NCBI RefSeq assembly: GCF_900129785.1
Contig: NZ_FSRC01000002.1
Location: forward strand, 62,001 to 126,000
Length of the DNA stretch: 64,000 nucleotides
Direction of reading: 5' to 3'
Source: Algoriphagus halophilus
GTDB lineage: Bacteria; Bacteroidota; Bacteroidia; Cytophagales; Cyclobacteriaceae
Each line of letters opens with the position of its first letter. The first letter of the stretch is position 1. Positions 1-64,000 of this stretch are shown one piece after another. A model generated the notes under the pieces. The model was not told where the DNA came from. It did not search any database and saw nothing but the letters and a program-made list of their open reading frames with translations. Both the position numbers and the translations under genes were made by a program.

Positions 1-776
1 CAATCCTTAATGGTCGTCAGACTGTTACTTGGGATGGTGATGGTGCTTTAAGACCAGCAATTGACAATGGTTTTTATGGAACTAACGGAACATGGTGGAC
101 TGGTACTTTAGGTCTTCAGTTCTACTTGGGTTCTGCTGAGCAACATGCTGACTGGTATATCGCTGCTGACAAATATGCTACTAAAGAAGAATTGGCATCT
201 CAAATCAACGGAATCAAAGACATGTTGAAAGATTCTGACGGTGATGGCATTCCTGATTACTTAGATAAAGAACCAAATACTCCAGCTGGAGCAAGAGTTG
301 ATTCTCATGGTACTACCATGGATTCTGACGGTGATGGCACTCCTGATCACATGGACAAGTGTCCATTCCTTCCAGGTCCAGCATCTACCAATGGTTGTCC
401 TGTTGAAGAAGTAGTTGAAGAGGTTGATTACTTGCAGAAAGCTATCAATGATGGTTATGTAAATGTTTATTATGCGTTTGATAGCGCTAAACCACTAGGA
501 TATTCTACTAGCTCTGCTAACTATGTAGCTAACTTTATGAAAAAGAATCCAGGTGTTAGTGTTGAGATCAAAGGATATGCTGATGAATTAGGTCCTGAAG
601 ATTACAACATGAAGCTTTCTGAAAGAAGAGCTAAAGCTGTTTACGACTTACTAATTGCTTCTGGAATCGATGCTTCAAGACTTTCTTACAAAGGCTATGG
701 AGAAGATACTAGCGTTGACAAGTCTTCTGCTGACGCAAGACAAATGGCAAGAAGAGCAAGCTTCGAAGTGAAGTAA
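1..776 (+). CDS. OmpA family protein with TSP3 repeats (5' truncated by window)
   Basis: The C-terminal part of an outer-membrane OmpA-like protein; the frame is already open at base 3, so the gene starts before the window. The first visible residues (about 45) match the end of a membrane beta-barrel, including the segment GTWWTGTLGLQFYLGS. Two Ca2+-binding thrombospondin type 3 units (DSDGDGIPD and DSDGDGTPD, with a DKCPFLPGP segment) follow, then an OmpA C-terminal peptidoglycan-binding domain with the YNMKLSERRAKAV signature. The TTG near base 126 is internal, not a start. It is a close paralogue of the next gene, almost identical over the last 200 residues. Inferred role: anchoring the outer membrane to peptidoglycan. 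Confidence 0.9.
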   Translation, partial: ILNGRQTVTWDGDGALRPAIDNGFYGTNGTWWTGTLGLQFYLGSAEQHADWYIAADKYATKEELASQINGIKDMLKDSDGDGIPDYLDKEPNTPAGARVDSHGTTMDSDGDGTPDHMDKCPFLPGPASTNGCPVEEVVEEVDYLQKAINDGYVNVYYAFDSAKPLGYSTSSANYVANFMKKNPGVSVEIKGYADELGPEDYNMKLSERRAKAVYDLLIASGIDASRLSYKGYGEDTSVDKSSADARQMARRASFEVK

Positions 777-800
777 GTTTTATTCAAATAAAATTTAAAA

Positions 801-826
801 GCCCGGATGATCCGGGCTTTTTTTTT
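801..826 (+). terminator. Rho-independent terminator after first OmpA gene
   Basis: A 7-bp GC-rich stem (GCCCGGA, loop TGA, TCCGGGC) runs from 801 to 817 and is followed by nine T residues. It separates the two tandem OmpA genes into independent transcripts. Confidence 0.9.
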
Positions 827-862
827 GCCAAAAATATTTATCAAGAATGGTATGATTTTTTC

Positions 863-870
863 TACTTTTG
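863..870 (+). promoter_or_regulatory. -7 promoter element of second OmpA gene
   Basis: TACTTTTG matches the Bacteroidota -7 consensus TAnnTTTG and lies 26 bases before the ATG at 897. No convincing TTG is found 17-23 bases upstream, so only the -7 box is claimed. It falls between the upstream terminator and the chosen start, which supports starting at 897 rather than at the in-frame codon near 807 inside the terminator. Confidence 0.6.
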
Positions 871-896
871 TCGCACACCCTAAAAATTACACCTTC

Positions 897-2189
897 ATGA
901 AAAAATATCTATTGGCTTTCATCCTGTTTAGCCTTGGATTTTCTGCGTTTTCGCAATCAGAATTTAACAAATGGTCTCTTGAAACAAACTTTGGTTTCAA
1001 TAAGCCTATGTCTCCGCTTACGCCTGGATTCTACAGTCCAACTTTAAATGTTGGCCATATTGATTTTGGAGCCCGGTATATGATAAATGAAAAATTTGGT
1101 TTTAAAGGAGATATAGGCTTTGGCTCATTTAATGAGGTAAAAAATGAAAGTCCTGAATTCAAAACCAATTATTTGAGAGCTGATGTTCAAGGCGTGGTAA
1201 ATTGGGGACGGATTTTGAATTTTGAAGCCTTTTCTAGAAGGATAGGCTTATTGGGGCACTTAGGAGCTGGATTTGGGAGAATGAGTTTTAACCAGACGGT
1301 TTTAAACCAGGTTCCTGAGTATCAATACAATATCATTGCTGGTATTAAACCCCTATTTAAACTAAGTAATCGAATTGCACTTACAGGCGATGTATCGGTG
1401 ATCTATAATGGGAGACAAACCTACACCTTTGATGGAAATGCTTATAACGCCAAAATTCAGCCTGATGATTTAACTCAAAATCCATTTGTTCATGCGCCAG
1501 GAACATGGTGGACTGGTACATTGGGACTTAATGTTTATTTGGGTTCTGCAGAGGAGCACGCAGATTGGTTTATTGCGGCAGATAAATATGCAACAAAAGA
1601 GGAACTTGCCACTCAAATCAACGGAATCAAAGACATGTTAAAAGATTCTGATGGAGACGGAATTCCTGATTACTTGGATAAAGAGCCTAATACACCTGCC
1701 GAAGCACGAGTTGATTTTCACGGAGTAACTTTGGATTCAGATGGAGACGGTACTCCTGACCATCTAGATAAATGTCCTTTTTTACCAGGCCCTGCTTCAA
1801 CAAATGGATGCCCGGTGGAAGAGGTAGTTGAACAAGTGGATTACCTTCAGAAAGCAATCAATGATGGATATGTAAATGTTTATTTTGCTTTTGATAGCTC
1901 GACTCCTCTTGCCTATTCTATTTCCGCAGCGAATTATGTAGCAAATTTCTTAAAGAAAAACCCAGGGATTTCTCTTGAGGTGAAAGGATATGCAGATGAA
2001 TTAGGTCCGGAGGATTATAATATCAAACTTTCTGAAAAAAGAGCAAAAAGCGTCTATGACATTCTTATTTCAGCTGGAATTGACGCAAGCCGACTATCTT
2101 ACAAAGGATATGGAGAAGATACTAGCGTAGACAAATCTTCCGCTGATGCAAGGCAAATGGCCAGAAGAGCAAGCTTCGAAATAAAGTAA
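897..2189 (+). CDS. OmpA family outer-membrane protein with TSP3 repeats
   Basis: A 430-residue protein. Start 897 is chosen because it gives a clean signal peptide (MKKYLLAFILFSLGFSAFSQ) and lies after the -7 box; the frame stays open upstream into the previous terminator. In order: signal peptide, a probable 8-strand beta-barrel (about 20-220, ending GTWWTGTLGLNVYLGS), two TSP3 calcium-binding units (DSDGDGIPD, DSDGDGTPD), and a C-terminal OmpA domain (about 310-430) with FAFDSSTPLAYS and YNIKLSEKRAKSV. A structural envelope role is inferred. The gene is a tandem duplicate of the preceding one: the C-terminal halves are nearly identical while the visible barrel region differs more. Confidence 0.9.
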   Translation: MKKYLLAFILFSLGFSAFSQSEFNKWSLETNFGFNKPMSPLTPGFYSPTLNVGHIDFGARYMINEKFGFKGDIGFGSFNEVKNESPEFKTNYLRADVQGVVNWGRILNFEAFSRRIGLLGHLGAGFGRMSFNQTVLNQVPEYQYNIIAGIKPLFKLSNRIALTGDVSVIYNGRQTYTFDGNAYNAKIQPDDLTQNPFVHAPGTWWTGTLGLNVYLGSAEEHADWFIAADKYATKEELATQINGIKDMLKDSDGDGIPDYLDKEPNTPAEARVDFHGVTLDSDGDGTPDHLDKCPFLPGPASTNGCPVEEVVEQVDYLQKAINDGYVNVYFAFDSSTPLAYSISAANYVANFLKKNPGISLEVKGYADELGPEDYNIKLSEKRAKSVYDILISAGIDASRLSYKGYGEDTSVDKSSADARQMARRASFEIK

Positions 2190-2205
2190 GTATTAAAACT
2201 TGATA

Positions 2206-2238
2206 AAGCCCGGTTTCAAAAGAGCCGGGTTTTATTTT
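2206..2238 (+). terminator. Terminator after second OmpA gene
   Basis: CCCGG and CCGGG arms (about 2209-2213 and 2225-2229) with an 11-base loop, extended by weaker A-T and G-T pairs and followed by a T-rich tract. Confidence 0.75.
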
Positions 2239-2249
2239 ATCTTCGTAAC

Positions 2250-2900
2250 ATGTTCATACTTTCTAATACGCCTTCAGTTGCAAATCATTTCATCAATGAG
2301 CTTCGTGATATTGAAACTCAAAAGGATAGAATGCGATTTAGAAAAAATCTGGAACGGTTGGGAGAAATACTTGCGTATGAAATCTCCAAAGAATTAGAAT
2401 TCAATGACATTGAAGTAAAAACGCCTTTAGCTATCGCTCCTTCAAAAAAAATCACCTCTGACTTGGTTATCATTACGATATTAAGAGCCTCACTTCCTTT
2501 CTACCAAGGTTTTTTAAATTACTTTGATCAGGCAGAAAGTGGTTTTATCGGAGCATTTCGTGAGGAGGAACAGGAAAATGGAGAAATAAAAATCAATCTC
2601 GGATATCAAGCCAGTCCCTCTTTAGAAGGTAAGGAAATAATTATAGCAGACCCTATGCTCGCCACTGGAAAGTCATTTATTAAAACAATCAATGCATTAT
2701 TGGCAAATGGGAAACCAAAAAAAATACACATTGCAGCTGCCTTCGCTGCCCCAGAGGGAATCGAGCACATTCAAAATAACCTAAAAGAAATCCCATGCTC
2801 CTTTTGGCTAGGAGTTCTTGACAAAAAACTGAACCATTTATCTTATATCGTTCCTGGTTTAGGTGATGCTGGGGATTTAGCATTTGGACCGAAACTTTAA
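2250..2900 (+). CDS. upp: Uracil phosphoribosyltransferase
   Basis: Pyrimidine salvage enzyme converting uracil and PRPP to UMP in the cytoplasm. At 216 residues it has the normal family length. The PRPP-binding loop is ADPMLATGKS (about residues 133-143) and the uracil-binding C-terminus is PGLGDAGDLAFGPK. Most family members have GGS in the loop and GDAGDR.FGT at the end, so this is a somewhat divergent but recognisable copy. A -7-like box, TATCTTCG at 2238-2245, lies only four bases before the ATG. The next gene begins 5 bases after the stop, so co-transcription with the Ca2+/Na+ antiporter is likely. Confidence 0.85.
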   Translation: MFILSNTPSVANHFINELRDIETQKDRMRFRKNLERLGEILAYEISKELEFNDIEVKTPLAIAPSKKITSDLVIITILRASLPFYQGFLNYFDQAESGFIGAFREEEQENGEIKINLGYQASPSLEGKEIIIADPMLATGKSFIKTINALLANGKPKKIHIAAAFAAPEGIEHIQNNLKEIPCSFWLGVLDKKLNHLSYIVPGLGDAGDLAFGPKL

Positions 2901-2905
2901 ATTCT

Positions 2906-3847
2906 ATGATGGATTACATTCTTTTGGGTCTTGGCCTGGTTATTTTATTATATGGCGGTAAAATTTTAGTAGATGGAGCTGCGGCCATTGCTGTTAAGCT
3001 TGGTATGAGTGCTGGGTTAATCGGTCTTACCATTGTTGCTTTTGGGACCTCTGCACCAGAACTTTTGGTCAGTGTCAATGCAGCTTTGAAAGGGAATGGC
3101 GATATCTCTATAGGCAATGTAGTAGGCTCAAATATTGCCAACATAGGCATGGTACTAGGACTCAGCGGGTTATTTTATCCAATATTAATTCGTAAAAGCA
3201 CCCTAAGATTTGATTACCTCATTACTGTCTTAGTCACTTTACTTTTCTATGCCTTAAGCTATAATGGTGAAATAGGCTTATGGGAAGGGATCGTCATGTT
3301 TTCTTTATTCATTGGATTCAACATCTATTTATTTAGAAATAGTGGCCAAGGAGGCTTGACGGACAGTACGGAAGGTGAAGAGGAAATTGAACAGGTAAAA
3401 GGCTATGGCTGGTTTTTGGCTATCACCTTATTTTTAGGGGGAATTGTCGGTTTGTATTTTGGTTCAGAATTATTGGTAAACAACGCTATCAAAATTTCTA
3501 GAGAATTTGGTATTTCCGAAAGAGTAATCAGTGTAACAATTATAGCTATTGGCACAAGCTTACCTGAATTGATTACTTCCATCATGGCTGCCCTGTCCAA
3601 GAAAACCGATATGGCAATTGGAAATATACTAGGAAGCAATATCATGAATATCCTTTCTATTTTAGGCATCACTGCCATTATTAAACCTATTGCCGTATCT
3701 GAAGATTTTTTAAGATCCGATTACCTTTGGATGATAGGATTTACCTTGATTTTATTCCCCTTAATTAGAACTAAAATGAAAATCTCTTTTATCGAAGGAG
3801 CCGTTCTATTTATTGGTTATGGGGCTTATATGTATTTCTTATTATGA
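2906..3847 (+). CDS. Calcium/sodium antiporter (CaCA family, YrbG-like)
   Basis: Inner-membrane cation exchanger of 313 residues with about ten hydrophobic segments in two inverted halves. Both alpha-repeat signatures are visible: GTSAPELLVS with GNVVGSNIAN in the first half and GTSLPELITS with GNILGSNIMN in the second. These Glu- and Asn-containing repeats form the ion pathway in this family. A charged loop rich in Glu separates the halves. Two adjacent ATGs (2906, 2909) are possible starts. The stop overlaps the next start by 4 bases (ATGA), so the pair is translationally coupled. A paralogue lies at 61652-62632. Ion specificity cannot be read from the sequence. Confidence 0.88.
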   Translation: MMDYILLGLGLVILLYGGKILVDGAAAIAVKLGMSAGLIGLTIVAFGTSAPELLVSVNAALKGNGDISIGNVVGSNIANIGMVLGLSGLFYPILIRKSTLRFDYLITVLVTLLFYALSYNGEIGLWEGIVMFSLFIGFNIYLFRNSGQGGLTDSTEGEEEIEQVKGYGWFLAITLFLGGIVGLYFGSELLVNNAIKISREFGISERVISVTIIAIGTSLPELITSIMAALSKKTDMAIGNILGSNIMNILSILGITAIIKPIAVSEDFLRSDYLWMIGFTLILFPLIRTKMKISFIEGAVLFIGYGAYMYFLL

Positions 3848-4302
3848 GTGACTCACTGATCACATTTCTAGGAATTTATTTCTTAAGTCTTTTCAAGTTC
3901 ATCGCCGGCCCCGTGCTCGGATCGGCAGCTGGATATGGAGTTATAGAATCCATTTCTGTAACCGTGGCAGGAATGATGACAAGTGTGTTCCTATTCACTT
4001 TGGTGGGAAACAAGTTCAAAAAATATTTAAAACTCCGCTTTAGCAAAAAGAAACCCATTTTCTCCAAAAAAAACAGAACACTTGTAAAGGTCTGGAAAAA
4101 ATATGGAGAGGTAGGAATTGCAATCATAACCCCCTTAGTCTTAACCCCGATTGGAGGCACCTTGATCATGGTTTCGTTTGGGGCAAAAAAAAGGCATATT
4201 TATCTAAATATGCTTTTAAGTAGTCTCTTCTGGGCGACTGTTTTTTGTTTAAGTATTGATCAATTATTAAATATCCCTTTCTTTCATAAATTACTCGAGT
4301 AA
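3844..4302 (+). CDS. Small multi-pass membrane protein, Sm_multidrug_ex-like
   Basis: A 152-residue membrane protein with three or four hydrophobic helices and a strongly basic middle loop (about residues 55-80, many Lys). The stretch ITPLVLTPIGGTLIMVSFG resembles the PF06695 'small multi-drug export' family. That assignment is from pattern memory and is tentative; no substrate can be inferred. It overlaps the antiporter by 4 bases, implying joint expression. Its 3' end overlaps the 3' end of the opposing serine dehydratase gene by 12 bases. Confidence 0.65.
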   Translation: MSDSLITFLGIYFLSLFKFIAGPVLGSAAGYGVIESISVTVAGMMTSVFLFTLVGNKFKKYLKLRFSKKKPIFSKKNRTLVKVWKKYGEVGIAIITPLVLTPIGGTLIMVSFGAKKRHIYLNMLLSSLFWATVFCLSIDQLLNIPFFHKLLE

Positions 4303-5199
4303 TTCATCATCAGGCAAGATCTCAATGTCTTGAATCAAAACCCTTTTGGATATTTCTTGCCCCGTTAGGGTGGCAGCTAAACCTCCTAAAGCTGTTTCTT
4401 TATACCTACTTTCCATAGAGGCTCCTATTTCTCCCATAGCATCAATACATTCATCTACGGGTATTACAGAACTCACATCTGCAACGGCAATCTGGGTAGA
4501 GCTAAAGGCAATTGAAGCCGCACTTGCATTTCTCACCACACAGGGAACTTCCACTAAGCCAGCAACAGGGTCACAAACTAGTCCAAGCATACATTGAATC
4601 GTGATGGCTACTGCATTAAAAACCTGATCAGTAGTTCCTCCTAGACAATAAACCATGGCTCCCGCTGCCATTGCAGCTGCAGATCCAGTTTCGGCTTGAC
4701 ATCCACCAACAGCTCCGGCAAGGCTTGCCTTTTCCTCAATGATTAAACCGATTCCTGCGCTTACAAGTAAACCTTCTACTATTTGCTCGTCTTCTAAACC
4801 ATGTATCTCTTGTAATGTCACCAAGGTACCAGGCAAAATCCCTGAAGCGCCTGCAGTAGGTGCAGCAACTACCCTACCCATACAGGAATTTACTTCCTTC
4901 GCAGCCAAGGCCCGAGCAATCAATTTTTGAAATTCCGGAGAAAGAACTGTCAAAGGGTGGTTAAAGACTTTCTTTGCACCATTGTTAATCATGCCAGACC
5001 TTGAAGTCATCTCTTCCTCCAAACCAGTCTTTACAGCATCTTTCATTACCTGATAGGCCTTCAGAATTCCTGATTTGATTTGCTGGGATTCGGCGTTTTT
5101 CTGCTCTACTTCGTATTCAATCACTGAATCATGTAGAGAAACTTTTTTTTCTTCACAGTAGGCTTTCCAACCTTTGAATGATTCAAAAAGGTAACACAT
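4291..5199 (-). CDS. sdaAA: L-serine ammonia-lyase (iron-sulfur type), alpha subunit
   Basis: Deaminates L-serine to pyruvate and ammonia. The 302-residue protein matches the alpha-subunit length. It has the PTAGASGILPG motif (about 114-124) and three candidate [4Fe-4S] cysteines, C167 (GGCQAETG), C209 (VCDPVAG) and C220 (EVPC). Their spacing of 42 and 11 residues is the one expected for this enzyme class. No beta-subunit gene is adjacent in the window, so the beta subunit must be elsewhere. It stands alone on the minus strand between the antiporter pair and the osmC-like gene. Confidence 0.88.
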   Translation of the reverse strand: MCYLFESFKGWKAYCEEKKVSLHDSVIEYEVEQKNAESQQIKSGILKAYQVMKDAVKTGLEEEMTSRSGMINNGAKKVFNHPLTVLSPEFQKLIARALAAKEVNSCMGRVVAAPTAGASGILPGTLVTLQEIHGLEDEQIVEGLLVSAGIGLIIEEKASLAGAVGGCQAETGSAAAMAAGAMVYCLGGTTDQVFNAVAITIQCMLGLVCDPVAGLVEVPCVVRNASAASIAFSSTQIAVADVSSVIPVDECIDAMGEIGASMESRYKETALGGLAATLTGQEISKRVLIQDIEILPDDELLE

Positions 5200-5237
5200 A
5201 CTAATGTCGTTTAATTTCTAAAATAGTTTTTGCCTGC

Positions 5238-5642
5238 TTAGAAATTGAAATTTATGGTCTGTTTTATCTCAGGATCTAAACTCAAAGCTACAGGGCAGGT
5301 TCGAGCAGCATTTTTCAACTTTTGGATCATCACTGTGTTAGAAACCGGATTTTCCCAATGAAAATCAATTATTATTTCCTGAATTTTTCTTGGAGAGGCA
5401 CTCATAATTTTAGTTACCTCCCAAGTTAACCCATCCAATTCCACATTTTCCCGGTTTGCTACAATACCCATAATCGTCACCATACAACTTCCTAAGGCAC
5501 TAGATACCAAGTCGGTAGGAGAAAACTTCTCCCCTTTCCCATTATTATCAACGGGAGCGTCCGTCATTAAGGTTGTTCCAGATTGAAGATGCTCTGAATT
5601 AGTTCTCAAATTTCCTAAATACGAACTTTTTATAGTTGGCAT
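5238..5642 (-). CDS. OsmC family protein
   Basis: A 134-residue OsmC/Ohr-superfamily protein. Two reactive-site cysteines are in family context: C53 in ALGSCMVT and C116 in ARTCPVAL. In Ohr/OsmC enzymes these reduce organic peroxides; this subgroup (YhfA-like) is less well characterised, so a hydroperoxide role is inference. It lies upstream of sdaAA on the same strand with a 38-base gap, so the two could share a transcript. Confidence 0.82.
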   Translation of the reverse strand: MPTIKSSYLGNLRTNSEHLQSGTTLMTDAPVDNNGKGEKFSPTDLVSSALGSCMVTIMGIVANRENVELDGLTWEVTKIMSASPRKIQEIIIDFHWENPVSNTVMIQKLKNAARTCPVALSLDPEIKQTINFNF

Positions 5643-5673
5643 AAACTCTTACTTTTAAAATCAGTTTAAATAA

Positions 5674-5703
5674 TTGTAACCACAAAATAGGGCAATATTT
5701 TCG
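5674..5703 (+). promoter_or_regulatory. Possible promoter, TTG-N19-TATTTTCG
   Basis: TTG at 5674-5676 and TATTTTCG at 5696-5703 are 19 bases apart. One base of the -7 box deviates from TAnnTTTG. The ATG at 5714 follows 11 bases later. Confidence 0.4.
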
Positions 5704-5713
5704 ACCTTTTCGA

Positions 5714-6442
5714 ATGACCAAGCTGAAATTACTTCTTCCGCTCCTTTTCATTTTTGTTGCGATAGACACTTTCGCACAAAGAGATGATATTGGTAATTAT
5801 GAATATGACAAAGAATATCTCTTTGGAGTAAACAAGAACACCAATGGTGGGCTTATTGGAGGATTTGTATTCAAAGTAGGAACAAGAATTACCGATGAAC
5901 AATTCAGTTTCTGGTCGATTGAATTATCGAATGTAAAAAATCCAAAAGAAGTCCGTTACAACACGGTTTTGGGAAACAGTTACATTTTTGGAAAATCAAA
6001 CTACCTCTATTCTATTCGTCCTCAGTATGGACGAGAAATAGTTTTATTTAAAAAAGCCCCAAATCAGGGGGTACAGGTTTCTGCACTTGCAGCCTTTGGG
6101 CCTTCGCTTGGCTTAATTGCCCCCTATTATATTGAATATGCTTTAAACAGGGTAGAAACAGTATCCGAACAATATGATCCTGAAGTACATCAAAGTAGAT
6201 TTAATATTTTGGGAACCGGGCGATTATTTCAAGGGATTGGGCAATCAGAATTAGCAATTGGAGCTAATGTAAAAGCTGCTTTAAATTTCGAATTCGGGGT
6301 TTTTAGAAGTAATGTTACCGGATTGGAACTAGGATACATGCTTGAAGGGTTTACCAAGGAAATACCTTTAATTCCAACAGCAGAAAATAGGCAACTCTTC
6401 CAATCTGTTTATTTCACCTTTTATTACGGGTTTAGAAAGTGA
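5714..6442 (+). CDS. Secreted protein, probable outer-membrane beta-barrel, function unknown
   Basis: A 242-residue protein with a Sec signal peptide (MTKLKLLLPLLFIFVAIDTFA, cut before QRDD). The rest alternates polar and hydrophobic residues rich in Gly and aromatics, ending in an aromatic strand (VYFTFYYGFRK). That pattern fits a small outer-membrane barrel. I recognise no specific family. It precedes lipA, which has its own promoter starting 7 bases after this stop codon, so functional linkage is doubtful. Confidence 0.7.
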   Translation: MTKLKLLLPLLFIFVAIDTFAQRDDIGNYEYDKEYLFGVNKNTNGGLIGGFVFKVGTRITDEQFSFWSIELSNVKNPKEVRYNTVLGNSYIFGKSNYLYSIRPQYGREIVLFKKAPNQGVQVSALAAFGPSLGLIAPYYIEYALNRVETVSEQYDPEVHQSRFNILGTGRLFQGIGQSELAIGANVKAALNFEFGVFRSNVTGLELGYMLEGFTKEIPLIPTAENRQLFQSVYFTFYYGFRK

Positions 6443-6448
6443 TACAAA

Positions 6449-6479
6449 TTGGGTTTTACGACCTACTGCTGTAACTTTG
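6449..6479 (+). promoter_or_regulatory. Promoter of lipA, TTG-N20-TAACTTTG
   Basis: An exact match to the phylum consensus: TTG at 6449-6451 and TAACTTTG at 6472-6479 with 20 bases between. The TTG is also the most upstream in-frame start candidate of lipA. The promoter shows that the transcript begins after it, so that codon cannot be the start. Confidence 0.75.
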
Positions 6480-6496
6480 CAAAAAATCACAATTCC

Positions 6497-7375
6497 ATGA
6501 TCGAATTACCTGTTATTTCCGAAGAGGCAACTCGCAGAAAAAAACCTGATTGGTTGAGAGTAAAGCTTCCTATTGGGAAAGAATATGCCAAAGTCAGAAA
6601 ACTTGTAGACGAACATAAACTTCATACAATTTGTGAAAGTGGTAACTGTCCAAACATGGGAGAGTGTTGGGGAGCAGGGACCGCTACGTTTATGATCTTG
6701 GGTAATGTATGTACCAGGTCATGTTCTTTCTGTGCTGTAGCCACAGGTAGACCGCCGGAATACGACACAGATGAACCAAGAAGAGTGGCTGAAGCCATCA
6801 AATTGATGGGAGTAAAGCATGCAGTAATTACTTCTGTCAATAGGGATGAATTGAAAGATAAAGGAGCTGAGATATGGTACCAAACGGTAGTACAGACCAA
6901 GGAACTTTCCCCTTCCACTACTATAGAGACGCTTATTCCAGATGTAAAATCTAATTGGGATGCCTTGTATCGAATGATAGATGGTGGCCAAGAAGTAGTT
7001 TCTCACAATATGGAAACAGTGGGCAGTCTTTATAGAAGAGTACGTCCTCAAGCAAAATATGACCGTTCCTTGGAGCAAATCAAACTCACTAAGGAGTATG
7101 GAAAAAGAACAAAGACTGGGATTATGCTGGGATTAGGGGAGACGAAAGAAGAAGTATTTAAAGCAATGGACGATTTAGCAGCACATGGTTGCGATATCCT
7201 GACATTAGGACAATACCTTCAACCTACAAAAATGCATATTGAAGTGGCTGAATTTATTCATCCGGACATGTTTGACATGTACAGAGAGGAAGGTTTAAAA
7301 AGAGGACTGAAATATGTTGAATCAGGACCTTTGGTACGTTCATCCTATCATGCAGAAAGACATGTAAACGTTTAA
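6497..7375 (+). CDS. lipA: Lipoyl synthase
   Basis: Radical-SAM enzyme that inserts two sulfurs into octanoyl groups on lipoyl domains of pyruvate and 2-oxoglutarate dehydrogenase and the glycine cleavage H protein. With the ATG at 6497 the protein has 292 residues. Auxiliary-cluster cysteines are C46, C51 and C57 ([12 protein letters not shown]); radical-SAM cysteines are C72, C76 and C79 (CTRSCSFC). The C-terminal RSSYHAERH serine motif is present. The longer in-frame start at 6449 coincides with the -33 promoter element and is rejected. Its product is needed by the glycine cleavage system, whose P protein is encoded just downstream on the other strand. Confidence 0.95.
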
Positions 7376-7400
7376 ATTTCTTCAAAACGAATTAATTAAG

Positions 7401-7429
7401 GCACATTTTCAATAATGTGCTTTTTTTTT
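7401..7429 (+). terminator. Terminator after lipA
   Basis: Perfect 7-bp stem GCACATT / AATGTGC (7401-7407, 7414-7420) with a 6-base loop followed by nine Ts. Confidence 0.85.
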
Positions 7430-7466
7430 GCCTATATTTTTAAACTAAAACTTTAAAAAGATTTTT

Positions 7467-7775
7467 ATGCAAGTAATTAAAAAAATCGGGATTGGCTCCG
7501 CTGCTAGAATTTATGGACTGACTTTAGCTGGGATCGGCGCTATTATAGGAATTCCTTACGGGCTTTTTGTATTGGCTTTTATAGGAACAGAAGCTGCAGG
7601 GCTACCTTTTGGAAGTGGTTTTATCCTTATTATTATCCTTGGAATCCCAATCTTTTATGGAATAATAGGTTTTCTCTTTGGGGCCCTTTTTGCTTGGATG
7701 TATAACCTCGTTGCCAGCAAAGTAGGAGGCCTCGAAATTGAATTGAGTGAACAAAAACCACTAACCGTAGAATAA
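7467..7775 (+). CDS. Small hydrophobic membrane protein, function unknown
   Basis: A 102-residue protein with two long hydrophobic segments (about 15-40 and 50-80) rich in Gly and Ile, a short basic N-terminus and a polar acidic C-terminus. It is flanked by a terminator on each side, so it forms its own transcription unit. I do not recognise the family with certainty. Confidence 0.65.
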   Translation: MQVIKKIGIGSAARIYGLTLAGIGAIIGIPYGLFVLAFIGTEAAGLPFGSGFILIIILGIPIFYGIIGFLFGALFAWMYNLVASKVGGLEIELSEQKPLTVE

Positions 7776-7780
7776 CAAAA

Positions 7781-7807
7781 AAAGGCTGCCAAAGGCAGCC
7801 TTTTCTA
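7781..7807. terminator. Bidirectional terminator between membrane protein gene and gcvP
   Basis: GGCTGCC (7784-7790), loop AAA, GGCAGCC (7794-7800), with an A-tract before and a T-tract after, so it can serve both converging genes. Confidence 0.85.
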
Positions 7808-7826
7808 TAACTATTAAGTTTTGAAC

Positions 7827-10724
7827 CTATGCTAGTTCGGACTCTTCACTTGCATATTCTTCCACAGGAATACAGCTACAAACGAGGTTTCTATCACCAT
7901 AAGCAGAGTCAATTCTTCTAACGGTAGGCCAGAATTTATTTTCCTTCACATAGTCAATTGGGAATACGGCTTTCTCTCTTGTATAAGGAAGGTCCCACTC
8001 TCCTACTAATACCATATTGGCTGTATGAGGAGCATTTTTCAGCACGTTGTTTACCCTATCAGCTTTACCCTCTTCGATCTCTTTAATTTCAGCTCTAATA
8101 GAAATCAAAGCATCACAGAATCTATCCAACTCTGCTTTTGTCTCTGATTCAGTTGGCTCAATCATCAAAGTTCCTGCTACAGGGAAGGATACAGTTGGTG
8201 CGTGGAATCCGTAGTCCATCAATCTCTTAGCGATATCCTCGACTTCTACTCCGACTTCCTTAAATGCTCTACAGTCAACAATCATTTCGTGCGCCGCTCT
8301 ACCTTTTGTTCCTGTATAAAGGATTGGGTAATGACCGCTCAGTCTTTCTTTGATATAGTTTGCATTCAAGATTGCCATTTTGGTAGCATTGGTCAAACCA
8401 TCTCCACCCATCATTGCGATGTAAGCATAAGAAATTGGTAGGATACTGGCACTCCCATAAGGAGCAGCAGAAATTGATGAAACCGCATCTTTTCCTCCTG
8501 TTTTTACCAGTGGGTTTCCAGGTAAGAAAGGAACTAAATGACTAGCTACACAGATTGGTCCCATACCTGGTCCTCCTCCTCCATGAGGAATACAAAAGGT
8601 CTTATGTAGGTTCAAGTGACAAACGTCAGCCCCAATGTTTCCTGGACTGGTTAATCCTACTTGAGCATTCATGTTGGCTCCATCCATGTATACTTGACCA
8701 CCATTATCATGGATCGTAGCACAAATTTCTCTGATGGCTTCTTCAAATACTCCGTGAGTTGATGGATAAGTAACCATCAAACAAGCAAGATCATTTGAAT
8801 GAGCTTCAGCTTTTGCTTTAAGATCTCCAAGATCTATATTTCCTTTTTCATCACACTTCACTAATACCACTTTCATTCCGGCCATGACAGCAGAGGCGGG
8901 GTTAGTTCCATGAGCTGAAGTTGGAATTAATGCAATGTTTCTATGTGCCTCACCTCTATTTTGATGATATGCTCTGATCACCATCAAACCTGCAAATTCT
9001 CCTTGCGCTCCTGAGTTTGGTTGAAGGGAAGTTCCAGCAAAACCGGTAATTTCAGACAGCCATCTTTCCAAATTAGCAAATAATTCTTGGTAACCAGCTG
9101 TTTGTGCCATTGGAGTGAATGGGTGCATCTGACCAAATTCAGGCCAAGTTACAGGAATCATCTCCGCCGTAGCATTCAATTTCATCGTACAAGATCCCAA
9201 AGAAATCATGGAGTGAACCAAAGACAGATCTTTGTTTTCCAAACGCTTGATATAGCGTAGCATTTCGTGTTCAGAGTGGTAACTATTGAACACTGGATGA
9301 GTCAAGTACTCTGATTTTCTAGTCAAACTTTCAGAGAATTCGACTTCAAGGCTATCAGATTTTTCTTTTAACGAAACAGGGTCTTTTCCTGCCGCAGAGG
9401 CAAACACATTAATTACCTCTTGAGCATCTTTCAATGATTTTGTCTCATCAAAAGCAATATAAACCACATCCTTGGCATATCTGAAGTTCATACCTGCCCC
9501 CACTGCAATCGCAGAAAAATGGGCTTGGTCATGAGAGCTTAGCGTTACCTTAATGGTATCAAAAAACTCTTTCTCACACACTTCAAATCCTAGCTCCTTC
9601 AATCCATTTGCGGTAAGTTTTGCAAGACCATGAGTCCTCAATGCAATATTCTGAAGCCCTTTTGGTCCATGGTAAACTGCATAAAAGCTCGACATCACAG
9701 CAAGCAATACCTGGGCAGTACAAATATTGGAAGTCGCCTTTTCTCTTTTAATATGTTGCTCTCTCGTCTGGAGCGCCATTCTATATGCTTTGTTACCAGC
9801 TCTATCCAAAGAAACCCCTATGATTCTACCAGGGATCTGTCTTTTGAACTCTTCTTTTGTAGCGAAGAAGGCGGAATGCGGTCCACCATAGCCCATTGGA
9901 ACGCCAAATCTTTGGGCAGTTCCTACCACCACATCTGCTCCCATTTCTCCCGGAGGGGTTAAAATGGTCAACGCTAATAAATCTGCAGCAAAAGCAGTAT
10001 GGACTTTATTTTCTTTAGCAGCAGCTACAATTGCGCTATAATCTCTAACTACACCATCAGAATCAGGGTATTGGAATAAAACTCCAAATAATTCTGGATC
10101 AGTAACGTCTAATTCTTCAACAGAACCATAGACGATTTCAATCCCAATTGGCTCAGCTCTTGTCTCAAGAACCGCTTTCGTCTGAGGAAACACATTTTCA
10201 TCAACAAAGAACTTGGTAGCAGTTTTTTTCTCTCTTGCTTTAACCGCAAACAACATCCCCATGGCTTCAGCGGCTGCAGTACCTTCATCCAATAATGAGG
10301 CATTTGCCAATTCCATTCCTGTCAATTCCATCACTACGGTCTGGAAATTAATCAGCGCCTCTAATCTACCTTGCGCAATCTCTGCTTGATAGGGCGTATA
10401 GGCAGTATACCATCCTGGATTTTCCAGCACATTTCTCAAAATCACATTTGGCACAAAAGTGTCATAGTATCCTAAACCAATGAAGGATTTAAGGACTTTG
10501 TTTTTGGAAGCAAGCTTTTTGAATTCAACCAAGAAATCTGTCTCTAACTGAGCAGAAGGAAGATTAAGTGGCTTCTCTAACTGGATGGATTTTGGAACAG
10601 TCTCGTCGATTAACTCTTCTATTGAGGAAGCTCCGACTTTTTCTAACATCTCGACGATCTCTGCGTCAGTAGGACCGTTATGCCTGTTTTCGAATTTTAC
10701 TGCGTTTGAAAGATTGATCTTCAT
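7827..10724 (-). CDS. gcvP: Glycine dehydrogenase (decarboxylating), P protein
   Basis: PLP-dependent subunit of the glycine cleavage system that decarboxylates glycine and passes the aminomethyl group to the lipoyl arm of H protein. At 965 residues it is the fused full-length form with both homologous halves. The PLP lysine lies in [17 protein letters not shown] (about residue 704). gcvT and gcvH are not nearby, so the operon is split in this genome. A -7 box (TACCTTTG) lies upstream. It is transcribed divergently from the M28 peptidase and ends at a shared terminator. Confidence 0.96.
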
Positions 10725-10782
10725 AAAGAACGTAGGGAAGAATGAATATTTGGGTTAAAACATGCCCTTGTTTTTCAAAGTG

Positions 10783-10790
10783 CAAAGGTA
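10783..10790 (-). promoter_or_regulatory. -7 promoter element of gcvP
   Basis: On the minus strand TACCTTTG matches TAnnTTTG exactly, 58 bases before the gcvP ATG. No TTG occurs at the usual distance upstream. Confidence 0.5.
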
Positions 10791-10866
10791 CAATATATTG
10801 ACAGATAAAGCTTTTTAGATTTTCAATATTTTATCAAGCTTTTAACTCTTATTTACAGACGGTTGT

Positions 10867-10895
10867 TTGAAGGGTTAAAAAAATATCTAGTTTTG
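10867..10895 (+). promoter_or_regulatory. Promoter of M28 peptidase, TTG-N18-TAGTTTTG
   Basis: TTG at 10867-10869 and an exact -7 box at 10888-10895, 18 bases apart. It implies a leader of about 100 bases to the ATG at 11000. Confidence 0.65.
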
Positions 10896-10999
10896 GGCCG
10901 GAAAATACTTTAACAAAGGATTTGATGCTGATTTTCAGCTTATTTTTGAAATTTCACGTATCAAAAAAAGTTTTACATAAAACCCTAATTATAATCAAG

Positions 11000-12496
11000 A
11001 TGAATAAAAGCTTGTTATTGACAGGCGCTTTAGCTCTTGGGCTTTCGCTTCCGTCTTTGGCACAAACACCTGCTCAGGTGAAATATGCCAATACCATCAC
11101 CGTTGCCGATCTTACCAAAAACTTGACTTACCTCGCTTCTGATGAGATGAAGGGCAGAGATACTGGTTCAGAGGAACAAAAAATGGCAGCAGAATACATT
11201 GTTAATTTTTACAAAAATCTAGGATTGACTGGTCCAGTTGATGGCGGTTACCTTCAAAAAGTGGAATTGGTCAGTACTTCCTTTGAAGATGTATCCTTGA
11301 AAATCGGTAAAAATAAATTAGTCAATAACGAAGACTTTGTTTTTACCGGTGATGGCGACATGAAGAAAGCAGCCAAATCTGAGTTAGTTTTTCTTGGATT
11401 AGTGTCTGATGAAAATTTAGCAAAAGTAGACGTTACTGATAAACTAGTTGGTATTTGGGCTGTAGGTGTACGCTCCAATGACTTAGTCAAAAAAGTAATG
11501 GATGCTGGTGCAGCAGGTATTGTGATCGTATCCATGGAAGGTCAGGCCAACTTTGATCGAATCGCCAATAGATACAAAACACTAGCAGGAAAAGGAAGAA
11601 TTGGGTTCCCTAAAGAAGTAGAGCAAAGACCTATATTCATGGTAAGTTCTGATAAAATGGGAGAGTTATTCGAAACTTCTGTAGAAGAATTGAAAGAAGC
11701 TGCTAAATCCAATCCTGAATCCATCAAGTCTCAAAAAGCCAACTACCAAATCAAAAAGAAAGTAGAAGATGTGGAGTCTTCCAATATCCTAGCTTTCTTA
11801 GAAGGAACTGACAAAAAAGATGAAATCGTGGTAATTTCTTCTCACTACGACCACGTAGGGGTTAGCAGCACTGGAGAAGTATTCAATGGTGCAGATGATG
11901 ATGGCTCTGGTACTGTTTCTGTCATGGAAATTGCAGAAGCATTTGCAACTGCTGCCAAAGATGGTATCAAACCAAGAAGATCTATCTTATTCTTGAACGT
12001 GACTGGAGAAGAAAAAGGCCTGTTGGGTTCTGAGTACTATTCCGAAAACCCAATTCTTCCATTGGAAAACACCATTGTAGATATCAATATAGATATGGTG
12101 GGTAGAATTGATTACGAATACCAAGATGCAGAAAACAAAGATTTCGTATATGTAATTGGCTCGGAGATGTTATCTACAGATCTGAAAAAAATCTTGGAAT
12201 ACAACAACATCACGTACAGCAATTTGATCTTGGATTACAGATATGATGCTGAAGACGATCCAAACAGATTCTACTACAGATCAGACCACTACAACTTTGC
12301 GAAGCACAATATACCTGTTGCTTTTTTCTTCAATGGTGTTCATGATGATTATCACCAAGTAACTGACACCGTAGATAAAATCGAATTCCCATTGATGGCC
12401 AAAAGAGCGAAACTGATTTTCTATACAGCTTGGGATCTTGCCAATAGAGAAAATAAAATTCGTGTAGACGGTACCAATACAAGAGGAACCAGATAA
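11000..12496 (+). CDS. Secreted M28 family metallopeptidase with PA domain
   Basis: A 498-residue exported zinc aminopeptidase-like enzyme. Start 11000 gives a typical signal peptide (MNKSLLLTGALALGLSLPSLA-Q); the frame is open further upstream but without such a signal. A protease-associated (PA) insert lies at about 150-240. The M28 catalytic domain follows with its ligand motifs: SSHYDHVG, NGADDDGSGT, TGEEKGLLGSEYY, NIDMVGR and, near the end, the His of a HDDYH segment. These correspond to the His/Asp/Glu/Asp/His set of two-zinc peptidases. The likely role is peptide trimming in the periplasm or outside the cell. Confidence 0.9.
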   Translation: MNKSLLLTGALALGLSLPSLAQTPAQVKYANTITVADLTKNLTYLASDEMKGRDTGSEEQKMAAEYIVNFYKNLGLTGPVDGGYLQKVELVSTSFEDVSLKIGKNKLVNNEDFVFTGDGDMKKAAKSELVFLGLVSDENLAKVDVTDKLVGIWAVGVRSNDLVKKVMDAGAAGIVIVSMEGQANFDRIANRYKTLAGKGRIGFPKEVEQRPIFMVSSDKMGELFETSVEELKEAAKSNPESIKSQKANYQIKKKVEDVESSNILAFLEGTDKKDEIVVISSHYDHVGVSSTGEVFNGADDDGSGTVSVMEIAEAFATAAKDGIKPRRSILFLNVTGEEKGLLGSEYYSENPILPLENTIVDINIDMVGRIDYEYQDAENKDFVYVIGSEMLSTDLKKILEYNNITYSNLILDYRYDAEDDPNRFYYRSDHYNFAKHNIPVAFFFNGVHDDYHQVTDTVDKIEFPLMAKRAKLIFYTAWDLANRENKIRVDGTNTRGTR

Positions 12497-12500
12497 ATTC

Positions 12501-12534
12501 AAAAAGCCTCGGAAATAAATTCCGAGGCTTTTTC
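12501..12534. terminator. Bidirectional terminator between M28 peptidase and helicase
   Basis: A perfect long stem, AAAAAGCCTCGGA / TCCGAGGCTTTTT (12501-12513, 12521-12533), with a 7-base loop. Its A/T flanks allow function in both directions. Confidence 0.9.
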
Positions 12535-12535
12535 T

Positions 12536-13909
12536 TTACTTTCCTTTATTGCGTTGATTTTTTTGCTTCAACTGATTTCTATTCTTTTTCGCCTTCGAAT
12601 TTTTATTGCCCCGTTTCTTCTCCTCTTTTGCTTTTTCAGTAAAAGGATTCGCTTTTTTTCTTTCCTTCTTTTCGTGGAATGCCCCTTTGTAATTTGGATC
12701 ATCCCGTTGTTTCAAACGATCAAGTTCTCTTGCATAAGCCTGCTTCTCTTCAAACGGCGTGTTGGTGATATCTACTCCTGAAGGGATTGGTAACTCTTCC
12801 ACTTTCATCCGAATGATTTCTTCAATCCGTTCAAAATGGTACTCTTCTGCAGGATTTACGAAAGTAATGGCCTTCCCTTCCTGCTCAGCTCTTCCCGTCC
12901 TTCCAATTCGGTGAACATAGTCTTCATAGATCAATGGCACATCGAAATTAATCACATGAGAGACCATACTAATATCCAGACCACGAGAGGCCACGTCTGT
13001 TGCCACCAAAATCCGAACCTCTCCACCCTTGAAATCTTCCATGGAATTAATTCGTGTGTTTTGCCCTTTATTCGCATGGATAACTCTGATTTCCCCAAAA
13101 TGCCTGCGATCCAAGAAATGGAAGACTTCTTCTGCATTCTTCCTAGATCTGGTAAAGATAATCGCTCTGTTAACCGTTTCCTCCTCCAAAAGCTTCGCCA
13201 AGAGGTTGATCTTGGTTTTGATATTTGGGACATGGTATTTGACCTGACCTATAGTTTCGGCTGTAGTGGCTTGTGGGGTTACTTCTACTCGCTCAGGAAA
13301 TTCTAAAAATTCATGAGCCAATTTCTCAATCCTTCCTCCAAATGTCGCTGAGAAAAGAAGGTTCTGCCTTTTGACAGGAATCACTTCCAAAATAGATCGG
13401 ATCTGAGGCATAAACCCCATATCCATCATTTTATCTGCCTCATCTAACACCATGGTTTTAAGATCCTTGGTATAGAGTTCATTCTTCCTGTAAATATCCA
13501 GAAATCTCCCAGGAGTAGAAATTATGATATCTACCCCGGCTTTGATAGTTTCGATTTGTGTTTTGGGACCAAGCCCACCATACAGGCATGCAAGGCGGAG
13601 ATCAGTGTACTTCGCCAGGTCCTTTACCACAGACTCTATTTGCATCACCAATTCTCTAGTAGGAGCTAAAATCAGCGCTCTTGGGTGCATTCCTTGTGCG
13701 TATTTTACTTTCATTAAAATAGGAAGCACATAGGCTGCCGTTTTGCCGGTTCCCGTTTGAGCTATCCCCAAAACATCATGTCCAGCTAAGGCAAGAGGAA
13801 TGGATTTCTCCTGAATGGGGGTTGGATGAGTGTATCCAGCCTCAGCAATTGCGTCTAATAATTGACGATTTAGCTTAAATGCTTCAAAACCTAAGGCCTC
13901 ATTGCTCAT
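12536..13909 (-). CDS. DEAD-box ATP-dependent RNA helicase, RhlE-like
   Basis: A 457-residue RNA helicase. Motifs in order: Q motif (TPIQEKSIP), motif I AQTGTGKT (50-57), Ia PTRELVMQI, DEAD (156-159), SAT (187-189), ARGLDI and HRIGRTGR. A Lys/Arg/Asn-rich tail follows from about residue 400, typical of RhlE-type proteins that bind RNA non-specifically. It probably acts in ribosome assembly or RNA turnover; which of the genome's several DEAD-box paralogues this is cannot be told. It is divergent from pyrC with a 47-base gap. Confidence 0.92.
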   Translation of the reverse strand: MSNEALGFEAFKLNRQLLDAIAEAGYTHPTPIQEKSIPLALAGHDVLGIAQTGTGKTAAYVLPILMKVKYAQGMHPRALILAPTRELVMQIESVVKDLAKYTDLRLACLYGGLGPKTQIETIKAGVDIIISTPGRFLDIYRKNELYTKDLKTMVLDEADKMMDMGFMPQIRSILEVIPVKRQNLLFSATFGGRIEKLAHEFLEFPERVEVTPQATTAETIGQVKYHVPNIKTKINLLAKLLEEETVNRAIIFTRSRKNAEEVFHFLDRRHFGEIRVIHANKGQNTRINSMEDFKGGEVRILVATDVASRGLDISMVSHVINFDVPLIYEDYVHRIGRTGRAEQEGKAITFVNPAEEYHFERIEEIIRMKVEELPIPSGVDITNTPFEEKQAYARELDRLKQRDDPNYKGAFHEKKERKKANPFTEKAKEEKKRGNKNSKAKKNRNQLKQKNQRNKGK

Positions 13910-13956
13910 GATTCGCTAATTTTATGGTATAATTTGTAAATGAATCTGATAAATCG

Positions 13957-15300
13957 ATGAAAAGTATATTAATCACAGGCGCAAATATAGTCAATGAAGG
14001 CCGGATAAGTCCGGGTGATGTTTTAGTAATGAATGGAAGAATTGCCAAAATTGGGTCAGATTTAAGCTCTGAGGCCGCTGACACCCATATTGATGCGAAA
14101 GGAAAATATTTACTTCCAGGATTAATTGATGATCAGGTCCACTTTAGGGAGCCCGGACTGACCCATAAAGCGGAAATATATACGGAAGCAAAAGCGGGAG
14201 TTGCTGGTGGAACCACCACCTATATGGAAATGCCCAATACCATCCCTCAATCTACCACGATTGAACTTTTGGAAGAAAAATACAAAAGAGCATCAGAAGT
14301 TTCCTTGGCGAATTATTCCTTTTTTTTCGGAGCCACCAATGATAACCTGGAAGAGATACTAAAAGTTGACCCTTCTAATGTCTGCGGGGTCAAAGTTTTT
14401 CAAGGTTCCTCAACAGGCAATATGTTGGTCGACAATCCACATGTACTCGAAAAGATTTTTGAGAAATGTAAAACCTTGATTGCGATTCATAGTGAAAATG
14501 ACAATATCATTAAGGCTAACCTGGATTCTTTTAAAGAAATATATGGGGATGATATCCCTGTCAAATTCCACCCAAAAATCAGGTCCGAGGAAGCTTGTTA
14601 CGATGCCTCTAGCAGAGCCGTAGCCATGGCCAAAAAATACGGTACCAAACTCCATATACTTCATATCAGTACTGCCAAGGAACTTGAACTCTTTGATAAT
14701 TCCATTCCATTAAAAGATAAAAAAATCACTTCTGAAGCATGTATTCATCACATGTGGTTTTCGGAAGAGGATTATGAAGAAAAGGGAAACCTGATCAAGT
14801 GGAATCCTGCTGTAAAAACCGCCAAAGACAGAGAGGCAATATTCAATGCTGTTTTAGATGGAACCATTGACGTGATCGCTACAGACCATGCTCCTCATAC
14901 CTTGGAAGAAAAAGCTCAACCTTATACCAAAGCTCCTTCAGGCGGCCCATTGAATCAACACAGTTTAGTTGCCATGCTGGACTTTTACCATGAGGGTAAA
15001 ATCAGTCTAGAGATGATTGTTCAGAAAATGTGTCACAACCTGGCCATCCTTTTTGAAATCAAGGATAGAGGATATATCCGGGAAGGTTATTTTGCCGATC
15101 TAGTATTAGTGGATTTAAATGCCCCTTGGACCGTTGAAAAAAGCAATATTCTTTCCAAATGTGGCTGGTCTCCTTTTGAGGGACATACATTCAAATCTAA
15201 AGTGACACATACGATCGTTTCTGGACACTTGGCGTACGAAGAAGGAAAATTCCATGAAGAGAAAAAAGGTGAGCGAATAAGTTTTTTAAGAAATTATTAA
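13957..15300 (+). CDS. pyrC: Dihydroorotase
   Basis: Amidohydrolase-superfamily enzyme of pyrimidine biosynthesis interconverting carbamoyl-aspartate and dihydroorotate. It has 447 residues, the class I/allantoinase-like length. Family motifs are GLIDDQVHFREPGLTHKAE (52-70) and ATDHAPHT. The usual metal-binding pair DxHxH reads DDQVH, with Gln60 in place of the first His and His62 retained. I recall the same substitution in other Bacteroidota dihydroorotases. The ATG at 13957 overlaps the stop of a six-codon upstream reading frame beginning at 13940. Confidence 0.9.
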   Translation: MKSILITGANIVNEGRISPGDVLVMNGRIAKIGSDLSSEAADTHIDAKGKYLLPGLIDDQVHFREPGLTHKAEIYTEAKAGVAGGTTTYMEMPNTIPQSTTIELLEEKYKRASEVSLANYSFFFGATNDNLEEILKVDPSNVCGVKVFQGSSTGNMLVDNPHVLEKIFEKCKTLIAIHSENDNIIKANLDSFKEIYGDDIPVKFHPKIRSEEACYDASSRAVAMAKKYGTKLHILHISTAKELELFDNSIPLKDKKITSEACIHHMWFSEEDYEEKGNLIKWNPAVKTAKDREAIFNAVLDGTIDVIATDHAPHTLEEKAQPYTKAPSGGPLNQHSLVAMLDFYHEGKISLEMIVQKMCHNLAILFEIKDRGYIREGYFADLVLVDLNAPWTVEKSNILSKCGWSPFEGHTFKSKVTHTIVSGHLAYEEGKFHEEKKGERISFLRNY

Positions 15301-15308
15301 CCGTAACC

Positions 15309-15339
15309 TTGCACTGGAATATCTTAATAATTACTTTTG
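15309..15339 (+). promoter_or_regulatory. Promoter of tRNA-His, TTG-N20-TACTTTTG
   Basis: TTG at 15309-15311 and TACTTTTG at 15332-15339 with 20 bases between: an exact phylum consensus. It sits 37 bases before the tRNA, just after the pyrC stop. Confidence 0.8.
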
Positions 15340-15376
15340 CAGACCATTTGGAAGACAAGTCTCTCAAATGAAAAAT

Positions 15377-15451
15377 GGTGATTGTAGCTCAGCTGGTTAG
15401 AGCGCTGGTTTGTGGCACCAGAGGTCGCCGGTTCGAACCCGGTCTTTCACC
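15377..15451 (+). tRNA. tRNA-His (anticodon GTG)
   Basis: Cloverleaf read by eye: D stem GCTC/GAGC, anticodon stem CTGGT/ACCAG with loop TTGTGGC (anticodon 15412-15414), T stem GCCGG/CCGGT with TTCGAAC loop. The histidine-specific extra G(-1) is encoded at 15377 and faces C73. The acceptor stem GTGATTG/CTTTCAC contains two adjacent T:T oppositions. The bases after C73 read CCA, so the 3' CCA could be encoded. It has its own promoter and terminator. Confidence 0.93.
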
Positions 15452-15453
15452 CC

Positions 15454-15480
15454 AAAACCCCTCATATCGAGGGGTTTTCT
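15454..15480 (+). terminator. Terminator after tRNA-His
   Basis: AAAACCCCT / AGGGGTTTT perfect stem (15454-15462, 15470-15478) with a 7-base loop, ending in the T-run. Confidence 0.85.
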
Positions 15481-15544
15481 TGTTTTAAGAAGCTTTAACT
15501 GGCATAACATTTGTCCGTTCGACGTTAAACTAAACCAATTTGCT

Positions 15545-15685
15545 ATGTTTACTTTGTTCCAATCTTATCCGAAATTCCCGGTAGTGAAGCGCACCAATGT
15601 AAGGATGACTAAAAATTACATTTCAAAATTTGAAGAATCCCTGAAAAATTTTGAAGAATTCCAAAAAGAGGGGGTTCATTCCTGA
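15545..15685 (+). CDS. Possible small protein (46 residues)
   Basis: A 46-codon frame from ATG 15545 to TGA 15683-15685, basic at the N-terminus and Glu/Phe/Lys-rich at the C-terminus (KFEESLKNFEEF). It sits between the tRNA-His terminator and a strong terminator beginning 18 bases after its stop, the layout of an independent short transcript. Upstream, TTG at 15480-15482 and TAACATTTG at 15505-15513 form an imperfect promoter. No family is recognised and no signal or membrane segment is seen. It could instead be a small RNA gene. Confidence 0.4.
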   Translation: MFTLFQSYPKFPVVKRTNVRMTKNYISKFEESLKNFEEFQKEGVHS

Positions 15686-15702
15686 TTATCTTAAAAAAAA
15701 CA

Positions 15703-15734
15703 AAAGGTTATGGAAACATAACCTTTATTTTTTT
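15703..15734 (+). terminator. Strong terminator before glycogen operon
   Basis: Perfect 10-bp stem AAAGGTTATG / CATAACCTTT (15703-15712, 15717-15726), GAAA tetraloop, then a T-tract. Confidence 0.9.
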
Positions 15735-15793
15735 CTATAATATTTTTCTTATGGATACAAAACTCTATTTTTAAATCTATTCAATGATTTATT

Positions 15794-17710
15794 ATGAGTT
15801 ACATCCATTTTGATAAAACCCAGCTGATTAATTTAAATTATTCTCTGGACCGTGAAATCATCAGAACCAATAGAGCTGGCACCTACACCAGTACTACCAT
15901 CATAGGGTGCAATACTCGAAAATATCATGGACTTCTAGTGGTACCCCAACCTCAAATTGATTCCCAAAATCATGTCATGTTGTCTAATGTGCACGAAACA
16001 GTGATTCAGCATGGGGCAAGCTTCAATTTGGGGATCAGTAAATTTCCTGGCAATTATTCGCCCAGAGGTCATAAATATCTGGAAGATTTTGACTCCGAAC
16101 CGATCCCAAAACTGACTTATCGAGTTGGTGGTGTTCTTCTTCAGAAAGAGTTGATTTTGGACACCAATAGGGATCGAGTAATGATTCGATATACCTTGTT
16201 GGACGCGCATTCTCCTACTAAGATTCGGGTGGCTCCTTTCCTTGCTTTCAGACCCTACCATAACTTGATGAAAGCAAATACTTTTATCAATAAAAAATTC
16301 AACAAAGTACCCAATGGGGTCAAATTTCAATTGTATGAAAAATATGACCCTCTCTACATGCAGCTTTCCAAAAAAGGAGAGTTTATACCTGCTCCAGATT
16401 GGTATTACAACATAGAATACATCCAGGAACGAGAACGTGGATATGACTACCAAGAGGATTTATATGTACCGGGATATTTTGAATTTGATATTACTAAGGG
16501 AGAGTCTGTAATTCTTTCTGCAGGACTGACAGAAGCTGATCCTAAGACTAGAGAAGCAGCTTTTAAAAAAGAAATTGCAAGAAGAATCCCAAGAAACAAC
16601 TTTGAAAACTGTCTGAAAAATTCAGCGGGACAATTTATTAGAAAAAGAAATGGAGACACCAGGATAATAGCTGGATATCCTTGGTTTGGATGGTGGGGAA
16701 GAGACACTTTTGTCGCAGCACCTGGATTAACATTACCCTCAGGTGAATACCAGACATTTTTAGACATTATGGACAGCATGTCCAAAGACCTACATGGGCC
16801 TCTATTCCCAAATGTAGGTAGTGGAGTCATGACCAATATGAATTCCATCGATGCGCCTATGTGGTATTTCTGGTCATTGCAGCAATACGTGATTTACACC
16901 AATGACTTAAAAACCATCAAGGATCGATACTTAGGGAAGATGCAAGGAATCATTGAGGGCTATATCAATGGAACAGATTTCAATATTAAAGTTCAGGACA
17001 ATGGTTTAGTATATGGTGGGGAGGAAGGGAAAGCTCTGACATGGATGGACGCTGTCACCCCTGAAGGCCCCGTTACTCCTAGAATGGGCTGCCCAGTAGA
17101 AATCCAAGCACTTTGGTACAATGCACTTTGTTTTTACCATGAACTTACAGGAGATGAAAAAATTCTTGCTCTTGCAGAAAAAACGAAAGCCTCCTTTGTA
17201 AAAGAGTTCTGGTCAGAAAAACATGGATACTTAGCAGATGTAGTTAATGGAGATCAAAAGGACTGGTCAGTTAGGCCTAATATGGTATTTGCTACCTCCC
17301 TTCCTTATACCATGCTTAGCGAATCCCAAAATGACCAGGTTCTAGAAATAGTTAAATCCAAATTACTAACCACAAGGGGGCTTAGATCTCTTTCCCCTGA
17401 CGATTATTCCTATAAAGGATATTATTTTGGTGACCAAATCACAAGAGATCAAGCCTACCACAATGGCACTGTGTGGACTTGGCCTCTAGGTCATTTTGTA
17501 GAAGGATATATAAAACTTCACGGTAAATCTTCTTTTAACTTTATCAAAAAGATAATTAAAGGATTTGATGGGGTAATGACCCAATATGGTGTGGGTACAG
17601 TTGCAGAATTGTATGATGGAGACCCTCCTCACAGGCCAAAAGGGGCTATTTCGCAAGCTTGGAGTGTGGCAGAATTGCTTCGTATGATGGATTTGGTCAA
17701 AAAGATATAA
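15794..17710 (+). CDS. Glycogen debranching enzyme (amylo-alpha-1,6-glucosidase, GH133)
   Basis: A 638-residue cytoplasmic enzyme of the archaeal/bacterial GDE type. The N-terminal binding domain (about 1-260, with NTRKYHGLLV) is followed by an (alpha/alpha)6 glucosidase domain with GYPWFGWWGRDTFVAAPG, MDAVTPEGPVTPR and GTVWTWPLGHF, all typical of the family. It hydrolyses alpha-1,6 branch points. It is first in a three-gene operon: the glycosyltransferase starts 10 bases downstream and the GH57 gene overlaps that one. The operon indicates storage polysaccharide turnover. Confidence 0.92.
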   Translation: MSYIHFDKTQLINLNYSLDREIIRTNRAGTYTSTTIIGCNTRKYHGLLVVPQPQIDSQNHVMLSNVHETVIQHGASFNLGISKFPGNYSPRGHKYLEDFDSEPIPKLTYRVGGVLLQKELILDTNRDRVMIRYTLLDAHSPTKIRVAPFLAFRPYHNLMKANTFINKKFNKVPNGVKFQLYEKYDPLYMQLSKKGEFIPAPDWYYNIEYIQERERGYDYQEDLYVPGYFEFDITKGESVILSAGLTEADPKTREAAFKKEIARRIPRNNFENCLKNSAGQFIRKRNGDTRIIAGYPWFGWWGRDTFVAAPGLTLPSGEYQTFLDIMDSMSKDLHGPLFPNVGSGVMTNMNSIDAPMWYFWSLQQYVIYTNDLKTIKDRYLGKMQGIIEGYINGTDFNIKVQDNGLVYGGEEGKALTWMDAVTPEGPVTPRMGCPVEIQALWYNALCFYHELTGDEKILALAEKTKASFVKEFWSEKHGYLADVVNGDQKDWSVRPNMVFATSLPYTMLSESQNDQVLEIVKSKLLTTRGLRSLSPDDYSYKGYYFGDQITRDQAYHNGTVWTWPLGHFVEGYIKLHGKSSFNFIKKIIKGFDGVMTQYGVGTVAELYDGDPPHRPKGAISQAWSVAELLRMMDLVKKI

Positions 17711-17720
17711 TCAACTTTTT

Positions 17721-19010
17721 ATGAAAGTATTAATGTTTGGGTGGGAATTTCCACCACATATTTCTGGAGGACTTGGAACTGCTTGTTATGGTTTGGTAAA
17801 AGGTCTTTGCCACCATAATCAAGACATTATTTTTGTGGTCCCAAAGCTTTGGGGGGATGAAGAACCCATGGCTGATTTTGTAAATGCGAGTGACGTCACC
17901 ATTGATTATAGAGAAAAAAGATTCAAATCAATTTGGAAGAACTTAACCTATTTAGAAGTCAGTAGTTTTTTAGTTCCTTATTTGGGTCCAGAAGAGTATA
18001 AGAAATTCACAGACTATGCCATCCATGATCGAACAGATGTAGATGAAAGTATTTTTTCCACGAAGTACGAGTTCAGTGGAAAATACGGGAAAAATCTAAT
18101 GGAGGAAGTTTCCAGATATGCCTTGACAGGAGCTCAAATTGCCAGAGATAGAAGTGATTTTGAATTAATCCATGCCCACGATTGGCTATCTTTTCCTGCA
18201 GGAATTGCAGCTAAGGAAATAAGTGGTAAACCATTAGTAGCCCATGTACATGCTACCGAGTTTGATCGGTCTGGAGAATCCGTCAATCAAGTGGTCTATG
18301 ATATTGAAAGAGCTGGAATGCAAGCCGCTGATCATGTGGTTGCCGTAAGTCAGCTAACCAAAAATATTATCATCAGAAAATATGGGATCCCCGCCGAAAA
18401 GGTTTCAGTATTGCACAATGCCGTGTTGGATGCCAGTATTATTGAATCCACTTTTAAGAAAAAAGTACCTGAGAAGATCGTGACTTTTTTGGGAAGGATT
18501 ACTTTTCAAAAAGGCCCTGAATACTTTGTAGAAGCTGCCAAGAAAGTCATCGACCGAGATCCAAACGTTCGGTTTGTAATGGCAGGATCTGGAGATTTAC
18601 TCAATAGAATGATCGATCGTGTAGCTGAATTAAGAATTGCCACCAAATTCAACTTCACAGGGTTCCTCAAAGGTAAAGATGTGGATCACATGTATGCTAT
18701 CTCGGATGTATATGTCATGCCATCTGTTTCTGAGCCCTTTGGAATCTCCCCTTTGGAGGCTGTGCGACATAATACCCCAGTCATTATTTCAAAACAGTCA
18801 GGCGTAGCTGAGGTCTTGACCAATGCTATAAAAATTGACTTTTGGGATATTGATGCGATGGCCGATGCCATTTTTGCTCTTTTGCACTACAAGGGTATAT
18901 CCCAAATGTTTAAAGAGCTCGGAAGTGAAGAATTGAAGAAATTAAAATGGGAACATGTAGCCGCTAAGCTTGTTACCGTATACGAAAAAACTTTATCCCA
19001 AAGATCATGA
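17721..19010 (+). CDS. Glycosyltransferase family 4, glycogen synthase-like
   Basis: A 429-residue GT-B retaining glycosyltransferase. The N-terminus MFGWEFPPHISGGLGTA is the acceptor/nucleotide-sugar loop (PP.xGGLG). The C-terminal donor site has GRITFQKGPEYFVEA and SVSEPFGISPLEAV, whose E(x7)E layout belongs to GT4. Context between a debranching enzyme and a GH57 amylase suggests synthesis of alpha-glucan from a nucleotide sugar, but whether the donor is UDP- or ADP-glucose cannot be told. Its stop overlaps the next start by 4 bases. Confidence 0.88.
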   Translation: MKVLMFGWEFPPHISGGLGTACYGLVKGLCHHNQDIIFVVPKLWGDEEPMADFVNASDVTIDYREKRFKSIWKNLTYLEVSSFLVPYLGPEEYKKFTDYAIHDRTDVDESIFSTKYEFSGKYGKNLMEEVSRYALTGAQIARDRSDFELIHAHDWLSFPAGIAAKEISGKPLVAHVHATEFDRSGESVNQVVYDIERAGMQAADHVVAVSQLTKNIIIRKYGIPAEKVSVLHNAVLDASIIESTFKKKVPEKIVTFLGRITFQKGPEYFVEAAKKVIDRDPNVRFVMAGSGDLLNRMIDRVAELRIATKFNFTGFLKGKDVDHMYAISDVYVMPSVSEPFGISPLEAVRHNTPVIISKQSGVAEVLTNAIKIDFWDIDAMADAIFALLHYKGISQMFKELGSEELKKLKWEHVAAKLVTVYEKTLSQRS

Positions 19011-20215
19011 GAACTATTTGCTTTTATTTTCAAGTTCATCAACCCTTTCGCCTTAAACCTTACCGCTTTTTTGATATTGGTGAAGATCATCATTATTGGG
19101 ATGATTTCAGCAATCGGTCCATTATGAGAAAAGTAGCTCAGAAGTGCTACTTACCTATGAATGCATTACTCCTTGATTTGATCCATCACTACAATGGAGC
19201 ATTCAAAGTAAGTTTTTCCATTTCAGGAACGTTCATGGACCAAATGCAGGCATATGCTCCAGATGTGCTGGAAAGCTTCCAGAAACTGGTCAATACGGGT
19301 CATGTAGAACTTTTAAACGAGACATATTCCCACTCCTTAGCTTCTCTAAAAAGCAAGGATGAGTTTAAAGACTTGGTCCACAAACACCAAGCAAAAATCA
19401 AGGAGTTATTTAATGGCTATACTCCAAAGGTGTTCCGAAATACTGAATTAATCTATTCTGACGAAATTGGGGCAATGGTATCCGAATTAGGTTACGATGC
19501 CATGTTAACGGAAGGCGCCAAACATATTCTGGGATGGAAAAGCCCTAATTATGTGTATGTAAATAGCATTGAACCTAAGCTGAAAGTTTTATTGAAAAAT
19601 TTCCAACTGAGTGATGACATCGCCTTCAGGTTTGGCAATAAATCTTGGGATGATTACCCATTAACTACTGAGAAATTCATCAATTGGATCAATGCGATTC
19701 CCAATGAGGAAGAAACGCTGAACCTTTTCATGGATTACGAAACCTTTGGAGAACACCAGTGGGCTGAGACAGGAATTTTTGATTTCATGAAACACCTTCC
19801 TGAGGCAGTATTTACAAAGACTAACTTTTCTTTCTCTACTCCTTCAGAAATAGCTTCAAAAATCCCACCTGTTGGCAAAATCCATGTTCCGATTCCAATC
19901 TCATGGGCAGATGAAGAACGGGATCTAACCGCTTGGCTCGGAAATGATTTACAAGACGAAGCATTCGATCGATTATATGACCTTGAAAAGTTGGTCAACA
20001 CCATTGAGGATGAAGAAATAAAAAGGGACTGGAGGTATTTACAGACCTCTGACCACTTCTATTACATGTGTACCAAATTCTTCTCTGACGGAGATATACA
20101 TTCCTATTTTAGCCCTTATGATTCCCCCTATGATGCATTCATCAATTACATGAATGTACTCAGTGATTTTATGATCAGACTGAAAGAAAAATCCAGCGTA
20201 TCTGTAGAGGCTTAA
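19007..20215 (+). CDS. Glycoside hydrolase family 57 (alpha-amylase / 4-alpha-glucanotransferase type)
   Basis: A 402-residue GH57 protein. The N-terminal QVHQPFRL motif, the nucleophile region FRNTELIYSDE (Glu about 147) and the acid region MDYETFGEHQW (Asp about 242) are all present. The length fits a single-domain amylase. GH57 members include alpha-amylases, glucanotransferases and branching enzymes; with a synthase and debranching enzyme in the same operon, an intracellular alpha-glucan role is likely but the exact reaction is open. Translation is coupled to the upstream gene through an ATGA overlap. Confidence 0.88.
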   Translation: MRTICFYFQVHQPFRLKPYRFFDIGEDHHYWDDFSNRSIMRKVAQKCYLPMNALLLDLIHHYNGAFKVSFSISGTFMDQMQAYAPDVLESFQKLVNTGHVELLNETYSHSLASLKSKDEFKDLVHKHQAKIKELFNGYTPKVFRNTELIYSDEIGAMVSELGYDAMLTEGAKHILGWKSPNYVYVNSIEPKLKVLLKNFQLSDDIAFRFGNKSWDDYPLTTEKFINWINAIPNEEETLNLFMDYETFGEHQWAETGIFDFMKHLPEAVFTKTNFSFSTPSEIASKIPPVGKIHVPIPISWADEERDLTAWLGNDLQDEAFDRLYDLEKLVNTIEDEEIKRDWRYLQTSDHFYYMCTKFFSDGDIHSYFSPYDSPYDAFINYMNVLSDFMIRLKEKSSVSVEA

Positions 20216-20232
20216 ATGCCATATAAACTAAA

Positions 20233-20262
20233 AAAGGCCGGATTTACCGGCCTTTCATTTTT
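20233..20262. terminator. Bidirectional terminator between glycogen operon and panB
   Basis: AAAGGCCGG / CCGGCCTTT (20233-20241, 20247-20255) with an ATTTA loop, an A-run before and a T-rich run after. Confidence 0.88.
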
Positions 20263-20268
20263 TCAATC

Positions 20269-21090
20269 TTAATAACTTTCAGATTCATTGGGGAAATCCC
20301 GACTTTTTACATCCTTGATGTAATTGGTAAATGCATCCATCATAACTGATTGCAAATCCGCATATTGTCTCAAAAACCTAGGCTTAAACTCTTGGGTGAT
20401 TCCTAATAAATCGTGTACCACTAACACTTGACCGTCTACATCTCCTCCTGCTCCGATTCCAATGACTGGAATTGACACTGATTCTGCTACTTTTTTAGCC
20501 AAAGAGGCAGGTATTTTTTCCAACACAATGGCAAAACATCCACATTCCTCTAACAGCTTGGCATCTTCTAGCAATTTTTGTGCTTCTGCAGATTCTTTAG
20601 CTCTGACACTATAGGTCCCAAATTTATAGATTGACTGAGGAGTTAAGCCCAAATGTCCCATGACTGGAACACCAGCACTCAAAATCCTCACTACAGATTC
20701 TTTAATCTCAGCGCCGCCTTCTACTTTAATGGCATGAGCTCCTGACTCCTTCATGATTCGAATAGCAGAACGCAAAGCCTCAGAACTATTCCCCTGATAG
20801 GATCCGAAAGGAATGTCGACCACTACAAAGGCTCTGCTGACAGCTCTCACTACAGAAGATGCATGATAGATCATCTGGTCCAAAGTGATCGGAAGGGTGG
20901 TTTCATGACCTGCCATCACATTGGAAGCGGAATCTCCCACCAGAATAATATCAATTCCTGCATCATCTACGATTTTTGCCATCGAAAAATCATAGGCAGT
21001 AAGCATAGATATTTTTTCACCACGGTTCTTCATTTCCTGAAGGATATGAGTAGTGATTCTTTTAATATTTGCTGAAGAATGAACAGACAT
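20269..21090 (-). CDS. panB: 3-methyl-2-oxobutanoate hydroxymethyltransferase
   Basis: First step of pantothenate synthesis: transfers a hydroxymethyl group from methylene-tetrahydrofolate to ketoisovalerate. It has 273 residues, normal for PanB. Recognisable segments are [17 protein letters not shown], the metal-site [26 protein letters not shown] and GLTPQS. It begins 3 bases after the stop of the PyrR-like phosphoribosyltransferase, so the two are co-transcribed. No panC is present nearby. Confidence 0.95.
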
Positions 21091-21093
21091 GAT

Positions 21094-21585
21094 TTAAAGT
21101 AAATGGACAGAATATTGGTCACCGGAAAAATCTACCTTGATGTGCTCATTAAGAGTAGTTGAGAGTTCATAACCCGTATAATCCGGCTTGATTGGAAATT
21201 GGCCATGGCTTCTATTTACCAGTACCGCTATTTCCATCTTATATAATTCTTTGTCTAGAAAAGGTTTCATCGCGTAGGCAAGTGTTTTTCCTGTATTTAA
21301 CACATCGTCCACAAGGATTAATGTTTTTCCGGAAAGCTCGATCTCTTCAGACAATTCAATCTCCTCTGAATGTAAATTACTTTTATCCAAAATAACTTCT
21401 ATCTCCTCAATAGTTAATGGAGAGATAGTTCGTAATTCCTGGGCTAATAAATCCGCTAAAATGGTTCCCATTCCTGTGATTCCCGCAAAAACTACTCCTG
21501 CGGAATTGAGATTTCTTTCATAAATCTCAAATGCCATCCGGGTGATTTTTTTCTTGATCTGATGATGATTGAGTACTTCGCTCAT
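21094..21585 (-). CDS. PyrR-like phosphoribosyltransferase
   Basis: A 163-residue type I phosphoribosyltransferase. The PRPP motif is LILVDDVLNTGKTL (about 89-102) and AVLVNRSHGQFPIKPDYTG matches the C-terminal half of PyrR. In Gram-positives PyrR is an RNA-binding attenuator of the pyr operon with weak uracil phosphoribosyltransferase activity. In Bacteroidota a regulatory role is not established, and no pyr operon is attached here. It lies directly upstream of panB on the same strand. Confidence 0.8.
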   Translation of the reverse strand: MSEVLNHHQIKKKITRMAFEIYERNLNSAGVVFAGITGMGTILADLLAQELRTISPLTIEEIEVILDKSNLHSEEIELSEEIELSGKTLILVDDVLNTGKTLAYAMKPFLDKELYKMEIAVLVNRSHGQFPIKPDYTGYELSTTLNEHIKVDFSGDQYSVHLL

Positions 21586-21646
21586 AGGATAAAATTATAA
21601 TTTGAAAATTAGACCAATTCTCTAAGGTTTCAAAATTAAGATATGC

Positions 21647-22570
21647 TTAACGGTAGGAATCCTCCTCATTCAAGATGTTGAGATAACTCTGATATCGATA
21701 AGGATGGATATACCCTTCTTCTACTTTCTTCCGAACTACACAGCCAGGCTCGTTGATATGCCGACAATTATTGTATTTACATTCACCGAGGTATTTTCTC
21801 ATCTCTGGGAAATAATGTGACAACTCATAGTCCTCTACATCCAAAATACCAAACTCCTTAATTCCAGGAGTATCAATCAAATCTCCTCCCCCCTTCACCG
21901 GAAAAAGCTCAGCGAAGGTTGTAGTATGAACACCTTTAGCGCTAAACCCCGAAATTTCCTTGGTGTCTTGTGATGCCTCAGGAACAAGCTTATTCAAAAG
22001 TGTTGATTTGCCTACGCCAGAATGCCCCGCTATCAATGTAGATTTACCTTGAAGTAAGGGATGAAATTTATCCAATAAATCTTTGTCATTTATAGCTGAA
22101 ATCTCAATCACTTGGTACCCCAATGGTTCATAAATCTCATGGATATCAAGTAACCAATCTTCCGCATCCTCGCCTTCCAGAAGATCCACTTTATTCACAA
22201 CCAAAATCGCCGGAATCCTAAAACTCTCAGTACTTACCAAAAATCGATCTATAAAACCTAATGAAGTCCTTGGCTTTTTCATAGTTATTACCAACATGGA
22301 CTGATCCACATTACTGGCAATGATATGTGAGAAATGCTGTTTGCGTGTGGATTTACGGATCACATAATTTTCTCTAGGATGTATCGCAGAAATTATCGCT
22401 GTTTCTTGGTTTTCTTCTTTCGATAAAGTCACCCAGTCCCCCACCGCAATAGGATTCGTTAACTTCAAATCCTCCTGCTTGAACTTGCCTTTCAACCTTG
22501 CAGAAATAAATTCTGAGTCGGTTTTGACGACATACCAACTGCCTGTTGACTTTATAACTCTACCTTCCAT
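21647..22570 (-). CDS. rsgA: Ribosome small subunit-dependent GTPase A
   Basis: Circularly permuted GTPase that checks late 30S assembly. The 307-residue protein has an N-terminal OB-fold, then G4 NKVD (126-129) before G1 GHSGVGKS (182-189) and G3 DTPG (233-236), which is the permuted order diagnostic of RsgA. The C-terminal zinc site is C264, C269, H271 and C277. Its start overlaps the end of waaA by 11 bases, so the two are translated from one transcript. Confidence 0.95.
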   Translation of the reverse strand: MEGRVIKSTGSWYVVKTDSEFISARLKGKFKQEDLKLTNPIAVGDWVTLSKEENQETAIISAIHPRENYVIRKSTRKQHFSHIIASNVDQSMLVITMKKPRTSLGFIDRFLVSTESFRIPAILVVNKVDLLEGEDAEDWLLDIHEIYEPLGYQVIEISAINDKDLLDKFHPLLQGKSTLIAGHSGVGKSTLLNKLVPEASQDTKEISGFSAKGVHTTTFAELFPVKGGGDLIDTPGIKEFGILDVEDYELSHYFPEMRKYLGECKYNNCRHINEPGCVVRKKVEEGYIHPYRYQSYLNILNEEDSYR

Positions 22571-23810
22571 TGAGTGGATAATTTAACAAAACCCGATTGA
22601 TTATCTTTTCTGCTGCTCCTATATTGGCAGAAACCCAGTGATTCGAGGCTTCTTTCGCTTTCTGGTAAAACTCCTCTACTTGCAATTCCTCAAATACTTT
22701 TTTTAGGTCCTCCGCATTTTTTACTTCAAAACCACAGCCTTCATTCACACTTTGCTCTGATTCAGGGAATTTCGAGGTGTTTTTCAATGATCCGAAAAGT
22801 ACAGGAATTCCAAACCCCAATGGTTCTAGAATATTATGCAGTCCTTTTCCAAAAGCTCCTCCCACATAAGCAAAATCTCCATACTGATACAAAGAAGAAA
22901 GCATCCCAATATTATCGATAAACAACACCTGCTTTCCTTCAAAATCCTTAGTCTCAGAATACTTGGTGGAAGGAAGTTGAATTGAATTCGCCCAAGCAGC
23001 CATAGGCTCAGGAGACAAATCATGAGGTGCTATGATCCATAAATAATCTTTTACCTGATTCATAAGTGGAATGAGGATTTCCATATCCTCTTCCCAAACT
23101 GATCCCAATACCATGACTTTTTTATCTTGGGCCCAAGATTCGATTTCAGGGAAAGTCTTTGGAGAGCGGGCAGTTTCCACCACTCGGTCAAATCTTGTAT
23201 CCCCTGCCAAAATCCCATTTGAATACCCTATGTGCTCTAAAAGGTCCAGACTAGCTTGATTTTGAGTAAATATTTGATCCAGTTTGAATAATATGCTTCT
23301 AAAGAAACCATCTGACTTGAAATACTTTTGAGTTGGCCTGAATGAAGCTGAAAAAAGAATGATAGGCACCTTTTTCTGGGACAAAGCCAAAATATGATGA
23401 TACCATAGGTCATATTTTACAAAAAAAGCAATACTCGGATTTAAGATGCTTACAAATTCAAAAGCCCATGATTTTCTATCTAAGGAAATATAAGTGATGT
23501 AATCTACATGAGCCTGAGATTTCCTAATCGCAATATCGTATCCCGATGGACTGAAGAAACTTACCAAAATAAATAGAGAAGGTTTTTCTTGCTTTAATTT
23601 GGCTATTACCGGCTTTGCCTGTTCATATTCTCCTAAGGACGCAACATGAAACCAAGCCAAATCTCCGGGATTTTTCGATCTGAAATTTTGCAGATTCTTA
23701 TGCAGACCCTTTCGCCCTTTTAAAAAATGGTTAATCTTTGCACTAAATAAGCCAACTAAAGGCAATAAATAGGTTATCAGTGCGATCGCTATTCTATACA
23801 GCAAATTCAT
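22560..23810 (-). CDS. waaA: 3-deoxy-D-manno-octulosonic acid (Kdo) transferase
   Basis: Adds Kdo to lipid A precursor at the inner membrane. Start 23810 gives the usual N-terminus MNLLYRIAIALITYLLPLV, a membrane anchor; the frame is open 16 codons further upstream without any feature. The protein has 416 residues with GT-B features: PGDLAWFHVASLGEYEQAKP near the N-terminus and a C-terminal GGAFGKGLHNILEP donor site. An exact -7 box, TACTTTTG, ends only four bases before this ATG, so the message may be leaderless. It overlaps rsgA by 11 bases. Confidence 0.92.
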   Translation of the reverse strand: MNLLYRIAIALITYLLPLVGLFSAKINHFLKGRKGLHKNLQNFRSKNPGDLAWFHVASLGEYEQAKPVIAKLKQEKPSLFILVSFFSPSGYDIAIRKSQAHVDYITYISLDRKSWAFEFVSILNPSIAFFVKYDLWYHHILALSQKKVPIILFSASFRPTQKYFKSDGFFRSILFKLDQIFTQNQASLDLLEHIGYSNGILAGDTRFDRVVETARSPKTFPEIESWAQDKKVMVLGSVWEEDMEILIPLMNQVKDYLWIIAPHDLSPEPMAAWANSIQLPSTKYSETKDFEGKQVLFIDNIGMLSSLYQYGDFAYVGGAFGKGLHNILEPLGFGIPVLFGSLKNTSKFPESEQSVNEGCGFEVKNAEDLKKVFEELQVEEFYQKAKEASNHWVSANIGAAEKIINRVLLNYPLNGR

Positions 23811-23814
23811 TTGC

Positions 23815-23822
23815 CAAAAGTA
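23815..23822 (-). promoter_or_regulatory. -7 element abutting the waaA start
   Basis: TACTTTTG on the minus strand, four bases before the ATG. It is an exact consensus match without a TTG at the proper distance. If used, transcription starts at or next to the A of the ATG. Confidence 0.45.
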
Positions 23823-24001
23823 GCCAAACGCTATGACATCTTTAGCATGACTAACCAAGGGTTTGAATTAATCCATTAAAAATGCTTTTATTTTTATTTC
23901 GACTTAAAAAAATAAAAATTCTCACGTGCATTTAACCTTAAAATTAAGTACTTTCAAAAGCATCTGTTTTTTAAAAAAAAATCGGTCGGAGTAATTGAGA
24001 T

Positions 24002-24487
24002 ATGATTAGAGTTTTATTCGTTTGTTTAGGTAATATTTGTAGGTCGCCCTTGGCGGAAGCTATTTTTGATGCGAAAATCAAAGAAGCGAATCTTCCCACG
24101 ACTTTTAAATCGGATAGTGCTGGCACATCAGATTTTCATATTGGAGAGCTTCCAGATGAACGAACCATATTGATTGGAAAAAAATATGGGCTCCCTATCA
24201 ACCATAGAGGAAGACAAGTCAACAGAACGGATTTCAGGGATTTTGATTACATCCTTGCCATGGATGATAACAATCTCAGGAACTTAAACAATATGAAAGT
24301 TAGGTTTGGATATCCTGACAAAGAGGTTCATCTCATGAGAGATTTTGTCCCAGGGTCCGAGGGTAAGTCTGTTCCAGACCCTTATTATGGGGGTGAGGAA
24401 GGCTTCGAAGAAATCTATAAAATTTTAGATAAAGCAATCGATAAGTTCCTTGAGAAAGTAATAGAGACACATCAACTCTATGTATGA
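24002..24487 (+). CDS. Low-molecular-weight protein tyrosine phosphatase family
   Basis: A 161-residue phosphatase with the P-loop C8-x5-R14 followed by Ser (VCLGNICRSPLAEA) and the general acid Asp in DPYYGG (about 125). These define the LMW-PTP fold. The next gene, a fructosamine-kinase homologue, overlaps it by 8 bases. In other bacteria this pairing has been taken to mean that the phosphatase removes phosphate from ribulosamine-5-phosphate adducts on proteins before the kinase acts. A role on tyrosine phosphate or in capsule regulation is the alternative. Confidence 0.9.
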   Translation: MIRVLFVCLGNICRSPLAEAIFDAKIKEANLPTTFKSDSAGTSDFHIGELPDERTILIGKKYGLPINHRGRQVNRTDFRDFDYILAMDDNNLRNLNNMKVRFGYPDKEVHLMRDFVPGSEGKSVPDPYYGGEEGFEEIYKILDKAIDKFLEKVIETHQLYV

Positions 24488-25355
24488 TTTGAATGATATC
24501 TATGAAAAAGTACTTTATCAAAGCCTGGGTCCACAGGTAAAATTAAAATCAGCCTCTTTGGTTGCGGCAGGTAACCACAACCAAGGAATACGCATTGAAA
24601 CCAACGATGGAAACTTCTTTCTCAAATTAAACTTTGACCATGAGAAAGATATCCTCCACAAAGAATCTCAAGGGCTAGATTACTTAAGAAAAAACACATT
24701 TCTTCAAATTCCTGAAACATTTGGTTGTGGAAGGGTTGGAGACTATAATTTTTTATTATCTGAATTCATCCCCTCTGGTAGATATCAATTAGATTACTGG
24801 GAAACTCTGGGCTTTGGATTGGCTGATTTACACTTAAAAACAAGTAAATCATTTGGACTCTCAGAGGACAATTATATCGCCACCTTAAATCAAAGAAATC
24901 TACAAACTTCCAGTTGGGTAGACTTTTACATTGAACAACGATTAGAACCCTTACTAGGCAAAGCCTATTTTGACAGGTTAATCCCTTTGGATTTTTTAAA
25001 AAAATTCCAATCGATATACCAGGTGATAGAAAAAATCATCCCCCCCGAAAAACCTTCTTTACTCCATGGAGATTTATGGTCAGGGAATGTATTATGTAAC
25101 CCGGAAGGTCAACCTTGCTTGATTGATCCTGCCGTTTATTTCGGTCATAGGGAAATGGACATCGCCTTTAGCAGACTTTTTGGAGGATTTGATTCTCGAT
25201 TTTATCAATCCTATGAATCCATTATACCATTGGAACCTGATTTTGAAGCCAGAATGGGCATTTATAATTTATATCCTTTGCTTGTTCATTTGAACCTATT
25301 CGGGACAGCCTATCTCCCCGGAATTGAAAGAATCATATTGAGATATGTCCGTTGA
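24480..25355 (+). CDS. Fructosamine/ribulosamine 3-kinase family protein
   Basis: A 291-residue kinase-like protein of PF03881. The catalytic loop is LLHGDLWSGNVL (about 193-204) and the metal-binding segment LIDPAVYFGHREMDIAF, both typical of fructosamine kinases. Bacterial members mostly phosphorylate ribulosamines or erythrulosamines at O-3, which destabilises the sugar adduct and repairs glycated proteins. Overlaps on both sides (8 bases upstream, 11 downstream) tie it to the phosphatase and a GNAT gene. Confidence 0.9.
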   Translation: MYDLNDIYEKVLYQSLGPQVKLKSASLVAAGNHNQGIRIETNDGNFFLKLNFDHEKDILHKESQGLDYLRKNTFLQIPETFGCGRVGDYNFLLSEFIPSGRYQLDYWETLGFGLADLHLKTSKSFGLSEDNYIATLNQRNLQTSSWVDFYIEQRLEPLLGKAYFDRLIPLDFLKKFQSIYQVIEKIIPPEKPSLLHGDLWSGNVLCNPEGQPCLIDPAVYFGHREMDIAFSRLFGGFDSRFYQSYESIIPLEPDFEARMGIYNLYPLLVHLNLFGTAYLPGIERIILRYVR

Positions 25356-25851
25356 AAATGAGACAAAGGTTCGATTTGCCTTAGAAAGAGACCTTCAGGC
25401 AATCTTGGAAATCAACAACCATGAAATCAAGCATTCCACAGTCAATTATGACTATGCCCCCAAAACCTTAGAATTCCAAAACTACTGGTTCCAAGAAAAA
25501 GCTAAAGCAGGGTTTCCTATTCTGGTTGCAGAACGAGAAAACCAAATTGTAGGCTTCGCGACCTACGGTACCTTTAGGCCAAAACCAGGATATCAATTTA
25601 CTGTAGAGCATTCCGTATATATCCATCCCCAATTTAGAGGAAAAGGAATAGGGTATTCATTGATGAAAGAATTGATTTCCCACGCCAAAGAAAAAGGGTT
25701 TCACCTCATGGTTGGTGGAATAGATGCAAGCAACCTTAATAGTCTTCATTTCCACAGGAAATTAGGCTTTCAGGAAGTTGGAAGATTTAAAGAAGTAGGC
25801 TGGAAATTTGATCAATGGCTGGACTTAATATTTGTGCAGCGACCACTTTAA
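25345..25851 (+). CDS. GNAT family N-acetyltransferase (phosphinothricin acetyltransferase-like)
   Basis: A 168-residue GNAT protein. The acetyl-CoA loop is HPQFRGKGIGYSLM, and the C-terminal SLHFHRKLGFQEVGRFKEVGWKFDQWLD is typical of the Pat/MnaT subgroup, which acetylates phosphinothricin, methionine sulfoximine or similar amines. The actual substrate is unknown. It overlaps the kinase gene by 11 bases, making it the third member of the putative deglycation operon; an acetyltransferase acting on a released amine is speculation. Confidence 0.85.
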   Translation: MSVENETKVRFALERDLQAILEINNHEIKHSTVNYDYAPKTLEFQNYWFQEKAKAGFPILVAERENQIVGFATYGTFRPKPGYQFTVEHSVYIHPQFRGKGIGYSLMKELISHAKEKGFHLMVGGIDASNLNSLHFHRKLGFQEVGRFKEVGWKFDQWLDLIFVQRPL

Positions 25852-25859
25852 GCAATTTT

Positions 25860-26978
25860 TTAGACCAAAGAAATTTTCCTTCCCTCTTTTACTGCTTTAT
25901 AAATTGCATCAATAATCACCATGTCTTTCAAGCCCTCCTCTCCATCAACTGGAACCAAAGGCTTTTTCCCATCCAGAATGATCGCGGCCATTTCATCCAT
26001 TTGGGTGGTTTGATGCGTGACATGCGGATGGTTCAAAGGACCTTTGTGGGTTCTACCTTCAATTGGACCATAGCCTGTAGAAGGTTGCATTTCTGCAAAA
26101 CCATTTAAGCCATTCAGGAAGAACTTATCCAAATTATTCATGCTATAAGTAGATAGACAAGACGCTACAGCACCTCCTGGGAAACCTAACTGAAATTGAA
26201 TCGTTTCGTCTACCCCCTCTTTAAATTTCTCAGGATTATTTTTGGTCTCTTGAGCAGTTACCCAAATAGGTTCTTCTCCTATCATATACCTTGCTCCATT
26301 AATGGAGTATATCCCAATATCCATCATAGCTCCTCCCCCTGACAGCTCATAATTGAGTCTCCACTGGGTAGGATCACCTATAATAAAACCACTAAGTCCC
26401 TGAAAAAACAAGATTTTTCCAAATTCCCCATTCATCCTCATTTTAATCACTTCTTGGGTTTTGGCCTCAAAATGCATCCTATATCCAATCAGTAATTTTA
26501 CTCCAGCAGCCTTACATGCATCCACCATTTCCTTTGCTTCAGAGGCATTCACTGCCATTGGTTTTTCACAAATCACATGTTTACCTGCATTTGCCACTCC
26601 AATCGCATGTTCCTTATGGAGTCCATTGGGAGTAATTACATAAACTGCATCAATATCCGGATTATCCTTAATTTGGGAATAGGTCTCATAATTGTAGCAG
26701 TTTTTTGCAGGAATATTGTACTCTTCTTGCCAAGCTTCAATTTTGGAAGGAGTTCCACTGATTACTCCAACTAATTTTGCCCTTTTACAATCTTTCATTG
26801 CACGGGCAACACGACTGCCATAACTGCCTAATCCCATGATGGCTACTCTTAAGGGTTTTTCGTCCATTGCATTCATGTTTAATTCTTCATTTGCTCCCAA
26901 TAGAGGAGAAAAAGGTGAAAGGTTCAAAGCTAAAGCTGATATGCCTGCCTTTTGTAAGAAAATTCTTCTGGTTTTCAT
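25860..26978 (-). CDS. Gfo/Idh/MocA family oxidoreductase, probably exported
   Basis: A 372-residue dinucleotide-dependent oxidoreductase. The N-terminus MKTRRIFLQKAGISALALN has a twin-arginine-like RRIFL motif and a hydrophobic stretch, suggesting Tat export. The Rossmann motif IMGLGSYGSRVARA follows at about 47-60, and CEKPMAVN is the conserved EKP catalytic motif. The pattern resembles glucose-fructose oxidoreductase-type periplasmic enzymes with tightly bound NADP. The sugar substrate cannot be deduced. It converges with the GNAT gene with an 8-base gap. Confidence 0.88.
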   Translation of the reverse strand: MKTRRIFLQKAGISALALNLSPFSPLLGANEELNMNAMDEKPLRVAIMGLGSYGSRVARAMKDCKRAKLVGVISGTPSKIEAWQEEYNIPAKNCYNYETYSQIKDNPDIDAVYVITPNGLHKEHAIGVANAGKHVICEKPMAVNASEAKEMVDACKAAGVKLLIGYRMHFEAKTQEVIKMRMNGEFGKILFFQGLSGFIIGDPTQWRLNYELSGGGAMMDIGIYSINGARYMIGEEPIWVTAQETKNNPEKFKEGVDETIQFQLGFPGGAVASCLSTYSMNNLDKFFLNGLNGFAEMQPSTGYGPIEGRTHKGPLNHPHVTHQTTQMDEMAAIILDGKKPLVPVDGEEGLKDMVIIDAIYKAVKEGRKISLV

Positions 26979-27047
26979 AGAAATCTGAGGTGGGGGTTAT
27001 CTTGTTTTTGAAAATACTCAAAATCAGACAAAAGAACCTGATAAAGG

Positions 27048-28325
27048 CTAATTTTCCACCTTTTTTCTCCTCACTACCTGAATGGTATTCCGGGTACTTT
27101 GTTCAAGTAGGACTTCATATCCTTCCAAATGCTCCGCGATAGAAATTTGTCCTGGATGCAAAATCGTGAGTAATTCCAGCCCCTCATTATACCTGATTTC
27201 AAAAAAGGGCTTCAGGTTGGTCAACAATTTCTCGAGCATAAACAGCTGAGAATCCATCACCAAAGAAATACTGATCGCAGAAATCTGCAGCATATTCACC
27301 CTAAGTTTTAATGCTCTTAACTGCTCATACACCTGATGAATCTGTTTCTCCTCAATAAAAGTAAAATCTGTCACCTTAAAACTTACCAAGAGCTGCTTCT
27401 CTTTTACAATGTAAGTGGGAACTTGAACTGTATGTTCGGTTTGATGAATTTTGGTACCATCAGAATCAGGCTTCAAAAATGATTTGACAAAAAGCGGGAT
27501 CCCAGCGATCGCCAAAGGCTTGATCGTCTTCGGGTGGATTACCGAAGCTCCATAATAGGTCATTTCCGCAGCTTCTTCATATCCGATTTCCTGAAACAAT
27601 ACCGTATCGGAATACCTCTTTGGGTCAGCATTCAGCACACCTGGCACATCTTTCCAAATAGTAACTGACTGAGCATTTAAGGAAGTCGCTAAAATTGCTG
27701 CAGAAAAATCGGACCCTTCCCTCCCTAAGGTAGTAGGAAGGTTTTGCTCATTAGATCCAATAAACCCCTGCGTCACGATTGGATAGGTTTCCAACAAAGG
27801 TCTCAGTTGGCTTTGACAAAAAGCCTTCGTCAAAGACCAATTAATTTTTGCAAAACGAAAGTCACTGTTGGTTTTGATGAATTCCCGTGCATCTTTCCAT
27901 AAAGTAATCATTCCTTCTAAACAGAGATACTCCATTACAATTCTAGAAGACAATAGTTCTCCATACCCTATTACCGAATCGTAATATTCATCATAAATCT
28001 CCTTGTTCAGGTCAAATTCAAGCCTTTTCTCCAATGCGATAAACAGATTTTCTAACAATAAAAAAATCCGGTGTCCGTTTGGAAATAGTTCAGAACAAAT
28101 CTGAAAATGAAATTCTTTTATTTTTGCACTATTCAAAGAATAGTCATTTCCGGAGAGTTTCAATTCCAATATAGATTCCAACGCATTCGTTGTTTTACCC
28201 ATGGCAGAAACAACAATCACCATATTTCTTCGCAATCGATTACGGAGAATTTCAGCCAAATTTTTGATTGCATCAGCATCTTTGACTGAGGCTCCTCCAA
28301 ATTTATAAACAACCATTTTTGCCAT
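27048..28325 (-). CDS. lysC: Aspartate kinase (monofunctional)
   Basis: Phosphorylates aspartate, the first step towards lysine, threonine and methionine. The 425-residue protein begins with the amino-acid-kinase motif VVYKFGGASVKD. TTLGREGSDFSAAI and WKDVPGVLNADP are aspartokinase signatures, and an ACT-like regulatory region follows from about residue 290. It lacks a homoserine dehydrogenase domain, unlike the ThrA in this window, so it probably feeds the lysine/diaminopimelate branch. Two nearby starts (28325, 28316) are possible. It is transcribed divergently from fbp. Confidence 0.92.
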   Translation of the reverse strand: MAKMVVYKFGGASVKDADAIKNLAEILRNRLRRNMVIVVSAMGKTTNALESILELKLSGNDYSLNSAKIKEFHFQICSELFPNGHRIFLLLENLFIALEKRLEFDLNKEIYDEYYDSVIGYGELLSSRIVMEYLCLEGMITLWKDAREFIKTNSDFRFAKINWSLTKAFCQSQLRPLLETYPIVTQGFIGSNEQNLPTTLGREGSDFSAAILATSLNAQSVTIWKDVPGVLNADPKRYSDTVLFQEIGYEEAAEMTYYGASVIHPKTIKPLAIAGIPLFVKSFLKPDSDGTKIHQTEHTVQVPTYIVKEKQLLVSFKVTDFTFIEEKQIHQVYEQLRALKLRVNMLQISAISISLVMDSQLFMLEKLLTNLKPFFEIRYNEGLELLTILHPGQISIAEHLEGYEVLLEQSTRNTIQVVRRKKVEN

Positions 28326-28381
28326 GAATATTTATTTCTAATTTAGTATATGTCAAATCCATTTTTGTACTTTTCTAACAC

Positions 28382-29416
28382 ATGAAAATTTCATCATACC
28401 AGCCTGATCAAAGCGGCTTAGCTTACTCAGTAGGCACCACACTAGACCGATTTATTAAATTAAAACAAAGCGACTTTCCATTTGCTTCTGGAGAACTTTC
28501 CCAGCTATTGAGAGATATCGCTTTAGCCTCAAAGATCGTCAACAGAGAGACCAATCGAGCTGGACTTTCCAACATTGGAGGTGCTTTTGGCCAAACCAAT
28601 GTACAAGGTGAAGAACAACAGAAACTCGATGTCATTGCCAATATTAGATTTATCCGTGCATTAAGTAAAGGTGGCGAAGTCTGTGCCATAGTTTCCGAAG
28701 AAGAGGACGCAGTGATAGATTTAAATAATAAATCCGGAAAATATGTTGTAGCGATCGATCCTTTAGACGGTAGCTCCAATATTGATGTCAATATTAGCAT
28801 CGGGACTATTTTTTCCATCTATCGGAGAAAAACCCCTGTTGGAAGCCCTATTCTAGAGGAAGACATCATGCAGCAAGGAACCGAACAGGTAGCTTCTGGA
28901 TATGTTCTTTATGGTTCATCCACCATGCTAGTTTATACTACTGGATTTGGAGTCAATGGATTTACCTACGAGCACTCACTTGGGGAGTTCTTTCTTTCTC
29001 ATCCGATGATAAAAGCTCCTGAATCAGGATCTATTTACTCCATCAATGAAGGAACGCAGGAAGATTGGAATCCAGGGATAAAGGAGTACATCGATGATTG
29101 TAAGGTGAAAAAATATTCGGCACGATACATCGGTAGTCTAGTAGCAGATTTTCACCGAAACTTGTTGAAAGGAGGAATTTATATCTATCCTGCCACCAAA
29201 AAGAATCCAAATGGAAAATTACGGTTAATGTATGAAGCCAATGCTCTTGCATTCATCGCCGAACAGGCAGGAGCCGTGGCTACAGATGGAAATAAACGAA
29301 TCCTTGAAATTCAACCTACTAGCCTCCACCAAAGAACTCCTTTGTTGATCGGATCCAAAAACATGGTAGCTGAAGCCTTGCAATTTTCCAACAAAACTGA
29401 ATTTTCGACCAATTAA
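28382..29416 (+). CDS. fbp: Fructose-1,6-bisphosphatase class 1
   Basis: Gluconeogenic enzyme releasing phosphate from fructose-1,6-bisphosphate. It has 344 residues, the usual class 1 size. The metal-binding motif is [15 protein letters not shown], preceded by a VSEEED segment; the C-terminus contains [19 protein letters not shown] and the active-site region [13 protein letters not shown]. It supplies hexose phosphate for the glycogen operon located upstream in this window. A -7-like TACTTTTC lies six bases before the ATG, one base off consensus. Confidence 0.95.
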
Positions 29417-29466
29417 AGCAAACCTACATCCTGAAATCCATTTTAAGATAAACTTATCTTATCTTC

Positions 29467-30666
29467 ATGGTTCAAAATAAGACTTACTCTATGATCCTAT
29501 CAAAATCATTTACCCAAATAAGCGCCCTAGCCTTCGGTACTGCTTTACTTTTTTCCTGCGAACAAAAAGCCACAGTATCGGAAGAAGCGCCTGCTGAACC
29601 AATTGATGAAACGTATGCGGTACAGTCAGAGAAATTATTATTCAACGTAGACACGCTTTACACAGAATTTGAAAATCCTTGGGGCATGACCTGGTTAAGT
29701 GACGGCACTATGTTGGTCACTGAAAAAAGAGGGGAAATCCTGGTTTTCAAAGACGACCAATTTACAGGAGGAAAAATCCAAGGTCTTCCTGAGGTATCCA
29801 CTAAAGGACAAGGCGGATTGCTGGATATTCAAGCTCATCCAAATTACGGTGAAAACGGATGGATATATATTAGCTATGCGAAACCAATAACAGAAGAGGA
29901 AAGCACTACTGCAATTATGAGGTTTAGGCTTGACGGATATAATGCAGTAGATCAAGAAGAATTAACCCAGTCCCAACCTGCTATGAAAGGTGGCAATCAT
30001 TATGGAAGCAGAATAGTTTTTGACAATGATGGATATTTATTTTATTCAAGTGGTGACCGGTTTAATCCCGCTATGAATGCTCAAGAGTTAACTAACTCTC
30101 ACGGAAAAATCCACAGGATTCATGATGATGGTAGAATTCCTGAGGACAATCCTTTTGTAGACAGCCCTGGAGCAATTCCTACTATCTGGTCCTACGGAAG
30201 CAGAAATCCACAAGGACTCTATTTTGACAAAGAAAATAACAGACTTTGGGAATCAGAGCATGGCCCAATGGGAGGTGATGAATTAAACCTGATCGAAAAA
30301 GGTAAAAACTATGGCTGGCCGGTGATCTCTTATGGCAAAAACTATGACGGTACCACGCTTACAGAAATCACTGAAAAAGAAGGGATGGAACAGCCAGTTA
30401 CTTACTATGTTCCCTCTATTGCAACTGCGGGCATTACCATGGTAACTTCAGACAAATATCCAGCTTGGAAAGGCGATATTTTGATAGGAGCATTAGCGAA
30501 AATGCATATCAATCGAGTGGATATGGATGGGGACAAAGCTCTTTCTCAAGAAATCATGCTTCAAGACATAGGAAGAGTAAGACAGGTAAAAGAAAGTCCT
30601 GATGGTTATCTTTATGCTGTTACTGAAGGGACAGGCCTAATGGTAAAAATCATCCCTATCAGATAA
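29467..30666 (+). CDS. PQQ-dependent soluble aldose sugar dehydrogenase (lipoprotein)
   Basis: A 399-residue beta-propeller protein of the GSDH/Asd family. A lipoprotein signal with lipobox LLFSC suggests anchoring to a membrane. The family's conserved blocks are visible: ENPWGMTWLSDG at the start, GGLLDIQAHPNY, GSRNPQGL and WESEHGPMGGDELN. These proteins oxidise aldoses with PQQ; whether PQQ is made here is unknown. ATG 29491 is a possible shorter start that still keeps the lipobox. A 7-bp inverted repeat (29445-29460) precedes the gene. Confidence 0.85.
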   Translation: MVQNKTYSMILSKSFTQISALAFGTALLFSCEQKATVSEEAPAEPIDETYAVQSEKLLFNVDTLYTEFENPWGMTWLSDGTMLVTEKRGEILVFKDDQFTGGKIQGLPEVSTKGQGGLLDIQAHPNYGENGWIYISYAKPITEEESTTAIMRFRLDGYNAVDQEELTQSQPAMKGGNHYGSRIVFDNDGYLFYSSGDRFNPAMNAQELTNSHGKIHRIHDDGRIPEDNPFVDSPGAIPTIWSYGSRNPQGLYFDKENNRLWESEHGPMGGDELNLIEKGKNYGWPVISYGKNYDGTTLTEITEKEGMEQPVTYYVPSIATAGITMVTSDKYPAWKGDILIGALAKMHINRVDMDGDKALSQEIMLQDIGRVRQVKESPDGYLYAVTEGTGLMVKIIPIR

Positions 30667-30684
30667 TACCTGAAAACCATTTTC

Positions 30685-30726
30685 AAAAAGGCTTCTGAAA
30701 GTTATTTTCAGAAGCCTTTTTCATTT
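30685..30726. terminator. Bidirectional terminator between aldose dehydrogenase and gpsA
   Basis: A perfect 16-bp stem from 30685-30700 to 30706-30721 with a 5-base loop (GTTAT). The A5 and T5 ends allow termination both ways. Confidence 0.92.
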
Positions 30727-30735
30727 TTGGGTTCA

Positions 30736-31800
30736 TCAAACAAAGTCAATATCCACATTAAAGGGGTACTTCATCAAAAACTGAAGTGCTTCTTTAATAT
30801 CATAATTTTCAAACAAAACCCGATATAGGTATTCGGTGATTGGCGCTCTTAAATCCGCGGTTTCCAAGAATGCTTTTATCACGCGAATGGTATTGACACC
30901 CTCTGCAACCTCATCCATGCTCGCAAGGATTTCATCCAACTTTTCCCCATTTGCCAGTCTAAATCCGACGGTAAAATTTCTTGAATTAACTGAATTACAA
31001 GTCGTAACCAAATCCCCTATTCCTGCCAATCCAATCACAGATTTGACACTACCTCCAAGTGCATTGCTGAGATGAACCATCTCCACCATACCCCTTGAAA
31101 TGAGTAGTCCCTTGGCATTTTCTCCCAGGTTTAAACCTGCTAATGCACCAGCAGCTATGGCAATGATGTTTTTCAAGACCCCACTTAACTCCACTCCAAT
31201 AATATCAGAATTTCCATACACCTGGAATTTCTCAGAGCGCAACAAACTTTGCCCTTCCAAAATCACCTCATTGTATTTACTCGCAATGACTGTAGCCGCA
31301 GGTAAACTTTGCGTCAATTCCTTAGAAAGATTTGGACCAGCCAAACAACCCACTCTCACAACCACTGTCTCTTGCAAGATCACTTCGCTCATGGTCAGGA
31401 TTTGAGACCTTTTTATTTTTTTAACTGAATCCAAAGTCTGCCCTTTTTCCAAATTTAGACAGAGCCCTTTGGTACCATGAATCACTAAATGGTATGGAAA
31501 AAGATGTGGAGCAAAGGATTGGACTACATCTTGAAATCCAGAGGAAGAAATCATCAAAAACAACACCTCACAAGCTTCACAGATTTCTTTTGGACTACTA
31601 GTACCTTTGATTTTGGGATTAAGTGTTTTTCCTTGTGCCGAATGAAGGGAGTTTATTTCATGAACTACTTCCTCTTTTCTAGCATAAACCATTACTTGGT
31701 TTTTTTCTGCCAGCATATTGGCTATCACAGTACCGAAGCTTCCCACTCCGATTACCCCTATACATTTTTCTTGAGGTTTAGAAGAGTTTTTCGAGACCAT
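30736..31800 (-). CDS. gpsA: Glycerol-3-phosphate dehydrogenase [NAD(P)+]
   Basis: Makes sn-glycerol-3-phosphate from dihydroxyacetone phosphate for phospholipid synthesis. The 354-residue protein has the Rossmann motif IGVIGVGSFGTVIANML near the N-terminus, then GTKGL, AGPNLSKEL and, in the substrate domain, ELSGVLKNIIAIAAG, all GpsA signatures. Its start overlaps the end of the upstream acyltransferase by 23 bases, so the enzyme making glycerol-3-phosphate is expressed together with one that probably acylates it. Confidence 0.94.
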   Translation of the reverse strand: MVSKNSSKPQEKCIGVIGVGSFGTVIANMLAEKNQVMVYARKEEVVHEINSLHSAQGKTLNPKIKGTSSPKEICEACEVLFLMISSSGFQDVVQSFAPHLFPYHLVIHGTKGLCLNLEKGQTLDSVKKIKRSQILTMSEVILQETVVVRVGCLAGPNLSKELTQSLPAATVIASKYNEVILEGQSLLRSEKFQVYGNSDIIGVELSGVLKNIIAIAAGALAGLNLGENAKGLLISRGMVEMVHLSNALGGSVKSVIGLAGIGDLVTTCNSVNSRNFTVGFRLANGEKLDEILASMDEVAEGVNTIRVIKAFLETADLRAPITEYLYRVLFENYDIKEALQFLMKYPFNVDIDFV

Positions 31801-33475
31801 AGCCGGTTAATCTATTATGATAAAAATAAAGTAAGCTCATATCCTCTGTAACAATATCGCCTTTGGAATCCCTAATTAAAGGTCGCTTGGCATGGTACAT
31901 CCCCACATTATCCAACCCATGCGATATGATTTCATCCATATCATCCTGAAGATGGGGAGCCACATTAATCAATCCTTGACTTTTCAGCTCATACACCCGG
32001 TCCATCACCCGATGACAATTGACTTTAAACTCCTCATAAGGAATCGCAATATCCTCTTCTGGTAAACGGATTAAATCAAACAAATCCAGTTTTTTGTTGG
32101 AATCCTTAATCATTTCAAAGGCTGTAAAAGCCACTAAATGGGAACTGAAGACGCGGTTGATTTTATGAAATTCTTCCACGATTCTTCTACCAAGCATATT
32201 GGCATACTCCTCTTCCCGCTGATGATCTACAGTTACCTCGCCGTCAGAAACAAAATAATCCCGGGTATTGATCTTCCTCCCTTTTTTGTCTAGGCTATCT
32301 CCATTTTCATCCACATAGTTACCTAGCACGTCCATCGCTTTTCCAATAGAAACAGAGATATCCGAACCTTTGGTAAAGAACTTGAAGAGGAATTTTGAAA
32401 TTTTATAAGAGTTGGAAAACTCATCGTTTTCCTTGTAATACCGTTCTTGGCCCGTAATACTCAAATAATCCCGGATCAAGCTTGGAGCTTCCAAAACAAA
32501 ATGGTAATTGATCGTGACTGGAACGATGAACACTTTACCGGAAATATCATTTTTCTGATCTTGGAAATTGGCTCTTTGCGCTTCAATCGCCGTGCTTAGC
32601 AACCCGAGTTTCAAACGCGATTCAATCATCCCACTTCTAGACCTTGTTCCCCCAGGAAAGAATAGACTATGGCATCCAAACTTAATCGCTTCTTTCGAAT
32701 AGGTCTTTAAGGTCTCCAGATACAATAAATTCTTTTTCCGCCGGTCCACTTTATAAGCTCCAAGGGAGTCCATAAAATAGGCAAAAATAGAAATATTGAA
32801 CAGGTTCAATCCAGCACCATAAATAAAGGGAGGCAAGCCCAGAACTGAAATAGTCCAACCGATGAGAATACTATCCAAGTTGCTGAAATGGGTAGGAACC
32901 ATCACAACGGTTCCTTTGGTCGCCAAGTCTCTCAATTGGTCTGTTTCCCCAGTGATTTGAATTTTATCCTGAAGGGTATATTGGTTACTAAAAATGGATT
33001 TAAAGCCTTTTACTCGTGCTGCATTTAGCAATCTTGAAAACCCAAATGTCACCACACTTCGGGTAAACTTATAGTGGGTATGTTTGAAATTACTTGCTAT
33101 TTCTTCAGCATAACGGGAGGTGATTCTATTTAAAATTGATTTATAACCCTGAAGCTTTTTATCTTTAGAAAGATCTGTAGAGGTATTGATTTGAAGTAAG
33201 GATGCTTTTACCTCTCCCCAAAAAGACCCTTCATCATCCGGATCAACAACCCATGGGTTTTGTTTAATCCGCAACTTCTCTCTATACAGAGTTGTTTCCA
33301 ACTCCTCTTTTAGAATATCAGGGTTTTGGTCGGCAAGATCCAGAATCCTATCCTCGGCCAAATCTGAAACTTTCTTGACAAACTCTTTACGTTCCCTAGC
33401 CAGTTTGACTACCGGCCACTCATTCTTACTGGGAATGATTGGATCGTACTTATGTTTTAGATATTTCTCCTCCAA
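31778..33475 (-). CDS. Glycerol-phosphate acyltransferase family protein (PlsB/PlsC-type)
   Basis: A 565-residue protein with the PlsC-type acyltransferase domain in its middle: VPTHFSNLDSILIGW carries a His-x4-Asp catalytic motif and FPGGTRSRSG the substrate-binding motif. The length and the partner gpsA suggest glycerol-3-phosphate acylation (PlsB-like), which is inference. No ATG is available near the N-terminus: the frame starts at TTG 33475, or possibly ATT 33487, before an in-frame stop at about 33500. An exact promoter lies at 33501-33528. The 23-base overlap with gpsA indicates coupling. Confidence 0.85.
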   Translation of the reverse strand: MEEKYLKHKYDPIIPSKNEWPVVKLARERKEFVKKVSDLAEDRILDLADQNPDILKEELETTLYREKLRIKQNPWVVDPDDEGSFWGEVKASLLQINTSTDLSKDKKLQGYKSILNRITSRYAEEIASNFKHTHYKFTRSVVTFGFSRLLNAARVKGFKSIFSNQYTLQDKIQITGETDQLRDLATKGTVVMVPTHFSNLDSILIGWTISVLGLPPFIYGAGLNLFNISIFAYFMDSLGAYKVDRRKKNLLYLETLKTYSKEAIKFGCHSLFFPGGTRSRSGMIESRLKLGLLSTAIEAQRANFQDQKNDISGKVFIVPVTINYHFVLEAPSLIRDYLSITGQERYYKENDEFSNSYKISKFLFKFFTKGSDISVSIGKAMDVLGNYVDENGDSLDKKGRKINTRDYFVSDGEVTVDHQREEEYANMLGRRIVEEFHKINRVFSSHLVAFTAFEMIKDSNKKLDLFDLIRLPEEDIAIPYEEFKVNCHRVMDRVYELKSQGLINVAPHLQDDMDEIISHGLDNVGMYHAKRPLIRDSKGDIVTEDMSLLYFYHNRLTGYGLEKLF

Positions 33476-33500
33476 GTGGAATTCAATTTTAAAAACGCTT

Positions 33501-33528
33501 CAAAGATAACAAAAGCCTTTAGCTTCAA
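33501..33528 (-). promoter_or_regulatory. Promoter of acyltransferase-gpsA operon, TTG-N17-TATCTTTG
   Basis: On the minus strand TTG (33528-33526), 17 bases, then TATCTTTG (33508-33501): an exact consensus. Transcription would start near 33497, about 20 bases before the TTG start codon of the acyltransferase, which limits how far upstream translation can begin. Confidence 0.7.
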
Positions 33529-33553
33529 CCCCACTTACTTGATCATCTCCTCA

Positions 33554-34033
33554 CTACTTCTTGGATTTTATAAAAATAGCCACAATTGCTGAGGTGATTA
33601 CCCCCATGATTAAGGCTCCTATGGTAGCTTGAACTATATAACTTTGAAGATTAAACCAATCTTCGGCCTCTTGTTGGGTCAACTCACCTGAGCTTACCGA
33701 GTATTTGATAACATTCGTAAAGTAATCAGGGGTAATGTATTCTAAAGTAATATATTGCGCAAAAGGCGTCAGCACCATAATGATCAAGGAAACAATTAAG
33801 CCAGATAAGAATGCCTGTAGATACGTAATATTTCCTCTGTAATAACTTTTCTTTTTATCACGCAAAGCAAATACAAATACTAAAATGGCTGGGATCGCAA
33901 AAAAATTCGTGAATACAGCGTGCTGATCAATATGCTCATCATGCCAGCCCAAAGATTTTTCAAGGACCATCCAGGCCAAAGACATGAGAACGAAAATAAT
34001 CGCCCACTTAATTTCAATGCTTATGTTTTTCAT
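33554..34033 (-). CDS. DUF4199-type four-helix membrane protein
   Basis: A 159-residue membrane protein with four hydrophobic helices (about 10-30, 40-60, 75-100, 130-155). An amphipathic segment between helices three and four contains SGELTQQEAEDWF. The architecture and length match DUF4199, common in Bacteroidota and of unknown function. It stands alone between the acyltransferase operon and the polyprenyl synthase. Confidence 0.75.
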   Translation of the reverse strand: MKNISIEIKWAIIFVLMSLAWMVLEKSLGWHDEHIDQHAVFTNFFAIPAILVFVFALRDKKKSYYRGNITYLQAFLSGLIVSLIIMVLTPFAQYITLEYITPDYFTNVIKYSVSSGELTQQEAEDWFNLQSYIVQATIGALIMGVITSAIVAIFIKSKK

Positions 34034-34144
34034 AACAGATAGGATAAAGAGAAGTTATAGCAGTAGTTCAATCTATACAAAATACAAAAAAGTCGAAAAA
34101 GTAATACAATCTTCATGAATCTTGGCCTATGCTAAGCATAATCC

Positions 34145-34174
34145 TTGTCCATGAAAGAAAGGGTATTAATTTTA
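34145..34174 (+). promoter_or_regulatory. Possible promoter of polyprenyl synthase, TTG-N19-TAATTTTA
   Basis: TTG 34145-34147 and TAATTTTA 34167-34174 with 19 bases between; the last base of the -7 box deviates. The same -7 variant occurs before the T9SS protein gene at 50513-50520. Confidence 0.4.
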
Positions 34175-34190
34175 CGACACAATTTACCGG

Positions 34191-35165
34191 ATGAAAGCAG
34201 ACCTCAAGCAAATACAAGTTCCCATCGAAGCCGAAATGGCAGAATTCGAACAGAAGTTTCGAGGGCTTATGAAAAGTAAGGTCAAACTTCTTGACCATAT
34301 CATGAATTACATCGTGAAGCGCAAAGGAAAACAGATGCGCCCAATGTTTGTATTTCTAACAGCCGGAGTCACAGGAAACATCAATGAGTCTACCCACCGA
34401 GGTGCTGCTTTGATTGAACTTTTGCATACTGCTACCCTAGTTCATGATGACGTGGTAGATGATGCCAATTACCGAAGAGGCTTTTTCTCTGTCAACGCCT
34501 TATGGAAGAATAAAATTGCCGTGCTCGTGGGAGATTACTTACTTTCAAGAGGGCTTCTTTTGAGTGTAGACAATGAAGACTTCCATCTTTTGAAAATAGT
34601 TTCCAATACAGTTAAGGAAATGTCAGAAGGTGAGCTCCTCCAAATTGCGAAAGCACGAAAACTTGATATTACGGAGGAGGTGTATTATCAAATCATCCGA
34701 CAAAAAACTGCAAGTCTCATCGCATCCTGCTGTGCAGTGGGAGCATCCAGCAATCAGAGCGACCCACAGACCATCGAAAAAATGAGAAATTTCGGAGAAA
34801 AAGTGGGAATGGCGTTTCAAATCAAAGATGACCTTTTTGATTATGGTGAGGATGAAATCGGAAAACCAGTAGGCATAGACATCAAAGAAAAGAAGATGAC
34901 TTTACCTTTAATTTTTGCATTGAATCAAAGTGACTGGTTGGAAAAAAGAAGGATCATCAGCTTAATCAGAAACCGAAGTGAGGATAAAAAAGCGGTGAAT
35001 GAAGTGATCCAATATGTCAAGCAAAGCGGTGGATTGGAATATGCCAAAAAGATCATGAATCAATTTTACCAAGAAGCTTTGGACATCTTGAATTCATTCC
35101 CTGATTCTGCATACAAAACTTCCTTGGCCAATCTAGTCAGTTATACTATTGAGAGAAAAAAATAA
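34191..35165 (+). CDS. Polyprenyl diphosphate synthase (octaprenyl/heptaprenyl type)
   Basis: A 324-residue trans-prenyltransferase making the long isoprenoid tail, most likely of menaquinone. The first Asp-rich motif is LVHDDVVDDANYRRG and the second QIKDDLFDYGEDEIGKP; GKQMRPMF near residue 50 binds the allylic diphosphate. Chain length depends on residues before the first motif and cannot be fixed by eye; IspB-type is the best guess. Its last codons form part of a hairpin shared with the opposing thrC. Confidence 0.92.
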   Translation: MKADLKQIQVPIEAEMAEFEQKFRGLMKSKVKLLDHIMNYIVKRKGKQMRPMFVFLTAGVTGNINESTHRGAALIELLHTATLVHDDVVDDANYRRGFFSVNALWKNKIAVLVGDYLLSRGLLLSVDNEDFHLLKIVSNTVKEMSEGELLQIAKARKLDITEEVYYQIIRQKTASLIASCCAVGASSNQSDPQTIEKMRNFGEKVGMAFQIKDDLFDYGEDEIGKPVGIDIKEKKMTLPLIFALNQSDWLEKRRIISLIRNRSEDKKAVNEVIQYVKQSGGLEYAKKIMNQFYQEALDILNSFPDSAYKTSLANLVSYTIERKK

Positions 35166-35194
35166 TGAGCCTTAATCTAGGCTCATTAGATACT
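35163..35194. terminator. Shared bidirectional terminator overlapping two stop codons
   Basis: A perfect 9-bp stem TAATGAGCC / GGCTCATTA (35163-35171, 35180-35188). The left arm includes the polyprenyl synthase stop codon and the loop holds the complement of the thrC stop codon. On the minus strand the stem is followed by a T-run that is the poly-Lys coding end of the other gene. Confidence 0.8.
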
Positions 35195-36470
35195 TTTTAA
35201 ATTCTTGAAAGTCATTTTCCAAAGGCTCCACCTTCTTTTGGCCAGTCATAAAAGCTGCTAGTCGCTCGGGCAACACCAGGGACTCTTCTAATGCCTCTTC
35301 CACTACATCCCTGAATTTACCAGGATGAGCGGTCTCCAAAAACACGCCTTGGTAGCCTGGATTTTCAGCCATAAAATCTTTTAACCCCTTATAACCCACC
35401 GCACCATGTGGGTCCAAGGTGTATCCTAGGGATTTTACTTTTCTCATCACCTCTACTGTTTCTTCATCGGTATAGAAATAACCCTTTACTTGTTCTTTCA
35501 GGATTTCTTCATTATTCCCGTAAAGGACCAATAATCTTGGGAAGTTACTCGGGTTGCCCACATCCATGCTATTGCTGATGGTAGGAATGGAAGCCATAGC
35601 CTCAAATGGGTTACCTCTCAAATAGTCAGGAACCACTTTATTGACATTGGTCGCAGCAACAAACATATCTATTGGCAAGCCCATTCTCTGAGCTAAAATG
35701 CCCGCAGCAATATTTCCGAAATTCCCACTTGGAACGGAGAAAACTACTTTTTCATTTGTTTTAGGTAGTCTAGAATAAGCATAGAAATAATACAATGCCT
35801 GCGGAATCCAACGAGCTATATTGATTGAATTTGCTGAGGTCAACAATAGTTTCTCATTCAATTCTTTATCTAGAAACGCCTCTTTGACCATCTTCTGACA
35901 ATCGTCAAATACACCTTCTACTTCTAATGCCTTAATATTCTTTCCAAGGGTCGTAAACTGCTTCTCCTGTAATTCACTTACCTTCCCTTTTGGAAATAAA
36001 ATAATGACCTCAACTCCCTCCACTCCTAAGAACCCATTGGCTACAGCACTCCCGGTATCTCCAGAAGTCGCTACTAACACACGAACTTTTTTATCTGAGC
36101 CTGTCAAAAGCATACTCATCAACTTAGAGCAAAATCTTGCCCCAAAGTCTTTGAAAGCCAAAGTTGGTCCATGAAACAATTCCAAACTATATATCCCCTC
36201 CTCTACTTGGACGATAGGAGCATCAAAAACTATGGTATGATCCACCAAGTCTTTAATTTCTTCTTTCGTCAAATCTTCAGAAAACAAAGCTCCCATCACC
36301 TGATAGCCGACCTCTTGGAAACTCAAGCCTGAAATATTTGCTATGAAATCCTTGGAAAGCGTAGGGATTTTTTCGGGCATGTACAAGCCTTGGTCAGGAG
36401 CAAGACCTTTGATCACTGCCTTTGCCAGGCTCACTTGATGCTGTGGATTGTTTGTACTATAAAATTTCAT
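35172..36470 (-). CDS. thrC: Threonine synthase
   Basis: PLP enzyme converting O-phosphohomoserine to threonine, the last step of the pathway. It has 432 residues with FHGPTLAFKDFGARF carrying the PLP lysine and VATSGDTGSAVANGF binding the cofactor phosphate. It is last gene of the thrABC operon, starting 3 bases after the thrB stop. Confidence 0.96.
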   Translation of the reverse strand: MKFYSTNNPQHQVSLAKAVIKGLAPDQGLYMPEKIPTLSKDFIANISGLSFQEVGYQVMGALFSEDLTKEEIKDLVDHTIVFDAPIVQVEEGIYSLELFHGPTLAFKDFGARFCSKLMSMLLTGSDKKVRVLVATSGDTGSAVANGFLGVEGVEVIILFPKGKVSELQEKQFTTLGKNIKALEVEGVFDDCQKMVKEAFLDKELNEKLLLTSANSINIARWIPQALYYFYAYSRLPKTNEKVVFSVPSGNFGNIAAGILAQRMGLPIDMFVAATNVNKVVPDYLRGNPFEAMASIPTISNSMDVGNPSNFPRLLVLYGNNEEILKEQVKGYFYTDEETVEVMRKVKSLGYTLDPHGAVGYKGLKDFMAENPGYQGVFLETAHPGKFRDVVEEALEESLVLPERLAAFMTGQKKVEPLENDFQEFKKYLMSLD

Positions 36471-36473
36471 AGT

Positions 36474-37415
36474 TTAATTCTTTTCTTCGAGCACATAGGC
36501 CCCTACTGTATTGATGGCAGAAAAATACACATCCACGCCTAGACCTATTCCTTCATAAATTTCTTCTGCGGCTTTGGCCATGGCAGCGGTTTGTTCTGAC
36601 CCTTTTGACAAAGCAAAAAGAGTAGGTCCCGAACCGGAAATCCCCATCCCAAGAGCTCCTGCCGCTTTCAAGGATTCTCTAACTTCATAAAATCCCGGAA
36701 TCAATACGGCCCTGTAAGGTTCAGCAATCACGTCCCGCATAGATCTGGATATTAATTCAAAATCTTCTTGGTATAATCCCGAAACAAACCCAGCAACATT
36801 TCCTGATTGGATAGTTGAATGCTTTAAGGGAATAGAATCTCTTAAAACACTTCTTGAATCAGAAGTATTCAACTCAAAATGGGGATGTAGTAAGGTACAA
36901 TACAATCCTTTAGGTACATGTAATTTTATAACATCTAAAGGATGGTAATCTCGGATCAATACAAATCCTCCCAATAAACTTGGCGCAACATTATCTGCAT
37001 GCCCTGCACCACATGCAGCTTTTTCAGCCACAATAGCAAAGGGCAATAAATCTTTACGTTCAAAAGGATCACCCAAAAGTCGATTGGCCGCCACTAAAGC
37101 TGCCACTGCACTCGCTGCACTGGAGCCCATTCCGGAGCCTAATGGAAGTCCTTTCCTCAACGCGATATCCATTCCAACTTGCTTTCCGTAGCTTTCTAGC
37201 ATTGCTTGGATAGCCACTGCGCAGGTATTTTTTTCTACTTCCCAAGGAAGTTTCCCTCCATCATCCTCAATAGAAACCACTCTTAGACCGGGACGATCTC
37301 TACGAGTTACTTCAACATAATCTCCCATGGCATCGATTGGAAAACCCAAAATATCAAAGCCACAGGAAACATTAGCTACCGTAGCTGGAGCGAAAGCTTT
37401 TACAGACCGCATCAT
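36474..37415 (-). CDS. thrB: Homoserine kinase
   Basis: GHMP-family kinase phosphorylating homoserine. The 313-residue protein has the ATP-binding motif GLPLGSGMGSSAASAVAAL, the N-terminal FAPATVANVSCGFDILG and the C-terminal GISGSGPTLFAL glycine-rich loop. It overlaps thrA by 4 bases and is followed by thrC after 3 bases, so the three are one translationally coupled operon. Confidence 0.96.
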   Translation of the reverse strand: MMRSVKAFAPATVANVSCGFDILGFPIDAMGDYVEVTRRDRPGLRVVSIEDDGGKLPWEVEKNTCAVAIQAMLESYGKQVGMDIALRKGLPLGSGMGSSAASAVAALVAANRLLGDPFERKDLLPFAIVAEKAACGAGHADNVAPSLLGGFVLIRDYHPLDVIKLHVPKGLYCTLLHPHFELNTSDSRSVLRDSIPLKHSTIQSGNVAGFVSGLYQEDFELISRSMRDVIAEPYRAVLIPGFYEVRESLKAAGALGMGISGSGPTLFALSKGSEQTAAMAKAAEEIYEGIGLGVDVYFSAINTVGAYVLEEKN

Positions 37416-39862
37416 TCTCGAGTATAGTTACCGATTCGAATTACATCTGCAAATACTCCTGCTGCAGTAACATCCGCACCAGCTCCTGGACCTCTGATGA
37501 TCATTGGGAAATCATGGTACCTTTCGGTAGTCAACAAAATCATATTGTCACTTCCCTGCAGACTGCTAAATGGATGATCCACCTTTAAGGAATTTAATCC
37601 GACTTTGGCAGCGCCATTTTCAAGAGTTGCCATGAATCTTAGTTTCTCCCCTTTTTCTTGAGCTGATTTTCTAACCTTTTCAAATTCCTGGTCATGCGCT
37701 TTTAACCTTTCAAAAAACTCCTCCACAGAAGCTGTAACCACACAATCGTCTGGCACCATCCCCTCTACTTTCACTGCATCAAATTCTAACGTTTGCTCAG
37801 CTTCTCTACCCAAGATCAAAATTTTACGTGCTACATCCATACCACTCAAATCATCTCTAGGATCTGGCTCTGTGTATCCTTTATCCTTTGCTATTCTTAC
37901 TACCTCGGAAAAAGATGCTCCTTTTTCAAATTCGGAGAAAATAAAATTCATAGACCCACTCAATACTGCCTCGATTCTGATGACACGGTCACCAGAAAGC
38001 ATTAAGTCTTGAAGCGTATTGATTACGGGAAGACCTGCTGCCACATTGGTCTCATAAAGGAATTTCACACCTCGCTTCTTGGCGATTTTTTTCAAGGCCA
38101 AATACTGATCCATGGATCCCGAATTGGCTTTTTTGTTTGGAGTGACGATTCCAATTTTAGCTTCCAAAATTCTAGAATAGGTATTGGCCACTTCCAAAGA
38201 TGCAGTACAATCCACCATCACTGAATTGGAGAAGTTCATGTGTTCCATCGTTTCGATGAATTTATTCAAATCCATCTTTTCGTCACTTTCGCTCAGCTGG
38301 TAAGGGTTTTTCAAATCAAAGCCATCTTCATGGAAAGCCATATACCGGCTATTGGCCAACCCGTGGATTTGGATATCCAGCATACTGTCCTGCTGAAGCT
38401 TTTCCTGCTGGGAGGCGATCATTCTGATCAATGCCTGCCCAATCAAACCAGTCCCTATCAAGAACACGTGCAGCACCTTATTTTCAGAAAGGAAGAATGC
38501 CTCATGTAATGCGTTCAACGCTTTCTGTAAATCCGCCTGAGGAATTACCGCAGAGATATTCAATTCAGAACTTCCCTGAGCAATTGCCGCTACGTTAATG
38601 TTATTACGACCCAATGCACGGAACATTCTTCCCGAAGCACCTGGGTTATGTTTCATATTTTCACCTACTACCGCTACTGTTGAGAAACCGTGCAGTAAGT
38701 TGACTTCTTCCATTTCACCAGACTTTATCTCATAGTGAAACTCCTTTTCCACTGCCTCTTTTGCCAAATAGGCCTCGTCAGTTTTGATGGCCAAACAGAT
38801 GCTGTGTTCAGAAGATGCTTGCGAAATCAATACGATATTTACCTCTGCATCTGCCAAAGCTTTAAAAACTCTACTGGTTCCAGAAACTGACTCAATTAAT
38901 CCTGCTCCCTGTACAGTCACAATAGAAATGTTGGACATGGAGCTCACTCCCTTGATCAAAGCCTCTTTGGTTACCTCGCTATTGATTTTGGTACCTGGAT
39001 TTTCAGGTTCAAAGGTGTTTTTGATATAGATGGGAATATTCCGCTTCATGGCAGGTTGCATGGTAGCCGGGAATATTACTTTTGCTCCAAAATGCGAGAG
39101 TTCCATCGCCTCATTGTAGCTCAATTGAGGAACAGTAAACGCTGTATAAACCAATCGGGGATCAGAGGTCAATACCCCTGAAACATCAGTCCATATTTCT
39201 AAATCTTCAGCTTCTAAAGCACCTGCAAAAATAGAAGCAGTATAATCTGAACCAGACCTTCCTAAGGTAGTAGTCTCGCCTTTTGAGGTAGAGGCGATAA
39301 AGCCAGTAATTACTTTTATTCCATCATTTTTCCCAAAATAACTTCTAATCAAGGCGTTGGTAGTTTCAAAATCGACCTTTGCCTGACCAAATCGATCATT
39401 GGTTCTAATTACTTCTCTGGCATCTAAAAACTGAGTTTTCAACCCTTTACCTGCTAATGACTCTGATAAAATAAAAGCAGATAATCGCTCTCCAAAACTG
39501 GCTACATAATCCAATGTTCTAGGAGAATTTTCTTTGATCAAGAAGGTACCATGAAACAAATCTTCCAGCTCTTTGAATCGAACTTTCACATAGGTCATGA
39601 CGGTGGACTGATTTTGGACAGAAATAAGCTGCCTTACCATATCCAAGTGCTTCTCTTCTAAACTTTGAAGCATATCCCTGTAAGCTTGATCTCCTTCTCG
39701 AGCCATTTGGGAAATCTTCAACAGACTCTCCGTGACACCACCAAATGCAGAAAAAACAATGGCTATTTCATGTTTCTTGAGCTTTTCCTGAATAATGGAA
39801 AATACTTTCTGGATGTTTTCGGGGTTCGCTACGGATGAACCACCAAACTTGATGACTTTCAT
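37412..39862 (-). CDS. thrA: Bifunctional aspartokinase / homoserine dehydrogenase I
   Basis: An 816-residue fusion. The kinase domain (about 1-290) begins MKVIKFGGSSVANPENI and has TTLGRSGSDYTASI; two ACT domains for allosteric control follow (about 310-460, including ISQASSEHSICLAI and GSSELNISAVI); homoserine dehydrogenase occupies 465-816, starting with LIGTGLIGQAL and containing SGSMNFIFSEF and YTEPDPRDDLSGMDV. It commits aspartate semialdehyde to threonine and methionine. The operon is preceded by a Thr/Ile-rich leader peptide and hairpin, pointing to attenuation by threonine and perhaps isoleucine supply. Confidence 0.97.
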   Translation of the reverse strand: MKVIKFGGSSVANPENIQKVFSIIQEKLKKHEIAIVFSAFGGVTESLLKISQMAREGDQAYRDMLQSLEEKHLDMVRQLISVQNQSTVMTYVKVRFKELEDLFHGTFLIKENSPRTLDYVASFGERLSAFILSESLAGKGLKTQFLDAREVIRTNDRFGQAKVDFETTNALIRSYFGKNDGIKVITGFIASTSKGETTTLGRSGSDYTASIFAGALEAEDLEIWTDVSGVLTSDPRLVYTAFTVPQLSYNEAMELSHFGAKVIFPATMQPAMKRNIPIYIKNTFEPENPGTKINSEVTKEALIKGVSSMSNISIVTVQGAGLIESVSGTSRVFKALADAEVNIVLISQASSEHSICLAIKTDEAYLAKEAVEKEFHYEIKSGEMEEVNLLHGFSTVAVVGENMKHNPGASGRMFRALGRNNINVAAIAQGSSELNISAVIPQADLQKALNALHEAFFLSENKVLHVFLIGTGLIGQALIRMIASQQEKLQQDSMLDIQIHGLANSRYMAFHEDGFDLKNPYQLSESDEKMDLNKFIETMEHMNFSNSVMVDCTASLEVANTYSRILEAKIGIVTPNKKANSGSMDQYLALKKIAKKRGVKFLYETNVAAGLPVINTLQDLMLSGDRVIRIEAVLSGSMNFIFSEFEKGASFSEVVRIAKDKGYTEPDPRDDLSGMDVARKILILGREAEQTLEFDAVKVEGMVPDDCVVTASVEEFFERLKAHDQEFEKVRKSAQEKGEKLRFMATLENGAAKVGLNSLKVDHPFSSLQGSDNMILLTTERYHDFPMIIRGPGAGADVTAAGVFADVIRIGNYTRE

Positions 39863-39928
39863 AAAGAATCTTGTAATGAGTTATTTGAACTAAAGAGGGC
39901 CAATATACGGCCAAAGGGGCGGGTACTA

Positions 39929-39955
39929 ATAATTAAAACACGGGATTACCCCGTA
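39929..39955 (-). terminator. Candidate attenuator hairpin of thr operon
   Basis: On the minus strand ACGGGG, loop TAA, TCCCGT followed by GTTTTAATTATT. The left arm overlaps the last two sense codons of the leader peptide, and the loop is its stop codon. The competing pair ATTAC/GTAAT (39957-39945) could form instead. Confidence 0.55.
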
Positions 39956-39981
39956 ATGGTGGTATAAATTCCTGTAGACAT
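39946..39981 (-). CDS. thrL: Candidate threonine operon leader peptide
   Basis: An 11-residue frame, MSTGIYTTITG, then TAA, ending 83 bases before thrA on the same strand. Four of 11 residues are Thr and two Ile, and the TTIT cluster echoes the Thr/Ile-rich leader of enterobacterial thr operons. The final codons form the left arm of a GC-rich hairpin followed by Ts. A ribosome stalled on the ACC ACC pair would cover that arm and prevent the terminator, letting thrABC be read. This mechanism is inferred by analogy. Confidence 0.6.
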   Translation of the reverse strand: MSTGIYTTITG

Positions 39982-40277
39982 GAAAAAAGATGTACGCGCA
40001 ACTGCTCCACGTAAAATGTACAGGTTGTCTGTTAATGATGTGTTTGCTGCAAATACCATATCCGAAGAATTGACACGACAATCTTAACGCCAAATTTTTG
40101 ATATGCCAAACAATCCCCTAGAGTTTTTCAAAAAAGTTACTATTTATTTAAGAAATCGATAAAAATTCTATCAAATTGAGCTTTTCACACTAAGTATTAT
40201 CTGATTTATTAATCAAACCCGAAAGAGTATTTGGGCTGAAAATTTTTTAAATTGATCGAGCAATAATCACAAATTTT

Positions 40278-40694
40278 ATGAAGGCTTTTAAACTATTCCC
40301 CATTTTTTTGTTGGTGTTTCTCCTGGTTGAATGTAAGACAATCCAAAAAACAGCCATGGACCAGTTAGGAAATGTCACGTGGATACTTCAGGAGTTAAAT
40401 GGAAATTCGGCTATTTCAGAATTGTTCCCAGAAAGCATACCAACTTTGAATTTCAATGATACCGGTACACTTAGTGGATTCACAGGCTGTAATAACTTTT
40501 CTGGAATCTATAGCTTGGAAGATTCGGACTTAAAACTAGATCCAGGAGCAATGACCAGAAAAGCTTGTCCCGATGTGAAAGAAGATGAGTTTCTGCAAGC
40601 CTTAGGAATGGTACATTCCTTTGAGTTGAATCAAAATAAACTAATATTAAAAGGGCCAGCAGGTGATTTGATGACGTTTATTCCTCAAAATTAA
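40278..40694 (+). CDS. META domain-containing lipoprotein (HslJ-like)
   Basis: A 138-residue probable lipoprotein with signal and lipobox LLVEC (Cys about 20). The META/HslJ domain follows: TWILQELNG, NFNDTGTLSGFTGCNNFSG and MTRKACPD are its conserved blocks. HslJ-type proteins are linked with heat shock and motility or resistance phenotypes elsewhere; no function is established here. Its stop overlaps that of the opposing GreA-like gene by 4 bases. Confidence 0.85.
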   Translation: MKAFKLFPIFLLVFLLVECKTIQKTAMDQLGNVTWILQELNGNSAISELFPESIPTLNFNDTGTLSGFTGCNNFSGIYSLEDSDLKLDPGAMTRKACPDVKEDEFLQALGMVHSFELNQNKLILKGPAGDLMTFIPQN

Positions 40695-41146
40695 TACACC
40701 TCATTTATCCTTTTTGATTTTCCCCTGAAACTCACCTCTTGACCTTTTGTCTTACCCATTAAAACTTGGCCCAAAGGAGAATTTTTACTTAATAAAAACA
40801 CCTTTTTACCATCTACCACTAATTCGCCTAAACTAGCGGATATAAATAATAAATCCTCTCCCCACTGCAACAAGGAACCTTCCGTGATTTTCTCTGAATC
40901 CTTCGAAGTATTTAGTAAATGTTGAAATTCTTGAAGCAATTGCTGATTCTGCTTGAATTGATTTTCGACCTTCCCAATTTCTTGCCTCATCATTTCTCGT
41001 CCGGTTTCGTATTTATCTCCGGCCGAACTCTTAGTTTCTTCTTTGATGCTTAATTGAAGAGAAGACAACTCATTTGCCAACAAAGATTTTCTTTCTTCCA
41101 GCAAGTCAATCGCCGCCTGGAAAACTTGATGTTTAAAACCGTTCAT
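40691..41146 (-). CDS. GreA/GreB-family transcription elongation factor-like protein
   Basis: A 151-residue protein with an N-terminal coiled coil (about 1-75; LLANELSSLQLSIKEE, GDKYETGREMMRQEI) and a C-terminal FKBP-like Gre domain with SPLGQVLMGKTKGQEVSF. The loop at GDKYETGRE corresponds to the acidic tip that in Gre factors enters the RNA polymerase channel. It is divergent from true GreA and may bind the polymerase without cleavage activity. It starts directly after the SnoaL-like gene stop, forming an SDR-SnoaL-Gre operon. Confidence 0.75.
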   Translation of the reverse strand: MNGFKHQVFQAAIDLLEERKSLLANELSSLQLSIKEETKSSAGDKYETGREMMRQEIGKVENQFKQNQQLLQEFQHLLNTSKDSEKITEGSLLQWGEDLLFISASLGELVVDGKKVFLLSKNSPLGQVLMGKTKGQEVSFRGKSKRINEVY

Positions 41147-41611
41147 TTATTCTACACAGGCTTCTTTCCTCCTTGTATCGATGATGTAGACGATCTTCCA
41201 TTCCCCTTCAAATTTGACCAATTGGAATGAATTCACTCCACAGTGGCTGAATTTCTCATTGACATAAAACTGATAGGGAGTCCATGCCGTTGCCATGTTT
41301 GCATCTACCTTGATGACGAAATCCGTCAATCTTTCATCCAAATAGGTTTCAGCCGGAACTGAAGCTATACTGTTAGCAAATTCAGCTACGGTGTTATTTC
41401 CAATCACTGTACCTTCCGGTTTATTTTGGATGGTCTGCATAATCGCATCTTCTGAAAAAGCCGAAATAATCTGCTCGGCATTTTTAGCACGCATTCCATC
41501 AAACATAGAGATGATTACTTCCTTAACTGCCTCTTCTTCCGATTGTGCCTTGGACAAGAATGTAACAGACATCAGCAGACAAATACTTAAAAGTAGCTTT
41601 GTTTTCATCAA
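41147..41611 (-). CDS. SnoaL-like / NTF2-fold secreted protein
   Basis: A 154-residue protein with a signal peptide (MMKTKLLLSICLLMSVTFLSKAQ). The mature part fits the NTF2-like fold: an N-terminal helix (EEEAVKEVIISMFDGMRAKN), a FSEDAIMQTI segment and a strand-rich C-terminus ending in WKIVYIIDTRR. Such domains bind small ligands or act as accessory enzymes; no specific function can be given. It lies 8 bases after the SDR gene and abuts the GreA-like gene. Confidence 0.75.
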   Translation of the reverse strand: MMKTKLLLSICLLMSVTFLSKAQSEEEAVKEVIISMFDGMRAKNAEQIISAFSEDAIMQTIQNKPEGTVIGNNTVAEFANSIASVPAETYLDERLTDFVIKVDANMATAWTPYQFYVNEKFSHCGVNSFQLVKFEGEWKIVYIIDTRRKEACVE

Positions 41612-41619
41612 TTTAAGTT

Positions 41620-42297
41620 TTAAACTTCTCCGTAAAGCTTAAAGGTCATATTTCGTAAAGCAGATGTGTTTACTGCATAATGCATGGCTTCCGCAATTTC
41701 ATCGGGACGTACCCATTTTGTAAAATCGGCATCAGGCATAGACTCTCTATTCACAGGAGTATCAATGATGCTTGGAACAAATACGTGTGAACGAATAGGT
41801 GAATCTTTAATTTCCTCACCAAGAATTTCCGTAAGGGTGATCACTAGTCTTTTGCTCAATGAATAAGCTAGCATATCTGGGGCAGAAGATAGCTCTAAAG
41901 CAGGTCGAGCTCCAACAAACAAAAACGTGCCTTTCTGCTGTTTTTTCATAATTGGTAAAAACCCTTTGACCAGATGGAATGCAGAGAAAAAATTCAGTTG
42001 GAACATCTTCTGGATATCTTCCTGACTGGTTTTATCAAACCCTCCCATAGAAAATCCCCCTACCAATAAGGCCAATGCATCCAATTCTCCATACTGAAGT
42101 TGAAATTCAGCTACAAATGCCTGTACTTCTTCTTCATTAGTGACATCTACCTCGTAGCTATCGTCTGCTTCTTCGATAAATTCATCTTTACTGGGATGAG
42201 TCAAAGTAATGATATGGTATCCTTCTCTTTTAAATTTTTCGACCACTGCAGAACCTAGATTCCCGCTTGCGCCTGTAATTATTATATTTCTGCTCAT
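41620..42297 (-). CDS. Short-chain dehydrogenase/reductase
   Basis: A 225-residue SDR. Start 42297 is chosen because MSRNIIITGASGNLGSAVV puts the NAD(P) motif TGASGNLG at the N-terminus; an in-frame codon 26 residues upstream would overlap the divergent mscS-like gene. The catalytic YxxxK is in AYSLSKRLV, preceded by the Ser region. The substrate is unknown. It leads an operon with the SnoaL-like and GreA-like genes. Confidence 0.88.
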   Translation of the reverse strand: MSRNIIITGASGNLGSAVVEKFKREGYHIITLTHPSKDEFIEEADDSYEVDVTNEEEVQAFVAEFQLQYGELDALALLVGGFSMGGFDKTSQEDIQKMFQLNFFSAFHLVKGFLPIMKKQQKGTFLFVGARPALELSSAPDMLAYSLSKRLVITLTEILGEEIKDSPIRSHVFVPSIIDTPVNRESMPDADFTKWVRPDEIAEAMHYAVNTSALRNMTFKLYGEV

Positions 42298-42356
42298 ACT
42301 TATGAAAATCTCTGTCCGATTATTCCTAAAATTACCCTTAATTTTTAGAATTAGGC

Positions 42357-43250
42357 ATGAATCAACTAAAAACAAGCATTCAAAGTAAGGAGAACGTAAA
42401 AAGGCGAAATTTTGTCTTGAAGCTTTTATTACTTATCTCACTTGACTATATCTACGTGGGCAACACGGTGTTACGTCCATTCCTAGATAATTACCCAGCC
42501 ATCAATAATCTGATTCGAGCGAGTGTTTTTTTACTTAGCGGGAATTTGATCATTTCTCTTGGACGATTTGCAGCATTACGTTTTTACTTAAAAAAAACCA
42601 AGGATGAAAAAGTACAACCCAACTTTGTAATTGGAATCGGAAGAATCACCTGGATTCTCAATGTGATCATTCTACTGATTTCACTGATGCTTGCTTTGGG
42701 AATTCGGCCCTTGGAATTTTTAACGAGCATAACCATTGTGGCGGCCGCCATCGCAGTGCTCACCAAGGATTACATTACCAATATTGCAAATGGCCTCATC
42801 ATCATGTTCTCGGATCAGTTGGAGATTGGAGACAAAATCCAAATTGGGAAAAACACGGGTTTCATAAGAGACATCACACTGATCAACCTAGTCCTTAAAA
42901 ATGAAACTGGAGAAACGATCATAGTACCGAATTCCATGGTTTTGGCTTCAGAGATTGTCAACTTTAGTAGAAATAACGCGCATCAACTGGTTTTTGATTT
43001 TGAAGTGTCCACTAAATCAGACCTTCCTTTAGATGAGATTGAACGGCGATTAATTGACAAGTTGGGGCTTTATTCCGATTATATTTACCTCAAAGGGGCT
43101 CAATTAAGTGTTTTGGAGAGGAAATCAGAATACCAGCTTATCCGATTTCAATTCCCCATCAAAACAGGAGAAAAGGAAGTTGAATCAAAAGTTAGAAAAA
43201 CGATCAATCAAGCGATTATAAATTTATTTCATGAAGAACGAGAAGCCTAA
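42357..43250 (+). CDS. MscS family mechanosensitive ion channel
   Basis: A 297-residue inner-membrane channel with three or four hydrophobic helices. The pore-lining helix and beta domain are recognisable: AAIAVLTKDYITNIANGLIIMF, then LEIGDKIQIGKNTGFIRDI and ETIIVPNSMVLASEIVNFS. It releases solutes on hypo-osmotic shock. Its end overlaps the start of the alkyltransferase-like gene by 20 bases in another frame. Confidence 0.9.
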   Translation: MNQLKTSIQSKENVKRRNFVLKLLLLISLDYIYVGNTVLRPFLDNYPAINNLIRASVFLLSGNLIISLGRFAALRFYLKKTKDEKVQPNFVIGIGRITWILNVIILLISLMLALGIRPLEFLTSITIVAAAIAVLTKDYITNIANGLIIMFSDQLEIGDKIQIGKNTGFIRDITLINLVLKNETGETIIVPNSMVLASEIVNFSRNNAHQLVFDFEVSTKSDLPLDEIERRLIDKLGLYSDYIYLKGAQLSVLERKSEYQLIRFQFPIKTGEKEVESKVRKTINQAIINLFHEEREA

Positions 43251-43569
43251 TTATTTTGATTTGGTATACCAGGTGGTTCGGGAAATTCCCGAAGGTAGAG
43301 CTACCAGTTATGGTACCATAGCCCATTATTTAGGGTTGAAAAGTGGAGCAAGAATGGTGGGATACGCTATGAATGCAGCCCATTCATTACCTGATGTTCC
43401 TGCTCACCGGGTTGTAAATAGGATAGGCATGTTGACAGGTAAACACCATTTCTCTACCCCAACAGCCATGCAAGAAGCTTTAGAAAAAGAGGGAGTGATC
43501 GTTGAAAATGATAAAATCAAGAATTTTGACCAAGTGTTTTGGGATCCAGAAAAGGAACTTTTAATCTGA
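43231..43569 (+). CDS. Alkyltransferase-like (ATL) DNA-binding protein, MGMT family
   Basis: A 112-residue protein with only the DNA-binding domain of O6-methylguanine methyltransferase. The helix-turn-helix block GRATSYGTIAHYLG and the reactive loop VPAHRVVN are present, but the alkyl-accepting Cys of PCHR is Ala58. That substitution defines ATL proteins, which bind O6-alkylguanine and recruit nucleotide excision repair without removing the lesion. The start lies inside the end of the channel gene (20-base overlap), and its stop abuts that of the opposing symporter. Confidence 0.9.
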   Translation: MKNEKPNYFDLVYQVVREIPEGRATSYGTIAHYLGLKSGARMVGYAMNAAHSLPDVPAHRVVNRIGMLTGKHHFSTPTAMQEALEKEGVIVENDKIKNFDQVFWDPEKELLI

Positions 43570-45012
43570 TCATTTTTTACGAACCCACCAAAGGCCTAAA
43601 AACATCAGCAAGCCATTTAGTATCAGGGCTTCAAAACCAAACTTATATCCCCAGAGTAATTTTTCTGAATTGGACGCAATAAGATATGTTAAAGTAGGAG
43701 CCGCTACTGCAATATAAGGCACCCATTTATCATTCACCTGCATCTTTGTAAATAAGCCAAAAGAATAGAGGCCCAACAAAGGACCGTAAGTATAACCTGC
43801 TATCACAAACACCGAATTAATGACGCTTTGATCATTGATCCAATAGAAAGCAAGAATCACGAAGTACATTACAAATGTGAATATAATATGTACTTTCTGT
43901 CTTACCCTTACCTGTTTTTCTTTTGGATACTTTTTCTCCAACTCAAGAAAGTCCACACAAAATGAAGTGGTCAATGCGGTTAAGGTAGAATCGGCACTGG
44001 AATAGGCCGCCGCCGTTATCCCCAATACGAAAACTATTCCTGCAAATGGAGTAAAATATTGAGTAGCTAACAAAGGAAATAATTCGTCTGTCCTTGCAGG
44101 CAACGTAATCCCTTTTGTTTCCGCAAAGAGATATAACATGACTCCCAACCCTAAGAATAGCAAGTTCACAATCACTAAACAGATGGTAAACCAAAACATG
44201 TTCTTTTGCGCATCTCCAATGTTTTTACAGGTCAAATTCTTTTGCATCATATCCTGATCCAACCCGGTCATGACAATGGTTATGAAAGCTCCTGAAATAA
44301 ACTGTTTGAAGAAATTGGTACCATCTTTCCAGTTCCAATTGAAAATAGTCGAGCGGGAATCTTCTGATATCACTTTGAAATATTCGGAAATCCCTGATAG
44401 TTCTAACTCATTCCCAATCAAAACAATACTGACCACTACTGCTGCCAGCATAAAAAATGTCTGAAGCGTATCCGTCCAAACGACCGTTTTGATTCCCCCT
44501 CGGAAGGTATACAGCCAAATTAATCCAACGGTAATCAATACGGAAACCCAAAACGGTATTCCCAAAGAATCGAATAAAATCAATTGCAGTACGGAGGCAA
44601 CCAAAAACACACGCAAAGAAGAGCCTACTGTTCTGGAAAGGATAAAGAAAAAGGCTCCCGTTTTATAAGACCAAAAACCAAACCTATCCTCTAAATATGA
44701 GTATATTGAAACGAGATTTAAGCGATAATAAAGAGGTAAGAGCACCTTGGCAATCGTGAAATATCCAAGCGTATAACCCAAAACAACTTCGAAATAAAAG
44801 AAGTTAGAATTACCTACCTCTCCTGGCACAGAGATAAATGTCACTCCAGAGAGGGAGGCTCCAATCATCCCAAAAGCAACCAAAAACCATGGAGATTGTC
44901 GATCTCCTGTAAAGAAGGTGTCGGCAGTGATTTTGCGGGAAGTAAACCAGGAAATCAAAAAAAGCAGTAAAAAATAGCAGGAAATAACGACTAGAACTAC
45001 CTGTGAATTCAT
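43570..45012 (-). CDS. Sodium:solute symporter (SSS family)
   Basis: A 480-residue inner-membrane transporter with about 13 hydrophobic segments. Family blocks visible are GASLSGVTFISVPGEVG in the first part, TFRGGIKTVVWTDTLQTFFM, GLDQDMMQKNLTCKN and AAYSSADSTLTALTTSF, which carries the sodium-site Ser/Thr residues. The substrate could be a sugar, sialic acid, proline or another solute; no neighbouring catabolic gene decides it. Confidence 0.9.
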   Translation of the reverse strand: MNSQVVLVVISCYFLLLFLISWFTSRKITADTFFTGDRQSPWFLVAFGMIGASLSGVTFISVPGEVGNSNFFYFEVVLGYTLGYFTIAKVLLPLYYRLNLVSIYSYLEDRFGFWSYKTGAFFFILSRTVGSSLRVFLVASVLQLILFDSLGIPFWVSVLITVGLIWLYTFRGGIKTVVWTDTLQTFFMLAAVVVSIVLIGNELELSGISEYFKVISEDSRSTIFNWNWKDGTNFFKQFISGAFITIVMTGLDQDMMQKNLTCKNIGDAQKNMFWFTICLVIVNLLFLGLGVMLYLFAETKGITLPARTDELFPLLATQYFTPFAGIVFVLGITAAAYSSADSTLTALTTSFCVDFLELEKKYPKEKQVRVRQKVHIIFTFVMYFVILAFYWINDQSVINSVFVIAGYTYGPLLGLYSFGLFTKMQVNDKWVPYIAVAAPTLTYLIASNSEKLLWGYKFGFEALILNGLLMFLGLWWVRKK

Positions 45013-45052
45013 AAATGCGGTTGGGATTAGCCGCTAATTTGTCCATTATTAT

Positions 45053-45060
45053 TAATTTTG
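45053..45060 (+). promoter_or_regulatory. -7 element abutting the clpS start
   Basis: TAATTTTG, an exact consensus match, ends four bases before the ATG at 45065. No TTG lies 17-23 bases upstream. If used, the message starts at or very near that ATG. Confidence 0.45.
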
Positions 45061-45064
45061 CAAA

Positions 45065-45358
45065 ATGAATCGATTGAACATGACTTATCAATTTGAGGAA
45101 GAGACCGATGTATTGTTGGAGGAAGCGGTAGATTTAGATTCTTCGGACCTCATCGTTTATAACGACGATGTCAACACATTCGACCATGTAGCTAACATTC
45201 TGGTAAAAGTTTGCAAGCATAGCCCAGAGCAGGCCGAGCAATGTACTTTGATCATCCATTTCAAAGGAAAATGTGCGGTAAAAAAAGGAAGTGTAGAAGA
45301 GCTTAAGCCGATGTGCGAGGCTATTTTAGACGCTGGAATCCAAGCTGCAATCGTATAA
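45065..45358 (+). CDS. clpS: ATP-dependent Clp protease adaptor
   Basis: A 97-residue N-end-rule adaptor that delivers substrates with destabilising N-termini to ClpA/ClpC-ClpP. The conserved core LIVYNDDVNTFDHV includes the N-degron pocket, followed by QAEQCTLIIHFKGKCAVKKG and an acidic Glu-rich N-terminal tail. ATG 45080 is an alternative start; 45065 lies four bases after a -7 box and would give a leaderless message. recR follows after 10 bases. Confidence 0.92.
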   Translation: MNRLNMTYQFEEETDVLLEEAVDLDSSDLIVYNDDVNTFDHVANILVKVCKHSPEQAEQCTLIIHFKGKCAVKKGSVEELKPMCEAILDAGIQAAIV

Positions 45359-45368
45359 TCGAAACTGA

Positions 45369-45995
45369 GTGAATATCCCTTCCAAATTAATTGAAGATGC
45401 TGTCACAGAAATTTCCAGATTACCTGGAATAGGGAAAAAGACAGCATTACGATTGGCCCTACATTTATTAAAACAAAATGAGGTTCATACTGAAGCCCTG
45501 ACGCTCGCTTTAACAAGAATGAGGCAGGAAGTTCAGTATTGTAAAAAATGTCATAACATCTCAGACGGAGAAATCTGCCAGATATGTGCCAGCATGCGCA
45601 GAGACAAAACAGTTATCTGTGTAGTAGAAGATATTAGAGATGTTTTAGCGATAGAAAACACCAACCAGTATCAAGGAACCTATCACGTTTTAGGAGGAGT
45701 CATTTCTCCAATTCAAGGAATTGGTCCTGAAGAGTTGACTATTGAATCTCTATTGGAACGAGTTTCTTTATCTCAAGAAGACGAGGAAGAACCCATCCAG
45801 GAAATCATTTTAGCACTTAGCGCTACTATGGAAGGGGATACTACCTCCTTTTATTTGGCCAAAAGACTAAAAGAAAAAGGGATTAAAGTAAGTACCATCG
45901 CAAGAGGGATCCCTGTTGGGGGTGAACTCGAATATACCGATGAAGTAACCTTAGGAAGAAGTATTATGACCAGAATTAATTACTCGACCGAGTAA
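45369..45995 (+). CDS. recR: Recombination protein RecR
   Basis: A 208-residue DNA gap-repair protein acting with RecO/RecF to load RecA. It starts at GTG. The N-terminal helix-hairpin-helix is [19 protein letters not shown], the zinc site [16 protein letters not shown] (four Cys), and a Toprim domain follows ([36 protein letters not shown]). The length is standard. It probably shares a transcript with clpS. Confidence 0.95.
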
Positions 45996-46003
45996 TTATT
46001 TAT

Positions 46004-46033
46004 TTGTTCAGTAAAAAGCCCTTTCTATATTTG
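46004..46033 (+). promoter_or_regulatory. Promoter of tRNA-Ala transcript, TTG-N19-TATATTTG
   Basis: TTG 46004-46006 and TATATTTG 46026-46033 with 19 bases between, an exact consensus. The predicted start (about 46037) lies just before the broken tRNA copy at 46044, so the copy forms the 5' leader of the tRNA-Ala precursor. Confidence 0.8.
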
Positions 46034-46043
46034 CAAACCTTTT

Positions 46044-46091
46044 GGGGGATTAGCTCATCCCGATAGCCATCGAGGAGGCTAGAGCGCTACA
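46044..46091 (+). pseudogene. Partial tRNA-Ala duplicate (5' half) with hairpin inserted in D-loop region
   Basis: Bases 46044-46057 repeat the first 14 bases of the tRNA-Ala at 46095, and 46077-46091 repeat its D-loop end, D stem and the start of the anticodon stem. Between them the three bases GTT of the intact gene are replaced by 19 bases, TCCCGATAGCCATCGAGGA, which fold into a 7-bp hairpin with one bulged A. The copy stops before the anticodon loop and runs into the intact gene, so it cannot make a tRNA. Confidence 0.75.
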
Positions 46092-46094
46092 TTT

Positions 46095-46168
46095 GGGGGA
46101 TTAGCTCAGTTGGCTAGAGCGCTACACTGGCAGTGTAGAGGCCACCGGTTCGAATCCGGTATTCTCCA
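46095..46168 (+). tRNA. tRNA-Ala (anticodon GGC)
   Basis: Complete cloverleaf: acceptor GGGGGAT/ATTCTCC including the alanine identity pair G3:T70, D stem GCTC/GAGC, anticodon stem CTACA/TGTAG with loop CTGGCAG (anticodon 46129-46131) and T stem ACCGG/CCGGT with TTCGAAT. Discriminator base A46168; CCA is not encoded. It is read from a consensus promoter but after a broken duplicate of its own 5' half. Confidence 0.95.
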
Positions 46169-46173
46169 CTTTC

Positions 46174-46203
46174 AAAGCTTCACAGAATTGTGAGGCTTTT
46201 TTG
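46174..46203 (+). terminator. Terminator after tRNA-Ala
   Basis: AAAGCTTCACA / TGTGAGGCTTT (46174-46184, 46189-46199) with a GAAT loop, one G-T pair and a following T-run. Confidence 0.85.
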
Positions 46204-46354
46204 TTTCAATCTCTTTTTATCAAACCTAGGACATCGATTTGCCATGATGAGTTGTCCAAATAAATTTTATTTTTCCCCTCTTTAAAATTTATACATTTCG
46301 AAAGTAGCTATTCCACTGCTTCACACGTAGTTAGTTTAAGCATCGAAAAATCCT

Positions 46355-46780
46355 GTGAAAAATCATTTCTTTCTATCCACCTGTTTCCTATTCATTTTTA
46401 CTTCCTGTCAAAGTGAATCTCCTTGTGAGACCTTTCAATTAGGCAAACCAGTAAACATTGCCTTCCATGAAACCATTAGTTTTTGCGAGGCTCCTATTTC
46501 TATCACCTTCTCAAAAATCATAGAGGACTCCCGTTGTCCTGAAAATGTAGTGTGTATTTGGCAGGGTCTTGCTGAATTGGAAGTGCTTATTGAGGTAGAC
46601 GGAAATGAAGAAGCTTATTTATTAAGTACTTATCCAACTTTTAGAAATATACCTTCTGAAGTGCAAGTGGATGCCTATCGCTTCTCTTTAAAAGACGTCA
46701 GCCCTTACCCCAACACGACTAAGTCCTACCAAGAAAAAGACTATAACATCCAACTGCATGTTGAAAAGGTAAATGAGTAA
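46355..46780 (+). CDS. Lipoprotein of unknown function with DSRCP...C motif
   Basis: A 141-residue protein starting at GTG 46355. The signal peptide ends in a lipobox-like FTSC (Cys about 18). The mature part contains DSRCPENVVCIWQGLAELEV, a pattern I recall from a widespread family of uncharacterised Bacteroidota lipoproteins (DSRCP..VxCVWxG). Four cysteines may form disulfides. It is followed by two more small unknown genes on the same strand. Confidence 0.75.
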   Translation: MKNHFFLSTCFLFIFTSCQSESPCETFQLGKPVNIAFHETISFCEAPISITFSKIIEDSRCPENVVCIWQGLAELEVLIEVDGNEEAYLLSTYPTFRNIPSEVQVDAYRFSLKDVSPYPNTTKSYQEKDYNIQLHVEKVNE

Positions 46781-46806
46781 TTGTATCTTGCTCTAAATCT
46801 TTTCTC

Positions 46807-47241
46807 ATGAAAAAATCAATTTTCACGCTTTTTTCGATTTTAGCATGTTCTTGGCTATTTCTTTCATCTTGTTCTTGCAACCCTGAAAACATTGCAAAAC
46901 TTGCCTTCAAAGGAATGGAAAGTATGATGGGGGAAGGATTTATGCCCTCAGAAGAAATACGTGCAATTGGGGATTTTAAAGGAATGAGTGTAGCACTCAA
47001 TAGTTCGACTGTCGATGATCATACCGAATCCACAATTTTTTTAAAACTGGAAAATGGAGATCCTGTGAAACTTGGCAATCAACCCGAAGTCCTTGCCAGA
47101 AACTGTGCAGAAATCTATCTGCGAGATTTTGAAAACTCTGAAAATTATCGACAGATTACAGTACAGTTTATTCAGACGGACCCAAACAATCCTGAGAATA
47201 TTGCGATGCAAGAATATACTTTCGATACCAAAGACTTTTAA
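46807..47241 (+). CDS. Small lipoprotein of unknown function
   Basis: A 144-residue protein with a lipoprotein signal (lipobox LSSC, Cys about 22). The mature domain begins with an amphipathic helix rich in Met/Gly/Phe and ends in alternating strands (YRQITVQFIQT, MQEYTFDTKDF). No family is recognised. It lies 26 bases after the preceding lipoprotein gene and 17 bases before the next gene. Confidence 0.65.
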   Translation: MKKSIFTLFSILACSWLFLSSCSCNPENIAKLAFKGMESMMGEGFMPSEEIRAIGDFKGMSVALNSSTVDDHTESTIFLKLENGDPVKLGNQPEVLARNCAEIYLRDFENSENYRQITVQFIQTDPNNPENIAMQEYTFDTKDF

Positions 47242-47258
47242 TCTAACCTACTAATCTT

Positions 47259-47531
47259 ATGGAAATGCCACCTGAGTTCAAAAAGCCAAAAACCACACTT
47301 GGAGACTGGATCATCTCAGTGATCATTAAAAGGCTTCCATTAATTGGGTTCATCATGTTAATTGTATGGGCTGTGGATAGTAACACGGATCCTGACAAAG
47401 CAAATTGGGCGAAAGCCGAACTTATTGTGAAACTTGTTATTTTCGCTGCTGTCATGATTGTCATCGCTATTATTGGTTTTGGAGTATTCACCAATTTTGC
47501 CGATGAAATAGACTGGTCCGAATTCGATTAA
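47259..47531 (+). CDS. Small two-helix membrane protein, function unknown
   Basis: A 90-residue protein with two hydrophobic helices (about 25-45 and 55-78), a Pro/Lys-rich N-terminus and an acidic C-terminus (FADEIDWSEFD). It may be co-transcribed with the two upstream lipoprotein genes. Nothing in the sequence indicates a function. Confidence 0.6.
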   Translation: MEMPPEFKKPKTTLGDWIISVIIKRLPLIGFIMLIVWAVDSNTDPDKANWAKAELIVKLVIFAAVMIVIAIIGFGVFTNFADEIDWSEFD

Positions 47532-47620
47532 CGAAATCCAGCATGTGATTGAAAATTAACCTGACCAAATGGTTTGGTTTGTTAGATTCCATGTGACCTT
47601 TCAAAACCGTGCAAAGCCAC

Positions 47621-48430
47621 ATGAAAATAAAAGCCTTTTGTTCTGACGTAGATGGAACTTTACTCAATTCAGAACGTGACTTATCTCAACGCCTAAAAGC
47701 GATAGTAAGTAAATTTCACCCGGATTTCCCCGTCATTCTTGCAAGTTCAAGAATGCCCAATGCCATGCGTCACTTAGTGAGAGACCTTGGAAAGTCTGAC
47801 CAACCCTTGGTTAGTTATAATGGTGGTTATGTTTTGAGTGCACAAGGTGAAATCCTGGATTCTGTTTCAATTCCTTTAGCTCTGGTAAGTAAGATCTTGG
47901 AATTGACCAAAAACACCAATATCCATGTCAGCCTATACCAAGGGGAAGATTGGTATGAAGAGAAAGATGATTATTGGTCTCAACGAGAAATCAGGAATAC
48001 CAAAACCAATTGCATTTGGTTACCTACTCAAGAGGTCCTTGAACTCTGGGCGAAAGACAATTCAGGAGCTCATAAAGTAATGTGCATGGGGGATTCCCAG
48101 GAAATTTCATGGCTTTTCGGAGAACTCCATTTCGAGAATTCGGAAGATCTTCATTTGTATCGGTCTAATGACAATTATCTGGAAATAGCCCCCAAAGCAA
48201 TTTCAAAGGCCACTGGATTGAAAAAAATCCTGGAACACTCATTCGATTTTGGAATGGAATCGGTCATTGCTTTTGGGGATAATTACAATGACATTGACCT
48301 GTTACAATCCGTAGGCTATGGTGTAGCGGTAGCCAATGCCCGCCCTGAAGTAAAAGCGGTTGCAAAGGAAATCACCCTACATAATAAAGAGGATGGAGTT
48401 GCAGCCACTTTGGAAAAACTGTTCTTATAA
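47621..48430 (+). CDS. Cof-type HAD-IIB family hydrolase
   Basis: A 269-residue haloacid-dehalogenase-type phosphatase. Start ATG 47621 places the nucleophile motif SDVDGTLLNSERDLS at the N-terminus; a GTG four codons upstream is less likely. Motif II is ASSRMPNAM, the cap is type IIB, and motif IV GDNYNDIDLLQ with GYGVAVANARPEVK completes the active site. Members dephosphorylate sugar phosphates or flavin intermediates; the substrate is unknown. It converges with the DUF2461 gene with a 6-base overlap. Confidence 0.9.
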   Translation: MKIKAFCSDVDGTLLNSERDLSQRLKAIVSKFHPDFPVILASSRMPNAMRHLVRDLGKSDQPLVSYNGGYVLSAQGEILDSVSIPLALVSKILELTKNTNIHVSLYQGEDWYEEKDDYWSQREIRNTKTNCIWLPTQEVLELWAKDNSGAHKVMCMGDSQEISWLFGELHFENSEDLHLYRSNDNYLEIAPKAISKATGLKKILEHSFDFGMESVIAFGDNYNDIDLLQSVGYGVAVANARPEVKAVAKEITLHNKEDGVAATLEKLFL

Positions 48431-49102
48431 TAACCCAGAACCATCTTCCACTTCTTCCACTGCTTTGGAAAGAAATTCCTGAAACGGCCTCATGGTATTA
48501 AAAGCCTCCAAAGCACGTTTAATAAATTGACCATTTTTTATTTCCTGGTCTTTCAAGGGAGTCGTCACCGTAAAGCTTTTCAGTTTTAGATACTCGATGA
48601 ATTCATGCCCCGCATCATAATCGCGTGGGCTGGTTTTTAACTTCTCTCCCTGAATCTCTCCAAATGCTTTCTTAAACGAAGCCTCATTTTCGATCCTGCT
48701 AAGTTCAGCTCCCGAATAATCAATTTCCTTGCGAATTTTTTTCAAGGTTTCCCCCATAGGCATATATATCCCCCCTCCTAAAAATGATTGTCCAGGCTGG
48801 ATATGCAGATAATATCCCGGTCCTTCAGACTTTTTCCCCTTAGGTGAAAAATAGGCTGCAAAATTGATTTTATAAGGGTCTTTATTCGCAGAAAAACGCA
48901 CATCTCGATTTTGCCTAAACACGCAATCTTTGGGTTTAAATGCTTCAAAAGCAGGCTCCCATTCTGCCAATCCTTTTAGAATTACAGCCACATCTTCTAA
49001 AAACTCCTCCTTGCATTCCAAATACTGCTTTTTGTGAGTATCCATCCACTCTTTTGAGTTGTTTTGAGCAAGTTCTGATAAGAATTCTAAATAAAGTCGC
49101 AT
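48425..49102 (-). CDS. DUF2461 domain-containing protein
   Basis: A 225-residue protein from ATG 49102 (a TTG three codons upstream is less likely). Conserved DUF2461 blocks are NNSKEWMDTHKKQY, VFRQNRDVRFSANKDPYK, NFAAYFSP and GYYLHIQPGQSFLGGGIY. The function of this family is not known. No partner gene indicates a pathway. Confidence 0.85.
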   Translation of the reverse strand: MRLYLEFLSELAQNNSKEWMDTHKKQYLECKEEFLEDVAVILKGLAEWEPAFEAFKPKDCVFRQNRDVRFSANKDPYKINFAAYFSPKGKKSEGPGYYLHIQPGQSFLGGGIYMPMGETLKKIRKEIDYSGAELSRIENEASFKKAFGEIQGEKLKTSPRDYDAGHEFIEYLKLKSFTVTTPLKDQEIKNGQFIKRALEAFNTMRPFQEFLSKAVEEVEDGSGLL

Positions 49103-49152
49103 AGCTTTCAAAAGTTTTATTGGTTTATTAACCGAGACAAAGAATTTTTGGT

Positions 49153-50448
49153 TTAGATAAAATCTACCAACCCTTCCAACTTCATTCCTCTACTCCCTTT
49201 GATGAGGATCAGATAATCTTCCAGCTGGCTATCCTGAAGCCAGTTTCTGAAAGAAAATGGATCTGGAAAGTACAATGCTTTTGGCGCTTTTGTCAAAGCC
49301 GACACGATCATTTTCCCAGTAAAACACACTTTATCTATCTGATATTCACTTACGATTTCGCCGAGCTTTGCATGCTCTGCTTCAGAATGATCTCCCAACT
49401 CATACATATCCCCCAAAATGATCATTTTGTGCTTTCTACCCGTCATTTTACCAAAGGTACGGATAGCTACTTCCATACTGGAAGGGTTCGCATTGTAGGC
49501 ATCTAGAATAATTAAATTACTACGTTTCTCGATCAATTGAGATCGCATATTAGATGGTTTATAAGCCACCACCGCTTCCACCGCCTGATCCATAGGTACT
49601 TCAAAAAACTTTCCTACCGTTAGCGCTGTGGCAATGTTTCCAAAATTATATGCTCCGATCAAAGAGCTCAAATACTCCTCATTTCCTCCTTCTACGGTGA
49701 ATTTCACAAACGGATTAGCCTCTACAAATCCTACCTCACAAAAATCCCCCTTTGCTGGGTATAGTACAGGATGATCGAATCGTTTTGCCATATTGGATAA
49801 AATCGGATCCTGAGAATTGATAAAAACTGTTCCTCTATTTACTCTCAAATGCTGAAACAATTCCGTTTTCGTTTTCAATACTCCTTCAGGTCCACCCATT
49901 CCTTCCAAATGTGCCTTCCCTATGTTTGTGATAAAGCCATGAGTAGGTTTGGCAATATCGCAAAGCTCTTCTATATCCCCTTGCTTGTTGGCACCCATTT
50001 CCACGATGGCAATTTCAGCATCTTCTGGAATGGACAGTAACGTCAAAGGAACCCCGATATGGTTGTTTAGATTGCCCAACGTGGCTACCGTCTTGTACTT
50101 GGTTTTCAAGACTGCATTCAACAACTCTTTAGAAGTGGTCTTTCCATTCGAACCAGTCAAACCAATTATTGGGATTGTCAGTTGCTTTCGATGATAATTC
50201 GCAAGATCCTGAAGCATTTTCAAAGCATCCTTTGCCAGAAAGTAACGCTCATCATCCTCTACAAAATGGGCTGGATCGTCTATCACCACTAACGAAGCAC
50301 CCATTTCCAGGGCTTTAGGAGCAAACTCGTTAGCATTGAAATTCGGGCCTTTTAATGCGAAAAACACATTTCCGGGTTCGATTTTCCGGGTATCGGTACT
50401 GACTCCTGTACTTTTCTTGAATAGCTGGTAAAGGATAGAAAGATTCAT
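49153..50448 (-). CDS. murF: UDP-N-acetylmuramoyl-tripeptide--D-alanyl-D-alanine ligase
   Basis: Adds D-Ala-D-Ala to the peptidoglycan precursor in the cytoplasm. It has 431 residues, normal for MurF. The N-terminal domain contains STDTRKIEPGNVFFALKG, the central ATPase P-loop GLTGSNGKTTSKELL, and the C-terminal region LDAYNANPSSMEVAIR, all typical of MurF. It stands apart from any mur/ddl cluster in this window. Confidence 0.95.
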   Translation of the reverse strand: MNLSILYQLFKKSTGVSTDTRKIEPGNVFFALKGPNFNANEFAPKALEMGASLVVIDDPAHFVEDDERYFLAKDALKMLQDLANYHRKQLTIPIIGLTGSNGKTTSKELLNAVLKTKYKTVATLGNLNNHIGVPLTLLSIPEDAEIAIVEMGANKQGDIEELCDIAKPTHGFITNIGKAHLEGMGGPEGVLKTKTELFQHLRVNRGTVFINSQDPILSNMAKRFDHPVLYPAKGDFCEVGFVEANPFVKFTVEGGNEEYLSSLIGAYNFGNIATALTVGKFFEVPMDQAVEAVVAYKPSNMRSQLIEKRSNLIILDAYNANPSSMEVAIRTFGKMTGRKHKMIILGDMYELGDHSEAEHAKLGEIVSEYQIDKVCFTGKMIVSALTKAPKALYFPDPFSFRNWLQDSQLEDYLILIKGSRGMKLEGLVDFI

Positions 50449-50492
50449 TTTAAAGGAATTTTACTCCCAAAATAAACGAATCATTCACATCT

Positions 50493-50520
50493 TTGAGGTG
50501 ATACATCCGTATTAATTTTA
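50493..50520 (+). promoter_or_regulatory. Possible promoter, TTG-N17-TAATTTTA
   Basis: TTG 50493-50495 and TAATTTTA 50513-50520, 17 bases apart, upstream of the T9SS protein gene. The last -7 base deviates from consensus. Confidence 0.4.
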
Positions 50521-50537
50521 GATTTCTTTGATTCACG

Positions 50538-52625
50538 ATGCGAAAACCTATATTCTGTCTATTTCTACTTTTCACCTTTCGTATTCATGCCCAAGAAATT
50601 TATTCCTTTGATTATTCTCTGACGGTCAACCAGTCTGGAACCACTTTGAGTTCACCATTTTCAGGAGGAATTAATTCAGCACAGATTCAAACCATTGACT
50701 TGGATGGAGATGAGATAGAAGAATGGGTGATCTGGGACATCAATTCCCGTCAACTTCAGGTATACAAGAAATCTGGAGACACTTTTACTCACCTTCCCGA
50801 ACTCAGCTATTTCTTTCCATCGGATATTGCAGGATTTCTGATTTTGGCCGATTTTGATTTCGACGGCAAGAAAGACCTTTTCACCTCCACTCCGCTAGGT
50901 ATAAAAGCCTATAAAAACACTTCGATAGGGAGTACTATTTTTTGGGAAGTAGCTCAAAATTTCTTGAAAATTGATAATTCTGGAAATATCCAGGCGAACA
51001 ATTTGGACACTCCACTCATTCAGGATTTGGATGGGGATGGGGATTTAGATTTGGTCATTTTCAATTTTGCATCAGGGGACTACCTGGAGTTTTATGAAAA
51101 CACCAGTATGGATCGAAAAGGGAGTCCTGATATTGATGGATTTGCATTTCCTGAAACCCACTGGGGCAATTTTGAATTTTGTGGTTGCGGGGATATAGCT
51201 TTTGGTGCGACTTGTTCTGGAATAGATTTGCGAACCCTTTCTGATGAAAATGATAGAATTCAGCACGCAGGAGGACATTCTATTCTTTATAGGGATTTTG
51301 ATGGGGATGGTGTTTCCGATTTAGTGTTGGGTAGAGATGAATGTAGTACCCTCTACTTTCTACCCAATCAGGGAGATGAAGAAAATGCACTTTTCTCCAA
51401 TTTCACCAATGAACTCTCTACCTATGGAAGGCTGCCTGAATTCCCTATTTTTCATGCTGCTCAAGAAATTAATGAGGAGTTGATCATTAGTCTAAACACC
51501 AATGAATCGGCTATAAATTATGGGATTGACTTCCAGCAATCCCTTATAAAATTGGATAGGAACGGGCAAGAAATGGATGGATTTCTTCAAGATCAAATGA
51601 TTGATTTGGGAGAAAACAGTAGACCCATCTATATCGGAAATAAAAACGCAGGTTCCATCTTCGCCTTGTCCAATCAATTGATCAATGGACAAATCATCAG
51701 TAAACAATCCATTTTTGAATTAGACGAGGGCAGTTTCCAAAAACTAGATGTATTAAACACCCCATTGGATGAATTGGAGCTGATCGATGCCCAAAACATC
51801 CTGTTTAATGATATAGATGGAGTTCATCATAACTTGGTTTCTGGGATCAGATATATCAATGGAATTCCCTCCCAATCAATCTATGAACTAAACGAAGACC
51901 AAAGCCAATTTTTACCAACCGAATGGGAAGGCTATCAGCCAAATCGTGGGGATTATTTACAATTCTTCCACTTTGAGGAACGGGATTATCTTTTAGTAGC
52001 TGCCCAAAATGGCAGTTTGGATCTCTACCAAATGGATTTTTCAAAAAAAACGTCCATGCTCGTGGAGGATGATTTTTTAGGTTTTGAAGACAATCCTGCT
52101 AATAGAAATTTGACCATTGCAGTGGATGGGAAGACTTTACCAGACCTGTATGCAGTAGATCAAAACGGCCTGCTGATAAAGATCACCAACTTTATGAACT
52201 CTGCCGCAAGGACTGATATTCAAATTAAAATCTCTGAAGAAAACCATCCTACCAGATTAGGCAGAAATACTTGGATTGCCTTGGTAAGGCCTATTTTTGA
52301 AGGAAATCCCGATTTGATTTTAGGAACCCGTGCAGGAGGTCTCATCTATCTAAAGGCAGAAGAAAGCCCTACCCCTCCTAACGAAAATGAATTCCAGATC
52401 AGATTTTTCCCTAATCCGAGCGAAGGGCCAATTAAAATCCTATCCAATTTACCTGCAAAAGGAAGGTTGGTGAATGCTTTAGGGCAAGTACTTTTAGAAA
52501 ATATTGAGATTAAATCCAATCAAGAGCTGGAAATTCAAGGTAGTTTCTTGACGCCAGGCTTGTACATTTTACAATTAGAAGTGGATGGAAAATTCACTAC
52601 TTCCAGAAAAATCTGGATGAAGTAA
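50538..52625 (+). CDS. FG-GAP/VCBS repeat surface protein with T9SS type A sorting domain
   Basis: A 695-residue secreted protein. A signal peptide (MRKPIFCLFLLFTFRIHAQ) is followed by FG-GAP-type Ca2+-binding repeats with DxDxDG motifs: DLDGDEIEEW, DFDFDGKKDL, DLDGDGDLDLVIF and DFDGDGVSDLVLG. The C-terminal 80 residues (FFPNPSEGPIKIL to SRKIWMK) are a type A sorting domain for the type IX secretion system. The protein is therefore probably exported across the outer membrane and attached to the surface or released. Ligand unknown. Confidence 0.9.
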   Translation: MRKPIFCLFLLFTFRIHAQEIYSFDYSLTVNQSGTTLSSPFSGGINSAQIQTIDLDGDEIEEWVIWDINSRQLQVYKKSGDTFTHLPELSYFFPSDIAGFLILADFDFDGKKDLFTSTPLGIKAYKNTSIGSTIFWEVAQNFLKIDNSGNIQANNLDTPLIQDLDGDGDLDLVIFNFASGDYLEFYENTSMDRKGSPDIDGFAFPETHWGNFEFCGCGDIAFGATCSGIDLRTLSDENDRIQHAGGHSILYRDFDGDGVSDLVLGRDECSTLYFLPNQGDEENALFSNFTNELSTYGRLPEFPIFHAAQEINEELIISLNTNESAINYGIDFQQSLIKLDRNGQEMDGFLQDQMIDLGENSRPIYIGNKNAGSIFALSNQLINGQIISKQSIFELDEGSFQKLDVLNTPLDELELIDAQNILFNDIDGVHHNLVSGIRYINGIPSQSIYELNEDQSQFLPTEWEGYQPNRGDYLQFFHFEERDYLLVAAQNGSLDLYQMDFSKKTSMLVEDDFLGFEDNPANRNLTIAVDGKTLPDLYAVDQNGLLIKITNFMNSAARTDIQIKISEENHPTRLGRNTWIALVRPIFEGNPDLILGTRAGGLIYLKAEESPTPPNENEFQIRFFPNPSEGPIKILSNLPAKGRLVNALGQVLLENIEIKSNQELEIQGSFLTPGLYILQLEVDGKFTTSRKIWMK

Positions 52626-52681
52626 TCCCTTTGGGTTTCGGTACAAAAAGAGTAGCTTCAGTCCATTAAACCCACCACCTT

Positions 52682-54379
52682 ATGAAACATATTGCTTTTT
52701 TCATCCTTTTAGGGATCCTAATTCAAAGTTGTTCCAAAAAAGAATCAGCAGATTTGATCCTTACCAATGGAAAGATTTATACGGTAGATGAAGCTAATCC
52801 CATCGTGGAGGCAGTTGCCGTAAAGGATGGTAAAATTCTAGCTTTGGGAAGTAGCAGTGAAATGGCTGATTATATTTCCGAAGCAACTCAACTTGTTGAT
52901 TTGACAGGTAGGACCATGACTCCAGGGTTCATAGAATCCCATGCCCATCTGATGGGAATTGGATACAACAAACTGGAACTGGACCTTATGTATGTACAAT
53001 CCTATGATGAATTGGTTGATAAAGTAGCGGAAGCAGTTTCTAAAGCCCAACCTGGAGAATGGATCACAGGACGTGGATGGCATCAGGATAAATGGCTGGA
53101 AAAACCTGATAAAATGGTAAAAGGATTCCAAACTAACGATTTGTTGAATCAAGTATCCCCTAACAACCCCGTATTCTTAAGACATGCTTCAGGCCATGCG
53201 ACTTTTGCTAATGCAAAAGCATTGGAATTGGCGGGCATCAATAACTTGAAAGGAGAAAGACCAGGAGAAGTAGAAGGAGGAGAAATTATTTTAGATGAAC
53301 TAGGAAACCCTACTGGAGTTTTGACCGAAAGGGCTTCCTCTTTGGTAGGAAACCTAGTACCGGCAGAAACACCAGAGCGCGCTGAACAAGCCTTAACATT
53401 GGCTCTTCAGGAACTGGCAGAAAAAGGAATTACCAGTTTTCATGATGCCGGGAGTGGACAATCTACGATTGACCTGATTGAAAAATTCAAGAAAGAAGGA
53501 AAATTAACAGCCAGAATGTATGTGATGCTGGCGGGAAGCGATCCAGAATTATTGGAAAACTGGTATAAACAAGGCCCTAGGATTGATAGTTCAGACCACT
53601 TGTTATCTGTAAGATCCATCAAACTATTCTGTGATGGCGCATTGGGATCCAGAGGCGCTTGGTTGTTAGAAGAATATTCAGATCGCCCTGGGCATTTTGG
53701 CCATGAAACGCTCCCTATGGAAGCGGTAGGACAAGTTTCAGAAAAAGCGATCCCAGCAGGCTTTCAGGTTAATTCACATGCTATTGGAGATCGTGCCAAT
53801 CGAGAAGTCCTCGACCAATACGAAGGAGCCTTTGGGAAATTCCCCGATAAAAATGACCTACGATTTAGAATTGAACATGCTCAGCATATCGATCCGGAAG
53901 ACATATCACGTTTTGGTGAAATGGGTGTCATAGCTGCCATGCAAGCGATTCACTTGAGTTCGGACAGACCTTGGGCAATCGACCGCTTGGGAGAAAAACG
54001 AATTGTGGATGGCGCATATGTTTGGCAGAAACTTCTTCAAACAGGGGCGGTAGTCACCAATGGTACCGATGCTCCAGTAGAGCCTTTAGACCCAATCCCT
54101 TCTTTTTATGCCTCAGTTACCCGAAAAACACTTGCAGGAACACCTGATGGAGGATATGAAGCCAGTCAAAAACTTTCTCGGGAAGAAGCCTTAAAAGCCT
54201 ATACTTTATCTGGAGCTTATGCAGAATTCGAAGAGGGCTTCAAAGGCTCTATTGAGGTGGGCAAAGCTGCTGATTTTACAGTTTTTGATCAAAATATCAT
54301 GGAAATTCCTGAGGATGAGATTCTAAAAGCAAAAGTCATGATGACTGTAGTCGGAGGAAAAATAGTTTATCAGAAATAA
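52682..54379 (+). CDS. Amidohydrolase family 3 lipoprotein (YtcJ-like)
   Basis: A 565-residue amidohydrolase-superfamily protein with a lipoprotein signal (lipobox IQSC) and lysines right after the Cys. The metal motif ESHAHLMGIG (HxH), LRHASGHATFANAKALELAG, DGALGSRGAWL, FRIEHAQHI and NGTDAPVEPLDP are the family blocks. Members hydrolyse N-acyl or amide bonds; the natural substrate is unknown. Membrane anchoring suggests a role in scavenging. Confidence 0.88.
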   Translation: MKHIAFFILLGILIQSCSKKESADLILTNGKIYTVDEANPIVEAVAVKDGKILALGSSSEMADYISEATQLVDLTGRTMTPGFIESHAHLMGIGYNKLELDLMYVQSYDELVDKVAEAVSKAQPGEWITGRGWHQDKWLEKPDKMVKGFQTNDLLNQVSPNNPVFLRHASGHATFANAKALELAGINNLKGERPGEVEGGEIILDELGNPTGVLTERASSLVGNLVPAETPERAEQALTLALQELAEKGITSFHDAGSGQSTIDLIEKFKKEGKLTARMYVMLAGSDPELLENWYKQGPRIDSSDHLLSVRSIKLFCDGALGSRGAWLLEEYSDRPGHFGHETLPMEAVGQVSEKAIPAGFQVNSHAIGDRANREVLDQYEGAFGKFPDKNDLRFRIEHAQHIDPEDISRFGEMGVIAAMQAIHLSSDRPWAIDRLGEKRIVDGAYVWQKLLQTGAVVTNGTDAPVEPLDPIPSFYASVTRKTLAGTPDGGYEASQKLSREEALKAYTLSGAYAEFEEGFKGSIEVGKAADFTVFDQNIMEIPEDEILKAKVMMTVVGGKIVYQK

Positions 54380-54420
54380 GAATGATGAAATCGTAAGTCT
54401 GAAAATTTCGACTAAATCTT

Positions 54421-54450
54421 AAACCTGCTTGTTACGAGGCAGGTTTTTTT
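54421..54450 (+). terminator. Terminator after amidohydrolase gene
   Basis: AAACCTGC / GCAGGTTT (54421-54428, 54439-54446) with a 10-base loop and a T-run. Confidence 0.85.
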
Positions 54451-54708
54451 GTCAAAAATTTTGGTCTCCCAACGTAATAGACATCAAACCCTCTAGCCAA
54501 CCAGACCTATTGGAAGAAAAAACTAACAATTAAAACTAACAAGTCACACAACTAAAACAATATTTATGTCTTTAGGATTGAAATCCCCTTTTCTTCATTT
54601 AACCATTTTAAATCCAAAAAAAACTTAAGAACTGCCTCCCATCTGCTGGCAACCTCATTACTTCCCATTTTTTTCCTATTTTAACTGCTTAAATATAAAT
54701 CCAATCCC
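54451..54708. other. Intergenic region before S9 peptidase, no gene seen
   Basis: About 260 AT-rich bases with stop codons in all frames. No exact TAnnTTTG box was found; TATTTTAA near 54675 is the nearest. The promoter of the S9 peptidase gene is presumably here but cannot be placed with confidence. Confidence 0.5.
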
Positions 54709-57633
54709 ATGAGAAAAATTTTATCACTTTTTTGGGTGCTGGCTTTTTTGGCTATTAGCACTCATGCCCAAGACCTAAAACCCATCACTTGGAAGGATAT
54801 CCCCTCCTGGAAGTACCTGAATCGTGGAGGATTTGACGTTTCTCCAGATGGCCAATGGATAGCTTACACCATCGTCCAATTGGAAGGAGATGGAAAACTC
54901 CATGTGCAGAAAATCGGAGATGAAGAAAGCAAAAAATCCTATGATATAGGGGGAGTAACTGGGCAACAAGTAGTTTTTAGTAAAGACTCCAAATGGATCG
55001 CATTCAAAGAAGATCCAAAATTTGCTGAAAAGGAAAAAAACAAAAAATCCAAGGGCAAACCACTTTCTGACAAATTGCATTTAGTAAAACTTGGAACCGA
55101 TGAAAAAAAGACTTGGGAAAAAGTAAGCACTTTCTCTTTCAACAATGAAGGTTCTTCCTACCTGGCTATTAATCTTCCAAAAGATGGAAATGGAGATGCC
55201 AAAGGATCAGATCTATTGATTTATAATCTAAATACAGAAAAAGCTTTAACCTTGGGGAATGTATTGGAATTCTCTTTCAATAAACCAGGAACCTACCTCG
55301 CCTATACAGTTGATGCGGCAAATAAGTCTGGAAACGGAATTTACCTATTCAATTTAGCTACAAACAGTACCCAAGTTTTAGACAATGACAAAGCGAGTTA
55401 CAAGTCATTAAACTGGACTGAAAAAGGGGATGCATTTGCAGCATTGAAGATGGTGGAGGACAAGAAGTATAAGTCTGACCAGGGGAAAGTCATAGGGGTT
55501 AAAAACCCTTCCTCCCCACAAGTGACGATTTATGATCCGGCAAAAGACTCCACCGGGTTTGATCAGGATTATACCATTAGCCCCAACAGAAGACCCATGT
55601 GGTCTGAAGATTTGACGAGATTATTCTACGGAATTCATCCCTTGGAATTAGCTAAAAAAGAAGAAGCCAAGAAAGAATTGGATAAGGATTCTGTGGCAAG
55701 AGCAGAATCAGAGGCTATGAAAAAGATCATGGCTGACACCTCTATTCATAGCATCAAAGATTTGCAAAAAGCGATTGCCAAGTTGGACACTACCAAAGCC
55801 GCTCCACAAAAAAATGATGCCGACAAACCAGATATGACCATTTGGCACTGGAATGACAGTCGCCTACAATCCAGACAACAAGTGATGGAAAACATGGACA
55901 AAAATTACAGTTTTTGGGCCATGTATGATGTAGCTGCGAAAAAACATATCGCTCTTCAAGATAGCAGCATGAAAGATCTCAGCATTTTGCCTAAAGAACA
56001 TTATGCGGTCGGCTCTGATATGCAGGAGTATGAATTGGACATCAACTTGAATGGCCAAAATTACCGAGACTTTTATTTGGTAAACCTAAAGACCGGAGAG
56101 AAGACTACTCTTTTCAAGAACTTCTATTTGCCTAGCTATTCTTCCTATCCTAGACCTTCCCCTGATGGCACTAAATTGAATTATGGCTATGATGGCAATT
56201 ACTATATCTACGACATCGCGAGTGGAGAGGAGAAAAATCTTACAGGTAGCCTACCTGTTACTTTTGTCAATGAGGATGACGACCACAATGTCAAAAAACC
56301 TTTGGAAAGCTTTTTGGGCTGGTCCAGCGACAGCAAATATGTATTAATCAACGATGGTTGGGACATTTGGCAGATTCCTGTGGAGGATGGAAAAGAACAA
56401 GCAATTAATTTAACTCAGGACGGAAGGAAAGAAAGCATACGATATCAATATCGATTTAGGCTGGACCCTGAAGAAAAAGGATTTGACCTGAGTCAACCTC
56501 AGTATTTCCGTATGTATGGAGAATGGACTAAAAAAAGTGGGATTGCTAAAATCAACCCTGCTAAAAAGAATGGTTTAGCTGCCGGTTCCGAAAAACTGAT
56601 TTGGGAAGACGCCTATATTGCTGGCCTTCAAAAGGCAGACAAAGCGCCTGTATATATCTACACCAAAGAAACATTCAACGAGCCGACACAATATTATGTG
56701 ACAGATGCAAGCTTGTCTGAAGGAAAGCAGGTAACTGAAAATGCTCCAGACTATGATAAATATTCTTGGTCTGCGGGTACCAGATTAGTGGATTATGTTT
56801 CAGACAAAGGAGTGAAACTTCAAGGCACCCTATTCTTACCAGCTGGTTATGAGGAAGGTAAAAAATACCCAACCATGATCTACTATTATGAAAAGCTGTC
56901 TCAGACCAGACACAATTGGTCCGAGCCTAGTTTCAGTGGAACTGGTTGGAATCCTAATATGTACACCAGCAATGGATTTGCAGTATTTATTCCAGACATT
57001 GTATACACTATGGATGATCCTGGCATGTCTGCAGTTTGGTGTGTTATCCCAGGAGTAAAAGCAGCGATTGAGACAGGAGTCATTGACGAGAACAACATTG
57101 GTATCCATGGACATTCATGGGGAGGTTACCAAACAGCTTTCCTCATTACTCAAACCAATATGTTTAAAGCAGCGGCAGCAGGAGCACCATTGACGAATAT
57201 GATTTCAATGTATGATTTGATCTATTGGAACTCAGGGGGAGGAAACATGTCCATCTTTGAAGCTTCGCAAGGTAGATTTACCGGAGGTCCATGGGAAAAT
57301 TGGGATTCTTATGAGCGAAACAGCCCTGTATACCATGTAAAAAATGTGACCACTCCATTGTTGATGTTGCATAATGACAAAGATGGAGCAGTAGACTTTA
57401 CTCAAGGAATTGAATATTATTCGGCTTTGAGAAGGTTAAAAAAGCCAGTGGTTTTAGTTCAATACAAAGGAGAAAACCATGGTTTAGGTAAACCGGAAAA
57501 CCGAAAAGACTATGCGGTCAGAATGATGGAGTTCTTTAACCATCACTTGAAAGGTGAAGAAGCTCCAGATTGGCTTTCCAAAGGAATCAACAAATTGGAT
57601 TTGGATGAACACCTAGAAGAGAGAGCTTTCTAA
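54709..57633 (+). CDS. Secreted S9 family prolyl oligopeptidase-like peptidase
   Basis: A 974-residue serine peptidase with a signal peptide ending in STHAQ. The large N-terminal part (to about 720) is a beta-propeller typical of DPP-IV/POP enzymes. The C-terminal alpha/beta-hydrolase has the nucleophile in GHSWGGYQTAF (Ser about 803), Asp in NDKDGAVDF (about 890) and His in GENHGLGKP (about 923). A Lys/Glu-rich insert occurs at about 320-380. It probably trims peptides in the periplasm; specificity is unknown. It is longer than canonical POP because of the propeller insertions. Confidence 0.92.
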   Translation: MRKILSLFWVLAFLAISTHAQDLKPITWKDIPSWKYLNRGGFDVSPDGQWIAYTIVQLEGDGKLHVQKIGDEESKKSYDIGGVTGQQVVFSKDSKWIAFKEDPKFAEKEKNKKSKGKPLSDKLHLVKLGTDEKKTWEKVSTFSFNNEGSSYLAINLPKDGNGDAKGSDLLIYNLNTEKALTLGNVLEFSFNKPGTYLAYTVDAANKSGNGIYLFNLATNSTQVLDNDKASYKSLNWTEKGDAFAALKMVEDKKYKSDQGKVIGVKNPSSPQVTIYDPAKDSTGFDQDYTISPNRRPMWSEDLTRLFYGIHPLELAKKEEAKKELDKDSVARAESEAMKKIMADTSIHSIKDLQKAIAKLDTTKAAPQKNDADKPDMTIWHWNDSRLQSRQQVMENMDKNYSFWAMYDVAAKKHIALQDSSMKDLSILPKEHYAVGSDMQEYELDINLNGQNYRDFYLVNLKTGEKTTLFKNFYLPSYSSYPRPSPDGTKLNYGYDGNYYIYDIASGEEKNLTGSLPVTFVNEDDDHNVKKPLESFLGWSSDSKYVLINDGWDIWQIPVEDGKEQAINLTQDGRKESIRYQYRFRLDPEEKGFDLSQPQYFRMYGEWTKKSGIAKINPAKKNGLAAGSEKLIWEDAYIAGLQKADKAPVYIYTKETFNEPTQYYVTDASLSEGKQVTENAPDYDKYSWSAGTRLVDYVSDKGVKLQGTLFLPAGYEEGKKYPTMIYYYEKLSQTRHNWSEPSFSGTGWNPNMYTSNGFAVFIPDIVYTMDDPGMSAVWCVIPGVKAAIETGVIDENNIGIHGHSWGGYQTAFLITQTNMFKAAAAGAPLTNMISMYDLIYWNSGGGNMSIFEASQGRFTGGPWENWDSYERNSPVYHVKNVTTPLLMLHNDKDGAVDFTQGIEYYSALRRLKKPVVLVQYKGENHGLGKPENRKDYAVRMMEFFNHHLKGEEAPDWLSKGINKLDLDEHLEERAF

Positions 57634-57646
57634 TTTCAACATAATG

Positions 57647-57675
57647 AAGGAGTCCATTAGGGCTCCTTTTTTTAT
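57647..57675 (+). terminator. Terminator after S9 peptidase gene
   Basis: AAGGAGTCC / GGGCTCCTT (57647-57655, 57660-57668) with an ATTA loop, one G-T pair and a following T-run. Confidence 0.85.
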
Positions 57676-57742
57676 TATTTTTTGGCAAAACCAGGCACAA
57701 TAACTTTCTTTAAATCCATTTCAAAAAGGATTACAATATTTC

Positions 57743-58324
57743 ATGAATTCTCCAATTGAGGAGCAAACTGCTTCCTATTCTTCTCCGTACTCTCAACTGC
57801 GTTCCATTTGTTATTCAGAGTCAGATCCTAATTATCACGAGCATTTCGAAAAATATATTTATGATCAACCCTTCGATCAGGTTTGGGACACCTATGTGAC
57901 TATTGATCCAGCCAAGGCGTGGGCTGGCAGGATGATTCATTTCAATCAACTTTATTCTAGAGAAACGGGAGAAGAGGTTTTCCCAGGACAGGAATATTTA
58001 GGAGGAATGGGAGTTGGTCAGGTGATAATCCTTAACCTCCACGTATTCTTTGGCGCCATAAAACTCACAGTGGGCCATGAGGTGATGGAAGTGGATAAAA
58101 ACAAAAAACTGATCCGAATCTGCTATTTGGAAAATTCAAAATCAGAAGGAAGTCAGTTCATAACCTTTAAATCTTTACCAAACGGAAAGACAGAAGTCTC
58201 TCATAAAACTTTTTATAGAAGTGGATCTTGGTTTCGGGACAAAATCATCTACCCTTATTTCCATACCAAAGCTATCAATGAATTTCACGGAAATGTTCGG
58301 AATGCCATTCCAAAAAAGAAATAG
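57743..58324 (+). CDS. Hypothetical protein, possible SRPBCC-like fold
   Basis: A 193-residue soluble protein without a signal peptide. The middle (about 40-180) has alternating strands and a long C-terminal helix (YPYFHTKAINEFHGNVRNAI), reminiscent of START/SRPBCC ligand-binding domains; this is a weak structural guess. Its N-terminus is rich in Tyr and Ser. A possible promoter (TTG 57682-57684, TAACTTTC 57701-57708) precedes it. No family is recognised. Confidence 0.7.
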   Translation: MNSPIEEQTASYSSPYSQLRSICYSESDPNYHEHFEKYIYDQPFDQVWDTYVTIDPAKAWAGRMIHFNQLYSRETGEEVFPGQEYLGGMGVGQVIILNLHVFFGAIKLTVGHEVMEVDKNKKLIRICYLENSKSEGSQFITFKSLPNGKTEVSHKTFYRSGSWFRDKIIYPYFHTKAINEFHGNVRNAIPKKK

Positions 58325-58448
58325 AAACCACTTGATTCCATCCTTCAAAAAATAGATTAGGGAGCCAATTTACCATGGCACCTTTTTTCATGGTCTCATC
58401 TTTGTAAATTATAGGAAGATATAATCAGGAAACTGAATCAATTTTTCT

Positions 58449-59846
58449 ATGAAAGACGCCAAAAAACAGACTTTTGATGCCATTATCATCGGTTCAGGCC
58501 AGGCCGGAAATCCTCTTGCATTTGCCTTAGCAGAGCAAAATTTGAATGTTGCTCTGGTAGAAAAAGGAAAATTCGGAGGGACTTGTGTCAATACTGGCTG
58601 TACCCCAACGAAAGCTTATGTGGCAAGCGCTCGGCGCGCCTGGGAAATAAAAAACGCTTCCGATTTGGGAATTCCTAACCCCAAATTGGATAAAATAGAT
58701 CTACAAAAAGTAAAAGAAAGAAAAGACAAAATCGTCGCAGTTTCTCATAACGGTTTAGTACAAGGAATTCGCAAAGAAAAGTGGATCAATACCTTTCAAG
58801 CAAAAGGATATTTCTTGGACCCAACCACCATACAGGCTGGATCTGCAATCCTTACTGCCCCAAAAATCTTTATTAATGTAGGAACTAGACCAAGAATCCC
58901 TGATGGTTTCGAAGATGTAAACTACCTCACCAACGAAAGTCTTCTTGAATTAGAGGAATTACCCGATCATTTAGTGATTATAGGCGGAAGCTATATAGGA
59001 TTGGAATTTGCGCAGATCTTCCGAAGGCTAGGAAGCAAAGTCACGATTATTGAAATGAGCGATCGATTGATCTCGAAGGAAGATCCTGATATCTCGGATA
59101 GAATGCGCAAAATATTGGAATCAGAAGGAATTAATGTTTTGTGCAATTCCCATTGCCTCGAAGGTAAAAACAATCCAAATGGAGGATTAACAGTTTTGAT
59201 GAATTGTGGAGGCGAAAAGAAACAAGCATTAGGTTCTCACTTGCTTTTGGCAACGGGTAGAAAATCTAATATTGACTTGATCAATCCCCTAGCCGCGGGA
59301 CTTGAGGTAGACGAGAAAGGCTTCATGCAAGTCAATGACCTCTTGGAAACGAGTGTAAAAGGAATCTATGCTTTGGGGGATTGCAATGGAAAAGGAGTAT
59401 TTACCCATACTTCCTACCATGATTTTGAAGTGCTCAAAAATCAATTATTCGGTAACAAAGCAAGAAAAGTGAGTGATCGAATTCTCAATTACGCTTTGTA
59501 TACGGATCCACCTTTAGGAAGAGCCGGAATGAACATTTCTCAAGCAAAAAAATCAAATAAGAAAATCCTGTATGCCGAAATGGAAATGTCGCAAATCAAT
59601 CGCGCTCGAGAAAAAGATGAAACAAAAGGAAAGATGGAAGTAATAGTAGATGCATCGACAGAACAAATTCTGGGTGCCACAGTTTTGGGAATAGGAGGAG
59701 ATGAAATCATAGGGGTATTCCTGACTGCCATGTATAGTAAAATGAGTTATAAAACATTGATGAATTCAGTCCAAACTCACCCAACTGTCACAGAGTTGAT
59801 TCCTACTTTACTGCAACAAGTGAAACCCTTAAAATCCGAATCATGA
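58449..59846 (+). CDS. Pyridine nucleotide-disulfide oxidoreductase (class I, mercuric reductase/Lpd-like)
   Basis: A 465-residue FAD enzyme. FAD binding: IIIGSGQAGNPLAFAL near the N-terminus; redox-active disulfide GTCVNTGCTPTK (C-x4-C); NAD(P) motif IIGGSYIGLEFAQIF; second FAD motif IYALGDCNG; C-terminal His-Glu motif THPTVTELIP contributed to the dimer partner. The heavy-metal-binding N-terminal domain and C-terminal Cys pair of MerA are absent, so mercury reduction is unlikely and the natural disulfide substrate is unknown. It overlaps the TspO-like gene by 4 bases. Confidence 0.88.
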   Translation: MKDAKKQTFDAIIIGSGQAGNPLAFALAEQNLNVALVEKGKFGGTCVNTGCTPTKAYVASARRAWEIKNASDLGIPNPKLDKIDLQKVKERKDKIVAVSHNGLVQGIRKEKWINTFQAKGYFLDPTTIQAGSAILTAPKIFINVGTRPRIPDGFEDVNYLTNESLLELEELPDHLVIIGGSYIGLEFAQIFRRLGSKVTIIEMSDRLISKEDPDISDRMRKILESEGINVLCNSHCLEGKNNPNGGLTVLMNCGGEKKQALGSHLLLATGRKSNIDLINPLAAGLEVDEKGFMQVNDLLETSVKGIYALGDCNGKGVFTHTSYHDFEVLKNQLFGNKARKVSDRILNYALYTDPPLGRAGMNISQAKKSNKKILYAEMEMSQINRAREKDETKGKMEVIVDASTEQILGATVLGIGGDEIIGVFLTAMYSKMSYKTLMNSVQTHPTVTELIPTLLQQVKPLKSES

Positions 59847-60628
59847 AAAAGTCTTTTAAACTATATGCTATTCTAAATTTCTTGGTATTGCTTTTTGTCA
59901 TTTATTGGAATTATTCAGTAGGGGTAAAAGGCTTGAATGGCAATACAGTAAGCACCTTAAGCTCCGAATATCAGAATCTTTTCACCCCTGCCGGATATGC
60001 ATTTTCTATTTGGGGGATTATCTTTTTATCGCTTTTGGCTCAGGCAATTTTCTTCATTTCCAGGGCATTCAGTAAAACCAAAGATTCAGATTTCCTTTCG
60101 CAAGTTGGTCCTTATTTAATATTGGCTAATATAGGTAATGGGCTATGGATCTATACCTGGTTGATGGAGTATACTGGCATCAGCGTGGTCGTGATGTTGG
60201 GAATTCTAGCCTCGCTCTTAATTGTGGTCTTGAACACCAATATGGAGCGATGGAATGCACCTAGACCTATTATTTTCTGGCTTTGGTGGCCAATTTGTAT
60301 CTATAGCGGTTGGATCGCAGTGGCTACCATTGCCAATATATCGGCCTACCTTGCTAAAATCGGGTGGACAGGTCCTTTCACTGAGATTACATGGACCATC
60401 ATCATGATTGCAATAGGAACACTGGTCAATCTATTTATGATTTACACTAGAAACATGAGGGAATTTGCTATGGTAGGTGTCTGGGCTTTTATTGCCATAG
60501 CGGTCAGACATTGGGAAAGCATTCCAGCCATTCAGTGGACAGCCCTGATAAGTGCCAGTGTTTTATTTATAGCAGCAAGTATACATGGGTACAAAAACAG
60601 AGCGACCTCTCCATTTAAACTGAATTGA
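59843..60628 (+). CDS. TspO/MBR-like tryptophan-rich membrane protein
   Basis: A 261-residue membrane protein with seven or eight hydrophobic helices rich in Trp. The segment FTPAGYAFSIWGIIF is typical of the Bacteroidota 'tryptophan-rich sensory protein' group related to TspO/MBR, which binds porphyrins and similar ligands. It is longer than classical five-helix TspO (about 160 residues). The ATGA overlap with the flavoprotein gene indicates translational coupling, hinting at a shared redox or tetrapyrrole-related role. Confidence 0.8.
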   Translation: MKKSFKLYAILNFLVLLFVIYWNYSVGVKGLNGNTVSTLSSEYQNLFTPAGYAFSIWGIIFLSLLAQAIFFISRAFSKTKDSDFLSQVGPYLILANIGNGLWIYTWLMEYTGISVVVMLGILASLLIVVLNTNMERWNAPRPIIFWLWWPICIYSGWIAVATIANISAYLAKIGWTGPFTEITWTIIMIAIGTLVNLFMIYTRNMREFAMVGVWAFIAIAVRHWESIPAIQWTALISASVLFIAASIHGYKNRATSPFKLN

Positions 60629-60699
60629 ATTAGAAGGAAAAAATTTTTCAAGACAGGAGGCCATTGAAATTTGACCAGTAAATAGGTTTGGAATAAAAA

Positions 60700-60864
60700 A
60701 AGAGGCTGAGGCTCTCTCATAAATAATTTTTGTCACATTGAGCGTCCCGACAATTGTACGGGATCGAAATGTGCTTAATTTGCTCAATTAAGCCTTCGAT
60801 ATACGCGACTCTTGTCGCTCCAGTGCTCAGGCTGACAAATAGTCGACTTTTGAGACAGCCTCTT
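60700..60864. repeat. MITE-like element: nested palindromes inside 9-bp terminal inverted repeats
   Basis: AAGAGGCTG at 60700-60708 and its complement CAGCCTCTT at 60856-60864 bound 165 bases. Inside are CACATT/AATGTG (60734-60739, 60768-60773) enclosing TCCCG/CGGGA (60745-60749, 60759-60763), then CTTAATT/AATTAAG (60774-60780, 60786-60792). An outer pair TGTCA (60731-60735) and TGACA (60833-60837) adds further symmetry. No open reading frame is present. The pattern suits a non-autonomous mobile or REP-type repeat between two converging genes. Copies elsewhere cannot be checked from this window. Confidence 0.6.
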
Positions 60865-60870
60865 CTATTT

Positions 60871-61452
60871 TTAATCCTCACTAACATTCAGATAGGAATA
60901 ACCCATCTGGCCCAAAGTAATAAAAGTAGTTTTTGCAGAGACTGCCATATTTACCATAGAAGTAATATTAGAAGCATCTAGGTTATAAAAACCCATGCTT
61001 TGCCCACATACATAGAACTTCACTCCCACCTCTTCCAAAGCTTTGATGGCTGCTAAATTGGGATTCGGTTGACTATATTTACTCTCGTAGTTTTCCTCAT
61101 TCAGGATTGCCTGTACCAAACCTCCATGAATCACCGCAGCAATTTCTATTTTTTCAGGAGGTACCCCATTGGCAATATTTAAATTGTATGTTCTAGCAAC
61201 TTCCAAAATAGCAGAATGAATGGATGTTGAATCCTTGATCGTACCATACAAATCAATGGCTACTTTATAGTCCAATGCTGGATTATAGGTCATTAGTGGA
61301 TCTTGAACAGGCATCACACCTACCCATGGATGAAAATCCAATACTGGGTAAGTAATTTTTTCCTTGATGTGGGGAGGGATATCTCCTTGGGCAAAACTGT
61401 GCAGAGTTGAGACAAAAAACAGGATCAATAATGAGGGGATAAACTTTTTCAT
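60871..61452 (-). CDS. DsrE family secreted protein
   Basis: A 193-residue protein with a signal peptide ending in LHSFAQ. The core matches the DsrE/DsrF-like fold: VAIDLYGTIKD, IAAVIHGGLVQAIL, AAIKALEEVGVKFYVCGQSM with the conserved Cys, and a C-terminal TFITLGQMGYSYL. In sulfur-oxidising bacteria DsrE proteins carry persulfides. Exported homologues in Bacteroidota have no established function, so a sulfur role is inference only. It ends beside the palindromic element. Confidence 0.82.
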   Translation of the reverse strand: MKKFIPSLLILFFVSTLHSFAQGDIPPHIKEKITYPVLDFHPWVGVMPVQDPLMTYNPALDYKVAIDLYGTIKDSTSIHSAILEVARTYNLNIANGVPPEKIEIAAVIHGGLVQAILNEENYESKYSQPNPNLAAIKALEEVGVKFYVCGQSMGFYNLDASNITSMVNMAVSAKTTFITLGQMGYSYLNVSED

Positions 61453-61579
61453 AAAAATTTGATTTGAAGCTGATTAGAAAAATAAACATAAAAAAGATCA
61501 GTTCACCTTATTTAGAACTTCTTTTATAAATTGATTTCAAAATTCATCTGGATTAGCTCCAAAAATTATTCAAAAGCCA

Positions 61580-61613
61580 TTGATTTAAATCCATATAATT
61601 AAACCTACTTTTG
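61580..61613 (+). promoter_or_regulatory. Promoter of second Ca2+/Na+ antiporter, TTG-N23-TACTTTTG
   Basis: TTG 61580-61582 and an exact -7 box TACTTTTG at 61606-61613. The 23-base spacer is at the upper end of the usual range. Confidence 0.55.
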
Positions 61614-61651
61614 CCCCATATTTCATATCAAAACGGCTACTTTAAATCTTT

Positions 61652-62632
61652 ATGATCCTTTCACTATTTTTATTGATCATTGGACTAATACTCCTAGTAA
61701 AAGGAGCTGATTGGTTGGTGGATGGGGCTTCTGTTTTGGCAAAGAAATACAACGTTTCTGACTTGGCAATAGGCCTGACCATCGTTGCATTTGGAACCTC
61801 AGCGCCGGAACTAGTCGTAAATTCTGTGGCTGCTTCGGGAGGTTATCCAGACATTGTTTTTGGTAATGTTATCGGTTCAAACAACTTCAATTTGTTTATC
61901 ATCCTAGGAATTGCAGGATTAATCACGCCACTTTCGGTTCAGTCAAGTACCGTCTGGAAGGAAATCCCCTTCTCATTATTAGCAGCCGTTGTTCTTTTAG
62001 TATTTGCCAATGATTATTTTTCGAGCCCCAACCCATTCTTATCAAGTTTGGATGGACTCATTTTATTGGGATTCTTTGCCGGATTTCTTTTTTATGTGTT
62101 CACTCAATTAAAATCTGAAGAAACTATTGAGTCGGTTGCACAAAAGGATTACTCCAACTTCAAGATCTGGGGGCTGATCTTCATAGGGCTTGCAGGACTT
62201 GTAGTTGGAGGCAAACTCGTAGTGGACAATGCGGTTTCCATGGCCCAGTCTTTAGGAGTAAGCGAAAAAATCATCGGGTTAACCATTGTAGCGGCAGGGA
62301 CTTCACTTCCAGAACTAGCTACTTCAGTGGTAGCCTCCATGAAAAAGAATAATGACATCGCCATCGGAAACATTATCGGCTCCAATATTTTCAATCTTTT
62401 TTTGATCCTGGGGGTCAGTTCGATTATTCGTCCACTAGAGTTCAAACAAAGTTTCAATCTTGACATTTATATCCTTATAGGAGGTACCATTTTCCTATTT
62501 CTAGCGATGTTTACTGGGAAAAGAAAAAGTCTTGACAGATGGGAAGCGGCCATCTTACTTCTAGTCTACTTGGCTTATACTACATTCCTAGTTTTGAAGG
62601 AAATTTCCAAGTCCAATGATTCCATATTCTAA
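61652..62632 (+). CDS. Calcium/sodium antiporter (CaCA family)
   Basis: A 326-residue inner-membrane exchanger with about ten hydrophobic segments. Alpha repeats: GTSAPELVVNSVAA with GNVIGSNNFN in the first half, GTSLPELATSVVAS with GNIIGSNIFN in the second. It is paralogous to the antiporter at 2906-3847 but carries its own promoter and no small membrane partner. Specificity (Ca2+, Na+, K+ dependence) is not readable. Confidence 0.88.
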   Translation: MILSLFLLIIGLILLVKGADWLVDGASVLAKKYNVSDLAIGLTIVAFGTSAPELVVNSVAASGGYPDIVFGNVIGSNNFNLFIILGIAGLITPLSVQSSTVWKEIPFSLLAAVVLLVFANDYFSSPNPFLSSLDGLILLGFFAGFLFYVFTQLKSEETIESVAQKDYSNFKIWGLIFIGLAGLVVGGKLVVDNAVSMAQSLGVSEKIIGLTIVAAGTSLPELATSVVASMKKNNDIAIGNIIGSNIFNLFLILGVSSIIRPLEFKQSFNLDIYILIGGTIFLFLAMFTGKRKSLDRWEAAILLLVYLAYTTFLVLKEISKSNDSIF

Positions 62633-62781
62633 TATTCAAACAAATAGTTTTTCCAAGCGAATACTAGCATTCTTTGTATTTTTCTTTCCATCCTAAGTTT
62701 TAGGCCTTTGATCAATTTTTATCAGGAATCCTCAGTATTTCAGAATATCTTTTCAGCTAATTACCCCAATTCATAATTTGA

Positions 62782-62797
62782 TTTGGGTATACCCAAA
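62782..62797. promoter_or_regulatory. 16-bp perfect palindrome upstream of TonB receptor gene
   Basis: TTTGGGTA / TACCCAAA, perfectly symmetrical, ends 23 bases before the receptor ATG. The size and position suit an operator for a dimeric repressor or activator. It lacks a T-run and a loop, so it is not a terminator. Confidence 0.45.
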
Positions 62798-62820
62798 AGT
62801 CAAACCTAGCCTTCTTCTCA

Positions 62821-64000
62821 TGATTACATTCCCAAAAATCAGTTTGGGGAAATTCGGAGCTCTAATTCTATTTGCAATACTTTTAAGCTCAATCGGGTTT
62901 TCTCAACAAAACACAGCCAAACTCACAGGGAACATCCAAGAAAAATCTACCGGAAACCCATTAGGATTTGCTTCAATTGCTATTTATTCCCCAAAAGACA
63001 GTTTAGTGGCTGGAGGGATTTCTGAGGAAAATGGGAAGTTTTCCATTGAATTACCGAATGGAAAGTTCTATGCTTTGGTGGAATTCATGGGATTTGAATC
63101 TTATCAAAGTGAGATGCTCACCTTCTCTAGAGAAAACAACAAGATCGATCTGGGAACCATTGAACTAGAAAGTACTGCTGGTGACCTGGATGAAGTAGTG
63201 GTTCAAGGCGAGAAAACATTGATGGAATTATCGCTCGACAAAAGGGTTTTCAACGTAGGAAAGGACCTTGCCAATGCGGGTGGTACTGCAAATGACATTT
63301 TGATGAACCTACCATCTGTGTCAGTGGACCCCGAAGGGAATGTTAGGCTTCGAGGTTCTTCAAATGTAAGAATTCTAATTGATGGGAAACCTTCTGGATT
63401 GGTAAGTTTTAAAGGAGGAGCCGGACTTAGGCAGCTTCAAGCCAACATGGTCGAACGAGTAGAAGTAATCACCAACCCATCAGCTCGATATGAGGCAGAA
63501 GGAATGGCAGGCGTCATCAATATCGTCCTTAAAAAAGATAATAATCAAGGGTTCAACGGATCTTTTGAAGTGATTGTCGGCACTCCTCTGAATTTGGGTT
63601 TTTCCACAAATCTAAACTACCGAAAAAATAGAATCAACTGGTTTATCAATTATAGCCTCGCTCGTAGACATCAGCCAAACGTAAACGAATTATATCAAGA
63701 AGTCTATAACGAAGATGGTACAACTTCCATTTTAAGTCAGAATAATGCAGGAATTCTCAAAGGATTCAATAATAATATCAGAGGAGGACTTGATTATTAT
63801 TTTAATGAAAAAAGTATTCTGACAGCATCTTATTTATGGAGAAGAAGTGATGCAAGACGCATCACCGATATCCGATATGAAGATTATCTAAATAATTTTG
63901 ATACTTATTTAGGCTATTCGCTGAGACAACAAGATGAAACTGAGGCAGAGCCAAATTCAGAAGTGATTGTCAGTTACAAAAAAAGTTTTGAGCAGAAGGG
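62821..64000 (+). CDS. TonB-dependent receptor / outer-membrane beta-barrel family protein (3' truncated by window)
   Basis: The first 393 residues of an outer-membrane receptor that continues past the window. Signal peptide (to about residue 30, IGFSQ), then a carboxypeptidase-regulatory-like domain (TGNIQEKSTGNPLGFASIAI, ENGKFSIELP) and a TonB plug (VFNVGKDLANAGGTANDIL, LRGSSNVRILIDGKPSG, VERVEVITNPSARYEAEG, GVINIVLKK). Barrel strands begin at about residue 240. The pattern matches the Bacteroidota barrel family lacking a SusD partner upstream. The substrate is unknown; a 16-bp palindrome lies just before the gene. Confidence 0.9.

Follow-up and report, generated by a model that had tools for sequence, protein, structure and literature searches.

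The window analyzed here, a 64-kb stretch of DNA (64,000 nt), carries on its minus strand thrA, encoding an 816-aa bifunctional aspartate kinase/homoserine dehydrogenase (37412..39862; NF006959, 1030 bits), followed by thrB, encoding homoserine kinase (36474..37415; NF002288, TIGR00191), and thrC, encoding threonine synthase (35172..36470; TIGR00260). The closest named genome match is Algoriphagus lutimaris, whose thrA is 99% identical. A leader had been predicted upstream of thrA on the same, minus strand, and this is what we found, with thrA, thrB and thrC as the downstream genes. The divergent gene beside the leader (40278-40694, plus strand) encodes a META-domain protein. A second aspartokinase-like frame (27441-28316, minus strand) lies about 7 kb from thrC and is 35% identical to thrA residues 1-295.

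The original prediction described an 11-residue frame, MSTGIYTTITG, and this frame is present, with its ATG at 39981, its TAA stop at 39948-39946, four Thr and two Ile codons. As the full leader, however, the 11-codon frame is ruled out by a conserved longer frame, which opens at the ATG at 40059 and comprises 37 codons plus TAA (39946..40059, minus strand; translation MVFAANTSLTDNLYILRGAVARTSFFMSTGIYTTITG, 37 aa). Frames occur at the matching place in L001-L015; L001-L004 retain the long form, MVFA start included, and Cyclobacterium (L007-L010) retains the start. The frame ends with ATT TAT ACC ACC ATT ACG GGG TAA, 83 nt upstream of the thrA start (39862), and the putative control codons ACC ACC ATT ACG (Thr Thr Ile Thr; 39952..39963, minus strand) abut and enter the 5´ arm of a hairpin, P1. 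Further upstream is a promoter-like pair (40079..40110, minus strand), TTTG (40110-40107) and TAAGATTG (40086-40079), spaced by 20 nt and identical in boxes and spacing in L001-L004. The pair has one mismatch to TTTG / TAnnTTTG, which we take to be the promoter consensus of the phylum; on that consensus, the transcript would start at about 40072 and span the whole leader frame. A sigma-70 type scan flags this place too, but an equal number of sites arises by chance.

P1 (UACGGGG UAA UCCCGUG; 39939..39955, minus strand) is the predicted GC-rich hairpin, whose loop is the stop codon; most Thr-rich leaders of the family also have a hairpin over the stop. Behind it on the minus strand lie a T-rich stretch, TTTTAATTATT (39928..39938); GTACCCGCCCC (39916..39926), at what appears to be the position where relatives from other genera carry CATATNGCCC; and a second hairpin, P2 (GGCCGTATATTGGCC; 39898..39912), which was found by a scan and has two-sided changes in relatives. 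The T-rich run proposed to follow the hairpin is thus there in the window, but it does not hold as a feature of the genus: L001 has it, and L002 and L003 have CCCGTTCAAAAATCAG in its place. Its non-conservation led us to reject the T-run as a defining feature. With up to two mismatches, the hairpin sequence ACGGGGTAATCCCGT occurs once in the 64-kb window, against 0.02 occurrences expected from shuffles.

The leader peptide is kept across the family. For the family survey, 148 genomes were searched, thrA was found in 122, and one upstream region was taken from each of 90, the window included; frames were scored for Thr codons blind to hairpin and motif. At 48 of the 90 loci, a short frame has four or more Thr within 10 codons close to its end, compared with 8 of 450 shuffles. 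Exactly three occurred at 14 further loci, a number that shuffles often reach too (64/450), and at the remaining 28 loci no 10-codon stretch held as many as three Thr. In 42 of the 48 Thr-rich leaders, the stop codon is spanned by a hairpin of five or more pairs (92 of 960 shuffled stretches), and [CT]ATA[TC] begins 6-12 nt past the hairpin in 35 of those 42 (89 of 840 in the control), although the loci are related, so that these counts are not independent events. Among the six Thr-rich leaders without the hairpin are three classical leaders (L070, L077 and L082) and three that, by eye, have shorter stems or a shifted frame (L052, L053 and L060). The seven with the hairpin and without the motif are the window, L019, L020, L031, L046, L054 and L055; the first three make up the window's genus in this group. 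The expectation that Thr leader and hairpin would be conserved in relatives is borne out.

Codon positions were compared in 52 non-redundant compact thr leaders, which were chosen for having the motif, so that their motif columns are biased. These remained after de-duplication of a 55-row set, defined by a CATAT-like string near a hairpin beginning AC and containing near-duplicates from two collections. Codon -2 specifies Thr in 47 of the 52 and codon -5 in 44, and ACC, ACT, ACA and ACG all occur at codon -5. Since different synonymous codons are used where Thr itself is conserved, it is the decoding that is conserved, and not the DNA alone. The P1 region folds better than 95% of shuffles in 33 of the 52. 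The majority arms are ACGGGG..CCCGT, and in other genera they are swapped to the ACCCC/GGGGT type. Such C-rich-then-G-rich arms are found at seven family loci (L090, L092-L095, L099 and L100) and at five of the 40 loci (L116-L119 and L122) fetched in a phylum survey, which returned 227 thrA matches and drew on six further loci already in the set. The swapped arms change as a unit and lie 6-10 nt before the motif, a distance similar to that of the unswapped arms. MAFFT misaligned them (alignment A2), and in a 33-sequence alignment P1 is nearly invariant and thus uninformative there by itself. In L011, the G-run is one base shorter and the leader stop falls beyond the hairpin; as L011 comes from a low-coverage MAG, this frame shift may be an assembly error.

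A similar arrangement precedes hisG. This gene was found in 112 of 118 family genomes, and 30 loci were examined, of which 13 have a TTCCTC-type arm, the stop codon and a GGAGGAA-type arm, followed at 8-9 nt by CATATCGCCC or a similar string. Two loci, L165 and L176, were removed from the his motif set, as their match lay inside or before the leader and was spurious. The P1 arms of these his leaders are of the UUCCUCC/GGAGGAA type, and in 12 of the 13 P1 is better than 95% of shuffles. The other 17 loci depart from this pattern, and inspection by eye shows near-variants among them as well as U-tailed leaders. Upstream of hisG in the window's own genome (L148), the leader ends ...HAVQHHFHHSS and has a hairpin over its stop codon; CATACCCGG and another, longer hairpin come next, and no U-run follows them. 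This layout is a variant of the same compact form as in the thr leader. Outside the family, the compact layout was seen at one of 12 hisG loci (L226), and the hisG loci of family f7, which appears to be Flavobacteriaceae, have U-tailed terminators by eye. The 3´ arm of the his hairpin, GGAGGAA, is a Shine-Dalgarno-like string with no apparent use (for example in L169 and L180); the phylum is said to use Shine-Dalgarno sites little.

These comparisons bear on the explanation that a Thr-rich stretch and an unrelated hairpin lie together by chance. The whole 221-nt leader RNA indeed folds no better than shuffles (z 0.66), which agrees with chance, but the conservation over genera, families and two amino acids largely refutes such a pairing, which we regard as extremely improbable. 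The sequence comparisons instead point to a real conserved regulatory leader upstream of thrABC.

The original prediction took P1 for a conventional terminator. As scored by a terminator d-score after d'Aubenton Carafa and colleagues, P1 of the window is borderline (-6.6), and it was accepted by a simple terminator scan with the tail TTTTAATTAT, as was P2 (two found, against a shuffle mean of 0.3). This first reading was therefore reasonable, and L001, too, retains the T-run. However, the homologous hairpins are without U-runs: the tail is missing in the genus mates L002 and L003, and the d-score is above zero for one of 55 compact thr hairpins and none of 13 his hairpins, compared with eight of nine classical thr leaders of relatives by the same score. 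When the best hairpin anywhere in the 110 nt before thrA was taken instead, only L010 (0.7) was above zero among 55 sequences (50 of the 55 thr rows plus the window, L002, L004, L006 and L020), and the top hairpins of L002 and L004 scored -43.5 and -32.8. We thus consider it very unlikely that thrABC has a conventional attenuator in which P1 and the T-run make an intrinsic terminator.

The compact layout that had been proposed fared better. The control codons abut the hairpin, and no antiterminator stands out in the thr leaders by a duplex test that, with hand-chosen segments, caught five of eight classical controls and so has limited power. In that test, pairing of the 3´ side of P1 with downstream RNA was better than 95% of shuffles in one of 52 thr and none of 13 his leaders, and downstream pairing of the 5´ side of P1 was better than 95% of shuffles in one of 52 thr and five of 13 his leaders. 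Two features expected of an amino-acid attenuator can thus be recognized at the sequence level, codons for the product amino acid upstream of the genes and the placing of these codons in or next to a hairpin, and two others, a U-run intrinsic terminator and, by the limited-power test, a mutually exclusive antiterminator, are not found.

What the hairpin does have behind it, in many thr and his leaders, is CATATNGCCC at about 9 nt. With 5-13 nt allowed, the motif lies 7-10 nt from the hairpin in 51 of the 55 thr rows. The motif is absent from the window's own genus (the window, L001-L004, L006, L011, L013 and L020). Two genomes, G096 and G040, contain 26 and 23 CATATNGCCC sites, more than the reversed-pattern control (17 and 4, respectively), and at two sites in each a hairpin ends 8-10 nt upstream; these four are the thr and his leaders, all with the stop codon in the hairpin. 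Since 45 of the 49 sites have no hairpin ending 8-10 nt before them, we rejected CATATNGCCC as a general terminator tail. Two other G096 sites (L190 and L208) have hairpins 5 and 13 nt away and lack a leader frame. The his arms differ from the thr arms and the motif is constant, so pairing with P1 is an unlikely mode of action for the motif. Base pairing between the leader-end GGGG and the motif's CCC, an idea suggested by Cyclobacterium, was considered by eye and likewise discarded: although the leader-side arm is C-rich in the his leaders, CGCCC is retained in the motif, and the duplex test singled out one of 52 thr leaders. It is quite possible, though somewhat less likely than not, that the stop-codon hairpin with CATATNGCCC at about 9 nt is a transcription-control signal in its own right in Bacteroidota, a U-less stop or a long pause for the RNA polymerase of this phylum that serves thr and his leader peptides, in which the position of the ribosome would be read by one hairpin without antiterminator or terminator.

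We propose, at a probability of about one half, that a compact, ribosome-mediated attenuator with a leader peptide controls thrABC in response to threonine, and that the stalled ribosome would mask P1 directly. Whatever follows, it is highly probable that the leader ribosome is the means by which the element senses threonine. In this model, the leader ribosome would read Thr codons that run straight into the 5´ arm of P1. When charged tRNA is short, it would stall on a Thr codon and cover the 5´ arm, P1 would not form, and polymerase would proceed into thrA; without a stalled ribosome, P1 would form while polymerase sits at the motif, whose near-constant distance could supply the wait for polymerase, as a hairpin-stabilized pause site. 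We infer leader transcription, stalling, pausing of polymerase at the motif, P1-dependent termination or arrest, and the response to threonine. A ribosome at the stop codon would cover P1 as well, and its release takes about 1 s in the E. coli trp model, according to an extract of PMC1183508, so our model needs a long polymerase pause. In addition, because P1 is a non-canonical terminator, we infer rather than observe that polymerase stops on its account.

The main rival to this model moves the decision elsewhere. In E. coli trp, the 1:2 hairpin has control codons in its 5´ strand and the stop codon in its loop. P1 has the same topology, and might be a synchronizing pause hairpin only, with the decision taken later, at P2 or through a factor that leaves no sign in the sequence; segments 3 and 4 of the general trp scheme (extract of PMC1183508) were not found in the window leader. 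A locus from another family (L109) has the full trp-like set, namely such a hairpin, a 2:3 antiterminator and a U-tailed 3:4 terminator. Moreover, a hairpin-dependent pause needs its hairpin close upstream of the RNA end, and the 10-nt spacer given in the part of PMC9291695 consulted would put that end at the CATAT motif. P2 offers a candidate for the later step, as the 33-sequence alignment shows two-sided changes at two of its four pairs (in 8 and 3 sequences). A whole-structure test placed three of five measures above all 500 shuffles, the other two being reached by 236 and 108 of 500, and versions of the structure slid along the alignment were worse on three measures and equal on two, with the tested structure itself derived from the same 33 sequences. 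However, the P2 region is better than 95% of shuffles only in 12 of 52 thr and three of 13 his leaders and has no consistent U-run, and no pairing competitor stands out in the thr leaders. P2 as a terminator was rejected, given that a T-rich tail follows it only in a few loci (L006, L013 and L015). A mere pause would also end as soon as a ribosome arrived, whether or not it was starved. We therefore judge a pause-only role for P1 unlikely, though it is the alternative to be taken most seriously. P2 is widespread before thrA (for example in L035 and L053), and in some clades it is followed by AT-rich strings, for instance TACATTTTAACC or CATATTATAT.

The leader ribosome could also control Rho-dependent termination, RNA stability or thrA translation, and not hairpin-driven termination. 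In favor of this, the compact leaders are without a convincing intrinsic terminator, and roughly 60-150 untranslated bases separate the leader stop from thrA. Under such control, on the other hand, the near-fixed distance between hairpin and motif is unexpected, and an unsystematic look noticed no structure sequestering the thrA start. Control of these kinds seems to us quite improbable, and direct masking of P1 by the stalled ribosome remains our preferred model.

Known leaders share parts of this arrangement. Enterobacterial thrL is a short frame rich in Thr and Ile codons ahead of thrABC. The window leader shares with thrL (RF00506) the short upstream Thr/Ile-rich frame before thrABC; it differs in having no antiterminator that stands out and no conserved U-tailed terminator, and in having the stop codon inside the hairpin. 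At the gathering score, the Rfam model RF00506 (Thr_leader) has no match in the window, whose sole Rfam match, to an unrelated lncRNA family (E 0.52), is due to chance; relatives L112, L092 and L070 have RF00506 matches below threshold. In E. coli pyrBI, a leader ribosome over the hairpin blocks it directly, without an antiterminator, and the system senses UTP through the speed of polymerase and has a U-tailed terminator. Direct occlusion by the ribosome without an antiterminator is common to pyrBI and our model, whereas UTP sensing and the U-tail set pyrBI apart. The classical leaders of Bacteroidota (thr L070, L077, L082 and L112-L114; ilv L149; trp L152; phe L212; his L225; and RF01692), partly from the same genome, likewise have codons for the product amino acid. 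Unlike the compact leaders, they have a U-tailed terminator (scored for thr, judged by eye for the rest), and several have an antiterminator.

Leader-peptide control in Bacteroidota has already been reported. RF01692 is a trp leader of the phylum (PMC2864571, in extract), and the portion of a Flavobacterium psychrophilum transcriptome study that we consulted gives hints that leader-peptide attenuation operates ahead of amino-acid operons and describes 5´ elements that are conserved upstream of pheA and hisG and match no Rfam family (PMC9723704). Leader-like short frames are mentioned in general terms in an extract of a Bacteroides transcriptome study (PMC7366714). No description of a compact thr or his leader in Bacteroidota was found in the extracts of open-licence literature searched. 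If our model is right, a minimal amino-acid attenuator would consist of one hairpin and a polymerase signal other than a U-run. Such an attenuator would open a way into polymerase pausing and termination in Bacteroidota, where sites of this type would escape terminator finders that look for U-runs, and would also provide a short building block for sensors.

A direct comparison is possible within one genome, since both kinds of leader occur there, compact for thr and his and classical for ilv and trp. By eye, the classical U-tailed leaders of the window's own genome are L149 (MFKVVILLSLIILIGC, before ilvD) and L152 (MKTIAATYWWWHFDSFQGEAQKARA, before a trpE-type gene). RF01692 (Bacteroid-trp) has no match in the window and reaches 33.5 bits in L152, against a cut-off of 49. 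L152 also contains, near the trpE-type gene, a Bacteroidales_small_SRP RNA (RF04183; 212-305, minus strand; 75.2 bits, above the cut-off). Upstream of pheA, Phe/Tyr-rich leaders with U-tailed terminators were seen by eye in five of 12 genomes (L212, L214, L216, L219 and L220).
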